DNA of 64,000 nucleotides from Gluconobacter cerevisiae (GTDB taxonomy: Bacteria > Pseudomonadota > Alphaproteobacteria > Acetobacterales > Acetobacteraceae). The translations under genes and the position numbers were made by a program. The notes below the pieces were generated by a model. That model did not search any database and was not told the origin of the DNA. It saw only the letters and a list, made by a program, of their open reading frames with translations. Position 1 is the first letter of the stretch. Every line of letters begins with the position of its first letter. Positions 1-64,000 of this stretch are shown here, piece after piece. The stretch spans positions 1 through 64,000 of the forward strand of contig NZ_JABCQO010000009.1 of the NCBI RefSeq assembly GCF_015244675.1, read 5' to 3'.

Positions 1-335
1 GGTTCAATCCCACAAACCCAAATATCAAAAACGTTAGGCTATTCGAAGCATCTAATTAAAGAATACATCAACCAACATCCCGATACTTAGACCCAGGAAC
101 TTAATCCCAGATCACCAGCACCAAAACGCCGCCAACATATCCCTTCCAATTCCATATTCAATTTTCAAAGACCATCTGCCCCGCCACTCCAGAGCCCCTC
201 AGGTGAGCCCCGCTGCGTCGGTGAACGGGCTTATACGGGGGACACCCCATAGTGTCAAATAGAATCAGACTCGCACTTACTCACACTCCCAACACCCAAA
301 AATCCCTCGCAAATCCAACTTATCCCCATAATCCA
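1..335. other. Gene-free AT-rich left end with a GC-rich island
   Basis: No reading frame here looks like a real protein. Most of the stretch is AT-rich and C-rich on the + strand, unlike the coding DNA around it. A GC-rich island at about 178-256 stands out. It can form a stem between GAGCCC (205-210) and GGGCTT (227-232), and a small hairpin GACAC/GTGTC at 241-256. I cannot assign a function. It could be the tail of a feature lying left of the window, or an unrecognised structured element. Confidence 0.5.
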
Positions 336-364
336 TTCACAAACCAAAATAATAAAAATATGAA
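336..364 (+). promoter_or_regulatory. Possible sigma-70 promoter for the downstream RNA
   Basis: TTCACA (336-341) and TATGAA (359-364) are separated by exactly 17 bases in an A-rich stretch. Each hexamer is an imperfect match to the consensus. A start near 371 would transcribe the structured region that ends at the terminator at 613-648. This is weak pattern evidence only. Confidence 0.28.
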
Positions 365-370
365 AAAAGC

Positions 371-648
371 ACCTAAACGGCGCTTTTTCAACATCTGCCG
401 GGTTCCCCGAGAAGCGTCTTACGCCTCGCACAGCGTTCTTGGAGAGAAAGCCCTCTCTTGCCTGCGGGATAGACCCGTAGGCATTAGGCGTTGAAAATAA
501 GTCAGCCAGGTCCTCACTTTCCAAGAGCTCCTATACAGGCCCGGATAATACGCCTGTTGTTTGAGCACGGAGTCATGTCTGCGGAAAAAGAACCTTGGAA
601 AAAATGGCAAAGAAAAACCCGCTTCACCTTACGATGAAGCGGGTTTTT
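371..648 (+). ncRNA. Candidate structured non-coding RNA (6S-like shape, identity unproven)
   Basis: About 200 bases upstream of a strong terminator have no credible ORF but dense pairing potential. GGTTC (401-405) can close with GAACC (590-594). TCTTGGA (437-443) pairs with TCCAAGA (520-526). A ten-pair hairpin, TGCCTGCGGG with CCCGTAGGCA, lies at 459-483 and contains one G-U pair. CAGGC/GCCTG forms another hairpin at 536-556. A long rod closed by short stems, about 200 nt long and ending in its own terminator, is reminiscent of 6S RNA. I could not match the conserved 6S bubble sequence. It does not carry SRP RNA, tmRNA tag or RNase P signature sequences. The strand is inferred from the terminator and the possible upstream promoter. 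Confidence 0.35.
613..648. terminator. Bidirectional terminator between the ncRNA candidate and atpC
   Basis: The stem CCCGCTTCA (618-626) / TGAAGCGGG (635-643) has an 8-base loop and is flanked by five A on the left and five T on the right. It therefore works as an intrinsic terminator in both directions. On the minus strand it closes the atp operon, whose last stop is at 673. Confidence 0.9.
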
Positions 649-672
649 GCAAACCTGATCTGAAAAGACCCT

Positions 673-1089
673 TTAGACCGGACTACGATCCTGAACGGCC
701 TCCAGTTCAGCACGAACAGACTGAAGTTCGCGGCTGATCTGGTCATGCATATCGACGTCGTTCGGACCGATTTCGGCCCAACGGCTTTCCAGATCCCGCA
801 GACGGGCTTTGGCCTCGTCCACAGACAACTCACTCATGAGCTGGGCGGAATCCGCGAGAATGGTGCAATGATCTGCGCCCATATCGGCAAAACCGCCCGT
901 CACGAAGTAACGGTCCACGATCTTGTCGCCCTGATAAAGGGCCACAACGCCGCCCCGCAGCTGAAGCATCAGCGGTGCGCGGTCCGGCATGGCCGCAATA
1001 TCGCCTTCCATGCCCGGGACCACGGCCATGTCGACTTCACGTTCGACAAGGCGCTTTTCCGGGCTGACGATCTCGATGCGAAGCGGCAT
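673..1089 (-). CDS. atpC: F1-ATPase epsilon subunit
   Basis: This 138-residue protein is the epsilon subunit of the F1 sector. It links the rotor to the catalytic head and regulates ATP hydrolysis. The N-terminal beta-sandwich opens with the typical LRIEIVSPEK segment, and the helical C-terminal part is at about residues 88-135. The length is normal for the family. It is the last gene of atpHAGDC. Its start sits 4 bases beyond the atpD stop, with AGGAGG embedded in the end of atpD, so it is co-translated with the operon. The bidirectional terminator at 613-648 follows. Confidence 0.97.
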   Translation of the reverse strand: MPLRIEIVSPEKRLVEREVDMAVVPGMEGDIAAMPDRAPLMLQLRGGVVALYQGDKIVDRYFVTGGFADMGADHCTILADSAQLMSELSVDEAKARLRDLESRWAEIGPNDVDMHDQISRELQSVRAELEAVQDRSPV

Positions 1090-1093
1090 CGGA

Positions 1094-3470
<2,377 letters not shown>

Positions 3471-3479
3471 GGGCTATCC

Positions 3480-5014
<1,535 letters not shown>

Positions 5015-5015
<1 letters not shown>

Positions 5016-5587
5016 CACGCGGCTCCCTTCATGGCGTTCTGCAGGCGGGTCAGGCGCCCGGCGATCGAAGTGTCAAACAGTGTGGAACCGATGCGTACGG
5101 TCATGCCACCAAGAAGAGCAGCGTCCGTATGTTCGGTCATGGACACGCGGCTGTAGCCGGCTTCGGCCAGTCGAGCCTGAAGCTGGCTGCGCTGCGTGTC
5201 GTTAAGAGGCTGTGCGGAGCGGACTTCGGCCACAACTTCGCCACGCAGGGCGGAATCGAGCGCCAGAACACCGTCCAGAATGGATGCAAGATCAGGCAAA
5301 CGACGATTGTCAGCGACAACGCCAACAAACCGGCGCAGGACGTCTCCAAAGCCGAGCTTCGACATCAGGACATTCGAAACCGTCTGGCCCTGGCGGATGT
5401 CTATCCGGGCATCAGCCAGAAATTTCCGCAGGTCATCGCTTTCAGAAATGGCGGCACGCAGCGCCTCCACTTCACCCAGAACATCGGGAAGATTTCCCTG
5501 TTCCGAAGCAAGATCATAGAGCGCACGGGCGTAGCGCTGGGCCAAGCCCCCTGTCTGTCCAACCTGCGGCACCTGTGTCACCGTCAC
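5015..5587 (-). CDS. atpH: F1-ATPase delta subunit (stator)
   Basis: This is the delta (OSCP-type) subunit, which fixes the F1 head to the peripheral stalk. I chose the GTG at 5587, giving 190 residues. The [15 protein letters not shown] segment typical of the family N-terminus then lies close to the start, and a purine-rich AGACGGA sits about 7 bases upstream. The open frame reaches back to 5719, but the extra 44 residues have no family character. It is the first gene of the F1 operon. The Fo genes are not in the window, consistent with the separate F1 and Fo operons of alphaproteobacteria. Confidence 0.93.
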
Positions 5588-5953
5588 ACGCGTGTTCCGT
5601 CTCACTAAATCCGCCGCAGAGTGCGGCCGGAACCGGCTTATCCGGTCCCTTGCATCAAAACTGTCCGGACCGGGCATAGACGTCCCTGCGCAGGATTCGT
5701 CTGAAACCCGGTCCTCCACTTGGGGCCGCCTCTAGCACGCTGTCCCAGCCCTGCGCAACCAAGAGGATCGCAAATAGACCCGTCAGACAGAAGGATCATG
5801 ACGAGGGTTTGCGTTTTATGCTGCCAAACTGGCATGACGGGCGCTTCACAGCGGCTTTCCGGCGGATTTTTTCCCGACCCGCTGCACGCTCCCGCAGGGT
5901 CTTCCGCGCAGGACACTCATCAAGCCCCCATAACCGCAAACAACGGAGATCCG
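5588..5953. promoter_or_regulatory. Divergent intergenic region (atp operon / secreted cupin)
   Basis: These 366 bases separate atpH (leftward) from the secreted cupin gene (rightward) and must hold both promoters. I found no convincing -35/-10 pair for either. A small hairpin GCCA-AAC-TGGC lies at about 5823-5833. The open frames that extend both genes into this region lack protein-like character. Confidence 0.4.
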
Positions 5954-6490
5954 ATGTCCATCCACAAGCGCCTTTTTTCCCTACTCGGCGCCCTGTCCGT
6001 TCCTGTACTGGGCGCAGCGGCTCATGCGGCATCCATCGAGGACAAACCCTCTTTCCCTACCATTGCTTACTGGGACAACTGGACCGACCCGCAGGGGACC
6101 ACACATCTGACCAAGTGCAAGATGTCGACATTCCATGAGGATTCCCTCACCCCAGATGGCGAGAAGGTGATGCTCAGCAGTTCTCATGACGGACCGACGA
6201 CCGTGACACTGCGCGTTCAGCCCCCACATTGGAAAAGCGGATGGAGCGAAAGCCACCAGGTCCAGTGGATCGTGCCGCTTTCGGGAATCTATTTCGTCAA
6301 GGCCATGGACGGAACCAGCGTCGAACTCAATCCAGGAGACATCCTGCTCAGCGAGGACGTGGCGCCAATCGCTCACGGTTCGGATCCCAAAGGACATTTA
6401 TCCGGAAATGTTGGTGACACAGCAGTGGCACTTCAGGTTCTCCAGTTTGGAGACGCAAAACCATCGCATATTCCCTGCCAGTGGCAGTGA
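5954..6490 (+). CDS. Secreted cupin-like protein of unknown function
   Basis: The protein is 178 residues from the ATG at 5954, which has GGAGAT six bases upstream. It starts with a signal peptide (basic MSIHKR, hydrophobic core, then AAAHAAS), so it is probably periplasmic. The region at about residues 100-165 (VQWIVPLSGIYFV, then VELNPGDILLSED and an AHG stretch) resembles the two strand-pair motifs of a cupin barrel. The metal-binding histidines are sparse, so it may not be an enzyme. It is monocistronic, diverges from the atp operon, and has no terminator before the oppositely oriented tRNA-Gly. The substrate is unknown. Confidence 0.75.
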   Translation: MSIHKRLFSLLGALSVPVLGAAAHAASIEDKPSFPTIAYWDNWTDPQGTTHLTKCKMSTFHEDSLTPDGEKVMLSSSHDGPTTVTLRVQPPHWKSGWSESHQVQWIVPLSGIYFVKAMDGTSVELNPGDILLSEDVAPIAHGSDPKGHLSGNVGDTAVALQVLQFGDAKPSHIPCQWQ

Positions 6491-6517
6491 ATGCAGGGAT
6501 TGAATTTTCTGGAAATC

Positions 6518-6591
6518 TGGAGCGGGCGAAGGGAATCGAACCCTCCTAAGAAGCTTGGAAGGCTACTGCATTACCACTATGCTACGCCCGC
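6518..6591 (-). tRNA. tRNA-Gly (anticodon TCC)
   Basis: On the minus strand the acceptor arm GCGGGCG pairs with CGCCCGC. The anticodon loop CTTCCAA gives TCC, reading GGA and GGG codons. GGTTCGATTCC forms the T loop. The CCA end is encoded (TGG at 6518-6520 on the + strand). Confidence 0.95.
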
Positions 6592-6671
6592 TCGGATTGG
6601 GAGTGTGCTTACTCCATCTCCTGTCGAACCCGCAAGAGGGGAAAATCCAAAATAGAAATTCCACAACAAAG

Positions 6672-6705
6672 ATGTTCAGGGCACTTGACTTTTATTCCTG
6701 AACAT
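6672..6705. repeat. Perfect 9-bp inverted repeat between divergent tRNA genes
   Basis: ATGTTCAGG (6672-6680) and CCTGAACAT (6697-6705) are exact reverse complements, 16 bases apart. The spacer contains TTGACT, a -35-like hexamer that could belong to the tRNA-Trp promoter. It could be an operator or a weak hairpin terminator, since a T-rich run follows on the + strand. Confidence 0.6.
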
Positions 6706-6761
6706 TCTCTTTTGCGGCCACTGTCGCTGGCATGACGTTGCAAGACGCCCTGCTCGACGAT

Positions 6762-6838
6762 AGGGGTGTAGCTCAATTGGCTAGAGCGCCGGTCTCCAAA
6801 ACCGGAGGTTGAGAGTTCGAGACCCTCCGCCCCTGCCA
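6762..6838 (+). tRNA. tRNA-Trp (anticodon CCA)
   Basis: The acceptor stem AGGGGTG pairs with CGCCCCT. The D arm is GCTCAATTGGCTAGAGC, and the anticodon loop CTCCAAA gives CCA for UGG. The T loop is GTTCGAGAC, and CCA is encoded at the 3' end. It lies directly upstream of secE-nusG, the usual bacterial arrangement. Confidence 0.97.
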
Positions 6839-6900
6839 CTCCTTTTCGCCGGATGTCCTCCCCGACACCGGGAACGGGATTTTCACTTGATTCGAGGACG

Positions 6901-7155
6901 ATGGTGTCGGTCAGTACCCGGAAAGACGAGTCGCGCAAACCAGCGCCTCAAAAGAGCGGATCCGGCTTCAATCTGGTCGCTTACGTCCGTGACGTCCGCG
7001 CCGAAGCCAAGCGTGTTACGTGGCCGACCCGTCGCAACACCCTGATCACGTCAGGTGCCGTGCTGGCCATGGTAACCGTGACCTGCATCTTCTTCTTCAT
7101 CGTGGACCAGGTGATCGGCCTCGGCGTCCGCGGACTTTTTGGCGTTGGAGGCTAG
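6901..7155 (+). CDS. secE: Preprotein translocase subunit SecE
   Basis: SecE is the small clamp subunit of the SecYEG channel. I start at the ATG at 6901 (84 residues), with GAGGACG just upstream. An upstream in-frame ATG at 6853 adds residues without family character. The conserved amphipathic segment VRAEAKRVTWPTRR is at about residues 34-47, followed by a single membrane helix (LAMVTVTCIFFFIVDQVI). It follows tRNA-Trp and precedes nusG by 9 bases, so the two genes are probably co-transcribed. Confidence 0.95.
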   Translation: MVSVSTRKDESRKPAPQKSGSGFNLVAYVRDVRAEAKRVTWPTRRNTLITSGAVLAMVTVTCIFFFIVDQVIGLGVRGLFGVGG

Positions 7156-7164
7156 GTTCGCACC

Positions 7165-7695
7165 ATGGCGAAGCGTTGGTATGTTGTGCATGTCTATTCT
7201 GGATTCGAGAAAAAAATCGCGAGTCATATTCAGGAACAGGCTGCACAGAAGGGCCTCTCCGATCATTTCGAGCAGATCCTTGTTCCTTCCGAGGACGTGA
7301 CGGAAATGCGCCGCGGCCGTAAGGTGAATGCGGAACGCAAGTTTTTCCCGGGCTATGTTCTCGTCAAGATGGAACTGACGGACGAAGCCTGGCATCTCGT
7401 CAAGGACACTCCCAAGGTCACCGGATTCCTCGGAACCCGCAACCGTCCGACCCCCATTACAGCGGCTGAAGCCGACCGCATCATGAAGCAGGCCCAGGAA
7501 GGCGTCGAACGCCCTCGTTCCAGCCTGTCTTTCGAAATTGGCGAACAGATTCGCGTGGCCGATGGCCCGTTCACGTCCTTCAGCGGCATGATCGAAGACG
7601 TCGACGACGAGCGTCAGCGCCTCAAGGTCAGCGTCTCCATCTTTGGTCGCTCCACACCTGTGGATCTCGACTTCACACAGGTTGAGAAGCTCTGA
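7165..7695 (+). CDS. nusG: Transcription termination/antitermination protein NusG
   Basis: NusG binds RNA polymerase and links it to Rho or to ribosomal protein S10. The 176 residues comprise an NGN domain starting with AKRWYVVHVYSGFEKKI and containing FFPGYVLVKMEL, and a C-terminal KOW domain (VADGPFTSFSGMIEDVD at about 131-147). The length is normal. A strong intrinsic terminator follows, and the next gene is on the opposite strand. The usual downstream rplK-rplA-rplJ-rplL-rpoBC run is therefore not linked here. Confidence 0.97.
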   Translation: MAKRWYVVHVYSGFEKKIASHIQEQAAQKGLSDHFEQILVPSEDVTEMRRGRKVNAERKFFPGYVLVKMELTDEAWHLVKDTPKVTGFLGTRNRPTPITAAEADRIMKQAQEGVERPRSSLSFEIGEQIRVADGPFTSFSGMIEDVDDERQRLKVSVSIFGRSTPVDLDFTQVEKL

Positions 7696-7720
7696 CCCTT
7701 CTCATTCTGCTGCTTCTTCC

Positions 7721-7757
7721 AACAAAAAAGGCTCCCTCTCCGGGAGCCTTTTTTGTT
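7721..7757. terminator. Bidirectional terminator between nusG and pqiC
   Basis: GGCTCCC (7730-7736) pairs with GGGAGCC (7742-7748) around a 5-base loop. Runs of A on the left and T on the right extend the stem. It ends secE-nusG from the left and the pqi operon from the right. Confidence 0.93.
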
Positions 7758-7781
7758 GTTGATGCCTTCTCCTGATTCCCG

Positions 7782-8396
7782 TCAGTTCGTGACGGGGGGA
7801 AGAAGACGGAGCTTTTCAGCGGCCTGATCAGCGATCGCGGCAATACCTTGACTCAGAGCTGCAGTCAGCTTTGTCGTATTGGACGCCACGATATCCTGCG
7901 ATTGCCAGACGACAGGCGATGTCAGCACGGGACCAATCATCTTCCCCGCCGGATGAACCGATAGCGTGCCCGTCACGAGCGCATGCCCGGCCGAGTCGCC
8001 TTCGAAATTCCGGACGGTCAGTTCGACATAGGCCGACGGAGTCGTGCTCACCGCGTCGTTCTCGGCAAAAACAGTCGTGCCCGGCAGGCGCTGGGCCAGA
8101 TCGCTCACCAGCGTATGACCCACCATATCTGGAAGTGCCTCGCTCCAGCTTGTGCCTGTGGCGAGGCGCGTCTGATAATCCTCATTCGCCCTTACAATCG
8201 TATCACGATCGAGCCGTGCGCTAACAACGGGTGTCCGGACCTCGACCACGACAGGACCGCCCGCCTGCGCCACTCCGGGCACAGGAGCCAGCGTATAGAG
8301 CGTCGGATCGCTGCTGCATGCCGCAAGAAGACCTGTCATCCCCAGAGCGCCCATCAGGGACAGGAGACGAAGGCGGGGCGTCGAAGACTGTGTCAT
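7782..8396 (-). CDS. pqiC: ABC-type transport auxiliary lipoprotein PqiC
   Basis: The protein is a 204-residue outer-membrane-type lipoprotein. The signal peptide ends in a lipobox, LLAAC, at about residues 23-27, and the rest matches the PqiC/YmbA family (TLYTLAPVP near the mature start). In the pqiABC system it is the outer-membrane partner of the MCE protein PqiB, which forms a lipid conduit across the periplasm. It starts 3 bases after the pqiB stop and ends the operon before the shared terminator. Confidence 0.9.
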   Translation of the reverse strand: MTQSSTPRLRLLSLMGALGMTGLLAACSSDPTLYTLAPVPGVAQAGGPVVVEVRTPVVSARLDRDTIVRANEDYQTRLATGTSWSEALPDMVGHTLVSDLAQRLPGTTVFAENDAVSTTPSAYVELTVRNFEGDSAGHALVTGTLSVHPAGKMIGPVLTSPVVWQSQDIVASNTTKLTAALSQGIAAIADQAAEKLRLLPPVTN

Positions 8397-8399
8397 GGT

Positions 8400-10082
8400 T
8401 CAGTTCCTGCGGCCGGTAATGAGAGCGGAAGGGTGATGGTCCAGATAATCCGTGAGGAAGCGCAAGGAACGCGACATCCGGGTCAACTGGACGATCATAC
8501 CCTGAAGGCTGCGGTGGAAATCCGTATCTCCGCCATAAGAACCCAGAACTGATTGCGCACTGTTCATCGTCGTCTGAAGGCTCTTCATCAGTTCCGGCAG
8601 GTTCTGGTTGGCGGTTTTCGTCAGTTTGTTCAGGTTCTGGAGCGAATCGCGCAGGGCTGCGAGGGACTGCGTAACCTCAGGACTGTTCAAACGGCCATCC
8701 GCATGCGCCAGAAGATCGTTCACATGCCCACCGATTTCCGTCAGCGGCATTGCGGCAATCTTGTCGGTAATGGTGGAAACAGACTCCATGATCCCATCCA
8801 TGCCACCAGCCTGGCTGGGGAGAACGGCGACATCGCCCTCATAAGTCAGGGTAGTGGCAGATGTCCCCTTGACGAATTGCAGGGCGATCATCGATTCGCC
8901 GGTCAGGAAACTAGCGCTCTGGACCGAGGCACGCAGACCTTCGGCAACGAAGGCCTGAAGATATTTCTCGACGGGTGCATCCCTGCTGTTCTCGATCCGG
9001 TCATCCCAGTTTGACAGCATGCGCTCGGGCTCAAGCTCCATATCCACGCGGACACGAGGCAATTTCGTCGGGCCTTCGAGAAGGAGTCGGACATCCGTAA
9101 CGGTGCCGATCTGCAAACCAAACATCGTGACCTGACTGCCGGTCGTCAGACCTTTGACGGACGAGTTGATGTAAGTCACGACCCGCAGACGCTTGTGATA
9201 ACGGGCGTTATCGGCGTCCGCTTCGCTGGCATAGAGTTTGAAGACGGAATTGGCGGGAGCATTGGGCAGATCAATAGCAAGGCGCTGCTCAGGCAAGCCG
9301 AAAGCAATACCGCCAGAGAACAGGGCCTGAAGCGATTTGAGCTGAACCTTCAACCCTCCCGCACCAAGGCCGACCTGAACGCCCGAGACGTTCCAGAAAC
9401 GGCTGTCCGTACGCAGATAGTGGTCATAAGGAGCCTTGACGAAGGCCTGAATGACGATCGGACCTCTGCCCCCCGGCGGCATCGTGTAGCCGAGCACTTC
9501 GCCCACCTGAAGATCGCGGAAGAAAACCGGCGAGCCCGGGCCGAGCGAGCCCAACGATGGAGACACCAGCCAGAACGTCTCCCCTGGCTGGTCCGATCGG
9601 ACGCCCGGTGGTGATTCCAGTCCCTTGAAGAACTTCTGGTAGTGGCCATCATCCGTACCGGGGTCCAGAGCGATATAGGCGCCAGAGAAAAGCGTATCGA
9701 GACCCGTAATGCTGGCGCCGTTGATGCGCGGGCGTACGACCCAGAAACGGGTGTGATCGGTGAGGACATGGGCGCTGTTGGCGTTCATCTGCACGGTGAC
9801 ATCGACATGCTGCATATCGTCACTCAAGGTGATGTCCTGCACAGTGCCGAGCGTCACGGCCTTGTTTTTCACCTGCGTCTGACCCGGCGTAAGACCGTCG
9901 GCTGTTTCAAACGTGATGGTGATTTCGGGACCGCGCGTGGCGAAATGCTCCCACGCCAGCCACCCGGCAATAAGGATGGCCACCACCGGGATCAGCAGAA
10001 TAAGGGAGAAGCGGGTACGGCGTACCGGGGCTTCCTTGGGCGAGACCGGCTGCTCCCCCCGGGTGTTTCGGGAATCGCTCAC
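8400..10082 (-). CDS. pqiB: Intermembrane lipid transport protein PqiB (MCE domains)
   Basis: This 560-residue protein has one N-terminal membrane helix (FSLILLIPVVAILIAGWLAW, about 26-45). It is followed by repeated MCE/MlaD domains at about 50-140, 165-260 and 290-400, then a helical C-terminal part. The MCE signature is visible in DGLTPGQTQVKNKAVTLGTV and again in SVKGLTTGSQVTMFGLQIGTV. The length matches the three-MCE PqiB class. It starts with GTG overlapping the pqiA stop as GTGA, so the two are translationally coupled. The likely role is lipid movement between the membranes. Confidence 0.93.
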   Translation of the reverse strand: MSDSRNTRGEQPVSPKEAPVRRTRFSLILLIPVVAILIAGWLAWEHFATRGPEITITFETADGLTPGQTQVKNKAVTLGTVQDITLSDDMQHVDVTVQMNANSAHVLTDHTRFWVVRPRINGASITGLDTLFSGAYIALDPGTDDGHYQKFFKGLESPPGVRSDQPGETFWLVSPSLGSLGPGSPVFFRDLQVGEVLGYTMPPGGRGPIVIQAFVKAPYDHYLRTDSRFWNVSGVQVGLGAGGLKVQLKSLQALFSGGIAFGLPEQRLAIDLPNAPANSVFKLYASEADADNARYHKRLRVVTYINSSVKGLTTGSQVTMFGLQIGTVTDVRLLLEGPTKLPRVRVDMELEPERMLSNWDDRIENSRDAPVEKYLQAFVAEGLRASVQSASFLTGESMIALQFVKGTSATTLTYEGDVAVLPSQAGGMDGIMESVSTITDKIAAMPLTEIGGHVNDLLAHADGRLNSPEVTQSLAALRDSLQNLNKLTKTANQNLPELMKSLQTTMNSAQSVLGSYGGDTDFHRSLQGMIVQLTRMSRSLRFLTDYLDHHPSALITGRRN

Positions 10083-11563
10083 GCGCGTTCAGGCTCCATG
10101 TCGTTTGGGTCAGAAGAAGGCAGCTGCGGAACGGGCGCGGTCAGAGAGTCTGTCTCCGGAGGCGTCCCATTCGCCAGAGGCGGTGCGACCACACCGTTAA
10201 GACCGGCTGCATCCCACATACTGCGGGGATCGAAAAGCTCTGCCGCGAAAATGGTCAGAATCACGACCAGAGCAAAGCACACCATCCCCGGATCAGCCGT
10301 GACATTGGCGAGAAAGCCGAAATGCACAACGGCGACGAGGATGGAAATCATGAAAACGTCAATCATCGACCAGCGGCCAATGATAACGACGAGCCGATAG
10401 AGCTTTGAGAGGTTGCGCAGATGCCAGCGGGAGCGGAGCCGGGTGCCGATGATCATGATGGACAGGGCGACGATCTTGAGAACCGGAACCGTGATGCTCG
10501 CGAACAACACCAGCAGGGAAAGCGGCACCATCCCCGCCTTCCACAGCTCGATCACACCACTTATGATGGTGCTGGGCGCACCCTGCCCCACCTTGGTGTA
10601 CGTCATGACCGGCAGGATATTGGCCGGCAGATAGAACACGACCCCAGCCACCAGAAGGCAAGTGCCCGAGATAAGGCTCTGCGGTTTGCGACGACGCAGA
10701 ATCTGGCCGCAGCGGGGGCAGTCGCCCATATCCTGTTCCTGCGGCACGGCATGATCAAACGCCAGAACCAGATCGCAGGCATGGCAGGAGAGCATGTTTT
10801 CCGCGGGCGGAATAACACCATTGCGAGCATCCAGATGCGCAACATCCAGAAGATGTCCCTGATGGCCTTCGATCGTGGGACGGATATCGCGGCTGCGCCA
10901 GATCCGCTCGGCATCGAACGTCGAATCCACAGCGGCCATACTGAGCATCAAACCACCCAGAAGATAAACGCCAGGCTGAAGGATGACGAGCGCGAGGTCA
11001 ACGAGCTTGGTGTAGGCCACGAGCACGCCGAGGACATAGACTTCTACCATCGACCAACCGCGCAGGCGATCGTACCAGGTGAGAAGACGCGGGGTCCAGT
11101 CCGGCATCTGCGGGCGAGAGGCTCCGTACAGGATGGCTGCCATCAGGGCGATGATGACGCCGGGCATAAGCACCGTTACCAGCGCGACGAGAACGCCGAT
11201 CGCGCCGTACCCCTGATGCCCGAGTTCAATCGGACCGCTCATGAGAGAGACGGTATTTTCGCGCCCATAAACGTTCAGCGTCATGAGAGAACTGATGAGG
11301 AGAGTCGCGTAAAGCGCGGCGGACGTAATGCAGAAGGCGGCAGGGGCGCCGATCAGGGATGTCTTGCGACGACGGGCAAGCTGACAGCCGCAGCGCAGGC
11401 ACTCCGCCAGATGACCGGGCTTCAGGCGCGGAACATGCTGGAAAAGGCCGCAGGTCGGGCATTCACGCAGCCCTTCCACCGCGTGGATGGAAGCGTGAGG
11501 CTCCTGACTGCGGGAAAAGCTGACGGCGTTACGCCACAGTCGTTTATGGAAACGGTCAGACAT
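10079..11563 (-). CDS. pqiA: Paraquat-inducible inner-membrane protein PqiA
   Basis: This 494-residue polytopic membrane protein is built from two PqiA repeats. Each begins with a cysteine-pair zinc ribbon: CPTCGLF with CLRCGC (about 35-60), and CHACDLV with CPRCGQ (about 260-290). Each ribbon is followed by about four membrane helices. PqiA is the inner-membrane partner of PqiB. AGGAG lies six bases before the ATG at 11563. The gene heads pqiABC. The promoter must lie in the 234 bases up to tRNA-Thr. Confidence 0.93.
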   Translation of the reverse strand: MSDRFHKRLWRNAVSFSRSQEPHASIHAVEGLRECPTCGLFQHVPRLKPGHLAECLRCGCQLARRRKTSLIGAPAAFCITSAALYATLLISSLMTLNVYGRENTVSLMSGPIELGHQGYGAIGVLVALVTVLMPGVIIALMAAILYGASRPQMPDWTPRLLTWYDRLRGWSMVEVYVLGVLVAYTKLVDLALVILQPGVYLLGGLMLSMAAVDSTFDAERIWRSRDIRPTIEGHQGHLLDVAHLDARNGVIPPAENMLSCHACDLVLAFDHAVPQEQDMGDCPRCGQILRRRKPQSLISGTCLLVAGVVFYLPANILPVMTYTKVGQGAPSTIISGVIELWKAGMVPLSLLVLFASITVPVLKIVALSIMIIGTRLRSRWHLRNLSKLYRLVVIIGRWSMIDVFMISILVAVVHFGFLANVTADPGMVCFALVVILTIFAAELFDPRSMWDAAGLNGVVAPPLANGTPPETDSLTAPVPQLPSSDPNDMEPERA

Positions 11564-11797
11564 CGGGCTCCTAACCTAGCGCAGGGAGCCGTCTTTTGAC
11601 AGTCTGCCCTCCTTCGGACAGTCCTCTGCATCGGAATATCGACACTTACCGTAGTCCCATTGCGGGCGAATTGCCCAGAGGAAGCCGGTTTTATCTGCAA
11701 TGTTTTGAAAAATCGTGAAGATCCGGAGCATAAAGCCCTTGCCGTGTCCGACAGGCGGGACACGGAACATCAGATCCGGATTTTGAGAAGACCTTGA

Positions 11798-11873
11798 TGG
11801 TGCCGGTGAAGAGATTCGAACTCCCGACCCCATCATTACGAATGACGTGCTCTACCAGCTGAGCTACACCGGC
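11798..11873 (-). tRNA. tRNA-Thr (anticodon CGT)
   Basis: On the minus strand the acceptor arm GCCGGTG pairs with CACCGGC. The D arm is GCTCAGCTGGTAGAGC. The anticodon stem CGTCA/TGATG contains one G-U pair, and its loop TTCGTAA gives CGT, decoding ACG. The T loop GTTCGAATC is present and CCA is encoded. It stands alone between pqiA and ghrA. Confidence 0.95.
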
Positions 11874-11952
11874 GCACCCATCAAGGTGGCCGCGTTCTAA
11901 CCGAGCCCTTGAAGGTTGGCAAGCCGGAAAATGCAAAAACCGTTCCGCATCT

Positions 11953-12879
11953 TCAGTAACCGCGCCCTGTATCGATAACGCCGGTCATGGACTCACCCGC
12001 TTCGTAGCGACGCAGATTGGCCAGAACGACCTCAGCAGCGCTGTCCGACTGAGCGGCACTGGCGATATGGGGGGTCAGAAAAATGCGGGGATGATCCCAG
12101 AACGGATGCTCGGGCGGCAGCGGTTCGGGCGTCGCGACATCGAGAACTGCCTGTGAAAGCTGACCGCTATCGAGCGCCGGGATCAGATCATCCTGAACCA
12201 GATGGCCACCGCGGCCACAGTTGATGACGCACGCGCCTTTCGGCAGTTTCGAAAACAGGGCGCTGTTGAGAATGCCCCGCGTGGCCTCCGTCAACGGGAC
12301 GAGGCAGACCAGAATGTCAGTCTGAGCCAAAAAATCGTCCAGCTCCGCCTCTCCGGCGAAAGATGTCACGCCCGCGACTTCCCGGCGGCTGCGGCTCCAG
12401 CCCCGGCATTCGTACCCGAAAGAGACGAGCTTCTCCAGAACCGGGCTGCCCAGTTCTCCCATCCCCATGACGCCGACGCGATAAAGCCGCGCAGGGCGGT
12501 TATGCGAACCGCTCCAGACATGCTCCCGCTGCTGGCGGGCGTAGCGGAACATATCCCGGTGGAAGGAAAACACCGCCCACAGGACATATTCGATCATGCC
12601 TTCAACCAGGCTATTCTCCACCATACGAATGATCTGCACGCCGGGAGGAATATTGGCGAGATTAAGCTGGTCGATCCCCGCGCCCAGCGAGAACAGGATT
12701 TCCAGATTGGGAAAAAGCGTGCCGAGATCATCTGGCGTCTTCCACGCCGCAAGATAACGGACATCTTCTTTCGGGCCAGTTTCGGGCCAGACATGAAACG
12801 GCATATCCGGCCGGGCGCTGGCGAATTTCTCTCGCCAGATGGCAGCGCGTTCGGGCGTGTGATGAAAGACGAGCGACAT
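11953..12879 (-). CDS. ghrA: D-2-hydroxyacid dehydrogenase, GhrA-like (glyoxylate/hydroxypyruvate reductase)
   Basis: The protein is 308 residues from the ATG at 12879, with GGAGAA eight bases upstream; the open frame continues further but without family character. It has the NAD(P)-binding GVMGMGELG motif mid-protein, the catalytic arginine in NCGRGG, and the C-terminal histidine in LTPHIAS. Length and sequence fit the GhrA subgroup, which reduces glyoxylate to glycolate and hydroxypyruvate to glycerate. It lies near the allantoate cluster, where glyoxylate is a co-substrate. A link is possible but unproven. Confidence 0.85.
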   Translation of the reverse strand: MSLVFHHTPERAAIWREKFASARPDMPFHVWPETGPKEDVRYLAAWKTPDDLGTLFPNLEILFSLGAGIDQLNLANIPPGVQIIRMVENSLVEGMIEYVLWAVFSFHRDMFRYARQQREHVWSGSHNRPARLYRVGVMGMGELGSPVLEKLVSFGYECRGWSRSRREVAGVTSFAGEAELDDFLAQTDILVCLVPLTEATRGILNSALFSKLPKGACVINCGRGGHLVQDDLIPALDSGQLSQAVLDVATPEPLPPEHPFWDHPRIFLTPHIASAAQSDSAAEVVLANLRRYEAGESMTGVIDTGRGY

Positions 12880-13050
12880 TCTGCGTGTTCTCCGGCCGGA
12901 AATATGTCCGGAGATGGTCGCCCCATGCGAGCTTCTGATCAACCCCGCTCCCCTGCCCTCACACCTGTTTGTGTAGAGACAAAGACCCGGGGAACGCGTG
13001 CCGGGGTCGGACGTAGATGAGGACCGGATCTCATGCAGGAGGGTAGGATC

Positions 13051-13236
13051 ATGCCTCGTGGGGACAAGTCAGCCTATACCAACAAACAGAAGCGCAAAGC
13101 GGAGCATATCGAAGAGAGCTACGAAAAGCGTGGTGTCTCCGAAAAAGAAGCGGAGCGCCGCGCCTGGGCCACGGTCAACAAGGAAGACGGCGGCGGAAAG
13201 AAAAGTGGTTCAGGCCGGAAGAATCATCCAAAATAG
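13051..13236 (+). CDS. Small basic conserved protein of unknown function
   Basis: These 61 residues start with MPRGDKSAYT behind an excellent ribosome site (GGAGGG about 9 bases before the ATG at 13051). The protein is highly charged, with a helical middle (KRKAEHIEESYEKRG, then EKEAERRAWATVN) and a flexible GGGKKSGSG tail. Similar short basic proteins occur widely in proteobacteria and are sometimes labelled plasmid-stabilisation-like; I would not rely on that label. The good ribosome site and biased composition make it very likely a real gene. It converges on the aminotransferase gene with no visible terminator. Confidence 0.75.
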   Translation: MPRGDKSAYTNKQKRKAEHIEESYEKRGVSEKEAERRAWATVNKEDGGGKKSGSGRKNHPK

Positions 13237-13270
13237 AGCTTCCGGATAGAGTTGCCGGCCCGAAAATTGC

Positions 13271-14503
13271 TCAGGCCGCGTCCCAGGCAGCACGGGCGGC
13301 ATCCACGCCCGCACCACGGTTGAGCGCTACGCCTTCGCCAGCCAGAACGGAGTCGAGCGCCGCCAGCGTAAGGAGCACCTTGTCCTTGCGCGCGTTGAGA
13401 CCCATTGCCCCGATGCGCCAGATTTTCCCGGTCAGCGGACCGAAGGACGAGACGATCTCGATCCCGAAATCGTCGCGCATCAGTTCGCGGATGCGTGCAT
13501 TGTCCACGCCATCCGGCACCCAGACGCCGGTGACATTGCTCATGCGGGTGGTGTCGTCGCCATAGACCTTCAGCCCCATGGCCCGCAGACCTGCGACCAT
13601 GGCGCGTCCTGCCCTGACATGACGCGCAACACGGGCCTCCACGCCCTCTTCCACGACCAGACGCGCCGTCTCGCGCGCGGCGTAAAGCATGGAGGTCGCT
13701 TCGGTATGATGGTTCATCCGGGCCGGAGACCAATAGTTCATGAGCATCGCCAGATCGAAATAATTCGACTGGATGACAGGCCCACTCCCCTGTTCCTGAC
13801 CGGTCGCAATCCCGGCTTCGTCATGGCGGCGCTTGAGAATGGCGGCGACAGCACGGTCCGACAGCGTGATCGGCGCGGAACCCGGAGGACCGTTCAGGCA
13901 TTTCTGAAGCCCTGCCGTAGCGACATCGATGTTCCAGGCATCGGTCTCAAACGTCATGCCGCCGAGGGTCGCAGTGGCATCCACATAGAACAGTACGTCA
14001 TGCTTGCGGCAGATCCGGCCGATCTCTTCGAGCGGCTGGGCGGTCGTGGTGGACGTGTCACCATGCACGCAGGCGACCAGACCCGGCTTGTGTTCGATGA
14101 TGGCGGCCTCGATGCGAGCCGGATCAACAACCTCTCCCCATTCCACATCCACCGTGCACGGAATACCGCCACAGCGATGGACGATTTCCGTCAGCAGCAG
14201 GCCAAAGCGGCCAAAACGCGGAATGACGACCTTCATGCCCGGCGAGACCAGAGACACCAGAGCTGCTTCAATGGCTGACCGGGCCGAGCCGTTCACCAGC
14301 AGCGTCCAGTGGTTCTTCGTACGGAAGACCTCGCGATACAGGGCCATGACCTCGTCCATATAGGCGGTCATTTCCGGGTCCATCTGGCCGATCACGTCAT
14401 AGGACATGGCACGCAGGATGCGCGGATGGACATTGGTTGGGCCTGCACCCATCAGCAGACGGGACGGCAGGTCAAGCTGTGCGTAAGTTGAAAGCTGGCT
14501 CAT
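13271..14503 (-). CDS. Ureidoglycine-glyoxylate aminotransferase-like (HpxJ/PucG)
   Basis: This class-V PLP aminotransferase is 410 residues from the ATG at 14503, which has AAGGAG upstream and overlaps the preceding stop as ATGA. Lys201 in GLQKCLNGPPG is the expected Schiff-base lysine. Asp175 in YVDATATLGG would contact the cofactor, and the N-terminal LLMGAGPTNVHPRIL is typical of the alanine-glyoxylate/PucG group. Members that sit beside an allantoate amidohydrolase convert ureidoglycine plus glyoxylate to oxalurate plus glycine. Here it is coupled to just such a gene, which favours that role over general alanine-glyoxylate transamination. Confidence 0.82.
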   Translation of the reverse strand: MSQLSTYAQLDLPSRLLMGAGPTNVHPRILRAMSYDVIGQMDPEMTAYMDEVMALYREVFRTKNHWTLLVNGSARSAIEAALVSLVSPGMKVVIPRFGRFGLLLTEIVHRCGGIPCTVDVEWGEVVDPARIEAAIIEHKPGLVACVHGDTSTTTAQPLEEIGRICRKHDVLFYVDATATLGGMTFETDAWNIDVATAGLQKCLNGPPGSAPITLSDRAVAAILKRRHDEAGIATGQEQGSGPVIQSNYFDLAMLMNYWSPARMNHHTEATSMLYAARETARLVVEEGVEARVARHVRAGRAMVAGLRAMGLKVYGDDTTRMSNVTGVWVPDGVDNARIRELMRDDFGIEIVSSFGPLTGKIWRIGAMGLNARKDKVLLTLAALDSVLAGEGVALNRGAGVDAARAAWDAA

Positions 14504-15735
14504 GACTGGAACTCCTTGACGAAGGCAAGCAGGGCGCGATGGGCGAGCGCGACGTCTCCCACACGAACTGTTTCGTCGGGATGATGGCTGAGGCCACCAG
14601 GACTGCGGATGAAGAGCATGCCCATCGGACACAGATCGACCATGGCCATGGCATCATGCCCCGCACCGCTGAGAACGCGTTGGGCCGGACGGCCGGTCAC
14701 GGTCGTCACGGCCCGGGACAAACGCTCCACCAGTGCAGGCGCGCAGGCGGCGGCAGGCAAAATCTGCGGCGTGTCGAACGTGATGCCGACAGCCCGACTG
14801 GCCGCGATGGCGCGCAGATCCGCGCGGATGGCGTTCACCATCGCATCTCGCGCCGCGTCGTTTTCGGCGCGCATGTCCAGCGAGAAGCGGACTTCGCCCG
14901 GAATAACGTTCGAAGTATTGGGCACAACCTCAACCTGTCCGACCGTGGCAACCTGCGTGGCCCCTCCGGCCCCACCATTGCGTTCAACGGCAAGAATCAT
15001 TTCAGCCACCGCCGTCAAGGCATCCTGACGCATGGTCATGGGCGTCGTGCCCGCATGGTCGGACTGGCCGGTGACGGTCACCCGGTGGCGGGTCTGGGCG
15101 GCGATGGCGGTGACAACACCGATTTCTCCGTCCACGCTTTCGATCGCCGGACCCTGTTCGATATGAGGCTCAATATAAGCGATCAGCTCATCCGGCCGAC
15201 GAGCGGCTTCGGTCAGGCGCGCCGGGTCGAGACCAGAGCGGAGCATGGCTTCGGCCATGGTCACGCCGGACGCATCCGTCATGTCTTCGGGAATGGATTC
15301 AATCAGCCCGGCCATGGCGCGGGAGCAGATCATGGGGGCGGCAAAACGAGACCCCTCTTCGTCCCCGAACCCCATGACCTCAATGGCGAATGGCAGGCGA
15401 GTGCCCTTTTCCTTCAGGGCGGAGACAAGCTCGATCCCCAGCATGACGCCCAGATTGCCATCAAACGCACCGCCATTACGGACAGTATCGAGATGCGAAC
15501 CGATCATCAGGGCCGGAGCACCCGGCACAAGACCCTCGTAACGGCCAACAAGGCTCCCGGCAGCGTCCAGACGGGTGCTGAGACCAGCCTCTTCCATCCA
15601 TTCTGCGACCTGTGCGAGGGTGCGCTGATAGGCAGGACCGAGCCAGAATCGGAACAGACTGCCCGGCGTCTCGCTGAAAGGACCATCCGCGAGAATACGG
15701 CACCGCTCGACGGCGCGGGCTCCGTGGGCTGTCAT
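14500..15735 (-). CDS. Allantoate amidohydrolase-like M20 hydrolase (HpxK/AllC)
   Basis: The protein is 411 residues, in the M20 family of N-carbamoyl-amino-acid and allantoate amidohydrolases. The dimetal site is visible: His81 in GSHLDTV, bridging Asp92 in GGAFDGNLG, and Glu126/Glu127 in GDEEGSRF. The dimerisation-domain motif SDHAGTTPM is also present. AGGAG precedes the ATG. It is first in an operon with the PucG-like aminotransferase and diverges from the LysR gene. Allantoate to ureidoglycine is the best-supported reaction. A general N-carbamoyl amidase cannot be excluded from sequence alone. Confidence 0.83.
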   Translation of the reverse strand: MTAHGARAVERCRILADGPFSETPGSLFRFWLGPAYQRTLAQVAEWMEEAGLSTRLDAAGSLVGRYEGLVPGAPALMIGSHLDTVRNGGAFDGNLGVMLGIELVSALKEKGTRLPFAIEVMGFGDEEGSRFAAPMICSRAMAGLIESIPEDMTDASGVTMAEAMLRSGLDPARLTEAARRPDELIAYIEPHIEQGPAIESVDGEIGVVTAIAAQTRHRVTVTGQSDHAGTTPMTMRQDALTAVAEMILAVERNGGAGGATQVATVGQVEVVPNTSNVIPGEVRFSLDMRAENDAARDAMVNAIRADLRAIAASRAVGITFDTPQILPAAACAPALVERLSRAVTTVTGRPAQRVLSGAGHDAMAMVDLCPMGMLFIRSPGGLSHHPDETVRVGDVALAHRALLAFVKEFQS

Positions 15736-15816
15736 GGGGGCTCCTGTCCGGGGTGATGGGTCAAGCGGGGAAACTTTGCGCTCATAACGGAATCAGATCA
15801 AGTTGACCTGCCAATA

Positions 15817-15834
15817 AATATGGTCCCACATATT
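15817..15834. promoter_or_regulatory. Palindrome in the hpxK-like/lysR divergent promoter
   Basis: AATATG (15817-15822) and CATATT (15829-15834) form a perfect 6-6-6 dyad around GTCCCA. It contains the T-N11-A spacing typical of LysR-family operators. It lies about 80 bases before the M20 hydrolase start and immediately before the regulator start. It is the best candidate operator for the cluster. Confidence 0.5.
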
Positions 15835-15837
15835 GGC

Positions 15838-16722
15838 ATGAAAGATCAGATGCATCTCGATCCGTTCCATCTGCAATCCTTTCTCGCCGTCGCGGAAACG
15901 CTGCATTTCACGTCAGCCGCGCAGAGTCAGGGGGTAAGCCAGTCCACCATCAGCCAGCATGTCAGTCGGCTGGAGGAGCAGCTTGGCACGCGCCTGCTGG
16001 CCCGAAGCACCAAAAGCGTGCGTCTGACCGGAGACGGCATGGCTCTGATCGGTCTGGCCCGGCAGCTTCTGCAATGCGAGGACAGCATCCTGTCCCGCTT
16101 CCGGCAGGACGCACCGCGCGGGACGATCCGGCTGGGCGTGACGGAAGACCTGCTCCTGACGCGCTTTCCCGAAATTCTCGGCACATTCCGCGCCTCACAC
16201 CCCTCCCTTCAGATCACGCTGACCGTGGGGCTGTCGGCGCATCTGGCCAACCTGCTGGAACAGGGGGAGCTGGATGTCTGGTGCGGGATGCGACGCACAA
16301 GCGAAACACGCGGACAAAAACTCTGGACCGAGGACATGCGCTGGTACGCCCCCGCAGGTACGGAATTTCCGGCAGAACAATCCATTCCGCTCGTCACATT
16401 TCCCGACGGCAGCGTAACGCGCAGACTGGCGATCGAGACGCTCAACAAGGCCGGAAGGGCGTGGCATCTGGCCTTTACCAGTGGCAGTCTCGGAGCACTT
16501 CTGGCTGCTGTCCGGGCAGGATATGGCGTCACACCGCAACCTGCGTTTCTGCGAAACGTGGAACATCTGCCGCATTGCACGCCGGGCCTTCTGCCGGACA
16601 TGCCGCAGGTAGAGTTCATCGCTTCCACCCGCCATCAGACCGCGCAGGGCCCCGAAGACCTGCTGATCCGGACGCTATGCGCGCATGTCCCGCGCCTTCA
16701 GCCCGAACTTATGCCTCTTTAA
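15838..16722 (+). CDS. LysR-family transcriptional regulator of the allantoate cluster
   Basis: This 294-residue regulator has an N-terminal winged helix-turn-helix (FLAVAETLHFTSAAQSQGVSQ, then STISQHVSRLEEQLGTRLLAR) and a periplasmic-binding-protein-like effector domain from about residue 90. I start at the ATG at 15838. The upstream ATG at 15820 lies inside the palindrome, and 15850 is also possible. No strong ribosome site is visible. It is divergent from hpxK/hpxJ and 10 bases upstream of the hpxW-like gene, so it probably controls both arms. The effector is unknown; an allantoin-pathway intermediate is a reasonable guess. Confidence 0.88.
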   Translation: MKDQMHLDPFHLQSFLAVAETLHFTSAAQSQGVSQSTISQHVSRLEEQLGTRLLARSTKSVRLTGDGMALIGLARQLLQCEDSILSRFRQDAPRGTIRLGVTEDLLLTRFPEILGTFRASHPSLQITLTVGLSAHLANLLEQGELDVWCGMRRTSETRGQKLWTEDMRWYAPAGTEFPAEQSIPLVTFPDGSVTRRLAIETLNKAGRAWHLAFTSGSLGALLAAVRAGYGVTPQPAFLRNVEHLPHCTPGLLPDMPQVEFIASTRHQTAQGPEDLLIRTLCAHVPRLQPELMPL

Positions 16723-16732
16723 GGACAAAACC

Positions 16733-18325
16733 ATGCTCACACCCAACGCTCTTGGCGGAATGGTGACGTCACCGCACCATCTGGCAAGTCAGGCGGGGCT
16801 GGATGTCCTGCGCGAAGGCGGTACGGCCCTTGAAGCCGTCGTCGCCACGGCGTCCACACTGGCCGTGGTGTATCCACACATGACGGGGCTGGGCGGCGAT
16901 GCATTCTGGCTGATCTGCCACCCGGACGGCCGCACCGTGGCGATTGACGCCTGCGGGGCGCTGGCGATGGGTGCCGAACATGCGATCTATACCGAAGCCG
17001 GGCACAGCGTCATTCCCTGCCGGGGCGGCCTTGCGGCCAATACGGTTGCAGGCACGGTCTCGGGCTGGGAAACCGCGCTGGGCCTGAGCGCTGAACTCCG
17101 CGAACCCCTCCCGCTAGACCGCCTGCTCCGCGACGCCATCCATTACGCCGAATATGGCCGGGTGGTTTCCGAAAGCGAGGGCGCCCTGCTCGCACAGAAG
17201 CAGCACGAACTGCTGTCAGATCCAACGCTGGCGCGGATCTGCTTTCCCGAAGGCAAACCCTGGACAGCAGGAAGCATCCGCAAATCGCCAGAACTGGCCC
17301 AGACGCTGAGAATGCTGAACCGGGACGGCTTGCGGAGCTTCTATAACGGTCCACTCGCCCGCAGTCTGGCGGCGGATCTGGCGGCGGCGGGCAGCCCGGT
17401 CCGATCGCTGGACCTGCTGGCGCATCGCGCGGAGGTCAAGGAACCCCTTCAGGCCCAAACGAGCGATGGCACTCTCTACAACACCGCGCCTCCCACACAG
17501 GGCGTGGCATCCCTTCTGATCCTTGCGCTCTCGGATCATCTGAGCCGCGACGGCGGGCCGGAGAGCTTTTCGCACATCCACGGGCTGGTCGAGGCGACCA
17601 AACAGGCGTTTCTCTATCGCAACAGCCACACGGATGGCAGCGAGCATTCCGAGGCACTGGCGCGGAGCCTTCTTGCCGACCCGGCACGGCTGGAGGCGAT
17701 GACAGCCCGGATGTCCATGACCCATGCCATGCCCTGGACGGAACAGACTCAGTGGGGCGACACGACCTGGATGGGCGCGATCGACCGCAATGGCGTGGCG
17801 GTCAGCATGATCCAGAGCCTGTATTTCGAGTTCGGCTCCGGTGTGATGCTGCCGCAGAGCGGGCTGTTCTGGCAGAACCGGGGCTCGTCCTTCCGTCTGG
17901 CCCATTCGGGCTGGAACATCCTGCGCCCCGGCGCCAAACCGTTTCATACGCTCAATCCGGCTGCGGCCCGACTCCGCGACGGACGGACGATGGTGTACGG
18001 CACCATGGGCGGCGAAGGGCAGCCCCAGACACAGGCGGCCGTCTTCAGCCGTCACGTCCGCCACGGCGTTCCGCTTCAGGAAGCCATCCGTCGTCCGCGC
18101 TGGCTGCTGGGACGAACATGGGGGGAAGAGAGCCTGTCGCTCAAGGTGGAGCCGGGCTTCAGCCCAGATGTGATGTCGCAGCTTGAAACGGCAGGGCATG
18201 TCGTCGAAGCGCTTGAACACCAGTCCATCATCATGGGTCACGCCGGCGCACTGATCCGCCATGAAAACGGACGACTTGAAGGCGCAACCGACCCTCGTAG
18301 CGACGGAGCTGTTGCAGCATGGTAA
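16733..18325 (+). CDS. HpxW-like oxamate amidohydrolase (gamma-glutamyltransferase fold)
   Basis: The protein is 530 residues of the Ntn-hydrolase gamma-glutamyltransferase family. There is no signal peptide, unlike true periplasmic GGT. The likely autoprocessing nucleophile is Thr344 in GDTTWMGAID, where GGT has TTH. The N-terminal GGMVTSPHHLASQAGLDVL and the YPHMTGLGGDAFW stretch resemble the HpxW branch, which hydrolyses oxamate to oxalate and ammonia in purine breakdown. Its neighbours (allantoate hydrolase, ureidoglycine aminotransferase, HpxX/HpxY pair) support this over glutathione metabolism. AAGGAC precedes the ATG at 16733. The gene overlaps the transporter by 7 bases. Confidence 0.8.
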   Translation: MLTPNALGGMVTSPHHLASQAGLDVLREGGTALEAVVATASTLAVVYPHMTGLGGDAFWLICHPDGRTVAIDACGALAMGAEHAIYTEAGHSVIPCRGGLAANTVAGTVSGWETALGLSAELREPLPLDRLLRDAIHYAEYGRVVSESEGALLAQKQHELLSDPTLARICFPEGKPWTAGSIRKSPELAQTLRMLNRDGLRSFYNGPLARSLAADLAAAGSPVRSLDLLAHRAEVKEPLQAQTSDGTLYNTAPPTQGVASLLILALSDHLSRDGGPESFSHIHGLVEATKQAFLYRNSHTDGSEHSEALARSLLADPARLEAMTARMSMTHAMPWTEQTQWGDTTWMGAIDRNGVAVSMIQSLYFEFGSGVMLPQSGLFWQNRGSSFRLAHSGWNILRPGAKPFHTLNPAAARLRDGRTMVYGTMGGEGQPQTQAAVFSRHVRHGVPLQEAIRRPRWLLGRTWGEESLSLKVEPGFSPDVMSQLETAGHVVEALEHQSIIMGHAGALIRHENGRLEGATDPRSDGAVAAW

Positions 18326-19581
18326 AGTATTTTGCAGAGAGCCTGTTCGCGCAGGTCGTTCTGGCAACGCTTCTGGGGCTTGGCGCCGGACTATTCTTCC
18401 CTTTTCTGGCTGATGACGTGGGCTGGATGACAGCACTGTTCATGCGCCTCATCATCATGGCCGTTGGGCCGCTTCTGTTCTGCATCGTAACACTCGGCAT
18501 TCTGGGTGCGGGCTCCCTGAAAACAGTAGGGCGGCTGGGCGGATGCGCGATGCTCTATTTCGAACTCATGACCACAGTGGCGCTTGTCGTGGCGGTCATG
18601 GTGGCAATGGGGCTGGGAATCGGACAGGGCGTAGGCTTCGTCCCTACAGCGAGCGACGCGCGGATGATCGCCTCCTATGGCGGCCATGCCCAAAATCTGC
18701 GTGCGGAAGGCTTTAGCGGATTTCTGCTCTCGCTCGTCCCCCACACCCCGGCCGATGCGTTTGCGCAGGGCAATGTCCTTCAGATTCTGGTCTTCGCGAT
18801 TCTTGTCGGATGCTGCCTGAGCGGCATGGGAGACCGGGGCCTGCCGCTGGTCCGACTGGTCGAAAGCGTGTCCGACCTGTTTTCACGCATGATGGGCCTC
18901 ATCATCCGCGTAGCGCCACTCGGCGTCTTCGGAGCAATGGTGACGACGACGGCACGATATGGCCTCGGAACGATCGGGCATCTGGCCGGATTTACAGTCC
19001 TGTATTTCCTGCTGGTCGGCGCATTTGTCGTCTGCGCACTGGGCGGGGGCCTTCGGCTCGCAGGCGTAAACCCTTTGCGATTTGCACGATATTTCCGTGA
19101 AGAGCTGCTGATCGTCGCCACCACCACGGCGTCCGATGCGGTTCTGCCCAGCCTCATGACCAAGCTCGAAAAGCTGGGCGTCGAGCGTCAGGTCGTCGGA
19201 ATCGTAGTGCCTGCGGGCTATTCGCTCAATCTGGATGCGCTGTCGATCTATCTGGGGTTAGCCGTCATTTTTCTGGCCAATGCCACCGGAACGCATCTGA
19301 CATTCTGGCAGATCGCAACCCTGCTGGTGACCGCCCTGATCACGTCCAAAGGCTCGCACGGCATTCCGGGTTTTGCGATCGTCGTTCTGGCGGCGACGCT
19401 GGCCAGCGTTCCGTCCATTCCGCCCGGAAGTCTGGTGATGCTTCTGGCCGTGGACTGGTTCGTGGGAATCGCCCGGGCTGTAGGCAATTTCGCTGGAAAC
19501 TGCGTGGCCCCGGTCCTGATCGCCGCGTGGGAAAAACGCCTCGACCACGCAAGAATGGCCGAGGCGCTGAAACAGCCCTGA
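18319..19581 (+). CDS. DAACS-family symporter, dicarboxylate or ureide uptake
   Basis: This 420-residue polytopic transporter of the dicarboxylate/amino acid:cation symporter family (GltP/DctA fold) carries the substrate-site segment YSLNLDALSIYLGLAVIFLA and the later SKGSHGIPGFAIVVLAATLA. It starts inside the end of the hpxW-like gene, so it belongs to the lysR-hpxW transcript. Its position suggests it imports a pathway substrate or intermediate such as allantoate, oxamate or a dicarboxylate. The sequence does not decide which. It ends 1 base from the convergent amidase gene with no terminator between them. Confidence 0.88.
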   Translation: MVKYFAESLFAQVVLATLLGLGAGLFFPFLADDVGWMTALFMRLIIMAVGPLLFCIVTLGILGAGSLKTVGRLGGCAMLYFELMTTVALVVAVMVAMGLGIGQGVGFVPTASDARMIASYGGHAQNLRAEGFSGFLLSLVPHTPADAFAQGNVLQILVFAILVGCCLSGMGDRGLPLVRLVESVSDLFSRMMGLIIRVAPLGVFGAMVTTTARYGLGTIGHLAGFTVLYFLLVGAFVVCALGGGLRLAGVNPLRFARYFREELLIVATTTASDAVLPSLMTKLEKLGVERQVVGIVVPAGYSLNLDALSIYLGLAVIFLANATGTHLTFWQIATLLVTALITSKGSHGIPGFAIVVLAATLASVPSIPPGSLVMLLAVDWFVGIARAVGNFAGNCVAPVLIAAWEKRLDHARMAEALKQP

Positions 19582-19582
19582 G

Positions 19583-20917
19583 TCAGACCAGACGGGCCTC
19601 CGCCAGCCCATCCGCTTCCAGCTTTTCCGCCAGTGCGAAAAGCTGGTCTTCCCGCCCCGGACGCGCGATGAGCTGCGCGCCGAGCGGCAGACCCGGAACC
19701 TTCATCGGAACCGTCAGAACCGGGAATCCAACCAGCGTCAGCGGCTGCGTATACAGCCCCAGATTGGCACGGGCGGAGACCATCCTGCCCCCAATCTCGA
19801 TTTCCGGCTGATCGAAGCGCGGCGCTTCCCCGACAAGTGCCGGAGCCAGCAGGATGTCGGTCTTTGCAAACGCCTCATGCATCTGGTCCCGAAACCAGTG
19901 CCGCAGACGATGTGCCTGAAAAACGAGCGTGGAGGGCAGAAGCGCACCGGCCAGCAGGCGGTCGCGCACGGCGGGATCATAGTCCGCAGCCTGTGTCCGC
20001 AGCCGACCGAGATGCTGCCCTGCCCCTTCGGACGCACTAATGACGAAGGCCGCCGCACGGGCCCGCGCCACTTCGGGCAGTTCAACCACATCCGTCGCCC
20101 CCAGCGCCATCGAGAGCCTGTCGATGGCTGTCTGCATCGGAGGGGACATGTTTTCACCGAACCAACCGCCAAGCCGGGCAATCCGCAGGCTACCAGCCTC
20201 CACAGCCGGAAGCGCCTTTGCGCTGAGAGCCTCAAAACAGGCCTTCAGCCCGCCTGCACTGTCCGCAAACGGTCCGACCGTATCGAGACTCGGCACGAAC
20301 GGGTAACTGCCTTCGGTCGACAGGAGCCCCTGCGTCGCGCGCAGCCCCCAGATACCGCAGAGCGAGGACGGAACGCGGATCGAGCCATTCGTATCGGACC
20401 CCAGCCCGATGGAAAACAGCCGCGCCGCCACACCCGCCGCCGACCCACCCGAAGAGCCACCGGCCAGACGGTCCGGCGCATGCGGATTGCGGGTATTGCC
20501 GTAATGCGCGTTGATCGTGGCGAACCCGTAGGCGAACTCGTCCATATTCGTCAGGGCCACCGGAATGGCTCCGGCCGCAATCATATGCGCGACGAGCACC
20601 GCGTCCTGCGTGGCGGGCGGATCATTGGCGAGGACCTTGGACCCCGCCGTCGTGATCTCTCCACGAACATCGAACAGATCCTTGATGCCGAAAGGCACAC
20701 CCGCGAGCGGTCCGGGGTCCTGCCCCTGAAGCACCAGACGGTCCACGCGTTCGGCGGCCTCCAGCGCGCGCTGCATCAGAAGACGCGTGACGCAGCCATA
20801 GGCCCCGTCCCGGCTTTCGATATCAGCCAGAACCTTCACCGCGAGTTCGCGGGCGGAAATTTCGCCCTTGCGAACGCTGGCGGCGAGCGCGACGGTGCGC
20901 TGCTGAAGGCCGCTCAT
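19583..20917 (-). CDS. AtzE/HpxY-like amidase (amidase-signature family)
   Basis: This 444-residue amidase-signature enzyme has the Lys-Ser-Ser triad complete: Lys79 in FGIKDLFD, the serine pair 155-156 in AGGSSGGSAAG, and Ser179 in GSDTNGSIR. The sequence belongs with the AtzE group, known as 1-carboxybiuret hydrolase in atrazine breakdown and as HpxY in purine clusters. The start overlaps the preceding small gene as ATGA. That partner encodes the AtzG/HpxX subunit these amidases need. The substrate here is unknown. Oxalurate is a chemically similar candidate. Confidence 0.82.
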   Translation of the reverse strand: MSGLQQRTVALAASVRKGEISARELAVKVLADIESRDGAYGCVTRLLMQRALEAAERVDRLVLQGQDPGPLAGVPFGIKDLFDVRGEITTAGSKVLANDPPATQDAVLVAHMIAAGAIPVALTNMDEFAYGFATINAHYGNTRNPHAPDRLAGGSSGGSAAGVAARLFSIGLGSDTNGSIRVPSSLCGIWGLRATQGLLSTEGSYPFVPSLDTVGPFADSAGGLKACFEALSAKALPAVEAGSLRIARLGGWFGENMSPPMQTAIDRLSMALGATDVVELPEVARARAAAFVISASEGAGQHLGRLRTQAADYDPAVRDRLLAGALLPSTLVFQAHRLRHWFRDQMHEAFAKTDILLAPALVGEAPRFDQPEIEIGGRMVSARANLGLYTQPLTLVGFPVLTVPMKVPGLPLGAQLIARPGREDQLFALAEKLEADGLAEARLV

Positions 20918-21096
20918 GGCTCATACCGGAATGCAGGTTCAAGACGATCAGGCAGTTCCAGCCCTTCGATCAGCGCACCATAACTGCGCAAAAGATCCAG
21001 ATTGCTCCGCACACCTGCATGGAACTCGACCGGAATAACCAGCCCGTTCGCTTTAGCGAGCACCGTGATTTCAGTGTCATGAGGATCTGTCATCAT
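20914..21096 (-). CDS. AtzG/HpxX-like small amidase subunit (DUF4089 type)
   Basis: This 60-residue acidic protein has the segment ALIEGLELPDRLEPAFRYEP at its C-terminus, typical of the small partner of AtzE-type amidases. In the AtzE-AtzG complex this subunit stabilises the amidase and contributes to catalysis. GGAG lies five to eight bases before the tandem ATG codons at 21096 and 21093. It is translationally coupled to the amidase gene. Confidence 0.8.
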   Translation of the reverse strand: MMTDPHDTEITVLAKANGLVIPVEFHAGVRSNLDLLRSYGALIEGLELPDRLEPAFRYEP

Positions 21097-21149
21097 ACGA
21101 ACTCCGGTTTTGCGAAGAAAATGGTAGTTGCTGATTACGCCGCAGGGTC

Positions 21150-22064
21150 TCAGGTCGTGATGCGATAACGCCAGTCATTGAGAACCGTTACCAGCGTCTC
21201 GCTCCACGGAATCCGTACGGACCAGTCCAATGCCTCACGCGCCGCCGTCGGATTACCCTGCATGGACGCAAGACCGGAGGGCGAGGCAAGAGTCGGGTCT
21301 ACCCTGAGCGAAGCCGAAATCCCGGCCACATCCAGCAGATCCTCCGCCATCGAACGAACGGTCCGCGCCACGCCGGAGCAGATATTCAGAACGGTGCCAT
21401 TAGGCAGCGGACGAGGCGGAACGAGCGCACTGACATAGGCGTCGCAGGCATCGCGCACATCGGTGACGTCAAAACGCGCATCCAGTTGGCCAACACTAAT
21501 GACGGGAGGCTGCTGGCCAGCCTCGATCTGCGCAACCTGTGCGGCAAGAAACGGGAGAATTGCCCCTTCATCCTGCGCCGTCCCTGCCTGCGTAAAAGCG
21601 CGCAGGCGTACGCCGTGCAATCCTTCCCGACTCAGATTGCCGACCGCCAGATCCGCCGCCGCCTTGCTGGACGCATAGGCATTGACCGGCGCGATAACGG
21701 CGCTCTCATCAAGCGGCTGCCCTGATGAAAAACTCGCGCCATAGATCTCGGCTGTCGAGACGAACACAAAACTGGCTTGTGGGGCGTAAGTCTCGAAAGT
21801 CTCGGCCAGAATGAGCGTCCCATCCAGATTGACGGTCCATGCATCGTCAGCCCCGGCCTCGGCGCGTGCAACCGAAGAGACGGCAGCCAGATGCAGACAG
21901 GCATCGGGCTTTTCGTTGCGGACAAAACGTTCCACGGCAGCCCGGTCGCGGATATCCATCGGATCTTCCAGCAGGATATGACCGGGCAGACGATCCTGAA
22001 GCCGCGCCTTGAGATGCTGTCCAACAAATCCCTGTCCACCCGTTAGCAGAATCCGCAATCCCAT
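21150..22064 (-). CDS. NAD-dependent sugar-nucleotide epimerase/dehydratase family protein
   Basis: This extended short-chain dehydrogenase is 304 residues from the ATG at 22064. The nucleotide-binding GGQGFVG is at about residues 9-15. The catalytic Tyr and Lys are in YASSKAAAD, with a serine upstream in FVSTAEIYG. It most resembles GDP-4-keto-6-deoxymannose reductase (RMD) and GDP-mannose dehydratase relatives, suggesting a role in surface deoxysugar synthesis. It is alone; no other sugar-nucleotide or glycosyltransferase gene is nearby. Upstream in-frame starts at 22097 and 22076 are possible. Confidence 0.8.
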   Translation of the reverse strand: MGLRILLTGGQGFVGQHLKARLQDRLPGHILLEDPMDIRDRAAVERFVRNEKPDACLHLAAVSSVARAEAGADDAWTVNLDGTLILAETFETYAPQASFVFVSTAEIYGASFSSGQPLDESAVIAPVNAYASSKAAADLAVGNLSREGLHGVRLRAFTQAGTAQDEGAILPFLAAQVAQIEAGQQPPVISVGQLDARFDVTDVRDACDAYVSALVPPRPLPNGTVLNICSGVARTVRSMAEDLLDVAGISASLRVDPTLASPSGLASMQGNPTAAREALDWSVRIPWSETLVTVLNDWRYRITT

Positions 22065-22337
22065 GTCAGGACCCATGAGCGAACACGCTGTTCGCAACAG
22101 AAAGGGCGAAAATAATCAACATGGGGCATTCTCCCTGCAGGATGGCCCGGACTGGCTGAATGTCATTCCGAACCCGACTGTTTTCGGCCACATCCGGGAA
22201 CAGGGCAAGAGAACATCAAAAACAGATGGCCTTATGATCGGAAACCGGCATCCACCAACTCTTCCAATGCGTGACAATCCGGCCGTCTTAACAGGTTTTT
22301 TACCGCTGACGTGTTTGCTTGAGATCATACGGAACTG

Positions 22338-23102
22338 ATGGATCTCAACTTTCCCATGCGGCACCACTTTCGATATTCTGTGCGTACTCTGGGGCTGCTT
22401 GGCCTTTTGCCGATCCTGTCAGCCTGTAACTCCCTTGCGCAAATGTCCGAAATCGGACGACCACCCCGCATGACATCCATCACCAATCCAACGCTTGCGG
22501 CCGCTTATCGTCCTGTCAGTATGCCGATGCCATCCCTTCAGCCACCCCCTGATGAGGCGGCAAGTCTATGGCGATCCGGCAGCAAGGCGTTCTTCAAAGA
22601 TCAACGCGCCTCGCAGGTCGGAGATCTGGTCACGATCATCGTGGACATCACCGACAACGCCGCCTTCAACAATGGGACAACAGCCAACAGGGCCGCTGAC
22701 GAGAAGTTTGGTATTCCCAATCTGTTCGGCATCAAAGGCAAGATCATCAGTGCAATCACCGGTGCAGACAGCCTGAATACCACCAGCAGCAGCGATTCCA
22801 GCGCGACAGGCAAAATCGCACGCAACGAAACCATCACGCTGCGCCTGGCCGGAACCATCACTCAGGTCCTGCCCAACGGCAATTTTGTCGTGATGGGAAA
22901 ACAGGAAGTCCGGGTGAACAGCGAACTGCGCGAACTGGGCGTGAGCGGCATTGTCCGCCCCCAGGATATCACAGCCGACAATACGGTCACGCATGATCGA
23001 ATGGCCGAAGCACGGATTTCCTACGGAGGACGCGGGACCCTCACGCAACTTCAGACGCCGCGCTACGGACAGCAGTTCATGGATACGGTCCTGCCATTCT
23101 GA
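22338..23102 (+). CDS. flgH: Flagellar L-ring protein FlgH
   Basis: FlgH forms the outer-membrane L ring around the flagellar rod. The protein is 254 residues with a lipoprotein signal ending in LSAC at about residues 27-30. The family segments GDLVTIIVDITDNA, ITLRLAGTITQVLPNGNFVV and GIVRPQDITADNTV are present, and the C-terminal QQFMDTVLPF matches the family end. No other flagellar gene is adjacent, although flgH usually sits with flgA, flgG and flgI. The start could be the ATG at 22338 or 22356. It is followed by a terminator. Confidence 0.95.
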   Translation: MDLNFPMRHHFRYSVRTLGLLGLLPILSACNSLAQMSEIGRPPRMTSITNPTLAAAYRPVSMPMPSLQPPPDEAASLWRSGSKAFFKDQRASQVGDLVTIIVDITDNAAFNNGTTANRAADEKFGIPNLFGIKGKIISAITGADSLNTTSSSDSSATGKIARNETITLRLAGTITQVLPNGNFVVMGKQEVRVNSELRELGVSGIVRPQDITADNTVTHDRMAEARISYGGRGTLTQLQTPRYGQQFMDTVLPF

Positions 23103-23104
23103 AC

Positions 23105-23137
23105 AAAAAAAAGCCGGGGATAGACCCCGGCTTTTTC
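23105..23137. terminator. Bidirectional terminator between flgH and the TPR gene
   Basis: AGCCGGGG (23112-23119) pairs with CCCCGGCT (23125-23132) around ATAGA. There is an A run on the left and a T run on the right. It ends flgH and the leftward TonB-system operon. Confidence 0.92.
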
Positions 23138-23157
23138 TTTAGTCGAAAAGTCGTGTC

Positions 23158-24399
23158 TTACTTCACAGGACGCGACAGCAGCAGCGACCAGAGTTCCGCC
23201 ACATCACGAGCAGCTCCGTTCCCGGAAACAGCTCCAAAGGTCTTGATGGCTTCGGCCTTCTGGCCACCATCCATTTGCGCCATTCCGTATTCGACCTGTG
23301 CCAGATCGGGATAACGCGGCTTTTTCGCCAAACCTGCCTTCATCAGCGCCAGACCAGCATCAACCTGTCCATTCAGAACCTGATTGTAGCCCGCGGTCAG
23401 AGCCGGACCTGCATTCGGCGCAGAAGCGGCCTGCGTGACCGAGGCAGCAAGCTGGCTCCGGCTCGTAGCTGCCTGCTGGGCAACAAACGCATGGAACTTC
23501 GCATCAGCGGCCGCAGTCGGGCCGTTGCCAAGCGAATGATTCGCATACCCTTGGTTCAACAGGTTCAGCGCAAGCTGGGGCAGACCCATCTGCACGGCAC
23601 GCTCGGCCATGTCCTGATAGTCGGACGGATCCTTCAACACGCCGGTCGCAAGACGCAGACGCTCGACATAGAACACGAGCGGCGGCGAAAGATTCGGGTT
23701 CGCGACCAGATCATGGATCAGCATCGACCAGTAATCAGGCTTCGAATAATACTTGGCCAGAAGGACATAGGCATGCGTCTTGGCATCCGCATCCTTCAGG
23801 TTCGTGTAGGCCGTTGCCAGCATCTGAAGCTGATTTTCGGCCGGCACCTTGCCAGCCTTGATCGTGGCATCCACCTGCTCCTGCGCGGCCTTGGCCGTAC
23901 CTTTCCAGTCCTGCTGCAAATAGTAGCACTGGATCAGCATGGTCTGCATGCGCGGGTCGGCGCCGTATTCCTTCAGATAACGCTCGGTCGCCGGAATGGC
24001 GCGGGCGTACTGCTTGGCACCGTAGGCCATGGTAGCCTGTGCCATCAGCATCTGGCCCTTCGCAGCCTTCGGCGTACGCGAGCTGTTAATCAGAACGTCA
24101 TAGGCCTTGATCGCCGCATCCGTGTTGCCGGACTGTGCAGCGATCGCCGCGCGCATCTGGGCCGTGGTGTAGGCTTCGTAATCGGTCTTGCCCTTAACCG
24201 CGTCCGCGGCATCGACGGCTTCCATGGCCTTGGCATAGTTTTTGGATGCCAGAGCACTCTGGGCCTGCTGCAGATCCTTGCCAACGGCCTGGCCGAGGAC
24301 ATCCTCGGCTTGGGCGGAGCCAGCAAGTGCGGCGATACCAAAGACACCGGCCAGCAGAAGATTACGGGCGCTCAGACGGCGGTAAAGGGACAAAGACAC
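23158..24399 (-). CDS. Periplasmic TPR-like protein of the TonB system
   Basis: The protein is 413 residues from a GTG start with AGGACAG upstream. It has a signal peptide ending at about residue 31 (SAQAE), so it is probably periplasmic. The rest is mostly helical tetratricopeptide-like repeats such as LASKNYAKAMEAVDAAD, YGAKQYARAIPATERYL and LNGQVDAGLALMKAGL. It is the last gene after tonB, exbB and two exbD genes. TPR proteins encoded with TonB-ExbBD systems have been found to be needed for some TonB functions. Here that is inference from context, and no enzymatic motif is seen. Confidence 0.8.
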   Translation of the reverse strand: MSLSLYRRLSARNLLLAGVFGIAALAGSAQAEDVLGQAVGKDLQQAQSALASKNYAKAMEAVDAADAVKGKTDYEAYTTAQMRAAIAAQSGNTDAAIKAYDVLINSSRTPKAAKGQMLMAQATMAYGAKQYARAIPATERYLKEYGADPRMQTMLIQCYYLQQDWKGTAKAAQEQVDATIKAGKVPAENQLQMLATAYTNLKDADAKTHAYVLLAKYYSKPDYWSMLIHDLVANPNLSPPLVFYVERLRLATGVLKDPSDYQDMAERAVQMGLPQLALNLLNQGYANHSLGNGPTAAADAKFHAFVAQQAATSRSQLAASVTQAASAPNAGPALTAGYNQVLNGQVDAGLALMKAGLAKKPRYPDLAQVEYGMAQMDGGQKAEAIKTFGAVSGNGAARDVAELWSLLLSRPVK

Positions 24400-24402
24400 G
24401 AA

Positions 24403-24837
24403 TTACTGTCCTTCCATGAACTGATCCAGACCAACAATTCCCAGCTTGGTCATGCCGAGACGCTGTGCGTCCGCCATAACATGCGCCACGGTCTTGTAGT
24501 CCGCAAGACGATCCGGGTGGATATGCATTTCAGGCTGGTCCGGCATTGCTGCTGCGGCCTGAAAATGAGCCTGAAGCGACGCCTCGGACGTAATCGGCTC
24601 GTTGTTCCAGGAAATGCTGTTGTCGTAGCCGATGCTGACGGTCACGAGTTTGGGTTGTACGGTCGATGGGGGAGGATTGCCCTGAGGCAGATCGATCGCC
24701 ACCGAGTGTGTCTGAAGCGGAATGGTGATGATCAGCATGATCAGCAGCACCAGCATCACGTCGATCAACGGCGTGGTGTTGATATCGACAATGCCTTCGT
24801 CTTCGTGCGTGCTGTCAGATCCGACGCTCATGCCCAT
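24403..24837 (-). CDS. exbD: Biopolymer transport protein ExbD (second copy)
   Basis: This is a 144-residue ExbD/TolR-type protein. The single membrane helix follows INTTPLIDVMLVLLI. Its aspartate (LIDVMLV) is the proton-path residue of the family. A periplasmic domain follows. It differs clearly from the ExbD gene just upstream (24910-25335), for example in HVMADAQRLGMTKLGIVGLD near the end, so it is an old paralogue and not a recent duplication. It is transcribed leftward with the rest of the operon and ends 3 bases before the TPR gene start. Confidence 0.93.
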   Translation of the reverse strand: MGMSVGSDSTHEDEGIVDINTTPLIDVMLVLLIMLIITIPLQTHSVAIDLPQGNPPPSTVQPKLVTVSIGYDNSISWNNEPITSEASLQAHFQAAAAMPDQPEMHIHPDRLADYKTVAHVMADAQRLGMTKLGIVGLDQFMEGQ

Positions 24838-24909
24838 GACGGCGGTTCTCCAAAAAGGTGACGTGAAAGCTTCGTCGGGCCGTTCTGTATGAAACGGCCC
24901 GACACGACC

Positions 24910-25335
24910 TCAGTTCGAGTGAGGCTGCTCGGTAATGAAGTCCACGTGGGCGATGCCAGCTTCCTGGCAGGTCGCGACCACCTGGCCGACTGCCAGATAC
25001 TTGGCAGCCTGATCACCGCGGATCTGGATCTGCGGCTGGGGCTTCTGCTTTGCCACCTCGACGAGGCGGTTCAGCAGGTCAGTATGGTTCGCAACCGGCG
25101 TCGTGTCCCAGAAGACCTGCCCGTTCGAATTCACTGCCAGAACGATGTTGCCCTTCCTGGTCTGGGTGGGCGTATTCGCATCAACCGGCAGCTTAACCTT
25201 CACTGAGTGTGTGGCGACCGGGATGGTGATCAGAAAGATGATCAGCAGCACCAGCATGACGTCGACGAGGGGGGTGGTGTTGATTGCCGACACCACCTCG
25301 TCGTCACCGCCGCCTCCTCCGACGTTCATTCCCAT
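24910..25335 (-). CDS. exbD: Biopolymer transport protein ExbD (first copy)
   Basis: This 141-residue ExbD/TolR protein has INTTPLVDVMLVLLIIF at the membrane helix, with the conserved aspartate. Its periplasmic part includes QIRGDQAAKYLAVGQVVATCQ, and the C-terminus is VDFITEQPH. The glycine-rich N-terminus (NVGGGGGDDEV) faces the cytoplasm. It starts 4 bases after the exbB stop, so it is translationally linked to exbB. It forms the proton channel that energises TonB, and a second ExbD follows. Confidence 0.94.
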   Translation of the reverse strand: MGMNVGGGGGDDEVVSAINTTPLVDVMLVLLIIFLITIPVATHSVKVKLPVDANTPTQTRKGNIVLAVNSNGQVFWDTTPVANHTDLLNRLVEVAKQKPQPQIQIRGDQAAKYLAVGQVVATCQEAGIAHVDFITEQPHSN

Positions 25336-25339
25336 AGGA

Positions 25340-26455
25340 TCAGATCCGCTCGCTGGTGGTGATTGTGGTCGGAACGGCCATGCCGCCCTGTTCCGGGCTG
25401 ACGCCGTGACGGAAGCCGCCGATCAGAACGGACTGGATGTCGGCCGCGAAGTTGCGAACGCGATCCATGGCACCCTTGTTGCGGCGAACGAGCAGGTTGT
25501 AACCCAGCACGGCCGGAACAGCGGTAGCAAGACCGATAGCCGTCATGATGAGCGACTCACCAACCGGGCCTGCAACCTTGTCGATGGATGCCTGGCCGGA
25601 GATGCCGATGGCCGTCAGGGCGTGATAGATACCCCAGACCGTACCGAACAGACCAACGAACGGCGACGTGGACCCCACCGTACCGAGGAAGGCAAGACCA
25701 CCCTGCATACGGGTGTTGATGGTGTCGACCGAGCGCGAGATGGACATTTCGGTCCAGGACGGCAGGTCGATCGAGTCACGCATGGAGCCTTCGTGGTGCT
25801 CGGCGGCAACGATACCCGTCTCTGCGATGTAGCGGAACGGAGAAGACGCCTTCAGGGATGCAGCACCCTGCTGAACGGACGGCTTGGTCCAGAACTCGCG
25901 GGCAGCTTCCTTGGAGGCTGCGAACAGACGGCCCTGCTCCAAGAATTTCATGACCATGATGATCCAGGTGCCAGCGGACATGATCACCATGATGATCAGA
26001 ACGCCACGGGCGATTGCATCACCATTGGCCCACAGAGCGCCGAGGCCGTACGGGTTGCCCTGCGGAGCAGGAGCTTCCGGCGTCGCGGTTGCGCTCTCGC
26101 CCGGCGTGGCGGCCGCTGCGGGAGACTGATCGGCCGGAGCCGTTGCCGGAGCAGCACTGTCAGTCGGAGCGCCGGCAGGAGCAGCAGGAGCACCCGGATC
26201 GTTCGGAGCGGCAACAGCCGGAGCACCAGCCGGATCGGCGGACGTTGCCGGGGATGCCGGGTTGGCAGAGGGGTCAACCGGAGCAGCTGCGGGAGCGCTC
26301 TGGTCAGCAGGAGCCGGCTGGGCGAAAGCGACGGCCGGTGCGACTGCACCGGAAGCCAGGGCCAGCGTCAGAGCCAGCGCGCTGGCCCGGACGGCACGCG
26401 CCTTCGTCGGAACGGCAAGGGCAGGAAGGCGGAACAGTCTGGTCATGAACTCCAT
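25340..26455 (-). CDS. exbB: ExbB/TolQ-family proton channel with long Ala/Pro-rich N-terminus
   Basis: The protein is 371 residues, longer than classical ExbB. A signal-peptide-like segment (ALALTLALASGAVAPAVAFAQ) is followed by about 100 residues rich in Ala, Pro, Ser and Asp. The three-helix MotA/TolQ/ExbB core starts near residue 140 (IARGVLIIMVIMSAGTWIIM). It contains the FLGTVGSTSPFVGLFGTVWG hallmark and the GLATAVPAVLGYNLLVRRN helix. The extended form resembles alphaproteobacterial ExbB. Its periplasmic tail might contact peptidoglycan or TonB. It is preceded by tonB and a hairpin at 26528-26558. Confidence 0.93.
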   Translation of the reverse strand: MEFMTRLFRLPALAVPTKARAVRASALALTLALASGAVAPAVAFAQPAPADQSAPAAAPVDPSANPASPATSADPAGAPAVAAPNDPGAPAAPAGAPTDSAAPATAPADQSPAAAATPGESATATPEAPAPQGNPYGLGALWANGDAIARGVLIIMVIMSAGTWIIMVMKFLEQGRLFAASKEAAREFWTKPSVQQGAASLKASSPFRYIAETGIVAAEHHEGSMRDSIDLPSWTEMSISRSVDTINTRMQGGLAFLGTVGSTSPFVGLFGTVWGIYHALTAIGISGQASIDKVAGPVGESLIMTAIGLATAVPAVLGYNLLVRRNKGAMDRVRNFAADIQSVLIGGFRHGVSPEQGGMAVPTTITTSERI

Positions 26456-26527
26456 ATCCTCGTTATCGATGCCCGTTTTCGGAGCTTTAATGGGGTGTCG
26501 GCCATATGGAGACCGGCCCTTTTCTGA

Positions 26528-26558
26528 GCCCCGTCAGGCTTTAAAAACCTGACGGGGC
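26528..26558 (-). repeat. Intercistronic hairpin between tonB and exbB
   Basis: GCCCCGTCAGG (26528-26538) and CCTGACGGGGC (26548-26558) form a perfect 11-base stem with a 9-base loop. In the direction of transcription no T run follows. It looks like a partial terminator or an RNA-stabilising element that sets the ratio of TonB to ExbB, not a full stop. Confidence 0.6.
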
Positions 26559-26584
26559 AATTCTGTTTGACGGCAGTCGAAAGA

Positions 26585-27253
26585 TCAGTCGTCGCCCATC
26601 GTAAAGTCGATGTGCAGAACGTGGTGATGCTCTGTTACCGGAGCGCCATTGACGATCGCGGGCTGGTAACGGGCACGACGAAGGAAGTCGAGCGCACTTT
26701 CCACGAACTCATGACCACCGCTTGAACTTACAATGGTACAGTTTGCCGTCTTGCCTGTCGGAAGAATATCACACGAAGCTGTCACATGACCCTCGCGGTT
26801 TTCTTCCATAGCCTCATCCGGATAAACTGCCTGTGCGCCGTTGATCGGTCGTGCACCAGCCGAATGATCAGGAACTGCATCAGTCGGCTGCCCTTGCGGC
26901 GGAGCCGGAACGGGCTCTGGCGAGGGAGTCGGGCTGGGCGGAACCGGATGTGGCGGCTTGGCGTGCGTGACACGCTGGATCGCCTTGGGCGGCGGCGGCA
27001 CGGAGATCTTGGGCGGCGGAATATACGGCGGCGGCGGCTGCTCCATCTGCGGCGGCGGCGGCGGCGGTGGCGGCGGCGGTGGCTTGGGCTGCTCCTTGAT
27101 GACTTCCGTCTTGATAGGCGGCTTTTCCTGGACCAGCTTGCTCACAGCACCACTCATAAGCGCATAGATCACAGCGCCCATAGCCAGCACGGCCACGACG
27201 ATCGCGACAATGTAGTCTGTCGGCTTGCGCTGCTGTGCGGCGTAGCTCTTCAT
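26585..27253 (-). CDS. tonB: TonB energy-transduction protein
   Basis: The protein is 222 residues. A short cytoplasmic start leads into one membrane helix (YIVAIVVAVLAMGAVIYALM, about 14-33). It is followed by a proline-rich rigid spacer with eleven consecutive prolines and PPPKISVPPPPKA. The C-terminal TonB domain (about 135-220) has YPDEAMEENREGHVTASCDI and ESALDFLRRARYQPA. AAGG lies eight bases before the ATG. It heads an operon with exbB, two exbD genes and a TPR gene, and would power outer-membrane receptors such as the copper receptor at 61035. Confidence 0.95.
   Translation of the reverse strand: MKSYAAQQRKPTDYIVAIVVAVLAMGAVIYALMSGAVSKLVQEKPPIKTEVIKEQPKPPPPPPPPPPPQMEQPPPPYIPPPKISVPPPPKAIQRVTHAKPPHPVPPSPTPSPEPVPAPPQGQPTDAVPDHSAGARPINGAQAVYPDEAMEENREGHVTASCDILPTGKTANCTIVSSSGGHEFVESALDFLRRARYQPAIVNGAPVTEHHHVLHIDFTMGDD
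27051..27082 (-). repeat. GGC/GGT triplet repeat encoding polyproline in TonB
   Basis: A run of GGC and GGT triplets on the + strand encodes eleven consecutive prolines of the TonB spacer. Such runs are prone to slippage, so spacer length may vary between strains. Confidence 0.85.
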
Positions 27254-27565
27254 GTCGAAACCTTCTTACCCCTCACTGACACCGGCATTTATCCACATCT
27301 GCCGGGTGCGGTGTCCCGATTTCTGTGTTGCCATCAGGCTTTCCCACTGCAACCGCATAACAAATACGTTATATGCCGTGAGAACATACCCGATATGCTG
27401 ATTGGGCAGTCTAACCCGCATGCTGTCAAGTCGGTGATTGCCTCTATCGAAACGATTTTTTCATATTAACGACATATTCTGCTGCCAGCCCCCAGCAGGG
27501 ACAAATAAAAATATCGCCCAGAATCCCGCTAACGCAACTTTGCCACACCAGGTTATGACAGATTC
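27254..27565. promoter_or_regulatory. tonB upstream region with a candidate operator at 27357-27372
   Basis: No gene lies here. The tonB promoter must be in this stretch. TTGACA occurs on the minus strand at 27429-27424 but lacks a good -10 partner. The dyad ATAAC-AAATAC-GTTAT at 27357-27372 lies about 105 bases before the tonB start and is AT-rich like an iron- or stress-regulator site. It does not match the Fur consensus closely. The rest of the region shows nothing further. Confidence 0.4.
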
Positions 27566-27605
27566 AAGAAAAAGACGCCGGAACAGTCTGACTGTTCCGG
27601 CGTCT
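27566..27605 (-). terminator. Terminator of prfB
   Basis: A perfect 15-base stem, AGACGCCGGAACAGT (27573-27587) with ACTGTTCCGGCGTCT (27591-27605), has a 3-base loop. In the minus direction it runs into a T-rich tract (27572-27566). It ends mrcA-prfB transcription 30 bases after the prfB stop. Confidence 0.92.
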
Positions 27606-27634
27606 GAGCGAATCCGTCTGAAGGGCGACAGGTC

Positions 27635-28766
27635 TTATTGGGCCGACGCGCTGGCTTCCGACCGGGTCGCCCCGACGCTTTGCGCCAGCGAGGCCGACAT
27701 GAAGTCGTCCAGAGCGCCATCGAGCACCGCACCCGGATTTCCCTTCTCAACGCCTGTCCGCAGGTCCTTGACCAACTGATAGGGCGCCAGAACGTAGGAT
27801 CGGATCTGGTGTCCCCAGCCGATATCGGTCTTGGAGGCTTCGGTCTGGGCAGCGGCGGCTTCGCGCTTCTGTAGCTCCGCCTCGTACATCCGGGCCCGCA
27901 GCATTTCCATCGCTTTGGCACGGTTGCGATGCTGGGAGCGGTCAGTCTGACAGGCCACCACAATTCCGGTCGGGATATGGGTGATCCGGATGGCCGAATC
28001 CGTCTTGTTGACGTGCTGTCCACCTGCGCCCGAGGCCCGGAAGGTATCGACACGCAGGTCCGAATCATTGATGTCGATCTCGATCGAATCATCCACGACC
28101 GGATAGACCCACACAGACGCAAACGACGTCTGACGGCGGGCTGCCGCATCGAACGGCGAGATCCGGACCAGACGATGCACGCCCGCTTCGGTCTTGAGCC
28201 AGCCATAGGCGTTCGCACCGCTCACCTGAATGGTGGCGGACTTGATGCCGGCCTGCTCGCCTTCGCTGCCTTCGATGAACGTGACCTTGTAGCCATGCTG
28301 CTCGGCCCAGCGCGTGTACATGCGCAGGAGCATTTCAGCCCAGTCCTGAGCTTCCGTACCACCGGCGCCCGCATTCACCTCGACGTAACAGTCATTGCTG
28401 TCCGCCTCACCCGAAAGCAGGCTTTCGATTTCGCGCTTGCGGACGTCTTCGGCGATGGTGCGCAAGGTCCGGACAGCATCCTGAACGAGGCTGTCATCCC
28501 CTTCCATTTCCGCCAGTTCGACCAGTTCGAGCGTGCCTTCAACTTCGGCTTCGATCTGTTGAACGCCTTCGATCTGGTTAGCGAGCGTCGTACGCTCGCG
28601 CATCAGCTTCTGAGCGGCTTCCGCATCGTTCCACAGGTCGGGGTCTTCAACGCGGTGGTTCAGTTCCGCGAGGCGTGTTGTTGCGACATCCCAGTCAAAG
28701 ATGCCTCCTCAGCAGTGCCACCGACTGCTTGATCTGCACTGAAAGGGCCTCGGTTTCGGCCGACAT
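27635..28766 (-). CDS. prfB: Peptide chain release factor 2, with programmed +1 frameshift
   Basis: RF2 reads UGA and UAA stop codons and carries the GGQ hydrolysis motif ([14 protein letters not shown]). The first 23 codons from the ATG at 28766 end at an in-frame TGA. A +1 shift on CTT-TGA-C then enters the long frame, which runs to TAA at 27635, giving 376 residues. AGGAGG lies three bases before the shift codon, as in classical autoregulated prfB: low RF2 lets the ribosome shift. The gene follows mrcA by 40 bases on the same strand. A single-frame call starting at 28603 would miss the N-terminal domain. Confidence 0.96.
28694..28709 (-). promoter_or_regulatory. prfB programmed frameshift site
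   Basis: On the minus strand the order is AGGAGG (28709-28704), a 3-base spacer, CTT (28700-28698), then TGA C. The Shine-Dalgarno-like element pairs with 16S rRNA and pushes the ribosome +1 on the slippery CTT, so GAC is read as the next codon. All classical elements are present. Confidence 0.95.
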
Positions 28767-28806
28767 AGGTTCCTCCACTCATAAGGGGGGTCTGTTCTGG
28801 TGGGTC

Positions 28807-31452
28807 TTAGTATAGGCCGCCCACGCCAATGTCACCATCGGAGGGAGCAGGTTTCTGGGCCTGCCCCGGCACTGCGGAAGGCCCGACTCCAGATGTCCCG
28901 CTTCCAGTCTGGCCCGGCATCTGGGCCATACCGCTTTCGGAATCCGAAATCACGCTATCCGCACCCGTGTCGGCAGCGGTCAGGGCTTCGGTGCCCGCGC
29001 CGAAGCCATGCAGTTCAACGGACGCACCCGGAACCTGATCGGCCTTGAAGCCATCCACTGCCGCAATACGTCCCGTATCGTAGCTGGCCAGCGTAATGCC
29101 ATCCGGCACACGGAAATCGAGCTTCGGGCGGCTGGCCATGGCGACCTTCATGATCTTGTTCCAGATCGGCCCCGCGACACGGCCACCATCCGAATTGCGG
29201 CCCAGCGTCTGGGGCGTGTCAAAACCGACCCAGACCACCGTGACGATATCGGGCGAGAAACCGGCAAACCACGCGTCATGAAAGTCCTGGCTGGTACCGG
29301 TCTTGCCCGCGATAGGACGATCAATGCCGACTCCCGCCATGCGCCCGGTACCATGGGCGATCACGTCCTGCATCATCTTGACGATCTGGAACGCACTCTG
29401 TTCGCTGGCAAGGGTCGGGCGCGTATCGGTCAGGGAGGGGACAGACACGCTACCGGGCGCAGGTGTCGCCGGAGCCGGAATCGAGGCCGGAGGCGTCGTG
29501 CCATCCACTGGGGTACCGTCCGCAGGAGCGGACTGTTCGCTGGGCGGAGCCTGCATCGCAGTGCCGAGCTTCAGCCCCCCTGCCTGCCACAACACGCTCC
29601 CGGAGCGGTCCTGAATATCGTCCACAAGAGTCGGCGTGACGATGTGGCCACCATTGGCGATCGTGGCATAGGCAGCAGCCTCGCGCATGACGGTGGTTTC
29701 GACGGCCCCAAGCGCCGCAGGCAGAACATGCGGCATCTGCGCCACCAGCCCGGCCCGGATGGCAGTATCGGCAACCGCTTTCATGCCGAGATGGGCTGCA
29801 ACACGGATCGTAACGAGGTTGCGGCTTTCGCGCAGCGCGTCATGCAGCGTCGTCGGACCCCAGTTGTCGTGCTCATAGTTCTGCGGGTGCCAGTCGCCAT
29901 AGGAAATGGGCGAATCGTCGAAACGCTCGGACGGGGAAATCCCCTGTTCCATCGCTGCGAGATAGACGAAAGGCTTGAAAGACGACCCCGGCTGACGCAG
30001 TGCCTGTGTGGCCCGGTTGAACTGGCTTTCATGGAACGACCAGCCGCCGACCATCGCCAGAACCCGGCCCGTATGCACATCCAGCGTCACCGCCGCCCCT
30101 TCGACCTGCGGGATCTGGCGCAATGCCGCCGAACCGCCTTCCTGCGGCTCAATCATAATGACGTCCCCTGCACGCAGCGGATGCGCCCGGCGCGCCCAGC
30201 CGATGTCGGTCGCCAGAAGCGCGCCTTTGCGGGGGCTGCCGTCCTCGATCCAGCCAACATGCGTGCCACCCGGCAGCACGACCGCCAGACGCCACTCGCG
30301 CAACATCCCGCCGGGCGGCGTGACATGATCGAGCGCGCTTTCCCAGCCGTCATCCTGAATATCCGACAGGTTGCGCAACGGCCCCCGCCAGCCACTATGG
30401 GCGCGGTCGTAATTCATCAACCCTTCATGCAGCAGGCGCGTCTCGGTGGTCTGAAGATTCTGATCCAGACTGGTATGGACCTCCAGACCACCCTGCGCCG
30501 CACGGTCCTGACCATACTGGGCGATGAGCTGACGACGGACTTCCTCACCGAACCACTCTGAATCCGGCAAAGGTCCGAAACGCTGCTTCTGCTGCGGAAC
30601 CAGCGGCTCCTGCTTTTCCTGATCGGCCTGCTCGCGGGTCAGAACGCCCGCCTCGACCATCAGGTCCAGTACAAGATTGCGGCGGCCCATCGCGGCCTGC
30701 GGATGCAGGAACGGGTTATAGTTCGTGGGCGATTTGGGAAGGGCTGCCAAAGAGGCGGCTTCGGCATCATCAAGCTGATCAAGCGGCTTATTGAAATAGC
30801 TCTGCGCGGCCGCGGCGACACCATAGGCACCGTTCCCGAGATAGATGCCGTTCAGGTAGATTTCGAGAATCTTGTCCTTGGACAGCACCTGCTCCATTTT
30901 CATGGCGAGCAAGGCTTCCTTGATCTTGCGATCAAGGCTCAGAACGTTGCTGTTAAGCAGCATGACCTTCGCCACCTGCTGGGTGATGGTCGAAGCTCCC
31001 AGCGGACGGCGGCCATGACGCGCGAAAATATCCGTCAGGCCCGCACGGCCGATCGCCATGAAATCCACGCCGCCATGCGTGTAAAAATTATGGTCTTCCG
31101 TAGCGATGAAAGCATTCTTCACGCGCTCGGGGATCGCGTTGATCGGCACAAAGATCCGGCGCTCGTTCGCCAGTTCCGCCATCAGCCGGTCATCGGCGGC
31201 ATAGATGCGGCTGACGGTCGGCGGCTGATAGGCGCGCAGGCTGTCCACGCTGGGCAGATCCGCCACCAGCTTGGCATAGGTCGTCCAGCCCAGAACGCCC
31301 GCCCCGGCCACACCCACAAGCCCTACACCGGCGATAATCGCCAGGGACTGCCGGTAGCGGCGAAAACGGGGAGGGCGGGGTGGCGTGGCGCCCGGACCTT
31401 GAGGGTTACGAGAACCCTGGGGGCTACGGGAGCGGAAAGAGCGTCGCGTCAT
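28807..31452 (-). CDS. mrcA: Penicillin-binding protein 1A (bifunctional)
   Basis: This 881-residue class A PBP builds and crosslinks peptidoglycan. A cytoplasmic basic, proline-rich tail precedes one membrane helix (SLAIIAGVGLVGVAGAGVLG, about 34-53). The glycosyltransferase domain has EDHNFYTHGGVDF at about 117-129. The transpeptidase motifs are SSFK in RQPGSSFKPF, SRN, and KTGT in AGKTGTSQDF. The C-terminal 100 residues are rich in Gly, Ser, Ala and Pro. It lies upstream of prfB, a common alphaproteobacterial order. Confidence 0.96.
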   Translation of the reverse strand: MTRRSFRSRSPQGSRNPQGPGATPPRPPRFRRYRQSLAIIAGVGLVGVAGAGVLGWTTYAKLVADLPSVDSLRAYQPPTVSRIYAADDRLMAELANERRIFVPINAIPERVKNAFIATEDHNFYTHGGVDFMAIGRAGLTDIFARHGRRPLGASTITQQVAKVMLLNSNVLSLDRKIKEALLAMKMEQVLSKDKILEIYLNGIYLGNGAYGVAAAAQSYFNKPLDQLDDAEAASLAALPKSPTNYNPFLHPQAAMGRRNLVLDLMVEAGVLTREQADQEKQEPLVPQQKQRFGPLPDSEWFGEEVRRQLIAQYGQDRAAQGGLEVHTSLDQNLQTTETRLLHEGLMNYDRAHSGWRGPLRNLSDIQDDGWESALDHVTPPGGMLREWRLAVVLPGGTHVGWIEDGSPRKGALLATDIGWARRAHPLRAGDVIMIEPQEGGSAALRQIPQVEGAAVTLDVHTGRVLAMVGGWSFHESQFNRATQALRQPGSSFKPFVYLAAMEQGISPSERFDDSPISYGDWHPQNYEHDNWGPTTLHDALRESRNLVTIRVAAHLGMKAVADTAIRAGLVAQMPHVLPAALGAVETTVMREAAAYATIANGGHIVTPTLVDDIQDRSGSVLWQAGGLKLGTAMQAPPSEQSAPADGTPVDGTTPPASIPAPATPAPGSVSVPSLTDTRPTLASEQSAFQIVKMMQDVIAHGTGRMAGVGIDRPIAGKTGTSQDFHDAWFAGFSPDIVTVVWVGFDTPQTLGRNSDGGRVAGPIWNKIMKVAMASRPKLDFRVPDGITLASYDTGRIAAVDGFKADQVPGASVELHGFGAGTEALTAADTGADSVISDSESGMAQMPGQTGSGTSGVGPSAVPGQAQKPAPSDGDIGVGGLY

Positions 31453-31559
31453 GCCCCCTGCATAGCATTATTCCGCCCCTTCCGTCGCCCCGTCTAAAAA
31501 GGTCATTTCATGAAAGAGGCGTAACCCCGGGACCATCACCCCGAAACGTTCAGAAGCCT

Positions 31560-32630
31560 TCAGCCAAGCAGACGACCGACCATCCGCGCGGTGTAGTCCA
31601 CAACAGGCACGATCCGCCCGTAATTCAGACGGGTCGGACCAATCACGCCGATCGCCCCCACGATTTTCTGGGCCTCGTTGCGCGCAGGCGCCACGATCAT
31701 GGACACGCCCGACATCCCGAACATGCCGCTTTCACGCCCGATATAGATCCGCACCCCTTCGGACGCATCCGCCAGTTGCAACAGCTGAAGCATGGTCTCC
31801 TGCGTCTCCAGATGGTCGAACAGCATGCGGATCGTCGTCAGACGCTCGATTTCCGTGATGTCGGCCAGCAGCTTCCCCTGCCCTTTCACGAACAGCGTCC
31901 CCCCATCAGCGTCCCATGTCGCAAGACCGCTTTCGATCACACTGGCCGTTAGGGCGTCGAGTTCGTGGCGGCTGGCATCCATTTCGCCGCGGACCCGCTC
32001 TCGCAGCGTGCCGAGCGTCAGATCTCCAAGACGGGCGTTCAGGTAGTTCCCGGCCTCAACGAGAGCGGAAGGTGGCACACCGGGCGGGGTCTCGATGATG
32101 CGGTTCTCCACCTGCCCGTCCGAGCCGACCAGAATGACCAGAACCCGCCCCGGACCAAGTGCTACGAACTCGATATGCTTGAGCGCAGCATCCGATTTCG
32201 GCGCGAGCACCAACCCGGCAGCGGAAGACAGACCCGATAGCAAGGACGACGCCTCAGACAGAATGTCCTGATAGGACCGCCCGTGAATATCGAGCCGACT
32301 GTCGATGCTGGCGCGGTCTTCTTCCGTTAGGGCGCCGAACTGGAGCAGCCCATCCACAAACAAACGTACGCCCTTTTCGGTCGGCAGACGTCCGGCCGAG
32401 ACATGCGGGCTGAACAGCAGCCCGGCCCGCGCCAGATCCGCCATGACATTGCGGATCGTGGCTGGAGACAAGGCAGGTTGCAGCCGCTGGGCCAGCGTCT
32501 GGCTGCCGATAGGCTCACCCGTTTCAACATATTCCTCAACGATTTCACGCAAAATCGCGGCTTCACGATCCCCCAGACCGTGCGGCATCGGGATGGAAGG
32601 GCGGAACAGGGGAGGCTGTGGTCGCATCAT
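31560..32630 (-). CDS. hrcA: Heat-inducible transcription repressor HrcA
   Basis: HrcA represses groE/dnaK-type heat-shock genes by binding CIRCE. The protein is 356 residues from the tandem ATG at 32630. The N-terminal winged helix includes REIVEEYVETGEPIGSQTLA and SPATIRNVMADLARAGLL. The C-terminal GAF-like part contains GVIGPTRLNYGRIVPVVDY. It diverges from rph, as in many proteobacteria, and dnaK and grpE are not in the window. I saw no CIRCE palindrome in the 83-base intergenic region. Confidence 0.95.
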   Translation of the reverse strand: MMRPQPPLFRPSIPMPHGLGDREAAILREIVEEYVETGEPIGSQTLAQRLQPALSPATIRNVMADLARAGLLFSPHVSAGRLPTEKGVRLFVDGLLQFGALTEEDRASIDSRLDIHGRSYQDILSEASSLLSGLSSAAGLVLAPKSDAALKHIEFVALGPGRVLVILVGSDGQVENRIIETPPGVPPSALVEAGNYLNARLGDLTLGTLRERVRGEMDASRHELDALTASVIESGLATWDADGGTLFVKGQGKLLADITEIERLTTIRMLFDHLETQETMLQLLQLADASEGVRIYIGRESGMFGMSGVSMIVAPARNEAQKIVGAIGVIGPTRLNYGRIVPVVDYTARMVGRLLG

Positions 32631-32713
32631 GGTAAACCCACTGTCGGGGCTGGATGGGTCTGCGTCAAACGCGCTAGAGGCGGGACATATTCTTCCACGG
32701 GATCTTTTTTGAC

Positions 32714-33436
32714 ATGACTGACACCGCACGCAAGCGTCCATCCGGGCGTGCGCCGGACGAAAACCGCATTGTTTCAATCGAAACGGGCTTTGCCCGCCAT
32801 GCCGAAGGCTCCGCGCTCATCCGCGTGGGCGGCACGGAAGTCCTGTGCACGGCCACAGTCGAGGAGCGTGTTCCGGCGTTTCTGCGCAACAGGGGACAGG
32901 GCTGGATCACGGCTGAATACGGAATGCTCCCCCGGGCGACGCATAATCGCGGCCAGCGCGAGGCGGCCAAAGGCAAGCAGTCCGGCCGCACGCAGGAAAT
33001 CCAGCGGCTGATCGCCCGGTCGCTCCGGGCCTGCGTAGACCTGAAAAAGCTGGGAGAGCGGACCATCACGCTCGATTGCGACGTCCTGAACGCGGATGGC
33101 GGCACGCGCTGCGCCTCCATCACGGGCGCCTGGGTGGCACTGGCGATCGCGCTGAAGACCATCAAGCGTTCGCAGACCCTCACGGCTCAGGTCGCAGCGG
33201 TCTCGTGCGGGCTGACGGATGCCGGAGCCGTGCTGGATCTGGACTATATTGAAGACAGCAACGCGCAGGCCGATACGAATTTCGTCCTGACTGCGGATGG
33301 TGGCATCATCGAAATTCAGGGAACCGCCGAGGACAAACCGTTTCAGGAGAGCGAATTTTTCGAACTCCTCCGACTGGCAAAGCTCGGCACGGCGCGACTG
33401 TTCGACGCCCAGAATCACATACTGGAGACTGCATGA
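32714..33436 (+). CDS. rph: Ribonuclease PH
   Basis: RNase PH trims tRNA 3' ends by phosphorolysis. The protein is 240 residues, the usual length. It has the N-terminal [19 protein letters not shown], the basic phosphate and RNA site [16 protein letters not shown], and [20 protein letters not shown]. It overlaps rdgB by four bases, ATGA. GGGAT upstream of the ATG is only a modest ribosome site. Confidence 0.97.
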
Positions 33437-34032
33437 TGCGGACATTGTCCCGAGGCTCAAAAATCGTTCTGGCCAGCCATAATGCGGGCAAACTGCGCGA
33501 ATTCTCCACCCTGCTGGCCGAGAGCGGGATCACCGTCATCTCCGCAGCGGAACTGGACCTACCAGAACCCGAAGAGACGGAAGAGACCTTCACCGGCAAC
33601 GCCGCCATCAAGGCTCTGGCCGCGGCCCGAGCATCAGGGCTGCCCGCGCTGGCCGATGATTCAGGCTTCTGCGTCGCAGCGCTGGACAATCGTCCGGGCG
33701 TCTATTCCGCGCGCTGGGGCGGCCCGACCAAAGACATGCAGATCGCAATGGACCGCGTACATCAGGAGATGGGCGACAGCGCCGATCATCGGGCTTTTTT
33801 CGTCGCAGCCCTGTGTCTGGCCTGGCCGGATGGCGAAACCCGGACCGTACAGGGCGAATGTCACGGCAAAGTCGTCTGGCCCCCACGGGGCGATCATGGA
33901 CATGGTTATGATCCAATGTTCGTGCCCGAAGGCGGAAACCGGACCTTTGCTGAAATGACCGAAGCCGAGAAAAATGCCATCAGTCATCGCGGCCGGGCGC
34001 TGGAGCAATTCCTGAAGAATTTCATCGCCTGA
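33433..34032 (+). CDS. rdgB: Non-canonical purine NTP pyrophosphatase (RdgB/HAM1)
   Basis: The enzyme hydrolyses dITP, ITP and XTP to monophosphates and so cleans the nucleotide pool. The protein is 199 residues with the family motifs [11 protein letters not shown] (about 14-24), [13 protein letters not shown] and [11 protein letters not shown], and the C-terminal [10 protein letters not shown]. It is coupled to rph by an ATGA overlap, a conserved pairing. An A/T-loop terminator follows. Confidence 0.97.
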
Positions 34033-34041
34033 TGACTGGAA

Positions 34042-34077
34042 AAAACCCGGTATTTTTAAAAGAAAATTCCGGGTTTT
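34042..34077 (+). terminator. Terminator of rph-rdgB
   Basis: AAAACCCGG (34042-34050) pairs with CCGGGTTTT (34069-34077) around an AT-rich 18-base loop. It lies ten bases after the rdgB stop. The T run is short. Confidence 0.75.
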
Positions 34078-34205
34078 CATTCCCTTCAAAAACAGTTCTT
34101 CAAAAAAAGAAACATAGAATTATTTATTACATAGAAATAAAAAATTACTCTCGGAATTGTGATCCATGTTACCCTGATCGGACCTGAAACAAAAAAGGGA
34201 TCATC

Positions 34206-35429
34206 ATGGGAAATGTAACAGCACTGTTTGCGGATGCATTTATATTTGTCCTCGTTCCGTGGGGACTATGGCAACTGCTCAGGCGTTCCATTCCCATTGC
34301 CATCCTGCCCATTCTGGTGGGCATTGTTCTGGCAGTCCTGCATTTTCCAGCTTCAAAGGTCGGTATTCCCTCGCTTTACGGCGATTATATCGGCTGGTTG
34401 GCCGTTCTGGTTCTGGCGTTCACCGCCGGACTGGAAATGTGGCAGAACCCCACCCATTCTCCCGAAGCAGAAAGCCTCCCCTCCCCGACGCTGGGGCGCC
34501 TGCTGGGCGGTGCTCTGGTCGCGCTCGGAATTCCGTTCGTCATCGGCACCCTTCTGGTCAAACTGTTCTTCCTGCCACTGCATGGCTGGCAGGCCCCGCA
34601 CGGCAATAGCTGGATCGGCGCCATGTCGATCGGGCTGTGCATTTCCGTCAGTGCGTTGCCGGTCCTGATCGGAATCGTCCGCGAACTGGAGCCTGTACAT
34701 CGCCCCATCGGACAGCTTGCCCTTAAACTCGCGGTCGTGGACGACGCGGCCCTATGGATCGGGTTAGCCGTTCTCCAGTTCGCGGCACGCGGAACCGACG
34801 CACTGCATGGCTGGACCGGGTTTGAAGGGTTGGCAGTCCTGCTTCTGGTCGGCATGGCGTTGCTGAGCAGCTGGGCCACGCGGAACCTGAAAAACCCGCC
34901 GATCTGGATCATCTGGGCCGCCGTTCCGGCCTATTTGGCCGCCGGGTCCTGGGCGAGCCACGAACTCGGACTGCACGAGCTGATCGGCGCCTATTTCGCA
35001 GGCGCTCTCATGCCGCCGCGCTGGGTCCGTCGCCTGCCGGTCGAAGCTGTGGGAACGTTCTCGCTGATCTGGCTGGCCCCGATGTTCTTTGGCCATAGCG
35101 GATTGCGGATCGACGGCGATGCGCTGACATGGCCGTCCGTTCTGGCATCCCTGCTGCTGGTCGTCATTGCGATCGTCACGAAAATCCTCGCCGTCTGGGT
35201 CTTCCCGCCCGCTCGGGGCCTGACACACCGTCAGGCGCTGGGGGTTGGCTCCCTGTTGCAGTGCAAGGGGCTGATGGAAATCGTGGCGGCGACCATCCTG
35301 CATGCGCATGGCATGATTTCGGAATTTGCCTTCGCCTCGCTGATGGTTCTGGCCGTGATTTCCACGACGCTGACCGGGCCGATGTTCCGGCTCGTCTCAG
35401 GGCGTTCGCGCCCTGAGACTGCGGCATAA
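34206..35429 (+). CDS. Cation:proton antiporter, CPA2 family
   Basis: This 407-residue protein has about 12 membrane helices and belongs to the CPA2 (NapA/Kef-like) family. The key helix LAVVDDAALWIGLAVLQF, with its aspartate pair, and the later LHELIGAYFAGALMP are typical. There is no C-terminal TrkA-N domain, so it is a plain exchanger (Na+ or K+ for H+), not a Kef gated channel. It has its own AT-rich upstream region (34080-34205). It ends tail to tail with the amidohydrolase gene at 35430, with no space between. Confidence 0.88.
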   Translation: MGNVTALFADAFIFVLVPWGLWQLLRRSIPIAILPILVGIVLAVLHFPASKVGIPSLYGDYIGWLAVLVLAFTAGLEMWQNPTHSPEAESLPSPTLGRLLGGALVALGIPFVIGTLLVKLFFLPLHGWQAPHGNSWIGAMSIGLCISVSALPVLIGIVRELEPVHRPIGQLALKLAVVDDAALWIGLAVLQFAARGTDALHGWTGFEGLAVLLLVGMALLSSWATRNLKNPPIWIIWAAVPAYLAAGSWASHELGLHELIGAYFAGALMPPRWVRRLPVEAVGTFSLIWLAPMFFGHSGLRIDGDALTWPSVLASLLLVVIAIVTKILAVWVFPPARGLTHRQALGVGSLLQCKGLMEIVAATILHAHGMISEFAFASLMVLAVISTTLTGPMFRLVSGRSRPETAA

Positions 35430-36809
35430 TCAGTCCTTCGAACGGACGGGGCCGTGGCTGACAAGCGCGCCCCGCTGCCAGACCTGATCGATCTGGTCCA
35501 CGGCGGCGATGTTTTCATCCGCATTGCCGTCCACGATCAGCAGATCCGCCCGGCGACCCGGCGCAATCACCCCACGGTCTGACAGGTTCATCAGGGCCGC
35601 AGCATTGCCCGTGGCCAGACTGATGGCTTGAACGGGCGACAGCCCGGCCTGCACCGTCAGATACAGTTCGCGATGCTCTGCAAAGCCGGGAATGCGCGTC
35701 GGTGCGGCCCCGGAATCCGTCCCAAAACCGACCTTCACCCCCGCCCTATACAGCACGGCGAGGTTCTTCTGATTCACCGATAGCGCGTAATGCGAGGCTT
35801 TGGTCAGAGGCTTGGCCAGTGTCTCCGCACGCCATTTCGGGTCCGTGAACTGGCGACGCAGGGCCGGGTCCATGCCTGCCAGAATGAACGGATTGGAGAG
35901 CAGCTCCGGCTGCTCGGCATAGAGATAATTCGCCTCGTCCAGATCCAGCGTCGCAATATACCATGTGCCCTGACGGAGCATCGCCGCGATCAGATCATGA
36001 TCCACCGGCTGGTCCCTAACGCCATGCGCAAGGATATCGGCTTTGGCCGCCACGATGGCCTTGGCGACCGCAAGATCGTGGATATGCACCGCAACCCGCG
36101 TGTCGTGCTGATGCGCTTCGTCGATAACGGCCTGATAAATAGCGGGCGGCAGCATGGGATAGGTCTTGCCGTCCGGGACGTCATTGCGGAAATCGTCCAC
36201 CCAGACCTTCACCAGATCCGTGTGTTCCGCAATCATCTGATCCACGTCCTTGCGCGCCTCTTCCGGCGTGGTCGGACGGAAGACCTGATCGGGACCAACG
36301 CCCTTGACCATGGCGGCTGGCGGCACACCATCCGGCGCACCGATCCCCTGATCCACACCATACAGATCCGCCCCCGGATTGCGTCCCTCATGCTGTTCCT
36401 GACGCAGCTTATCGAACAGCGGAGAACGGTTCAGGCCCAGCGCCGTGACAGTCAGGACGCCATAATCCGCATACTGCTTCATGGCGGCGAGAATATTGGC
36501 GCGGGTATAGTTGTCGCGGCTGGCCCCCGTACCTTTCACGAGGCCGACATGACTGTGATCGCTGATGAGAGCGGGCATCAGCGTCTTGCCCGTCAGGTCC
36601 ACATGCCGCGCATCGGCGGGAGCCGGGATGCCGACCGAAAGAATCACGCCATTATCGATGACCACCGTGGCGTCTGGCTGCGCCGAAGCCCCGGTCCCGT
36701 CAATCAGCCGCGCATGCTCGAACGCGACCGGTTCAGCCAGCGCACCTCCAATGCTGAAAGCGGCAGGCGTTGCGAGCAGCAGTGCAGTGAAGGCGGAACG
36801 GATGGTCAT
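35430..36809 (-). CDS. Secreted amidohydrolase (imidazolonepropionase-like)
   Basis: The protein is 458 residues from the ATG at 36809, with CAGGAGACC upstream. A signal peptide (MTIRSAFTALLLATPAAFS, cleaved near GGALA) sends it to the periplasm. The metal site is recognisable: SDHSHVG at the first HxH, a lysine in DLVKVWVDDF that could be carboxylated, then HIHDLAVAKAI, and an aspartate in GFGTDSGAAPT. Periplasmic members of this family include peptidases and esterases of unknown substrate. It is downstream of no partner. A longer frame back to 36935 lacks family character. Confidence 0.85.
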   Translation of the reverse strand: MTIRSAFTALLLATPAAFSIGGALAEPVAFEHARLIDGTGASAQPDATVVIDNGVILSVGIPAPADARHVDLTGKTLMPALISDHSHVGLVKGTGASRDNYTRANILAAMKQYADYGVLTVTALGLNRSPLFDKLRQEQHEGRNPGADLYGVDQGIGAPDGVPPAAMVKGVGPDQVFRPTTPEEARKDVDQMIAEHTDLVKVWVDDFRNDVPDGKTYPMLPPAIYQAVIDEAHQHDTRVAVHIHDLAVAKAIVAAKADILAHGVRDQPVDHDLIAAMLRQGTWYIATLDLDEANYLYAEQPELLSNPFILAGMDPALRRQFTDPKWRAETLAKPLTKASHYALSVNQKNLAVLYRAGVKVGFGTDSGAAPTRIPGFAEHRELYLTVQAGLSPVQAISLATGNAAALMNLSDRGVIAPGRRADLLIVDGNADENIAAVDQIDQVWQRGALVSHGPVRSKD

Positions 36810-36931
36810 GCGGCGGTCTCCTGTGTGGCTCCCGCCGAGCTTCTTTATCGGGCATCCTGTGCTCCGGGCGGAAACGTGCATGAATGACGAAACGCCGCCA
36901 GACCGGGAAAGATGCCGATTTCCTTCCGGCC

Positions 36932-38782
36932 TCATCCCTCCAGCGACTGAAGCTCGAACAGGCGGCGGTAGATCCCGCCCTCGCGCGTAATCAGTTCGGC
37001 GTGCGTTCCGTCTTCTTTCAGCGCGCCCTGACTGAACACGAGAATGCGGTCCAGTTCCATGACGGTCGAGAGACGATGCGCCACGACGATGACGGTCCGG
37101 TTCTGCATCAGGCGACGCATCGCATCCTGCACAAGGGATTCGGACTCGGAATCAAGACTGGACGTCGCTTCGTCGAAAATCAGGATGGGCGCATCGGCCA
37201 GAAAGGCGCGGGCGATGGCAACACGCTGGCGCTCGCCGCCCGAAAGCTTCACGCCACGCTCGCCAACCATGGTTTCGTAACCTTCGGGCAGCCGCTCGAT
37301 GAATGGCGCCGCATTGGCCAGACGGGCAGCCTCCTCGATCTCGGCACGGCTCGCATCAGGGCGTGCATAGGCGATGTTTTCCGCAAGCGTGCGATGAAAC
37401 AGCACCGGTTCCTGCGGAACGATGGCAATATGCGAACGCAGGGAGTCCTGAGTGACATGCGCGATATCCTGCCCGTCCACCACGATCCGCCCGCCGTTCA
37501 CATCATAAAGGCGCTGAAGCAGCTTGGTCAGGGTCGTCTTGCCCGAACCGCTCGGCCCGACAAGCGCCACGCGAGAGCCCGGCGCGATGTCGATGCTCAG
37601 GTCGTTGTAAAGCGGTTTGACCTGACCCGGATACTGGAAGTCCACATGCTCGAAGTGGATCGCCCCTGTCGTGAAACGGGCCGTCTGGGCATCGTCTGCG
37701 TCCTGAATGGCGGGATCGCGGCGGAAAATCGCCACGAGTTCTTCCATCTCATTGACCGAACGCTGCACCTGACTGACCTGCTGTCCCAGATCGCGCAGAT
37801 ATCCCTGCACGAGGAACATCATGGTCAGGACATAGGCCACATCTCCCGGACCAGCGTTCCCTCCCCACCACAGCCAGACGGCCAGCCCGATCAGCAGCAT
37901 GCGCATGGCGAGCGAGGCCAGAGCCTGAAGATTGGCGCTGTTGGTCCCGCGCACCCAGGTTGTCAGGGTCCGCTCGCGCCAGCCAAGAATAATCCGGTCG
38001 AGATGGGCGCCTTCCCGCTTTTCAGCACCAAATGCTTTGACGACCGGATTGCAGGTCACGGCATCCGCCATGGCTGCACCCATTTTCGTGTCCCATTCAT
38101 TGGACGCGCGGGCCGTCGGCGCGACATAGCGCAGCGTCAGCATGATGGAGAGCGCAGCGAACAGCACCACTGAAACGGCCAGAACCGAGCCCATCAGCGG
38201 CGAACGGACCATAAGCACTGCCGTCGTCCCGCCCAGAACCAGTACTTCCGGTGCGATCAGAAGCAGGAGCGTATCGTCCAGTGTATCGATGGCCCAGATC
38301 CCGCGCGTCAGTTTACGGACAGTCGAGCCAGCAAAGTTATTGGCATGCCAGTCCGTCGAGAACCGCTGCACCCGATCGAACGCCTGATTGGCAACGCGGT
38401 GCATGATAGCAAGTGTAAGATGCGAAATCCCGATGAAGGAGGAGCGGCGGCCGAACAGCCCCACCAGCCCCAGCACGATCAAACCCGTGACCATCAGGAA
38501 CGCATCATCGCGCAAATGCAGCAGTTCCGAGGTTTTCTCCACAGCAGGACCAGCAGCATGGCGGGAAATATCCTCCACCAGACGGCCTGCGAGAATGGGC
38601 GTGCAGACATCGGCCAGCGTGGCAAGACCAACACCGCCAAGCGTCTTCGCAAGCAGAAAAGGATGGTCACACCAGCGGCTACAGACGAAAGACAGGACGT
38701 CCGTGAAGGACACATCCTGCTTGCGGCCCTCCTGCTGCTGGCGGGTCAGGGGAAGAGGGGTATCGGACACAATATCAGACAC
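36932..38782 (-). CDS. ABC exporter, fused permease and ATPase
   Basis: The protein is 616 residues. Six membrane helices at about 45-330 are followed by a nucleotide-binding domain with Walker A GPSGSGKTT, Q-loop VPQEP, signature LSGGERQRVAIARAFL, Walker B ILIFDEATSSLD and the H-loop VAHRLSTV. It belongs to the MsbA/HMT-like exporter group, with a long N-terminal cytoplasmic lead. The substrate cannot be told from sequence. It starts with GTG (GGAGCG upstream), diverges from nth, and ends beyond the amidohydrolase start region. Confidence 0.93.
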   Translation of the reverse strand: MSDIVSDTPLPLTRQQQEGRKQDVSFTDVLSFVCSRWCDHPFLLAKTLGGVGLATLADVCTPILAGRLVEDISRHAAGPAVEKTSELLHLRDDAFLMVTGLIVLGLVGLFGRRSSFIGISHLTLAIMHRVANQAFDRVQRFSTDWHANNFAGSTVRKLTRGIWAIDTLDDTLLLLIAPEVLVLGGTTAVLMVRSPLMGSVLAVSVVLFAALSIMLTLRYVAPTARASNEWDTKMGAAMADAVTCNPVVKAFGAEKREGAHLDRIILGWRERTLTTWVRGTNSANLQALASLAMRMLLIGLAVWLWWGGNAGPGDVAYVLTMMFLVQGYLRDLGQQVSQVQRSVNEMEELVAIFRRDPAIQDADDAQTARFTTGAIHFEHVDFQYPGQVKPLYNDLSIDIAPGSRVALVGPSGSGKTTLTKLLQRLYDVNGGRIVVDGQDIAHVTQDSLRSHIAIVPQEPVLFHRTLAENIAYARPDASRAEIEEAARLANAAPFIERLPEGYETMVGERGVKLSGGERQRVAIARAFLADAPILIFDEATSSLDSESESLVQDAMRRLMQNRTVIVVAHRLSTVMELDRILVFSQGALKEDGTHAELITREGGIYRRLFELQSLEG

Positions 38783-38947
38783 AGGGCGCTCCGCCGTCTG
38801 CCGGTCTGCGATGTCATGCAGAACAGGCCACGGTGTAATGGCATGAGGTGTGATGGCATGGAGTTTTCAGAACTTTGCCGTATCTTGCTGTGTGTCCGGA
38901 CCAGACGCAACACACCCCCGGCAACACACCCTCTTGGAGTGCCCGTC

Positions 38948-39646
38948 ATGACCGATGCCCCCGCAACCGCAAAGCGGGCCATGAGCAAGGCGGCCGCCAA
39001 AGCCTTCATCACCGCACTGGCCGAAGCCAATCCCGATGCGGAAAGCGAACTGGTGTTCCGCAATCCGTTCGAACTTCTGGTCAGCGTCGTGCTCTCAGCA
39101 CAGGCGACGGACAAATCCGTCAACAAGGCGACGAAAGGCCTGTTCGAGGAAGCCCCCGACCCGGCCTCCATGGCGGCCATCGGCGAAGAGGGCATTGCGC
39201 GGCATATCCGCACCATCGGCCTATGGCGTGCGAAAGCGCATAATGTGGACCTGCTCTGCCATCAGCTGCTGGAGCGTCACGGCGGACAGGTGCCCTCCGA
39301 CCGTGCCTCGCTCGAAGCGCTGGCCGGTGTGGGGCGCAAGACGGCAAATGTCGTGATGAACGTCGCATTCGGCGCGGATACGATGGCGGTCGATACCCAC
39401 ATTTTCCGCATCGGCAACCGCACCGGCCTGGCCCCCGGCAAAACCGTGCGGCAGGTCGAGGACGGGCTAGTCGCGCGCATCCCAAAAGACATGCTCCGCC
39501 CCGCACATCACTGGCTGATCCTGCACGGGCGCTATGTCTGCAAGGCCCGCACGCCAGAATGCTGGCGCTGCCCGGCGACGACATGGTGCCTGTATCCGGA
39601 CAAGCGCATGGTGGCTCCGGCGACACGAAAAGCTACCGCGAGCTAA
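38948..39646 (+). CDS. nth: Endonuclease III
   Basis: This DNA glycosylase/AP lyase removes oxidised pyrimidines. The protein is 232 residues from the ATG at 38948. The helix-hairpin-helix LEALAGVGRKTANVVMNVAFG carries the catalytic lysine (GRKTA), and the catalytic aspartate is in AVDTHIFR. The C-terminal C-x6-C-x2-C-x5-C iron-sulfur motif is intact (CKARTPECWRCPATTWC). The open frame extends upstream into DNA without coding character. It ends 9 bases from a convergent gene. Confidence 0.97.
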   Translation: MTDAPATAKRAMSKAAAKAFITALAEANPDAESELVFRNPFELLVSVVLSAQATDKSVNKATKGLFEEAPDPASMAAIGEEGIARHIRTIGLWRAKAHNVDLLCHQLLERHGGQVPSDRASLEALAGVGRKTANVVMNVAFGADTMAVDTHIFRIGNRTGLAPGKTVRQVEDGLVARIPKDMLRPAHHWLILHGRYVCKARTPECWRCPATTWCLYPDKRMVAPATRKATAS

Positions 39647-39655
39647 AACGCCCCC

Positions 39656-40177
39656 TCAAAAAATCTGGGCGGCTGTCCGGCGCGGTGCCTGATAGGACAC
39701 GGAATAGAGCACGATGCTGTTCAGAACGCGCATATGGGTCGTCACGGAAAAGCCGTTCGCATTCCAGGTGATGTTTTCCATCATCGGCACACGAACATCG
39801 AACAGGGGCTGACCGTATTTCTGGCGGATGGCATGGCCCCATTCCTCGGCACAGATGCGGACATCACCGGAATCCGTGTCCGTCAGGGCATGGACCTCAA
39901 CAGAGGCCAGACGCCCACCCAGAAAATTCACATCCACGGTCGAAAGACAGGAGCCGATAAACGGCCCCTGCATAACGTAGCGCGCAAAACCCGGACGCGG
40001 CACCGGAGAAGGCAGCGCGGTCAGTTGCGGATGGCTGATCTGTGCTTCCGGAACACTCATGCCTAAAGTCAGCCCCTCCCAGATCGCAACGGGAGCAGCA
40101 CGGAGCGGGCTGGCGGCCATCAGTGACAGGCCAGACAAAACAGCCCCTAGAACAACCCTTGCGGTTTTATGAGCCAC
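39656..40177 (-). CDS. Secreted protein of unknown function
   Basis: The protein is 173 residues from a GTG start with AAGGAGATC upstream. The signal peptide is MAHKTARVVLGAVLSGLSLM, then AASPLRAAP. The mature part has GLTLGMSVPEAQISHPQL, two cysteines that may pair (about 77 and 109) and GQPLFDVRVP, but no motif I recognise. The GMSVPEA segment recalls small periplasmic proteins with a repeated alpha-beta unit. It has no clear functional partner between nth and comEC. Confidence 0.7.
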   Translation of the reverse strand: MAHKTARVVLGAVLSGLSLMAASPLRAAPVAIWEGLTLGMSVPEAQISHPQLTALPSPVPRPGFARYVMQGPFIGSCLSTVDVNFLGGRLASVEVHALTDTDSGDVRICAEEWGHAIRQKYGQPLFDVRVPMMENITWNANGFSVTTHMRVLNSIVLYSVSYQAPRRTAAQIF

Positions 40178-40242
40178 GATAACGGATCTCCTTGTGCGGC
40201 GATCCTACAGGTCGATTGCTTTCCAAAAAGTTGAGACGCGTC

Positions 40243-42444
40243 TTACTCCGATTGGGCCAGAGGCAGATTGGGCATGCCGTGCCAGCCCACTGGCGGAACC
40301 CAGAGCCGGTTGCCCCGCCAGCTCCTGTCCGAAACAACCGTGAGCGTATGCCCGGCGAACACGGCATAAGCCCCGTCGCGCCAAACCGAAAACCGGTCGA
40401 TGGACGGCACGTCCGCACAGCCTTTGCGAGCGGGAGACGCGCTGATGAACAGGTTCACCCCATCGCATTGCTGCGCCGTCGGGAGGAGAGCGCCATCCGA
40501 AGAATCGTGGGGACGCAGCAGAACGGTCTGCGCGCCAATGCTGACCCGGCACAAACCGGCCAGACAATCCGGCGGCAAAGGCGCCACCGGAAGCGTAAGA
40601 GCCTGCTGCCAGTCTTCCAGCGTGCGGCGCTCCAGACCAGAATGCGGACCAACCAGCAGAACATCCGGACGACGCACTGCCATCAGCCCCGCATCCGCCG
40701 ACACGAAAATATCCGGTTTCGGAGCCACCCAAATCGACCCCACCCCGATCGCAACCGGCAGCAGACCGGCAAGAGCAATCCGGCCTTTCCACAGACACAG
40801 GAAGCAGAGCCCGAGCATCACGAGCAGCAGCCCCCAGCCCGGCATAGCTGGAACGGGCTGATGCGCCATCGGAAAAGCTGCCACCCGCTCTGCCAGCACC
40901 TGCACGACGCGGATGCCCACGCCCATGAGTTTCAGAAACGGCGCTTCGGCATGAAACGGCATGGCAACAAGCGCCAGAAGCCCAACCGGCATAATCCAGA
41001 CAGCCGCCAGCGGCACGGCCACGAGATTGGCCAGCACAAACCACGGCTGAAGCGCGCCAAAATGCGCCATGCTGACCGGCAGCGTCGCCAACCCGGCGAG
41101 AAGGCTCGTCAGCGTCAGGGCCGCGCCATACGACGCAACCACCCTGTACCATTCCCCCTCCCCGCGCAGCAGCATAAGCGGCTCGCGCAGCGCGCCATAC
41201 CCCGCAATCAACCCCATCACGGCGGCAAAAGACATCTGGAACGACACATCAACAACCGAAACCGGGGAGACCAGCAGGATCAGCAGCGCCACGATGGACA
41301 AAGACCGCATGGACAAAACGCGACGCCCGGTCACAATGGCCAGCGTCACGAGGCTCGCCATGCCCAGCGCCCGCAGGCTGGGCAGATGCGCACCCGTCAA
41401 CAGAACATAACCCGCCCCGGCCAGCAGCCCGCAAACGGCTGCGATCTGCCGACAGGGCCAGCGCAGGGCGACATACTCAATCGAAGCCAGACCACAGCGC
41501 AACGTCACGATGACGGCGGCCATCACGAGACCCAGATGCAGCCCCGCAACAGCAAGAAGATGCGCCAGCCCGGACGCGGAAAACGCCTCCCGCGTCTGCT
41601 GATCAATGCCCCCAGCTTCACCCGCCAGAAGCGTGGCCGCAATCGCGGCGGTCTGGTCGGGCAGCACAGCCGCCGTACGGAAAGCGACAGCCTCGCGCAG
41701 GGCCTCAATCCATGACGGCCGGGCCTCAACACCCGATAGACTGACCGGGCCCAACGCATAACCACTTCCCGCCAGCCCCGAAAACCATGCCTCACGCTGA
41801 AGATCGCGTCCGCCCGGCCATGACGGCGGCGGCGGCGGTCGCAGCATCGCGCGCAGGCTGATCGTACTTCCCGGCTCGGGCAACAGGTCGTCATCGTCCC
41901 GCAGACGAATGTGCAGCGTGCGACGTAGTGGCGCCATTCCAGCATCGACAGGCGTATCGAACACGGCCTCCGCCAGAGTGATGCGATGGCCGTCATCTTC
42001 GTCATCATTCCGGGGCGGCAGAATTTCCAGTGACTGCACGCGACCCGTCAGGACGGTGGCATGGGTCGGCAAAACCGGCATGGGTGGCTGCATCCGGGCC
42101 TGAAAAGCCAGATCACCGAAACCGGTTGCAAAAGCAAGCAGCGCAAACCCCAGAAGGCGCGGAAAAAGCCGCTGCCAGCCCAGCCAAAGACACCCGCCTC
42201 CTGACAGCCCGACCAGAAGGGTGGCAAGAACGACCGACACAATGGAGGGCTCGAACGGCAGGGCAAGGTAGAGCATGGCCCCAAGCCCAACAACCACCGG
42301 AAGCCAGCAGATCATCTGACGCCCCTGATCCAGAACAGACCGAATCAGGGGCGAAGGCAGCTTCGGCACAAAGTCGGAATCTTCTGCGCTGTCCAGAAGT
42401 TCGCGCGGATCAAGGTCCGGTACGGAGAGGGTCTCTGTCTTCAC
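40243..42444 (-). CDS. comEC: ComEC/Rec2-family DNA-uptake channel protein
   Basis: This 733-residue membrane protein has the N-terminal DUF4131-type region at about 55-230 and a competence-domain channel core at about 260-560. The diagnostic segment is ASGLAHLLAVAGLHLGLVMA. ComEC passes single-stranded DNA into the cytoplasm during transformation. The C-terminal part (about 570-733) lacks the HxHxDH metal motif of the beta-lactamase-like nuclease domain found in longer family members. It starts with GTG. The DNA-handling partner dprA is 6 kb away at 48316. Confidence 0.92.
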   Translation of the reverse strand: MKTETLSVPDLDPRELLDSAEDSDFVPKLPSPLIRSVLDQGRQMICWLPVVVGLGAMLYLALPFEPSIVSVVLATLLVGLSGGGCLWLGWQRLFPRLLGFALLAFATGFGDLAFQARMQPPMPVLPTHATVLTGRVQSLEILPPRNDDEDDGHRITLAEAVFDTPVDAGMAPLRRTLHIRLRDDDDLLPEPGSTISLRAMLRPPPPPSWPGGRDLQREAWFSGLAGSGYALGPVSLSGVEARPSWIEALREAVAFRTAAVLPDQTAAIAATLLAGEAGGIDQQTREAFSASGLAHLLAVAGLHLGLVMAAVIVTLRCGLASIEYVALRWPCRQIAAVCGLLAGAGYVLLTGAHLPSLRALGMASLVTLAIVTGRRVLSMRSLSIVALLILLVSPVSVVDVSFQMSFAAVMGLIAGYGALREPLMLLRGEGEWYRVVASYGAALTLTSLLAGLATLPVSMAHFGALQPWFVLANLVAVPLAAVWIMPVGLLALVAMPFHAEAPFLKLMGVGIRVVQVLAERVAAFPMAHQPVPAMPGWGLLLVMLGLCFLCLWKGRIALAGLLPVAIGVGSIWVAPKPDIFVSADAGLMAVRRPDVLLVGPHSGLERRTLEDWQQALTLPVAPLPPDCLAGLCRVSIGAQTVLLRPHDSSDGALLPTAQQCDGVNLFISASPARKGCADVPSIDRFSVWRDGAYAVFAGHTLTVVSDRSWRGNRLWVPPVGWHGMPNLPLAQSE

Positions 42445-42516
42445 GCATAGAAGCGTAACGGATTTTTCCGCAGCTCGCGCCTCCCCGATTAAGGCCAGCG
42501 CCTCCTGCGCCCCAAT

Positions 42517-43242
42517 CTACTGCGGAAGATGCAGAACCTGTTTCAGACCCGTAGCATCCCGCTCAAGCTCGAACCCGGCACTCCCCGGCTGAAACAGCCT
42601 TGCGGTGGTGAGATTGCCGGTCACGACAGGGTCGAATCCAGCCGCCTTCACCAGCGTCGTTACCTGCGACACGGCCTGCGCATCATCCCCCGCCACCGGC
42701 ACGGCCAGAAGCGGCGCTGCCCGATGCGCCTCGGAACGCAACGTGGTCATGTCGATGGAGTTGAACGCCCGCACCACATGCGCCGAGGGGAAGTAACGCT
42801 GGGTCGTCACACCTGCTCCATCCCGCTGCGCCGTATCCGCAATCGCACCATCCCGCCAGGGATAGGGATTGGACGGATCAAGCACGACCTTGTCCAACAG
42901 CGTCCGACTAAGCTGCGGACCAAGTTGCGGAATCGCGCCATAGGGAACGGCGAGTACCACAACATCACCATAGGCCGCCGCCTGCGCCGGAGTTCCGGCC
43001 GTGGCAAGCGGACCCAGCGACGTCGCCAGCGACTGGGCCTCGGTCAGGGAGCGGGAGGACACCATGACGGGATAACCCGCATGGACCCAGAGTTCCGCCA
43101 GCGTTGTGCCGACATGGCCCGTACCAATAATGCCGATCCGCATTTTCTGGCTCGTCGCCTCGACCGCACTAGCGCTGCTGACCGTAGCCAGACCCGCGAG
43201 TGCTGCGAGGAAAGGACGCCGCCTCAGAGGGAAGCCCGTCAT
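42517..43242 (-). CDS. Tat-exported NAD(P)-binding reductase-like protein
   Basis: The protein is 241 residues from the ATG at 43242, with GGGAGTGG upstream; a GTG 12 bases earlier is also in frame. The N-terminus PLRRRPFLAALAGLATVSSA looks like a twin-arginine signal. The mature part begins with a Rossmann motif, MRIGIIGTGHVGTTLAE. It resembles the NADP-dependent F420 oxidoreductase and prephenate-dehydrogenase-like family (VVVLAVPYGAIPQ, DPSNPYPWRDG, VVRAFNSID). A cofactor-binding protein sent out folded fits Tat export. It is coupled to the upstream cupin gene by an ATGA overlap. The substrate is unknown. Confidence 0.8.
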   Translation of the reverse strand: MTGFPLRRRPFLAALAGLATVSSASAVEATSQKMRIGIIGTGHVGTTLAELWVHAGYPVMVSSRSLTEAQSLATSLGPLATAGTPAQAAAYGDVVVLAVPYGAIPQLGPQLSRTLLDKVVLDPSNPYPWRDGAIADTAQRDGAGVTTQRYFPSAHVVRAFNSIDMTTLRSEAHRAAPLLAVPVAGDDAQAVSQVTTLVKAAGFDPVVTGNLTTARLFQPGSAGFELERDATGLKQVLHLPQ

Positions 43243-43826
43243 GATGGGTGCCACTCCCGTGCGAGGATGCCTGCTGCACCCTGAACCGGATCGGTTTTCG
43301 GGAATGGCAGACCATGAATGCGCGCACTCTGCTCCGCCGTGGGCGCGGCCCGCAGAATGTCGAAAGACTGGTTGGGCGGATAAGCGCCGATAACGGTAAA
43401 CTCCGTGTCCGATCCAAGATTACAGTGCCCCGTCCCAGCCGGAAGCACGGCGATGTCGCCACCACGCACCTCGACCGTTCGGGCGTTTGGCCCTCCCAGC
43501 ATCAGGCGCGCAGACCCGTTGGAAAAGCCCAGAACTTCATGGCCAAGGCTGTGATAGTGATGAAACGGATACACACCGTTTCGCCATTGCGGCGGCCAGC
43601 CGTTCCGGCTGAACAGGTCTTCATATACCGCCTCACGCTCCGGCCCGGCTTCGAGCGCATTGCGATAGACGATGACGGGCAGATCCAGATTGTTCGGAAC
43701 CCAGTCATTGGCGCGCAGCGTGAAGACATCCACGCGGGATGTCGTGGCGCTGGCGTGACGGACCGTACCCTCTCCGAAGGTCAGACCCAGCCCTGCCAGC
43801 AGGGCATTGAAATCGCGTCTGTTCAT
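43239..43826 (-). CDS. Tat-exported cupin-domain protein
   Basis: The protein is 195 residues from the ATG at 43826. The start MNRRDFNALLAGLGLTFG is a twin-arginine signal. A cupin barrel lies at about 85-155. Motif 1 is HHYHSLGHEVLGFSNG, giving His-x-His and a Glu for a metal. Motif 2 is GGDIAVLPAGTGHCN, with the second His. It resembles small cupins annotated as YlbA- or sugar-binding-like, but the function is open. The gene is first in a two-gene unit with the Rossmann protein and diverges from gltX. The longer open frame back to 44081 is not protein-like. Confidence 0.82.
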   Translation of the reverse strand: MNRRDFNALLAGLGLTFGEGTVRHASATTSRVDVFTLRANDWVPNNLDLPVIVYRNALEAGPEREAVYEDLFSRNGWPPQWRNGVYPFHHYHSLGHEVLGFSNGSARLMLGGPNARTVEVRGGDIAVLPAGTGHCNLGSDTEFTVIGAYPPNQSFDILRAAPTAEQSARIHGLPFPKTDPVQGAAGILAREWHPS

Positions 43827-44004
43827 GGAAAAGGCACCACCCGGACTATTGAACGTCACAATAGGCTGCTTCGGGAGGCCGCTGGAAATCACACGCGCTT
43901 GAAGAACCTTAGCTTTTTGTAAAGCGCCCGCCTGTAACGAAGCAGTGCCGCCCCGCTGGCGCAGGCGGATGGAAGCGCGGGTCAGAGCATGATATGACGG
44001 CGGC

Positions 44005-45423
44005 ATGACCATCCGTACGCGATTTGCCCCCTCCCCGACGGGTCTGCTGCATGTCGGCAACGCCCGCGCCGCCCTGTTCAATTTCCTCTTTGCCCGTCAT
44101 CACGGCGGCGAATTCCTCCTGAGGATCGAGGACACCGACAAGGAACGCTCCACTCAAAAAGCCGTGGACGTGATTTTTGACGGTCTGGCCTGGATGGGAA
44201 TCGAGGCGGATGCGGAACCGGTTTTCCAGTCCGCCCGGCAGGACCGCCATACGGAAGTGGCGCTTGAGCTTCTGGAAAAAGGTCAGGCCTACAAGTGCTT
44301 CTGCACCCCCGAAGAGCTGACCGCCATGCGCGAGAAGGCCATGGCCGAGAAACGCCCGCCCCGTTACGACGGCACCTGGCGGGACCGCGATCCGTCCGAA
44401 GCGCCCGCTGGCGCGCCCTATGTCGTGCGCCTGAAGGCGCCGCGTGACGGCGAGACGATCATCAAGGATCTGGTGCAGGGCGAAGTCCGGGTCGCGAATT
44501 CCGAAATGGACGACCTGATCCTGCTGCGCTCGGACGGCACGCCGACCTATCTGCATGCCGTGGTCGTCGACGATCACGATATGGACATCACCCATGTCAT
44601 GCGCGGTGACGATCATCTGACGAACACGTTCCGGCAGGCCATGATCTATCGCGCCATGGGCTGGAACCTGCCGCATTTCGCACATCTGCCGCTGATCCAC
44701 GGCCCTGACGGCGCCAAGCTGTCCAAGCGCCATGGCGCACAGTCCGTCGTGGATTTCCGTGAGGAAGGCTATCTGCCGGAAGCCCTGTGCAACTACCTGC
44801 TGCGTCTGGGCTGGGGTCATGGCGATGCCGAAGTCCTGTCCCGCGAGGAGCAGATCAAGCTGTTCGATCTGGATGGCGTGGGCCGCTCCCCGTCCCGGAT
44901 GGATTACGTCAAGCTGGCGCATCTGAACGGGATCTGGATGCGTGTGGCCGATGATACGCGTCTGACGGATGACGTCATGCAGCGTCTTGCAGGCCGCGAC
45001 GGCGTTGTGACGGATGACAAGACCCGCGCGCGCATCCTTGCGATGATGCCGGGCCTCAAGGAGCGCGCAAAGACGCTCGTGGAACTGGCAGACAATGCCG
45101 CTTTCGCTGGCTTCACGCTGCCACTGACCTTCACCCCCAAGGCCGAGAAGATGCTGGGTGACGACGGGCGCACGGTTCTGCAGGGCGTAGGCAAAGATCT
45201 GGCCGCGCTTTCGGACTTCACGCCCGAAACCGTCGATGCAACGCTGCGCGCCTATGCTGAAAAACACGAGATCAAGCTCGGCTCCGTCGCCCAGCCGCTG
45301 CGCGCGGCCATGACGGGCTCCACGACGTCTCCGGGCATTGATCTGACGCTTGCGGCGCTGGGACAGGACGAGGTTCTGGCCCGTATTGCTGCCGTTCTGA
45401 CTTCCGGGGCCGTCGATGCCTGA
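44005..45423 (+). CDS. gltX: Glutamate-tRNA ligase
   Basis: This class I aminoacyl-tRNA synthetase is 472 residues. The HIGH-type motif is HVGNARAAL (about 13-21), and the KMSKS-type motif is AKLSKRHG. It attaches glutamate to tRNA-Glu, and also to tRNA-Gln in bacteria that use GatCAB. The zinc region keeps the CFC pair but has Trp (YDGTWRD) where the E. coli enzyme has a third cysteine, so the zinc site is probably lost. It is the first gene of a run continuing into pyrB with an 8-base overlap. Confidence 0.96.
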
Positions 45424-46357
45424 GCGGCCTTCCGTCCCCCGGCATCTCCTGGGAATCGAGGGGCTGTCGGCCGAACAGCTCGTGCCGTTCCTCGATCTGG
45501 CGGAGAGCTATGCGCTGCTGAGCCGCTCGCGCTCCGCGCCGCGTGATGCGCTGCGGGGACGGACGGTCATCAATCTGTTCTATGAAGACAGCACCCGCAC
45601 CCGCACGAGTTTCGAACTCGCGGGCCAGCGGCTTGGGGCGGACGTCATCAACATGTCCGTCGCCACAAGTTCAGTGAACAAGGGCGAAACGCTTCTGGAC
45701 ACGGCCGCGACGCTGAACGCCATGCGCTGCGATCTGTTGGTCATCCGGCACGCTCAGTCCGGCGCGCCCGCCCTGCTGTCACAGAAAGTCGAGGCCAGCG
45801 TCGTCAATGCGGGCGATGGCACGCATGAACATCCGACGCAGGCGCTACTGGATGCCCTGACGATCCGGCGGCATTTCGGGCGTCTGGAAGGCCTCACGGT
45901 CGCGATCTGCGGCGATGTCGGGCACAGCCGGGTGGCACGTTCCAACATCCATCTGCTGACGGCATTCGGAAACCGGGTGCGGCTGGTCGGACCGCCGACG
46001 CTGCTTCCGGGCGCCATGGCCAGCCTCGGCAATGTCGAAATGTATTCGGACATGGACAAGGCGTTGGACGGCGCGGATGTTGTCATGTCCCTGCGGCTTC
46101 AGAAGGAGCGCATGGGGGCCGGTCTAGTGCCGAGTGCGCGGGAATATTTCCATTTCTTCGGGCTGGACCGCCGCCGTCTGGGGCTGGCAAAGCCTGGCGC
46201 GCTCGTCATGCATCCGGGGCCGATGAACCGTGGCGTCGAAATCGCCTCGGACGTGGCGGATTCGGATCAGAGCGTGATTTCCGAACAGGTTGAAATGGGC
46301 GTGGCTGTGCGGATGGCGGTTCTGGACCGTCTGTCCCGGGCACGGATGCCGGTATGA
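45416..46357 (+). CDS. pyrB: Aspartate carbamoyltransferase catalytic subunit
   Basis: The enzyme makes N-carbamoyl-aspartate, the first committed pyrimidine step. The protein is 313 residues with the carbamoyl-phosphate motif [12 protein letters not shown] (about 57-68), the [14 protein letters not shown] segment and the C-terminal [12 protein letters not shown]. No pyrI regulatory gene is present. The adjacent dihydroorotase homologue lacks its metal site, as in the PyrB-PyrC' type enzymes where PyrC' holds the PyrB trimers together. The ATG overlaps the gltX end. Confidence 0.97.
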
Positions 46358-47640
46358 CTGATATCGTTTTTGAAAATGTCCGCCTGATCGACCCGGCTTC
46401 GAGCCGCGATGAGACCGGACGTCTCGTGGTGCGTCAGGGCAAGATCGTCGCCTGCGACGATGGGTCGCTTCCTGAAGGCGCGCGGGTCATTGATGGCGCT
46501 GGAGCCGTCCTGTGTCCCGGTCTGGTGGACATGCGCGTTGCACTCGGAGAGCCGGGTTCGGAATACCGCGAGAGTGTGTCGTCCGGGGCGCGGGCAGCCG
46601 TGGCAGGCGGCATCACGACCATGGCGGTTCTACCCAACACCTCCCCCCCGATCGACAACCCGGCGCTCGTGCATCTGCTGCGGGTCCGGGGCGAAGAGAC
46701 GGGCATGGTCTCGATCCATCCCTACGGCGCGCTAACGCGTGGCTGCGAGGGCGGCGAGATGGCCGAACTCGGGCTGCTGCGCAACGCCGGAGCCGTGGCG
46801 TTCACAGACGGAACCCGCGCGATTTCAGACGCCAAGCAGATGCGTAACCTGCTGTCCTATTCGCGCTTTCTGGACGCCATCGTGGTGCAGCATCCGGAAG
46901 ATCCGTCTCTGGCTAAAGGCGCGTGTGCCACGGCCGGAGCACGGGCGGTGCGGATGGGTCTGCCGCAGGTTCCGGCCGAAGCCGAGTCCATCATGATCGC
47001 CCGCGATCTGCGTCTGGCGGCCATGACCGGTGCGCGACTGCATTTCGCACATGTCTCGACGGCAGAAGGGCTGGACCTGATCCGGGCGGCCAAAAGGCAG
47101 GGCGTACGTGTGACCTGCGATACGGCACCGCCCTATTTCGCCATGACCGAAGACGATATCGGCGACTTCCGCACATACGCGAAACTCTCGCCGCCCCTGC
47201 GCAACGACGCGGACCGACAGGCCGTCTGTGCCGCGCTGGCGGATGGAACGATCGACGCCGTGGCCTCCGACCATGCTCCGGCAGACCCGGATGACAAGCG
47301 CCTGCCTTTCGCGCAGGCCCGCGCTGGCGGCACCGGACTGGTCACGCTGCTAGGCGTCACACTTGGCGCGGGGCTGCCGCTTGTGGATGCGCTGCGTCTC
47401 CTGACCTCCGCTCCGGCCGCCCTGCTGGGCCTTAACGCCGGAACGCTGGCGGTCGGAAGCGATGCCGATCTGTGCCTGTTCGATCCGGAAGGCTCGTGGA
47501 CTGTGGTCGCCGGAGACCTGCCGGGACGCGCGCAGAACACACCGTTTGACGGTCGGGATCTGAAATGCCGTGTCCTGCGGACGTTCAAGCGCGGTGTGGA
47601 AGTCTTCACGGCTGACGGGCTGGCGGAGGCACGCTCGTGA
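46354..47640 (+). CDS. Dihydroorotase homologue lacking the metal motif (PyrC'-like)
   Basis: The protein is 428 residues with the amidohydrolase fold of type I dihydroorotase, but the active site is degenerate. Where the enzyme has DxHxHxREPG, this protein has [10 protein letters not shown], so both metal histidines are replaced (Arg61, Ala63). The usual TPHH region is APPYF. SDHAP near the C-terminus remains. This is the pattern of PyrC', an inactive partner that assembles with aspartate carbamoyltransferase. The start overlaps the pyrB stop as ATGA, supporting such a complex. An active dihydroorotase would be expected elsewhere in the genome. Confidence 0.88.
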
Positions 47641-48269
47641 GCGGCTTTCAGGCACAGCTCATCCTGCTGTTCCTCGTGTCCTACGTCATCGGAAGCATCC
47701 CGTTCGGGCTGCTGCTGACGGCACTTTCCGGCGGCGGGGACATCCGCAAGATCGGATCGGGCAATATCGGCGCAACAAACGTCCTGCGCACGGGGCGACG
47801 CGGACTGGCTGCGGCCACGCTGCTACTGGATGCGCTCAAGGGGGCAGCCGCTGTCCTGATCGCACGGTTTTTCTTTCCGGGCGCGAGCGAAATGACCATG
47901 GCCGTTGCGACCGTCGCCGTCGTTATCGGGCACTGTTTTCCGGTCTGGCTCGGTTTCAAGGGCGGCAAGGGCGTTGCGACGGGTCTCGGGACGATCTGGG
48001 TTCTGTCCTGGCCAGTAGGGCTAGCCTGCTGCGTGGTGTGGCTGCTGGTCGCACGCCTGAGCCGGATTTCCTCAGCAGGCGCGCTGGCAGCGTTCCTGCT
48101 CGCACCGGTACTGATGGTGCTGTTGTCCGGACGCGCGCTGCACTCCCCCATCCCGGTGGCGACGCTCCTCGTCTCGGTGCTGATCTGGGCCCGGCACTGG
48201 AGCAATATTGCACGCCTTCTGACGGGACAGGAGCCGCGCGTGAACGTGGATCAGGCACCCCGTTCCTAG
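47637..48269 (+). CDS. plsY: Glycerol-3-phosphate acyltransferase PlsY
   Basis: PlsY uses acyl-phosphate to make lysophosphatidate, the start of phospholipid synthesis. The protein is 210 residues with about five membrane helices and the conserved loops IGSGNIGATNVLRTGRRG and GHCFPVWLGFKGGKGVATGLG. The GTG start overlaps the previous stop as GTGA. The last residues are not family-typical but the fold region is complete. dprA follows after 46 bases. Confidence 0.96.
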   Translation: MSGFQAQLILLFLVSYVIGSIPFGLLLTALSGGGDIRKIGSGNIGATNVLRTGRRGLAAATLLLDALKGAAAVLIARFFFPGASEMTMAVATVAVVIGHCFPVWLGFKGGKGVATGLGTIWVLSWPVGLACCVVWLLVARLSRISSAGALAAFLLAPVLMVLLSGRALHSPIPVATLLVSVLIWARHWSNIARLLTGQEPRVNVDQAPRS

Positions 48270-48315
48270 AATTTTAAGCGTCAATTAAGGAATCTGCCCT
48301 AAGGAGAAAGACCTG

Positions 48316-49500
48316 ATGACAGATTCCGCAAATGCTTTTCCCGTCATATCAACGGCAGACCGAATCGATACGCTGCGCCTGTCGCACACAATGGGTGTCG
48401 GTCCGGTCAACTTTGCGCGACTGATGATGCAGTATGGCAGCGCGGGAGCCGCTCTGGCAGCGCTGCCCGGACGGATGCGCAAAGCAGGGCGACGGGACGC
48501 CCCTGTCATTCCGTCCGTTTCGCGCATGACGGACGAGCTGGAACGCCTTGAAAAACTGGGCGGAAAGATGCTGCTCCGGGGAGATGCGGACTATCCGCTG
48601 CTTCTGTCCCGTGTGCCCGATGCACCGCCGGTGCTGTTCGCGCTTGGGGGCGTCCGAAAGCTGTCGATGCGGTCTGTCGGGGTTGTAGGCGCACGCAATG
48701 CCTCAGCTGCGGGAATCCGGATTGCGGAGAGTCTTGCGGCCGAGATGGCCCATGCCGGGATCTGCGTGGTTTCCGGGCTGGCACGTGGTATCGACTCGGC
48801 AGCACACGCCGCCGCACTGCATCCCGGCCTGACGGTCGGTGCGATCGCCGGAGGGCTGGATCATGTCTATCCACCGGAGAATGCATCCCTTCAGCAGCAG
48901 ATTGCCGAAAGAGGCTGTCTGGTGACCGAAGCGCTGCTCGGAACTGCACCGCAGGCCCGCCATTTTCCGCGCCGCAACCGCCTGATTGCCGGGATTTCGT
49001 CAGCATGCCTGATCATCGAGGCAGCACTGGACTCCGGCACGATGATCACGGCCGATCTCGCCCAGTCCTACAACCGTGAGCTTCTGGTCGTGCCGGGTTC
49101 GCCGCTCGATCCGCGGTCACGGGGCGGAAACCATCTGCTAAAAACGGGTCAGGCAGCCCTGACAGAAAATATTGCCGATATTCTTCAGGTCCTGCCGCCG
49201 GAGCTTCCCAAACCTGAACCCGCGCCGTGGCAGCGTGCAGCACGCCACACCCCGCCTTTGACCGGCTTTTCCGAACCCTCGACCATATGGGGAGACATCT
49301 CTGAAGCAGGCTGGATTGATCCCGATCTGGTGCAGCAAAGCGTGCGGTCTCTTCTCTCCGTGACGCCTGTAGCAGTTGACGATGTGGTGCGCCGCTGCCA
49401 GTTCTCCGTGTCGGCAGTGCTTGCGACGCTGGCTGAGCTGGAGCTTGGCGGGGTCGTGGAGTTTGTGCCCGGCGGACGCGTGGCGTTGCTGCCGAACTGA
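48316..49500 (+). CDS. dprA: DNA-processing protein DprA
   Basis: DprA protects incoming single-stranded DNA and loads RecA during transformation. The protein is 394 residues. A helical N-terminal domain is followed by a Rossmann fold with GVVGARNASAAGIRIAESLA, VVSGLARGIDSAAHAAAL and AGGLDHVYPPEN. The FPRRNRLIAGIS segment and a C-terminal winged-helix domain (about 330-390) are also present. AAGGAGAAA gives a good ribosome site. Its place between plsY and topA is common in alphaproteobacteria. Confidence 0.96.
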   Translation: MTDSANAFPVISTADRIDTLRLSHTMGVGPVNFARLMMQYGSAGAALAALPGRMRKAGRRDAPVIPSVSRMTDELERLEKLGGKMLLRGDADYPLLLSRVPDAPPVLFALGGVRKLSMRSVGVVGARNASAAGIRIAESLAAEMAHAGICVVSGLARGIDSAAHAAALHPGLTVGAIAGGLDHVYPPENASLQQQIAERGCLVTEALLGTAPQARHFPRRNRLIAGISSACLIIEAALDSGTMITADLAQSYNRELLVVPGSPLDPRSRGGNHLLKTGQAALTENIADILQVLPPELPKPEPAPWQRAARHTPPLTGFSEPSTIWGDISEAGWIDPDLVQQSVRSLLSVTPVAVDDVVRRCQFSVSAVLATLAELELGGVVEFVPGGRVALLPN

Positions 49501-49525
49501 AGTGACGCGGAATACCGGAGTGGCG

Positions 49526-52222
49526 ATGACGGACGTTGTGGTGGTCGAGAGCCCGGCAAAGGCCAAGACGATCAACAAGTATCTGGGAAGCGGATATACC
49601 GTGCTCGCTTCATTCGGACATGTGCGGGATCTGCCGCCCAAGGACGGGAGCGTGCGCCCGGACGAGAACTTTGCCATGAGTTGGCAGACGGACGAGCGCG
49701 GCGCAAAGCAGATCTCTGCCATCACCAAGGCGCTGAAGGGGGCGAAAAACCTTTACCTCGCCACTGACCCGGATCGCGAAGGTGAGGCGATTTCCTGGCA
49801 TGTCCGCAGCGTTCTGGAAGAAAAAAATCTTCTGAAGAACGTGGACGTCCATCGCGTCACCTTCAACGAAATCACCAAATCAGCCGTTACCGCGGCAATG
49901 GCCGCTCCGCGTGAGCTGGATCGTCCGCTGATCGACGCCTATCTGGCCCGTCGCGCGCTGGACTATCTGGTAGGCTTCACGCTCTCCCCGGTCCTGTGGC
50001 GCAAGCTGCCCGGCAGCAAGAGCGCCGGGCGTGTGCAGTCGGTTTCGCTGCGTCTGATCTGTGAGCGCGAAGCCGAGATCGAGGTTTTCCGCCCGAAAGA
50101 ATACTGGACCGTCACCGGCGGCTTCACGACGCCCGGCAAGGCCGCGTTCCAGGCCCGCCTGACGCACCTGAAGGGCGAAAAGCTCGACCAGTTCGATCTG
50201 AATAACGAAGAGCTGGCATTCGGAGCGCGCGATACGGTTCTGGGTGGGCAGTTCACGGTCCGCTCCGTCGAGCGCAAGCGCACCAAGCGCAATCCTCCGC
50301 CGCCGTTCACGACATCGACCCTTCAGCAGGAAGCGTCCCGCAAGCTCGGCATGAGTGCGCAGACCACGATGCGCACGGCCCAGCAGCTTTATGAAGGCGT
50401 GGATCTGCGCGGCGAAACCACCGGCCTGATCACCTATATGCGAACCGACGGTGTGACGATGGCAAAAGAAGCCATCGGGGCTATCCGCGGTCATATCGGC
50501 GAGGCATTCGGGGGCGATTATGTGCCGGATTTCCCGCGCGCCTATTCCACCAAGGCCAAGAACGCGCAGGAAGCTCATGAGGCCATCCGCCCGACGGATG
50601 TCTTCCTGACACCCCAGCAGGTCGGCCATGCACTAAGCCCTGAGCAGAAGAAACTGTACGAACTGATCTGGAAGCGCTCCGTCGCCTCGCAGATGCAGTC
50701 GGCGGAACTGGATCAGGTGGCGGTTACGCTGGCCGATGCCAGCGGCCAGACGCTTCTGCGCGCCACAGGTTCAACCATCGCATTCGACGGCTTCCTGAAG
50801 CTCTATATCGAAGGCCGGGACGACACCAAGGTCGAGGATGAAGACGGCAAACTCCTGCCGCCGATGAAGGAAGGCGACCGCCTGACGACAGGGGACGTGG
50901 ATGCCGAACAGCATTTCACCCAGCCGCCGCCGCGCTATTCGGAAGCCTCGCTCGTCAAGAAGATGGAAGAGATCGGCATCGGCCGTCCCTCGACCTACGC
51001 TTCCATTCTCGGCGTGCTGCGGGATCGCAATTACGTGCGGCTGGATGCGCGGCGCTTCATCCCCGAAGACCGTGGGCGGCTGGTCACGGCCTTCCTGACC
51101 TTCTTCTTCGAGCGCTATGTGGATTCGGGCTTCACGGCCTCGCTTGAAGAGCAGCTAGACGACATTTCAGGTGGTCGTGCGGACTGGCATGATGTCATGG
51201 CCGCGTTCTGGCATGATTTCTCGGCGGCTGTGGCACAGACCAAGGATCTGAAAATCTCGGACGTCATCGACGCTCTGGACGAAGATCTCGGACCGCATTT
51301 CTTCCCACCCCGCCCTGATGGTGGCGATCCGCGCGTCTGCACATCCTGCGGAACCGGGCGTCTGGGGCTGCGGCTGGGCAAGTTCGGCGCCTTCATCGGC
51401 TGCTCGAACTATCCGACCTGCCAGTTCACACGCCGTCTGGTCGCCGAGGATGGCGACACCGAAGGGCTGAACGATGGTCCGAAAATTCTGGGGCAGGACC
51501 CGGATACCGGCGAGGATATCTCGATCCGTCGCGGCCCATACGGGCTGTACATCCAGCGGGGCGAACCCAACCCGGAAGACAAAAAGGCCAAGCCCAAGCG
51601 GACGACCATTCCCAAGGGAATCGACGGCAACACCATGACCATGGAACAGGCGCTGGGGCTGCTGTCCCTGCCGCGTCTGGTCGGACTGCATCCTGAAACG
51701 GGCGAGAAGATCGAGGCCGGTCTGGGGCGTTTCGGGCCGTATGTGAAGATGGGTGCCATCTATGGCACGCTCGACAAGGACGACGACGTTCTGACCGTTG
51801 GGCTAAACCGGGCCGTGGATTCGCTGGCCAAAAAGCTGGCGTCCATCCGCAATCTGGGAGCGCATCCGAAAGACGGCGAACCGGTCATGATCCGCAAGGG
51901 GCGGTTCGGCCCCTACGCCCAGCATGGTCAACTGATCGCCAACCTGCCGAAGGGGCAGGACATGGAGGACGTCACGCTCGATGAAGCCGTGGCGCTTCTG
52001 GCGGAAAAGGGCAAACCACTGAAAGGTGGCGCAAAAAAAACTTCGGCGAAAAAAGCAGCTCCGAAGACCACAAAGGCCAAGAAAGCCGTTGCATCTACGG
52101 AAGGGGATGAGGCCGCTCCAAAGACGGTAACGAAGCGTATCCCGGCCAAATCCGCCACAAAGACGAAAACCACAACGCCGCGGAAGCGTAAGACTGTTTC
52201 CGACACGTCGTCGGAAGACTGA
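49526..52222 (+). CDS. topA: DNA topoisomerase I
   Basis: This type IA topoisomerase relaxes negative supercoils. The protein is 898 residues from the ATG at 49526 (GGAG seven bases upstream). The Toprim domain begins VVVESPAKAKTINKYLG, with DPDREGEAISWH. The catalytic tyrosine is Tyr304 in ITYMRTDGVT. One C4 zinc finger (CTSCGTG with CSNYPTC, at about 604-630) is followed by C-terminal repeats. The last 55 residues are rich in Lys, Ala and Thr, as in alphaproteobacterial TopA. It follows dprA by 25 bases. A large hairpin without a T run comes after it. Confidence 0.97.
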   Translation: MTDVVVVESPAKAKTINKYLGSGYTVLASFGHVRDLPPKDGSVRPDENFAMSWQTDERGAKQISAITKALKGAKNLYLATDPDREGEAISWHVRSVLEEKNLLKNVDVHRVTFNEITKSAVTAAMAAPRELDRPLIDAYLARRALDYLVGFTLSPVLWRKLPGSKSAGRVQSVSLRLICEREAEIEVFRPKEYWTVTGGFTTPGKAAFQARLTHLKGEKLDQFDLNNEELAFGARDTVLGGQFTVRSVERKRTKRNPPPPFTTSTLQQEASRKLGMSAQTTMRTAQQLYEGVDLRGETTGLITYMRTDGVTMAKEAIGAIRGHIGEAFGGDYVPDFPRAYSTKAKNAQEAHEAIRPTDVFLTPQQVGHALSPEQKKLYELIWKRSVASQMQSAELDQVAVTLADASGQTLLRATGSTIAFDGFLKLYIEGRDDTKVEDEDGKLLPPMKEGDRLTTGDVDAEQHFTQPPPRYSEASLVKKMEEIGIGRPSTYASILGVLRDRNYVRLDARRFIPEDRGRLVTAFLTFFFERYVDSGFTASLEEQLDDISGGRADWHDVMAAFWHDFSAAVAQTKDLKISDVIDALDEDLGPHFFPPRPDGGDPRVCTSCGTGRLGLRLGKFGAFIGCSNYPTCQFTRRLVAEDGDTEGLNDGPKILGQDPDTGEDISIRRGPYGLYIQRGEPNPEDKKAKPKRTTIPKGIDGNTMTMEQALGLLSLPRLVGLHPETGEKIEAGLGRFGPYVKMGAIYGTLDKDDDVLTVGLNRAVDSLAKKLASIRNLGAHPKDGEPVMIRKGRFGPYAQHGQLIANLPKGQDMEDVTLDEAVALLAEKGKPLKGGAKKTSAKKAAPKTTKAKKAVASTEGDEAAPKTVTKRIPAKSATKTKTTTPRKRKTVSDTSSED

Positions 52223-52231
52223 AAACAGATC

Positions 52232-52280
52232 GGGTCGGCAGTGTTGCCAGATGGCACTGCCGACCCCAGATTTGATCTGG
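52232..52280. repeat. Two perfect hairpins after topA
   Basis: GGGTCGGCAGTG (52232-52243) pairs with CACTGCCGACCC (52255-52266), twelve bases with an 11-base loop. A second small hairpin, CCAGAT/ATCTGG, follows at 52266-52280. There is no T run, so a Rho-independent terminator is unproven. A stabilising 3' structure or Rho-linked end is possible. Confidence 0.7.
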
Positions 52281-52399
52281 CGAGTCTTTACCGTGGCTGA
52301 AGTTTGTGGCGTGGTCGCGTTACGGGAGCAGCCGTCTTTTGCCGTCCCGTCTCCAAGGACCCCGTCTTGCGTCATGCCGCCCGCCCTGTGACCTTTTTC

Positions 52400-54166
52400 A
52401 TGCCGCGCAGCCGCAAGGCGGCATGTCGTGTAGCGCTGTGTCTGGCGTTCTGCATTCTGGTCCTCGCCCTTCAGAGCGGCGGCGCAGACGCCCAGACACC
52501 AACCGGTGCCGGGCCAGATGCTGCCCGCCCTACGGGAACGGCTCAGGCTCCCGCCACGGCAACATCCGTTCCACCCCCGCCCTCACCTCCCGTCTTTTCA
52601 GCATCCAGCACGCGGGATGTTCTGGTCGCAGCCCTCGGCTTTCTGGAACCGCGAACGCTGGAGGCCCATTCCGCGCGGGATTTCTGCGTCTGGGGACTGG
52701 ATGGTCTGACCGCCATCGACCCAACACTGTCCGTCACGGTAACACCTACGGCCACATCTTCTCCCGCCGTCCACGCGCCAGGAACAGCCGTCGCGGCTGA
52801 AAAATCTGCCATTGCTTCGCTCCCGGCAACGCTGAGCGTTCTTCAGGGCCAGACGGTGCTGTTCAGTCGCGCCCTGCCAGCGGGGAACAGCCATTCTGCA
52901 TGGGCGGATCTGGTCACCGCGGCCATGCAGGCGGCATGGCAGCATTCCTCCACATTGCGGGATGCCGGGTCAGATGCACTGTTGCAGGGATTCTTTGACG
53001 AGCTGTTCAATCATCTCGATCCCTATTCCCGTTACCTTGGCCCCTCTCCCGCCACATCGGACCGGACGCGGCGCACGGGCAGCACAGGCACAGTCGGCCT
53101 GAGCCTCGGGCAGAACGGACGGAACATCGTGATTACAGCGGTCAACGCCAACGGTCCCGCCTGGGAAGCAGGCGTCGATACGGGCGAGCATCTGGTGTCC
53201 GTCAACGGACGCTCCACGCATGGTCAGGATGCCGCAACCGTTCAGGACTGGCTGGAAGGCGACGAACACAGCTCCGTCACGCTGGGAATCGCCGCAAAGG
53301 GACACCGGCCCACGACCTTCAAACTGCAACGGGTTCAGGTTCCGCCCGAAACCGTATTCGCCTCTACCGATGGCCCTTTCACCGTTCTGCGCGTCACGTC
53401 CTTTTCGACCCAGACGGCGGAGGAAATCAGCCAGTATATCGATCAGGTCGTGGAGCAGCCGACCCCGGACGCCCCCGCCCCACCTCCGGGAAAGGGCAAG
53501 GCTGCGGGCATCATTCTCGATCTTCGCGGCGATCGCGGAGGCGTCCTGCAACAGGCTGTAACGACGGCGGCCCTCCTGCTGGATCATGGCGTAGCCGTAA
53601 CCACGCAAGGCCGGAATCCCTTGGCCAACCACATCTGGGCCGTTCAGGGCGGAGACATGACCAACGGAACCCCCGTGGTGGTTCTCGTGGACGGACGGAC
53701 GGCGAGTGCTGCCGAAATTCTGGCCTCCGCCCTCGCTGACCACCGGCGCGCCGTCGTGATCGGGAGCGAAACGCTGGGCAAGGGACTGGTTCAGGTGATC
53801 GGCCAGATGCCGAATGGCGGCGAACTGTTCGTGACATGGAGTCGCAACCAGGCCCCTCTGGGCTGGCCGATTCAGGGACTGGGCGTCATGCCGCAGATCT
53901 GCACATCGCTTGGAGCGGAGGCGCTTCAGGCGCAGCTCTCCGCCCTGAAAGCGGGAAACAGCCTTCAGGGCGAAGCGGTGCAAACCGCCCGTGCCGCCCG
54001 CTATCCGGTCCCGGTGGCGAAAATCCTCGAGATCCGCAAGCATTGTCCGGCCGCCATCGGCTCGGATGCCGACATGGACGCAGCAAAGGCGCTGCTGTCT
54101 TCCCCTGCCGCTTACAAGGCGGCTCTGGAGTCTGTTCCCGACGAGAACAGCGCGCCTCTCCACTAA
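52400..54166 (+). CDS. S41-family periplasmic processing protease (Ctp-like)
   Basis: The protein is 588 residues from the ATG at 52400. The signal peptide is MPRSRKAACRVALCLAFCIL, ending near GADAQ. A Pro/Thr/Ala-rich linker is followed by a PDZ domain at about 225-310 (VNANGPAWEAGVDTGEHLVS). The S41 protease domain follows, with nucleophile Ser436 in DGRTASAAEI and Lys461 in GSETLGKG. The 25-residue Ser-Lys spacing is that of the family. Substrates are unknown; peptidoglycan enzymes or lipoproteins are typical. A TTG-started frame reaches 52304 but is unlikely. Confidence 0.87.
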   Translation: MPRSRKAACRVALCLAFCILVLALQSGGADAQTPTGAGPDAARPTGTAQAPATATSVPPPPSPPVFSASSTRDVLVAALGFLEPRTLEAHSARDFCVWGLDGLTAIDPTLSVTVTPTATSSPAVHAPGTAVAAEKSAIASLPATLSVLQGQTVLFSRALPAGNSHSAWADLVTAAMQAAWQHSSTLRDAGSDALLQGFFDELFNHLDPYSRYLGPSPATSDRTRRTGSTGTVGLSLGQNGRNIVITAVNANGPAWEAGVDTGEHLVSVNGRSTHGQDAATVQDWLEGDEHSSVTLGIAAKGHRPTTFKLQRVQVPPETVFASTDGPFTVLRVTSFSTQTAEEISQYIDQVVEQPTPDAPAPPPGKGKAAGIILDLRGDRGGVLQQAVTTAALLLDHGVAVTTQGRNPLANHIWAVQGGDMTNGTPVVVLVDGRTASAAEILASALADHRRAVVIGSETLGKGLVQVIGQMPNGGELFVTWSRNQAPLGWPIQGLGVMPQICTSLGAEALQAQLSALKAGNSLQGEAVQTARAARYPVPVAKILEIRKHCPAAIGSDADMDAAKALLSSPAAYKAALESVPDENSAPLH

Positions 54167-54191
54167 CCTTGCAGGACGAACGGAAACGGTT

Positions 54192-54533
54192 ATGGGCGCA
54201 CGATTGAAAACGGGACTTTGGGTACGGGCTGTCCTGCGCCGTATTTCCTCGGACGGAACCTCGGCCATGGTTCTGAAAAAGGGAGACGAGGATGCCGGTG
54301 CGGTCCTGATCGTCCTGACCGACCGCTCAGGTGGAACGGGCGTCCTGCGGGAGGACGGATCAGGCTGGACCCGCGTGGATGCCACCGATGCCGCCAGTGT
54401 GGACGCCTATCTGGAGCGACAGAAACAGTATGATCCCGATCTGTGGATCGTCGAGCTTGAGATGCGCGACGTCTCCCAGCCCATCGAGCGGACTCTCGGA
54501 TCACGCAGGCTCGATCTGGACGAAGAGGCGTAA
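54192..54533 (+). CDS. DUF1491-family protein
   Basis: The protein is 113 residues from the ATG at 54192, 25 bases after the protease stop. The opening MGARLKTGLWVRAVLRRIS, the core GDEDAGAVLIVLTDRSGG and the C-terminal DPDLWIVELE match a small, conserved alphaproteobacterial family of unknown function. A much longer open frame runs upstream over the protease gene in another register and is not real. The tandem position suggests a shared transcript with the protease. Confidence 0.85.
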   Translation: MGARLKTGLWVRAVLRRISSDGTSAMVLKKGDEDAGAVLIVLTDRSGGTGVLREDGSGWTRVDATDAASVDAYLERQKQYDPDLWIVELEMRDVSQPIERTLGSRRLDLDEEA

Positions 54534-54682
54534 ACTGTGGGAGTGAAGACACAGCACATGGCGAACCTGCCATAAAGAAAACCGCATGATGCGGCATTAT
54601 GCTGTGTGATGCGTTGCCATCGTCCGAGCTTTCGGCAAGAACACACACGGTAAGGTTGGCAGATTTGGCTGGTTGGAGAAAA

Positions 54683-55837
54683 ATGGACATGACGCACCGA
54701 TCCGTTGTCAGGACCTGGCTGACCCGAGCCGGGTTCACTGCAGGCGTTTCGATGCTCGTCATGGGGGCCGCAACCGCACAGCCTGTCAAAGGACTGTATG
54801 TTGCAGGTGAGGGCGGCGCGAGCTTCAACCAGGACCAGACGGTACGGCTTTCGCCCGTCTTCCCGAGTGGGCGTGACCACTATCAGGCGGGCGTGACCGG
54901 AATCGGCAGTCTGGGTTACGGACTCGGGAACGGCTTCCGCGTCGAGGTCGAGGGCAACTACCGCAACAACCGTTTGCAGCAGTTCCGTTCAGGCACATTC
55001 CCGTCCTCCGTCGGTGGCCGTCAGCAGGGCTATGGCGTCATGGCCAACGCGCTGTTCGACATGGACATCGGCAAGTCCTGGGTCTTCCCGTATTTCGGCG
55101 CAGGTATTGGCTATGGGTGGCAGGCGATGAACGCCTATGTTCATGCCCCGAACGGCGCTTTTGACCAGCATGTCGGCGGAACAGCCGGGAACTTCGCTTA
55201 TCAGGGCATCTTCGGCCTCTCGTTCCCTGTTCCCTGGGTCGTGGGCCTGTCGGCCACGGCGGAATACCGATTCTACACGCTGATGGGGCCGAACGGACAC
55301 CATGCCACCGCCACCGGAATCTATGGCGGCTGGGACAAGACGAAGGAATTCGGTGTGTCCAGCGGCAACCGTGACACCCGGACGGACTTCAACCATTCGC
55401 TGATGCTGGGCCTGCGCTACGAGTTCAATCCGGCTCCTCCGCCGCCAAAGCCGGTTGAGGCTCCAATGCCGATTCCGGGACCTGCGCCCACCCGCACCTA
55501 CCTGGTATTCTTCGACTGGGATTCAGCCACGCTGAGCGCACGGGCGAAGGCAGTGGTGGCCGCAGCGGCACGCAACTCCACGTCCGCTCAGGTCACGCAT
55601 ATCGAGGTCAACGGCTATACCGACAGTTCGGCGGCCCATCCGGGACATCGTGGCGAAGCCTACAACATAGCGCTGTCGCAGCGTCGTGCGAGCGCCGTCA
55701 AGGAAGAGCTGGTGCGTGATGGCGTGGCTGCGGGGATGATTGCGACACAGGGTTTTGGCGAGAGCCATCCGCTGGTGGTCACAGCAGCCAATACGCGTGA
55801 GCCGCAGAACCGGCGCGTGGAAATCGACTTCAAGTAA
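54683..55837 (+). CDS. OmpA-family outer-membrane protein
   Basis: The protein is 384 residues from the ATG at 54683 (GGAGAA upstream; 54689 is an alternative). After a signal peptide ending near ATAQP there is an eight-strand-type barrel (about 35-255) rich in aromatic strands such as GLYVAGEGGASFNQ and FPYFGAGIGYGWQ. A proline linker (APPPPKPVEAPMPIPGPAP) joins a C-terminal OmpA domain (about 270-384). That domain binds peptidoglycan: VFFDWDSATL, EVNGYTDSSA, and NRRVEIDF at the end. It anchors the outer membrane to the wall. A terminator follows. Confidence 0.92.
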   Translation: MDMTHRSVVRTWLTRAGFTAGVSMLVMGAATAQPVKGLYVAGEGGASFNQDQTVRLSPVFPSGRDHYQAGVTGIGSLGYGLGNGFRVEVEGNYRNNRLQQFRSGTFPSSVGGRQQGYGVMANALFDMDIGKSWVFPYFGAGIGYGWQAMNAYVHAPNGAFDQHVGGTAGNFAYQGIFGLSFPVPWVVGLSATAEYRFYTLMGPNGHHATATGIYGGWDKTKEFGVSSGNRDTRTDFNHSLMLGLRYEFNPAPPPPKPVEAPMPIPGPAPTRTYLVFFDWDSATLSARAKAVVAAAARNSTSAQVTHIEVNGYTDSSAAHPGHRGEAYNIALSQRRASAVKEELVRDGVAAGMIATQGFGESHPLVVTAANTREPQNRRVEIDFK

Positions 55838-55867
55838 GACCTGCGAACAGGCCCTGCCTTTCCGGTT

Positions 55868-55902
55868 AACCGGCGGCTTCTTTCGGAGCCGCCGGTTTTT
55901 TT
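55868..55902 (+). terminator. Terminator of the OmpA-like gene
   Basis: AACCGGCGGCT (55868-55878) pairs with AGCCGCCGGTT (55887-55897) around an 8-base loop, followed by a T run to 55902. Confidence 0.95.
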
Positions 55903-55916
55903 GTATCTGTTAGGCA

Positions 55917-55947
55917 CAAAAAAGGGCGGAGAGAAGCCTCTCCGCCC
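55917..55947 (-). terminator. Terminator of the leftward lipoprotein gene
   Basis: GGGCGGAGAG (55924-55933) pairs with CTCTCCGCCC (55938-55947) with a 4-base loop. In the minus direction it runs into a T tract (55923-55918). It lies 28 bases after the lipoprotein stop and next to the facing OmpA terminator. Confidence 0.93.
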
Positions 55948-55974
55948 TAACCCGCTCCGCTACTGGAATGGGTC

Positions 55975-56520
55975 TTATTTCTTGCGACGCGTCGTATGAC
56001 GGACAGGCGCCTTTTTGGTCACTGCTTTGGTCGGCGCAGGGGCGACGGCAGCAGGCGGCTTTGCGACGACCACACCGGTTGCATCCACCGTGGCATGGAT
56101 CGTCAGATGCTCGCGCTTCTGACCGCCACCGGGGATCAACTCAGCCGTGAACGAATCCGTTCCGGCGTAAGCCGTCGCGGGCGTATAGTCCACGTACGTC
56201 TTGCCGTCATAATTGTAGAGGAAGGCCTTGCCGTGCGACGGCGGAGGATTGACACCGAAGGAGGCATAATTGCCGCCCAGCGGTTTCTGAATGGCGATGG
56301 AGCACAGACCGTCATCACTACGAACCGTCATGTCCACGCTCATCGTGCCATCGGCGGCCTTCTTGACGGCAGAGACGTGGCAGACAGCAGAGGTCCGCTG
56401 GTAGCCGAAAGGATTCGGAGCCACGGAACGCTGAACGATCGGCTGCTGAGCACAGCCGGAGAGAAGCAGGGATACGGCCAATGCCGAACCCAGGGTAATG
56501 GCAGAACCTTGCAGACGCAC
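55975..56520 (-). CDS. Lipoprotein of unknown function
   Basis: The protein is 181 residues from a GTG at 56520, chosen because TTGGAG sits six bases upstream and a lipoprotein signal follows at once (MRLQGSAITLGSALAVSLLL, then SGCAQQ). The mature part has two further cysteines (about 46 and 72) that could pair, and the segments KPLGGNYASFGVNPPPSHG and TPATAYAGTDSFTAELIPGG. The C-terminus is Lys/Ala/Pro-rich and ends RHTTRRKK. I recognise no domain. The Gly/Tyr-rich middle suggests a beta fold. A longer open frame upstream has no coding character. Confidence 0.72.
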   Translation of the reverse strand: MRLQGSAITLGSALAVSLLLSGCAQQPIVQRSVAPNPFGYQRTSAVCHVSAVKKAADGTMSVDMTVRSDDGLCSIAIQKPLGGNYASFGVNPPPSHGKAFLYNYDGKTYVDYTPATAYAGTDSFTAELIPGGGQKREHLTIHATVDATGVVVAKPPAAVAPAPTKAVTKKAPVRHTTRRKK

Positions 56521-56832
56521 GGTCAACTCCAACGCATCGTGACAGGACAGGCCGCGTTTCCGCAGCAGACAGACGTTCGCATGTAGAGCAGGACGGCACG
56601 AGGCGAAAGGCTGCATCCGGATGCTCCAGCCATTTTGACGGTATTTTGTGCCGTAAGGCCGATAAATTGACTCCAAGTGGCATGGCGCCCCTTTTCTGCC
56701 ATGAAATCATGTTTCGGATGAAGGGCTTGCCGCACGTTCCTCAGATGCAGAATCAGCTTTCGCCAGGGGTCGACCGCGGGTAGTCTGTTCCAGTGGTTGT
56801 GGCCGGTCGATCCGGTCTTGTGGAGTCTGTCA

Positions 56833-57393
56833 ATGCCGTTGATCTTCCGTCGTTCCGTCAAGGGCCTGCTTGCTGTGGGACTTTCCTGCGCTACGCTTGC
56901 TGCCGTTCATCCCCTGTCCGCCCGCGCTGCGGACTGCGGCAACTCGCCGGCTCATGAAGCCTTCGATGTGGCCGGACTGAAGTCCGAGCTGATGGTGACG
57001 GCGCTGTCCTGCAAAGCTCAGGATCGCTACAACGCCTTCGTCAACAAGTTCCGCCCCACCCTGCTGAATGCAGACGAGCGTCTGAACAGCTATTTCCGCA
57101 CGACCTATGGTCGTCGCGCGCAGGTCGAGCATGACGACTACATCACGCAGCTTGCCGATATCCAGTCGCTCGGCGGACTGAAATCCGGCACGGTCTTTTG
57201 CCAACAGCGCGAAGCGATGTTCGACGAGATCAATGCTCTCGAAAGCTCTGCAGACCTGGCCCATTACGCTGAAGCCAAGGACGTGGCCCAGCCAGCCTCT
57301 TACGAGAGCTGCGAAGCCCCGGCGACCGTGGACCGCCATTCCCGCAAGGGCGTGACGAAAAAGGCTGCCACACGCCGTGCCAACCGCGCCTGA
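56833..57393 (+). CDS. Secreted protein of unknown function
   Basis: The protein is 186 residues from the ATG at 56833. The signal peptide is FRRSVKGLLAVGLSCATLAA, ending at ARAAD. The mature part is helical and contains four cysteines (DCGNSP, LSCKAQD, FCQQREA, YESCEAP), which could form two disulfides. KFRPTLLNADERLNSYFRTTYGRRAQVEHDDY is the most conserved-looking part. The basic tail KGVTKKAATRRANRA resembles the tail of the neighbouring divergent lipoprotein. I do not recognise the family. It lies 80 bases before parE. Confidence 0.72.
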   Translation: MPLIFRRSVKGLLAVGLSCATLAAVHPLSARAADCGNSPAHEAFDVAGLKSELMVTALSCKAQDRYNAFVNKFRPTLLNADERLNSYFRTTYGRRAQVEHDDYITQLADIQSLGGLKSGTVFCQQREAMFDEINALESSADLAHYAEAKDVAQPASYESCEAPATVDRHSRKGVTKKAATRRANRA

Positions 57394-57473
57394 GAGCCTG
57401 CTCTGAAGCCGACGGTCGCCCTGCCTCGAAGCGTTTGCTTGACGTTCCGTAGCGGGGCGGCGACAACGCAGAC

Positions 57474-59489
57474 ATGAGCGATCTGTTCGAGTCAGGCAAG
57501 ACAGGCAAACCCAAGACCGGCACATCCCGTAAGGGGCCGGTCGATACGGAATATGGTGCCCACGACATCGAGGTGCTGGAAGGGCTTGAGCCCGTCCGGC
57601 GCCGTCCGGGCATGTATATCGGCGGCACGGATGATACCGCGTATCATCACCTCGCCTCCGAAATCCTCGACAACGCGATGGACGAAGCGGTGGCAGGTCA
57701 TGCCACCACCATCGACGTTCGGCTGGAAGGCCCGCGCACGCTCATGGTGCGCGACAACGGCCGCGGCATCCCGACCGACCCTCATCCGAAATTTCCAGAC
57801 AAATCCGCGCTTGAAGTGATTTTCACCACCCTGCATGCGGGCGGAAAATTCTCGGGTAAAGCCTACGATACCTCCGGCGGCCTGCACGGCGTGGGCAGTT
57901 CGGTCGTCAATGCGCTATCCGAAAAGCTGGAAGTCGAAGTTGCACGGGACAGAACGCTGTACCGACAGGACTTCGTGCGCGGCGTCTCGCTGGCGCCGCT
58001 GGCGGAAGTTGGCAACGCGCCCAATCGGCGCGGTACGACGGTGCGGTTTACGCCCGATCCGGAAATTTTCGGTAACCATCATTTCTCCCCTGCCCGTCTC
58101 TACCGGATGTGCTGCTCCAAGGCCGCGCTATTCCGGGGGGTGACGATCCAGTGGAAATGCGAACCTTCCCTGATCAAAGCGGGCGACGAAACGCCGGCTG
58201 AAGCCACCATCCAGTTCCCCAACGGTCTGGAAGACGCCCTTTCGGCGGAACTCGGACCCGATCCGGATCTGCTGACGCCACTCTGGGCAGGGGATGTGGA
58301 ACTGCCGGTTGCGGCCGATGGCCGCACGGGCGGACGCGTGGAATGGGCAGTGGCGTTCCTGGAGAGCGGAACAGCATCGCTTTCCTCGTTCTGCAACACG
58401 ATTCCCACCCCTCAAGGTGGCACGCATGAAGCCGGATTCCGCTCTGCTCTGGTCAAGGGGCTGCGCGCTTGGGGCGATCAGCGCAAGGTCAAGCGGGCTG
58501 CGGCTATCTCGGCAGAAGATGTTCTGGGGTCTGTCGCCGCCAAGCTGTCTGTTTTCGTCCGGGACCCGCAATTTCAGGGCCAGACCAAGGACAAGCTGAC
58601 CTCTCAGGAAGCGTCGCGGCTGGTCGAGGGCGCGCTACGCGACCGCGTGGATCACTGGCTGGGTGGCAATCCGCAACAGGCGGACAGCCTGCTGGCTTTC
58701 ATGGTGGAGCGCGCGGAAGAGCGTCTGCGCCGCCGTGAAGTCAAGGACACGGCCCGCAAGAGCGCCACACGCAAGCTGCGTCTTCCCGGCAAGCTGACGG
58801 ACTGCACGCGCGAAAATGCCGCCGAGACGGAACTGTTCCTCGTGGAGGGCGAATCGGCAGGTGGCTCCGCCCGTCAGGCGCGCGACCGCGAAACGCAGGC
58901 GGTGCTGCCGTTGCGCGGCAAGATCCTCAACGTGGCTTCCGCAACCAACGACAAGATGCGGGCCAATCAGGAACTCCGCGATCTGACGGAGGCTCTGGGC
59001 TGCGGCATTGGGACGTCGTTCGATATCAGCCGTCTGCGTTATGGGCGCGTCATCATCATGACGGATGCCGACGTGGACGGGGCGCATATCGCCTCGCTGC
59101 TGATGACGTTCTTCTACCGCGAAATGCCGGAACTGATTCGTCAGGGTCATCTGCATCTGGCGCAGCCGCCGCTCTATCGCATCACGCATGGCCCCAAGAC
59201 GGTCTATGCGATGAACGATCAGGACCGGCTGCGGCGGATCAAAATCGATTTCAAAGCCAATGCGAAGGTCGAGGTTTCCCGGTTCAAAGGTCTGGGCGAG
59301 ATGCCGGTGAAGGATCTCAAGGAAACGACCATGGACCCGGCCCGGCGGACGCTTCTGCGCGTCATCACGCCGCCTGAGGACCGTCTGATAACCAGTGAGC
59401 GTGTGGAAAGTCTGATGGGCCGCAAGCCGGAACTACGCTTCCGCTTCATTCAGGAACACGCCCGCTCCGTTGACGAACTCGACGTCTGA
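57474..59489 (+). CDS. parE: DNA topoisomerase IV subunit B
   Basis: ParE is the ATPase subunit of topoisomerase IV, which separates daughter chromosomes. The protein is 671 residues. GHKL ATPase motifs are EILDNAMDEAVAG, VRDNGRGIPT and GGLHGVGSSVVNALS. The Toprim motifs are VEGESAGGSARQARDR and DADVDGAHIASLL. The N-terminal IEVLEGLEPVRRRPGMYIGG and the length fit ParE rather than the longer GyrB. Its partner parC is not in the window. An EamA transporter starts 2 bases after its stop. Confidence 0.95.
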   Translation: MSDLFESGKTGKPKTGTSRKGPVDTEYGAHDIEVLEGLEPVRRRPGMYIGGTDDTAYHHLASEILDNAMDEAVAGHATTIDVRLEGPRTLMVRDNGRGIPTDPHPKFPDKSALEVIFTTLHAGGKFSGKAYDTSGGLHGVGSSVVNALSEKLEVEVARDRTLYRQDFVRGVSLAPLAEVGNAPNRRGTTVRFTPDPEIFGNHHFSPARLYRMCCSKAALFRGVTIQWKCEPSLIKAGDETPAEATIQFPNGLEDALSAELGPDPDLLTPLWAGDVELPVAADGRTGGRVEWAVAFLESGTASLSSFCNTIPTPQGGTHEAGFRSALVKGLRAWGDQRKVKRAAAISAEDVLGSVAAKLSVFVRDPQFQGQTKDKLTSQEASRLVEGALRDRVDHWLGGNPQQADSLLAFMVERAEERLRRREVKDTARKSATRKLRLPGKLTDCTRENAAETELFLVEGESAGGSARQARDRETQAVLPLRGKILNVASATNDKMRANQELRDLTEALGCGIGTSFDISRLRYGRVIIMTDADVDGAHIASLLMTFFYREMPELIRQGHLHLAQPPLYRITHGPKTVYAMNDQDRLRRIKIDFKANAKVEVSRFKGLGEMPVKDLKETTMDPARRTLLRVITPPEDRLITSERVESLMGRKPELRFRFIQEHARSVDELDV

Positions 59490-59491
59490 GC

Positions 59492-60382
59492 GTGTCATCA
59501 CCGACCAGTGCCACGGAACCGGATAGCCAGCTTAAGGCCATCGGCTGTCTGATCGGGGGGATTTCCTCCTTTCAGATCGGCGCAACGCTTGCGAAGGGGC
59601 TGTTTCCGCTGTTCGGCCCGACCGGCATGGTGGGGCTGCGCGTCTGTCTGGCCGCGGTTATCCTGCTGTGCATCTGGCGACCGACGCCAGGCACGCTGAC
59701 GGTTGAGCGACTGAAGCTGCTGCTGCCTTATGGCGCCTCTGTCGCGATCATGAATTTCTGCTTTTACGTGGCGCTGGTCCGGCTGCCGCTAGGCGTGGTC
59801 GTCGCCCTTGAGTTTACTGGCCCTCTGACGCTGGCGCTGGTCGGCTCCCGTCGCTGGCTGGATTTGTGCTGGGCGGGGCTTGTGGTGGCTGGGCTGTTCC
59901 TGCTGCTGCGGCCTGAGGGGCCGACGGTGGGTCTGGCGTCGCTCAATCTGTTCGGCGTGGCGGCGGCCCTGCTGAGCGGCTGTGGCTGGGTGGTCTATAT
60001 TCTGACCGGCACACGGATGGGGAAGATGTTCCCCGCGCCCGTGGCCACGACCCTGGGCATGAGCACGGCGGCCATCCTGCTGCTGCCCTGTCTGATCCCG
60101 ACGATTCCAGCGGTTCTGACCCATCCTTGGCAGGGTGGTGCGGCGCTGAGCGTGGCAGTCCTGTCTTCTGCAGTGCCGTATATTCTGGACATGATGGCGA
60201 TGCGGAGCCTGAGTCCGCGCGATCTGGGCATCCTGCTGAGTATGGAGCCGATGCTGGGTGCTCTTTCAGGATTCGTATTCCTGCATGAGGCCCTGTCCGC
60301 AATGCGCTGGATGGGCGTGCTGTGTATTGCCGCCGCCTCGGCAGGGAATGTGCTGACCGGACGGCAAAAGTCCCTGCATTGA
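59492..60382 (+). CDS. EamA-family (DMT) exporter, RhtA-like
   Basis: The protein is 296 residues from a GTG start 2 bases after parE. It has about ten membrane helices in two EamA repeats, with ALVRLPLGVVVALEFTGPL in the first and SAVPYILDMMAMRSLSPRDLG in the second. These segments resemble RhtA, an exporter of threonine and homoserine. The cargo here is not provable from sequence. Very short spacing suggests co-translation with parE. Confidence 0.87.
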   Translation: MSSPTSATEPDSQLKAIGCLIGGISSFQIGATLAKGLFPLFGPTGMVGLRVCLAAVILLCIWRPTPGTLTVERLKLLLPYGASVAIMNFCFYVALVRLPLGVVVALEFTGPLTLALVGSRRWLDLCWAGLVVAGLFLLLRPEGPTVGLASLNLFGVAAALLSGCGWVVYILTGTRMGKMFPAPVATTLGMSTAAILLLPCLIPTIPAVLTHPWQGGAALSVAVLSSAVPYILDMMAMRSLSPRDLGILLSMEPMLGALSGFVFLHEALSAMRWMGVLCIAAASAGNVLTGRQKSLH

Positions 60383-60462
60383 CGCAACACCGATCCATAA
60401 TCGGCTGAAAACAGACAGAAATATAGGGTCGGGACGTATTCCGCTCTCTTGACCGGCAGGGG

Positions 60463-60921
60463 ATGTCGGCGCCAGATGCGGGCGTTATGTCCTGCCTCTT
60501 TCCCCCTTCGAACCGACGGTCCGGTCTGCCTGCATTTGCAGTCATCGCCGTGGTTCTTCTGGGGTTTCTGGGACAGCTTGTTCTTCAGGGATGTTCCTAT
60601 CCTGAAGAAAGCCCCCGGGCGACGATCGAGCGCCTGACGGGGATCGACATTGCACCGTCCCCCATGATGATGACGGAACACATGTCCGGATCGATGCACG
60701 GCATGACTGCCGGACATCAGCATCATCACCACTCGCATGACGGCACCTGCCCACTCTGTCCGCTGTTGCAGCTTCTGGCAGTCATCCTTGCCAGCCTGCC
60801 CGTACTGCCAGCCTGTGGAACCATAGGGCGTCAGATCCGACAGACACCCGGTGCGCCACGCGCGCCGCCCGTAGTCTGGCGTCTGCTTCCCCCGTCCCGA
60901 GGGCCGCCTCGCCTCGTCTGA
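60463..60921 (+). CDS. DUF2946-like histidine-rich membrane protein
   Basis: The protein is 152 residues with a possible later start at 60487. It has one N-terminal membrane helix (FAVIAVVLLGFLGQLVL), and a Met/His-rich segment (MMMTEHMSGSMHGM, then HQHHHHSHDGT) leading into CPLCPLL. A second hydrophobic stretch follows. The His-rich stretch beside a CPLC motif matches small DUF2946-type proteins that accompany copper-responsive genes. It sits 113 bases before a copper-type TonB receptor on the same strand, so a metal-binding role is likely, but this is inference. Confidence 0.68.
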   Translation: MSAPDAGVMSCLFPPSNRRSGLPAFAVIAVVLLGFLGQLVLQGCSYPEESPRATIERLTGIDIAPSPMMMTEHMSGSMHGMTAGHQHHHHSHDGTCPLCPLLQLLAVILASLPVLPACGTIGRQIRQTPGAPRAPPVVWRLLPPSRGPPRLV

Positions 60922-61034
60922 ACCTCATTGTGGTCATGGCGGAGGACGAAGGTGCCGGCGGTCTGTCTTTTTCGAGGCAGCCGTGGGGCGTGATCCGCCG
61001 TGACTGGATTTCAGATCAGTCGAGGATGTGAATC

Positions 61035-63173
61035 ATGCTCCCCCTTTACAGTGCCCGCGCGGGCGCAGGTTATGCGCACCCGTGCCTGACGGCGATTTTC
61101 TTTACCCTGACCGCCTTTTCAGGGGCGTCCGCACAGGACGTTCTGTCTCAGCCGGACTCCGTCGAATCTACCAAGGCCGAACAGTTGCGTGTCATCGGCG
61201 TACACCAACCGCAGACGACCAGCGCGGATACGGCGCATCTTCTGGACCATGCGCTCGGTTACAGCACCTATTCCGCAGGCGGCGTCTCTGCCTTGCCCGT
61301 CCTGAACGGCATGGCCGACGACCGGGTGGCGACGCTCGTGGACGGAATGCGGATTGATGCCGCCTGTCCGAATCATATGAATCCCGCCATGTCCTATGTC
61401 GATCCGGACAGCGTCTCGCGCGCCGTGGCGATTGCAGGGATCACACCCGTGAGTCTGGGCGGAGACAGCATCGGCGGGACTGTCGAGATCGAGCGCAAGG
61501 ACCCGCTCTTTGCCAAAACGGGCGATATCCTCGTGACTGGGCATGTGCGGGGCGATTATCGCAGCAATGGCGGCGGTTCGGGGGCTTCGGGGTCCCTGAC
61601 GGTCGCCAATGACATGTTCAGCCTGCGTTATACCGCGTCCTATTCCCACGCCAGCGATTATCAGGCCGGTGGGAACGGGCAGCGCGTGCGGTCCACGGAC
61701 TATCTGAGCTTCAATCATGCCGTGACGCTGGGCGTGAAGAAGGCCAACCATCTTCTGGCCCTGACCTTCGGTCAGCAGGATATTCCCTATGAGGGCTTTC
61801 CCAACCAGTACATGGACATGACGAACAACCGCTCCACCTTCGTGAACGGCAAGTACAAAGGCGACTTCAACTGGGGCACGCTCGATGTCCGTGGCTCGTG
61901 GCAGCGGGTGACGCATGTCATGGACATGCTCTCGGACAAGGGCGGTCACAGCGCGACCACAGGCATGCCGATGAACACGGATGCGCGGACGGCGACCTAT
62001 GCGATCAAGGCGACCATTCCGCTCGGGCTGAAGCACACGCTCAAACTGGGCAGCTCCTTCGACCATAATGGACTGAACGACTGGTGGCCGCCGCTTCAGG
62101 GCAGCATGATGATGGGGCCGGGCACCTATCACAACATCAATAACGGTCATCGGGATCGGTTGGGACATTTCGCGGAATGGGACGCGCAGTGGCTACCCCG
62201 TTTTTCCACACAGCTTGGATTTCGCAACGATCTGGTGATGATGAATACGGGAAAAGTCGCGCCCTATTCCTGGACCGGCATGATGTCTATGGCCGATGCG
62301 ATGGCGGCGGAACGGTTCAATCAGGCGTCACGCGGGCGCACGGACGTCAATTTCGACGTGACTGCGACGGGCCGCTGGAAGCCGATGGACAGCCTGTCCA
62401 TCGAAGGGGGTTATGCCCGCAAGACGCGCTCGCCAAACCTGTATGAGCGTTATGCTTGGGGCATGGGAAGCATGGCGACGCGGATGATCGGCTGGTTTGG
62501 CGATGGCAACGGTTATGTGGGGAACCTGAACCTGTCGCCCGAGGTCGCGAATACGGCCAGTGTCACGGTGGACTGGCATGATCCGAACCCGACCCAACGC
62601 TGGGATCTGAAAATTCAGCCGTTTTATACGTACACGCACAACTACATTAACGTCCGGCGGTTGAGCAGCTTCTCCAACGGCCTGTCGATGCTGGGGTTCG
62701 TCAATCACAACGCCCAGAGTTATGGCATCAACGCCTCAGGCTCCGTGCGCCTGTGGGACAGGACAACCTATGGCCGTGGCGAGTTGGTCGGGAACATCAA
62801 CTGGGTGCGCGGTGTGGATCTGGTCACGCATTCGGGGCTGTATCACCAGATGCCTGCGAACGGCCTGATCGGGCTGCACGAGACCTATGAGAACTGGACA
62901 GGCCGCGTCGAGGTGACGCTCGTAAAATCCAAGGACACCGTGGACTGGTTGCGCAACGAGCCCCGCACGCCCGGCTATGCGCTGCTGGGGCTTGGGGGGA
63001 GCTATCGCTGGCGGTATTTTACGCTCAATGCCGAACTCGCGAACGTGCTGAACCAGCGCTACTACCTGCCGCTCGGCGGCCTCTCACTGGGGGATTACGA
63101 CGCTACGGGTGTTCTGGGGCCGTTGCCGGGACTGGGGCGGTCTTTCAACATGAACCTGACCGCCGCATTCTGA
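61035..63173 (+). CDS. TonB-dependent copper receptor (OprC/NosA-like)
   Basis: This outer-membrane receptor is 712 residues. The signal peptide ends near GASAQD. A plug domain at about 45-170 contains RVATLVDGMRIDAACPNHMNP; the Cys-x3-Met in CPNHM is the copper-site signature of OprC-type receptors. The beta-barrel follows and ends in the typical aromatic strand (RSFNMNLTAAF). Barrel segments such as DIPYEGFPNQYMDMT and KTRSPNLYERYAWG also fit the family. GAGG lies nine bases before the ATG. It is preceded by the His/Cys-rich DUF2946-like gene. Confidence 0.9.
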   Translation: MLPLYSARAGAGYAHPCLTAIFFTLTAFSGASAQDVLSQPDSVESTKAEQLRVIGVHQPQTTSADTAHLLDHALGYSTYSAGGVSALPVLNGMADDRVATLVDGMRIDAACPNHMNPAMSYVDPDSVSRAVAIAGITPVSLGGDSIGGTVEIERKDPLFAKTGDILVTGHVRGDYRSNGGGSGASGSLTVANDMFSLRYTASYSHASDYQAGGNGQRVRSTDYLSFNHAVTLGVKKANHLLALTFGQQDIPYEGFPNQYMDMTNNRSTFVNGKYKGDFNWGTLDVRGSWQRVTHVMDMLSDKGGHSATTGMPMNTDARTATYAIKATIPLGLKHTLKLGSSFDHNGLNDWWPPLQGSMMMGPGTYHNINNGHRDRLGHFAEWDAQWLPRFSTQLGFRNDLVMMNTGKVAPYSWTGMMSMADAMAAERFNQASRGRTDVNFDVTATGRWKPMDSLSIEGGYARKTRSPNLYERYAWGMGSMATRMIGWFGDGNGYVGNLNLSPEVANTASVTVDWHDPNPTQRWDLKIQPFYTYTHNYINVRRLSSFSNGLSMLGFVNHNAQSYGINASGSVRLWDRTTYGRGELVGNINWVRGVDLVTHSGLYHQMPANGLIGLHETYENWTGRVEVTLVKSKDTVDWLRNEPRTPGYALLGLGGSYRWRYFTLNAELANVLNQRYYLPLGGLSLGDYDATGVLGPLPGLGRSFNMNLTAAF

Positions 63174-63204
63174 AAAAAACTGGGCCGCAACAGAACCGGG
63201 AGCG

Positions 63205-64000
63205 TCAGACGCTCTCGGCAACCCAGTTGCGGGTCTTTGTCGCAAGGCCAATGCCCGGATTGAAGCAGTTGCACGGATCGAGGCTGCGGTAATGGGCGAC
63301 CATCTCGTCCTGCGCCTTGTAGAGATGCCCGACATTATGTTCCGCCGGATAGCGCGCGCCACGGGCGTCCAGTCCGGGGAGCATGTCATGCTCCACCTGC
63401 ATGGCGTTGTAGCCCTTTTTGATCACGTAATCCTGGTGCATCACGTGGCAGAAGAAATGGCCGTAATAGAGTTTGACGATGATCTTGTCCTCGATCTCCT
63501 TCGGCAGAACCTCGAACCACTCACGATCATTGCGGCGCAGGGCGACATCGAGCGCCACGATGTCTTCGGCGGTTTTCGTATGGATTGCGCGATACCGCAC
63601 GGCAGCACCGGCCGCGGCAAAGCGGTGCAGGAAGGCGAGCTTGCCTTCTTCGGGCGTACATTCGAAGAAAGCCCCGCCCGTGCTTGAGGCCCACTGTTCC
63701 AGATAGGCCCGAACGGGCGCGGTCATGGGAGCCGAGACCTTGAGCATGAGGTGGTGCTCGAAACGGTCGCGGTAGTCGCACATGCGCTTGGGGAGCTGCT
63801 TCGGCAGAAAGCGGCTGAGGACCTGCATCGCCAGATCGCTGAAATGATCGGACAGGAACGGCAGTTTCTGCGCGAAAACGTCGAAGCGGGACTTCATCGA
63901 GAAGAATTTCGGCAGGTATTTCGTGCCGAAATAGCGGATGACCGCAAACGTGTCCTTGCCGTATTTCTCGGCAATATCGAACGCATCGCGGTGCAGGTAC
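63205..64000 (-). CDS. dld: Quinone-dependent D-lactate dehydrogenase Dld (C-terminal part)
   Basis: This is the last 264 residues of an FAD-dependent, membrane-bound D-lactate dehydrogenase; the gene continues past the window. The segment YLHRDAFDIAEKYGKDTF at the right edge matches the E. coli Dld family, and the C-terminal LYYGHFFCHVMHQDYVIKKG and HNVGHLYKA are typical of its membrane-binding domain. The enzyme passes electrons from D-lactate to ubiquinone, fitting the incomplete-oxidation lifestyle of acetic acid bacteria. The ATG at 63897 is internal and not the start. It converges with the copper receptor gene. Confidence 0.92.
   Translation of the reverse strand, partial: YLHRDAFDIAEKYGKDTFAVIRYFGTKYLPKFFSMKSRFDVFAQKLPFLSDHFSDLAMQVLSRFLPKQLPKRMCDYRDRFEHHLMLKVSAPMTAPVRAYLEQWASSTGGAFFECTPEEGKLAFLHRFAAAGAAVRYRAIHTKTAEDIVALDVALRRNDREWFEVLPKEIEDKIIVKLYYGHFFCHVMHQDYVIKKGYNAMQVEHDMLPGLDARGARYPAEHNVGHLYKAQDEMVAHYRSLDPCNCFNPGIGLATKTRNWVAESV

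Follow-up and report, generated by a model that had tools for sequence, protein, structure and literature searches.

The amidase gene pair and its neighbours

The window, by which we mean the whole stretch of 64,000 nucleotides from Gluconobacter cerevisiae that was analysed, carries a group of genes assigned to the aerobic HPX purine pathway. In this group, the minus strand carries hpxJ and hpxK; next come a LysR-type regulator, hpxW and a DctA symporter, all three on the plus strand, and then the convergent pair hpxY-hpxX. The features are listed below, HpxZ being encoded on a contig other than that of the window.

11953..12942, minus strand: GhrA-like glyoxylate/hydroxypyruvate reductase, downstream of hpxJ, a possible accessory gene
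13271..14506, minus strand: hpxJ, ureidoglycine aminotransferase, predicted to form oxalurate; best matches 3nnk and 3isl
14500..15735, minus strand: hpxK, allantoate amidohydrolase; NF006775 587 bits, cut-off 479
15820..16722, plus strand: LysR-type regulator, between hpxK and hpxW
16685..18325, plus strand: hpxW, oxamate amidohydrolase, gamma-glutamyltransferase-like; best match 5hft, Thr360 at the autoprocessing site
18319..19581, plus strand: DctA-like dicarboxylate symporter, possible carrier of ureide or oxamate/oxalate
19583..20917, minus strand: hpxY, 444 aa, AtzE-family amidase, predicted catalytic subunit of oxalurate amidohydrolase; Lys79, Ser155, Ser179
20914..21096, minus strand: hpxX, 60 aa, AtzG/GatC-like small subunit; 4-base overlap with hpxY
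G000 C13:10080-10445, other contig: HpxZ; NF033625 159 bits, cut-off 135

The earlier note had described an AtzE/AtzG-like pair with a complete amidase triad in the same cluster as an HpxW-like enzyme, and these assignments hold. HpxY scores above the curated cut-offs of NF006631 (596 bits, cut-off 461) and TIGR02715 (535, cut-off 426), and its best PDB match is chain A of 6c62, the AtzE chain of the enzyme from Pseudomonas ADP, to which it is 44% identical. The Ser-cisSer-Lys triad is complete, Lys79, Ser155 and Ser179 being invariant in 103/103 aligned AtzE/HpxY-family sequences. HpxX passes the PF13318 AtzG-like profile (25.4 bits, cut-off 24). A PDB search with the single HpxX sequence returned designed repeat proteins only; the profile built from 11 HpxX relatives then matched one PDB sequence alone, AtzG (6c62_C), end to end and with an E value of 0.0015. 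A counterpoint to its identity is that the window's HpxX fails NF033624, the NCBI HpxX equivalog, and gave no match in the NCBIfam scan, whereas Klebsiella HpxX does match this model. HpxY is the only AtzE-type amidase found in the genome search, the other match being GatA.

Purifying selection acts on the pair and on the rest of the cluster. The dN/dS values of HpxY and HpxX are 0.04–0.07 against three other Gluconobacter genomes, that of HpxY is 0.11 against G. japonicus, and those of the cluster genes are mostly 0.01–0.11, with a maximum of 0.17. The amidase is 98% identical to those of the closest named relatives, Gluconobacter albidus and G. cadivus.

As for the neighbours, the match of HpxW to 5hft (K. 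pneumoniae HpxW) spans both subunits, and Thr360 aligns with the residue at the start of the beta chain; the N-terminal threonine is kept. The start codon given for hpxJ is a choice within a longer open reading frame (13271-14632). The GhrA-like gene is kept downstream of hpxJ in four close Gluconobacter relatives. A DctA relative also adjoins hpxK-hpxJ on Zymomonas pZM33 and in genome G046. The stretch on the Zymomonas mobilis plasmid (L017) holds porin, dctA, hpxK, hpxJ, hpxZ, hpxX and hpxY together, without hpxW, a layout that suggests DctA-mediated uptake of a ureide and an oxamate step that is either absent or of another kind.

Purine genes and carbamoyltransferases in the genome

Elsewhere in the genome, PuuE allantoinase is encoded near genes for OHCU decarboxylase, an HIUase-family protein, xanthine permease and guanine deaminase. 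HpxZ carries all nine (9/9) of the AtzH pocket residues named in PMC6219798. Since hpxZ adjoins hpxX in G. japonicus and Neokomagataea, it has probably been relocated in the group to which the window belongs.

The pair had been proposed to replace a lost carbamoyltransferase, named as HpxFG. This name does not fit. The gene order in Klebsiella (binding protein, permease, permease, ATPase, aminotransferase, HpxK) agrees with hpxFGHIJK and, by our assignment of the letters, puts HpxFG among the ABC-transporter genes, so that to speak of a "missing HpxFG" is to use the wrong name; the carbamoyltransferase is in fact AllFGH (PMC11326118). Searching for AllFGH through AllG alone (PF06545), we did not find AllG in this genome, and AllG scored above cut-off in only 2 of 150 Acetobacteraceae genomes. 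The idea of a replacement must also be abandoned, as HpxXY is an ordinary enzyme of the HPX pathway, and HpxJ, AllG and an AtzE-type amidase occur together in four sampled genomes. A YgeW-type carbamoyltransferase was rejected as a candidate because the genome has only two PF00185 carbamoyltransferase genes, one of them being pyrB, which lies in the window and overlaps a dihydroorotase-like gene (45416-47640).

Co-occurrence and linkage in other genomes

In a sample of 150 Acetobacteraceae genomes, an AtzE-type amidase is present in 25 of the 26 genomes with HpxJ and in 19 of the 20 with HpxW, and in 15 of the latter 20 it lies within 300 bp of hpxW. Fisher tests of these associations give p values of 1e-5 to 1e-8, which ignore shared ancestry, the genomes being phylogenetically non-independent. 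The exceptions are G046, with HpxJ but without the amidase, and G061, with HpxW but without it. The G046 locus (L132) holds hpxJ, hpxK, dctA and three porin-like genes, and no AtzE-type amidase over the cut-off was found in that genome. An in-frame TGA interrupts the HpxW gene at C303:76802-78400 of G054 (L009), which means either decay or a sequencing error; this same-genus genome matches Neokomagataea anthophila (L047).

The linkage between amidase and hpx genes recurs, with altered gene orders, in Novosphingobium, Sphingomonas, Xanthomonas, Pseudoxanthomonas, Klebsiella and Acidithiobacillus. One Klebsiella record (L016, CP125156.1) is labelled as a plasmid, but its size of 5.37 Mb suggests a chromosome.

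In a phylum-wide sample of 299 genomes, HpxJ was found in 20, of which 12 have an AtzE-type amidase. The other eight have, near hpxJ or hpxW, an amidase about 31–45% identical. All six of these amidases that were scanned pass NF006169 (G164, G284, G299, G372, G194 and G317), and the tree places the G296 and G382 amidases with them, all eight forming one clade. The corresponding hpxJ/hpxW/hpxK clusters without AtzE-type amidase are L121, L122, L123, L124, L127, L128, L129 and L130; a TauE/SafE exporter is also present in those of L121 and L127. In G317, the NF006169 amidase gene overlaps the HpxZ gene. The presence of this second amidase near hpx genes in eight genomes lacking the first indicates that two amidase lineages are linked to the HPX pathway.

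Predicted reaction and alternatives

We think that the pair corresponds to HpxX-HpxY of the aerobic HPX purine pathway and predict, with a probability of roughly 0.8, that it hydrolyses oxalurate on the way to oxamate and oxalate. The direct results are that the pair belongs to the family, has intact catalytic residues, is linked to hpx genes and is under purifying selection, that the genome has the upstream genes and HpxZ, and that AllG is absent from it; from these we infer the substrate, the cleaved bond and what HpxZ does. In the predicted route, HpxK would convert allantoate into ureidoglycine and HpxJ would turn the latter into oxalurate. HpxY, paired with the small subunit HpxX, would then use its Ser-cisSer-Lys triad to hydrolyse the terminal carbamoyl amide of oxalurate, giving ammonia and N-carboxyoxamate. 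This intermediate would yield oxamate and CO2, either by the action of HpxZ or by spontaneous decay, and HpxW would finally convert oxamate into oxalate and ammonia.

The model for the central step is AtzE: it converts 1-carboxybiuret into 1,3-dicarboxyurea by removing the terminal amide, and this product is probably decarboxylated by AtzH (PMC6219798). Oxalurate is an N-carbamoyl acid analogous to 1-carboxybiuret, so N-carboxyoxamate is the expected product; by the same analogy, HpxZ, with its complete set of AtzH pocket residues, is the likely decarboxylase. An oxalurate amidase feeding HpxW, as the earlier note had it, thus stays the best reading for an amidase that travels with hpxJ and hpxW where AllG is absent, although its substrate is deduced; what the note missed is HpxZ. 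A counterpoint is that AtzE, a member of this family, has another substrate.

HpxZ might appear dispensable: its gene lies apart from the pair in the group to which the window belongs, and the search detected no HpxZ in 6 of the 20 HpxW genomes of the Acetobacteraceae sample, which indicates that it is not strictly required. This would fit a cut at the inner carbamoyl C-N bond, giving oxamate and carbamate directly, with no N-carboxyoxamate and another job for HpxZ. We consider such a cut unlikely, since the homologue AtzE takes off the terminal amide (PMC6219798), the dicarboxyurea pocket of AtzH is retained in HpxZ at all nine positions, and HpxZ is also paired with an NF006169 amidase in L127.

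That HpxY and the Pseudomonas ADP AtzE are 44% identical, with the same triad and a small subunit in common, raises the question of whether the pair is a true AtzEG, i.e., a 1-carboxybiuret hydrolase for the breakdown of cyanuric acid or biuret. This is very improbable, because neither the window nor the surroundings of the close relatives' genes showed a match to AtzD or AtzF, and because a tree of 111 amidases (built quickly, without bootstraps) separates the window amidase from the AtzD/AtzF-linked enzymes; the cyanuric-acid enzyme AtzE does not group with it. The window amidase falls in a clade of 52 members, and for 49 of these hpxW and/or hpxJ is close by. On the tree, the hpx context label changes 7 times compared with 35.7 when shuffled, a clustering that near-copies inflate. 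The alignment columns that separate hpx-linked from other family members are confounded by phylogeny, with Klebsiella HpxY having mostly the other residues, and therefore we make no claim of specificity from them. AtzE-family amidases also occur at cyanobacterial loci (L065-L118), where no hpx or atz neighbours were detected.

A split of oxalurate into urea and oxalate, which would likewise be an amide hydrolysis and would bypass oxamate, is hardly credible, as it would leave the linked oxamate amidohydrolase HpxW pointless.

Relation to known systems

The closest counterpart is HpxX-HpxY-HpxZ of Klebsiella, described within hpxWXYZ (PMC3560190), which has the same families and the same companions hpxW, hpxJ and hpxK. 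The Klebsiella HpxY is 44% identical to that of the Gluconobacter genome, in which hpxZ is carried by a separate contig, hpxXY and hpxW point in opposite directions, and the ABC importer gives way to a DctA symporter. AtzE-AtzG of Pseudomonas sp. ADP (6c62) shares the amidase family, the triad, the small subunit and the type of amide bond, but has atzD and atzF as neighbours and occupies a separate branch of the tree. Clusters of ggt-atzG-atzE-atzH with a transaminase and an allantoate amidohydrolase had already been noted (PMC6219798). The oxamate carbamoyltransferase AllFGH of E. coli (PMC11326118) also consumes oxalurate and makes oxamate, but through unrelated proteins and saving the carbamoyl group as carbamoyl phosphate. 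By analogy, the N-carbamoylputrescine amidohydrolase AguY (PMC12283126) may be taken as a precedent for an amidase doing transcarbamylase work: possibly derived from GatA, it hydrolyses a terminal carbamoyl group where a transcarbamylase works elsewhere, although with another substrate, in another pathway and with a length of 568 aa.

The activity is not a new proposal either. HpxY has been predicted in print to be an "oxalurate amidohydrolase" (PMC12625717), a source that contradicts itself, since the legend of its Fig 7 calls the protein an oxamate carbamoyltransferase. The NCBIfam label for HpxX and HpxZ is "oxalurate catabolism protein". Thus, Gluconobacter HpxXY is very probably a member of the already described HpxX-HpxY, whose oxalurate activity is a prediction in the literature that we examined, where we found no assay of HpxXY on oxalurate.

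Significance

The linkage of NF006169 amidases in HpxJ genomes is a new supporting result. With somewhat less than an even chance, we think that HpxXY and the apparently single-chain NF006169 amidases both fill the oxalurate amidase step in different bacteria, the N-carboxyoxamate from either being processed by HpxZ or decaying spontaneously, and that the cyanuric-acid enzyme AtzEG arose by recruitment of an HpxXY-like ancestor. In the tree, AtzE stands beside Klebsiella HpxY (SH-aLRT 86 and 97), a position that is no more than suggestive.

The conversion of oxalurate into oxamate in the aerobic HPX pathway rests on prediction in the literature examined, and the comparative evidence turns it into a matter for a simple enzyme test. 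It also gives a likely role to the widely annotated "AtzE family amidohydrolase" of acetic acid bacteria, sphingomonads and xanthomonads, and a hint at the origin of an enzyme of the atrazine pathway.
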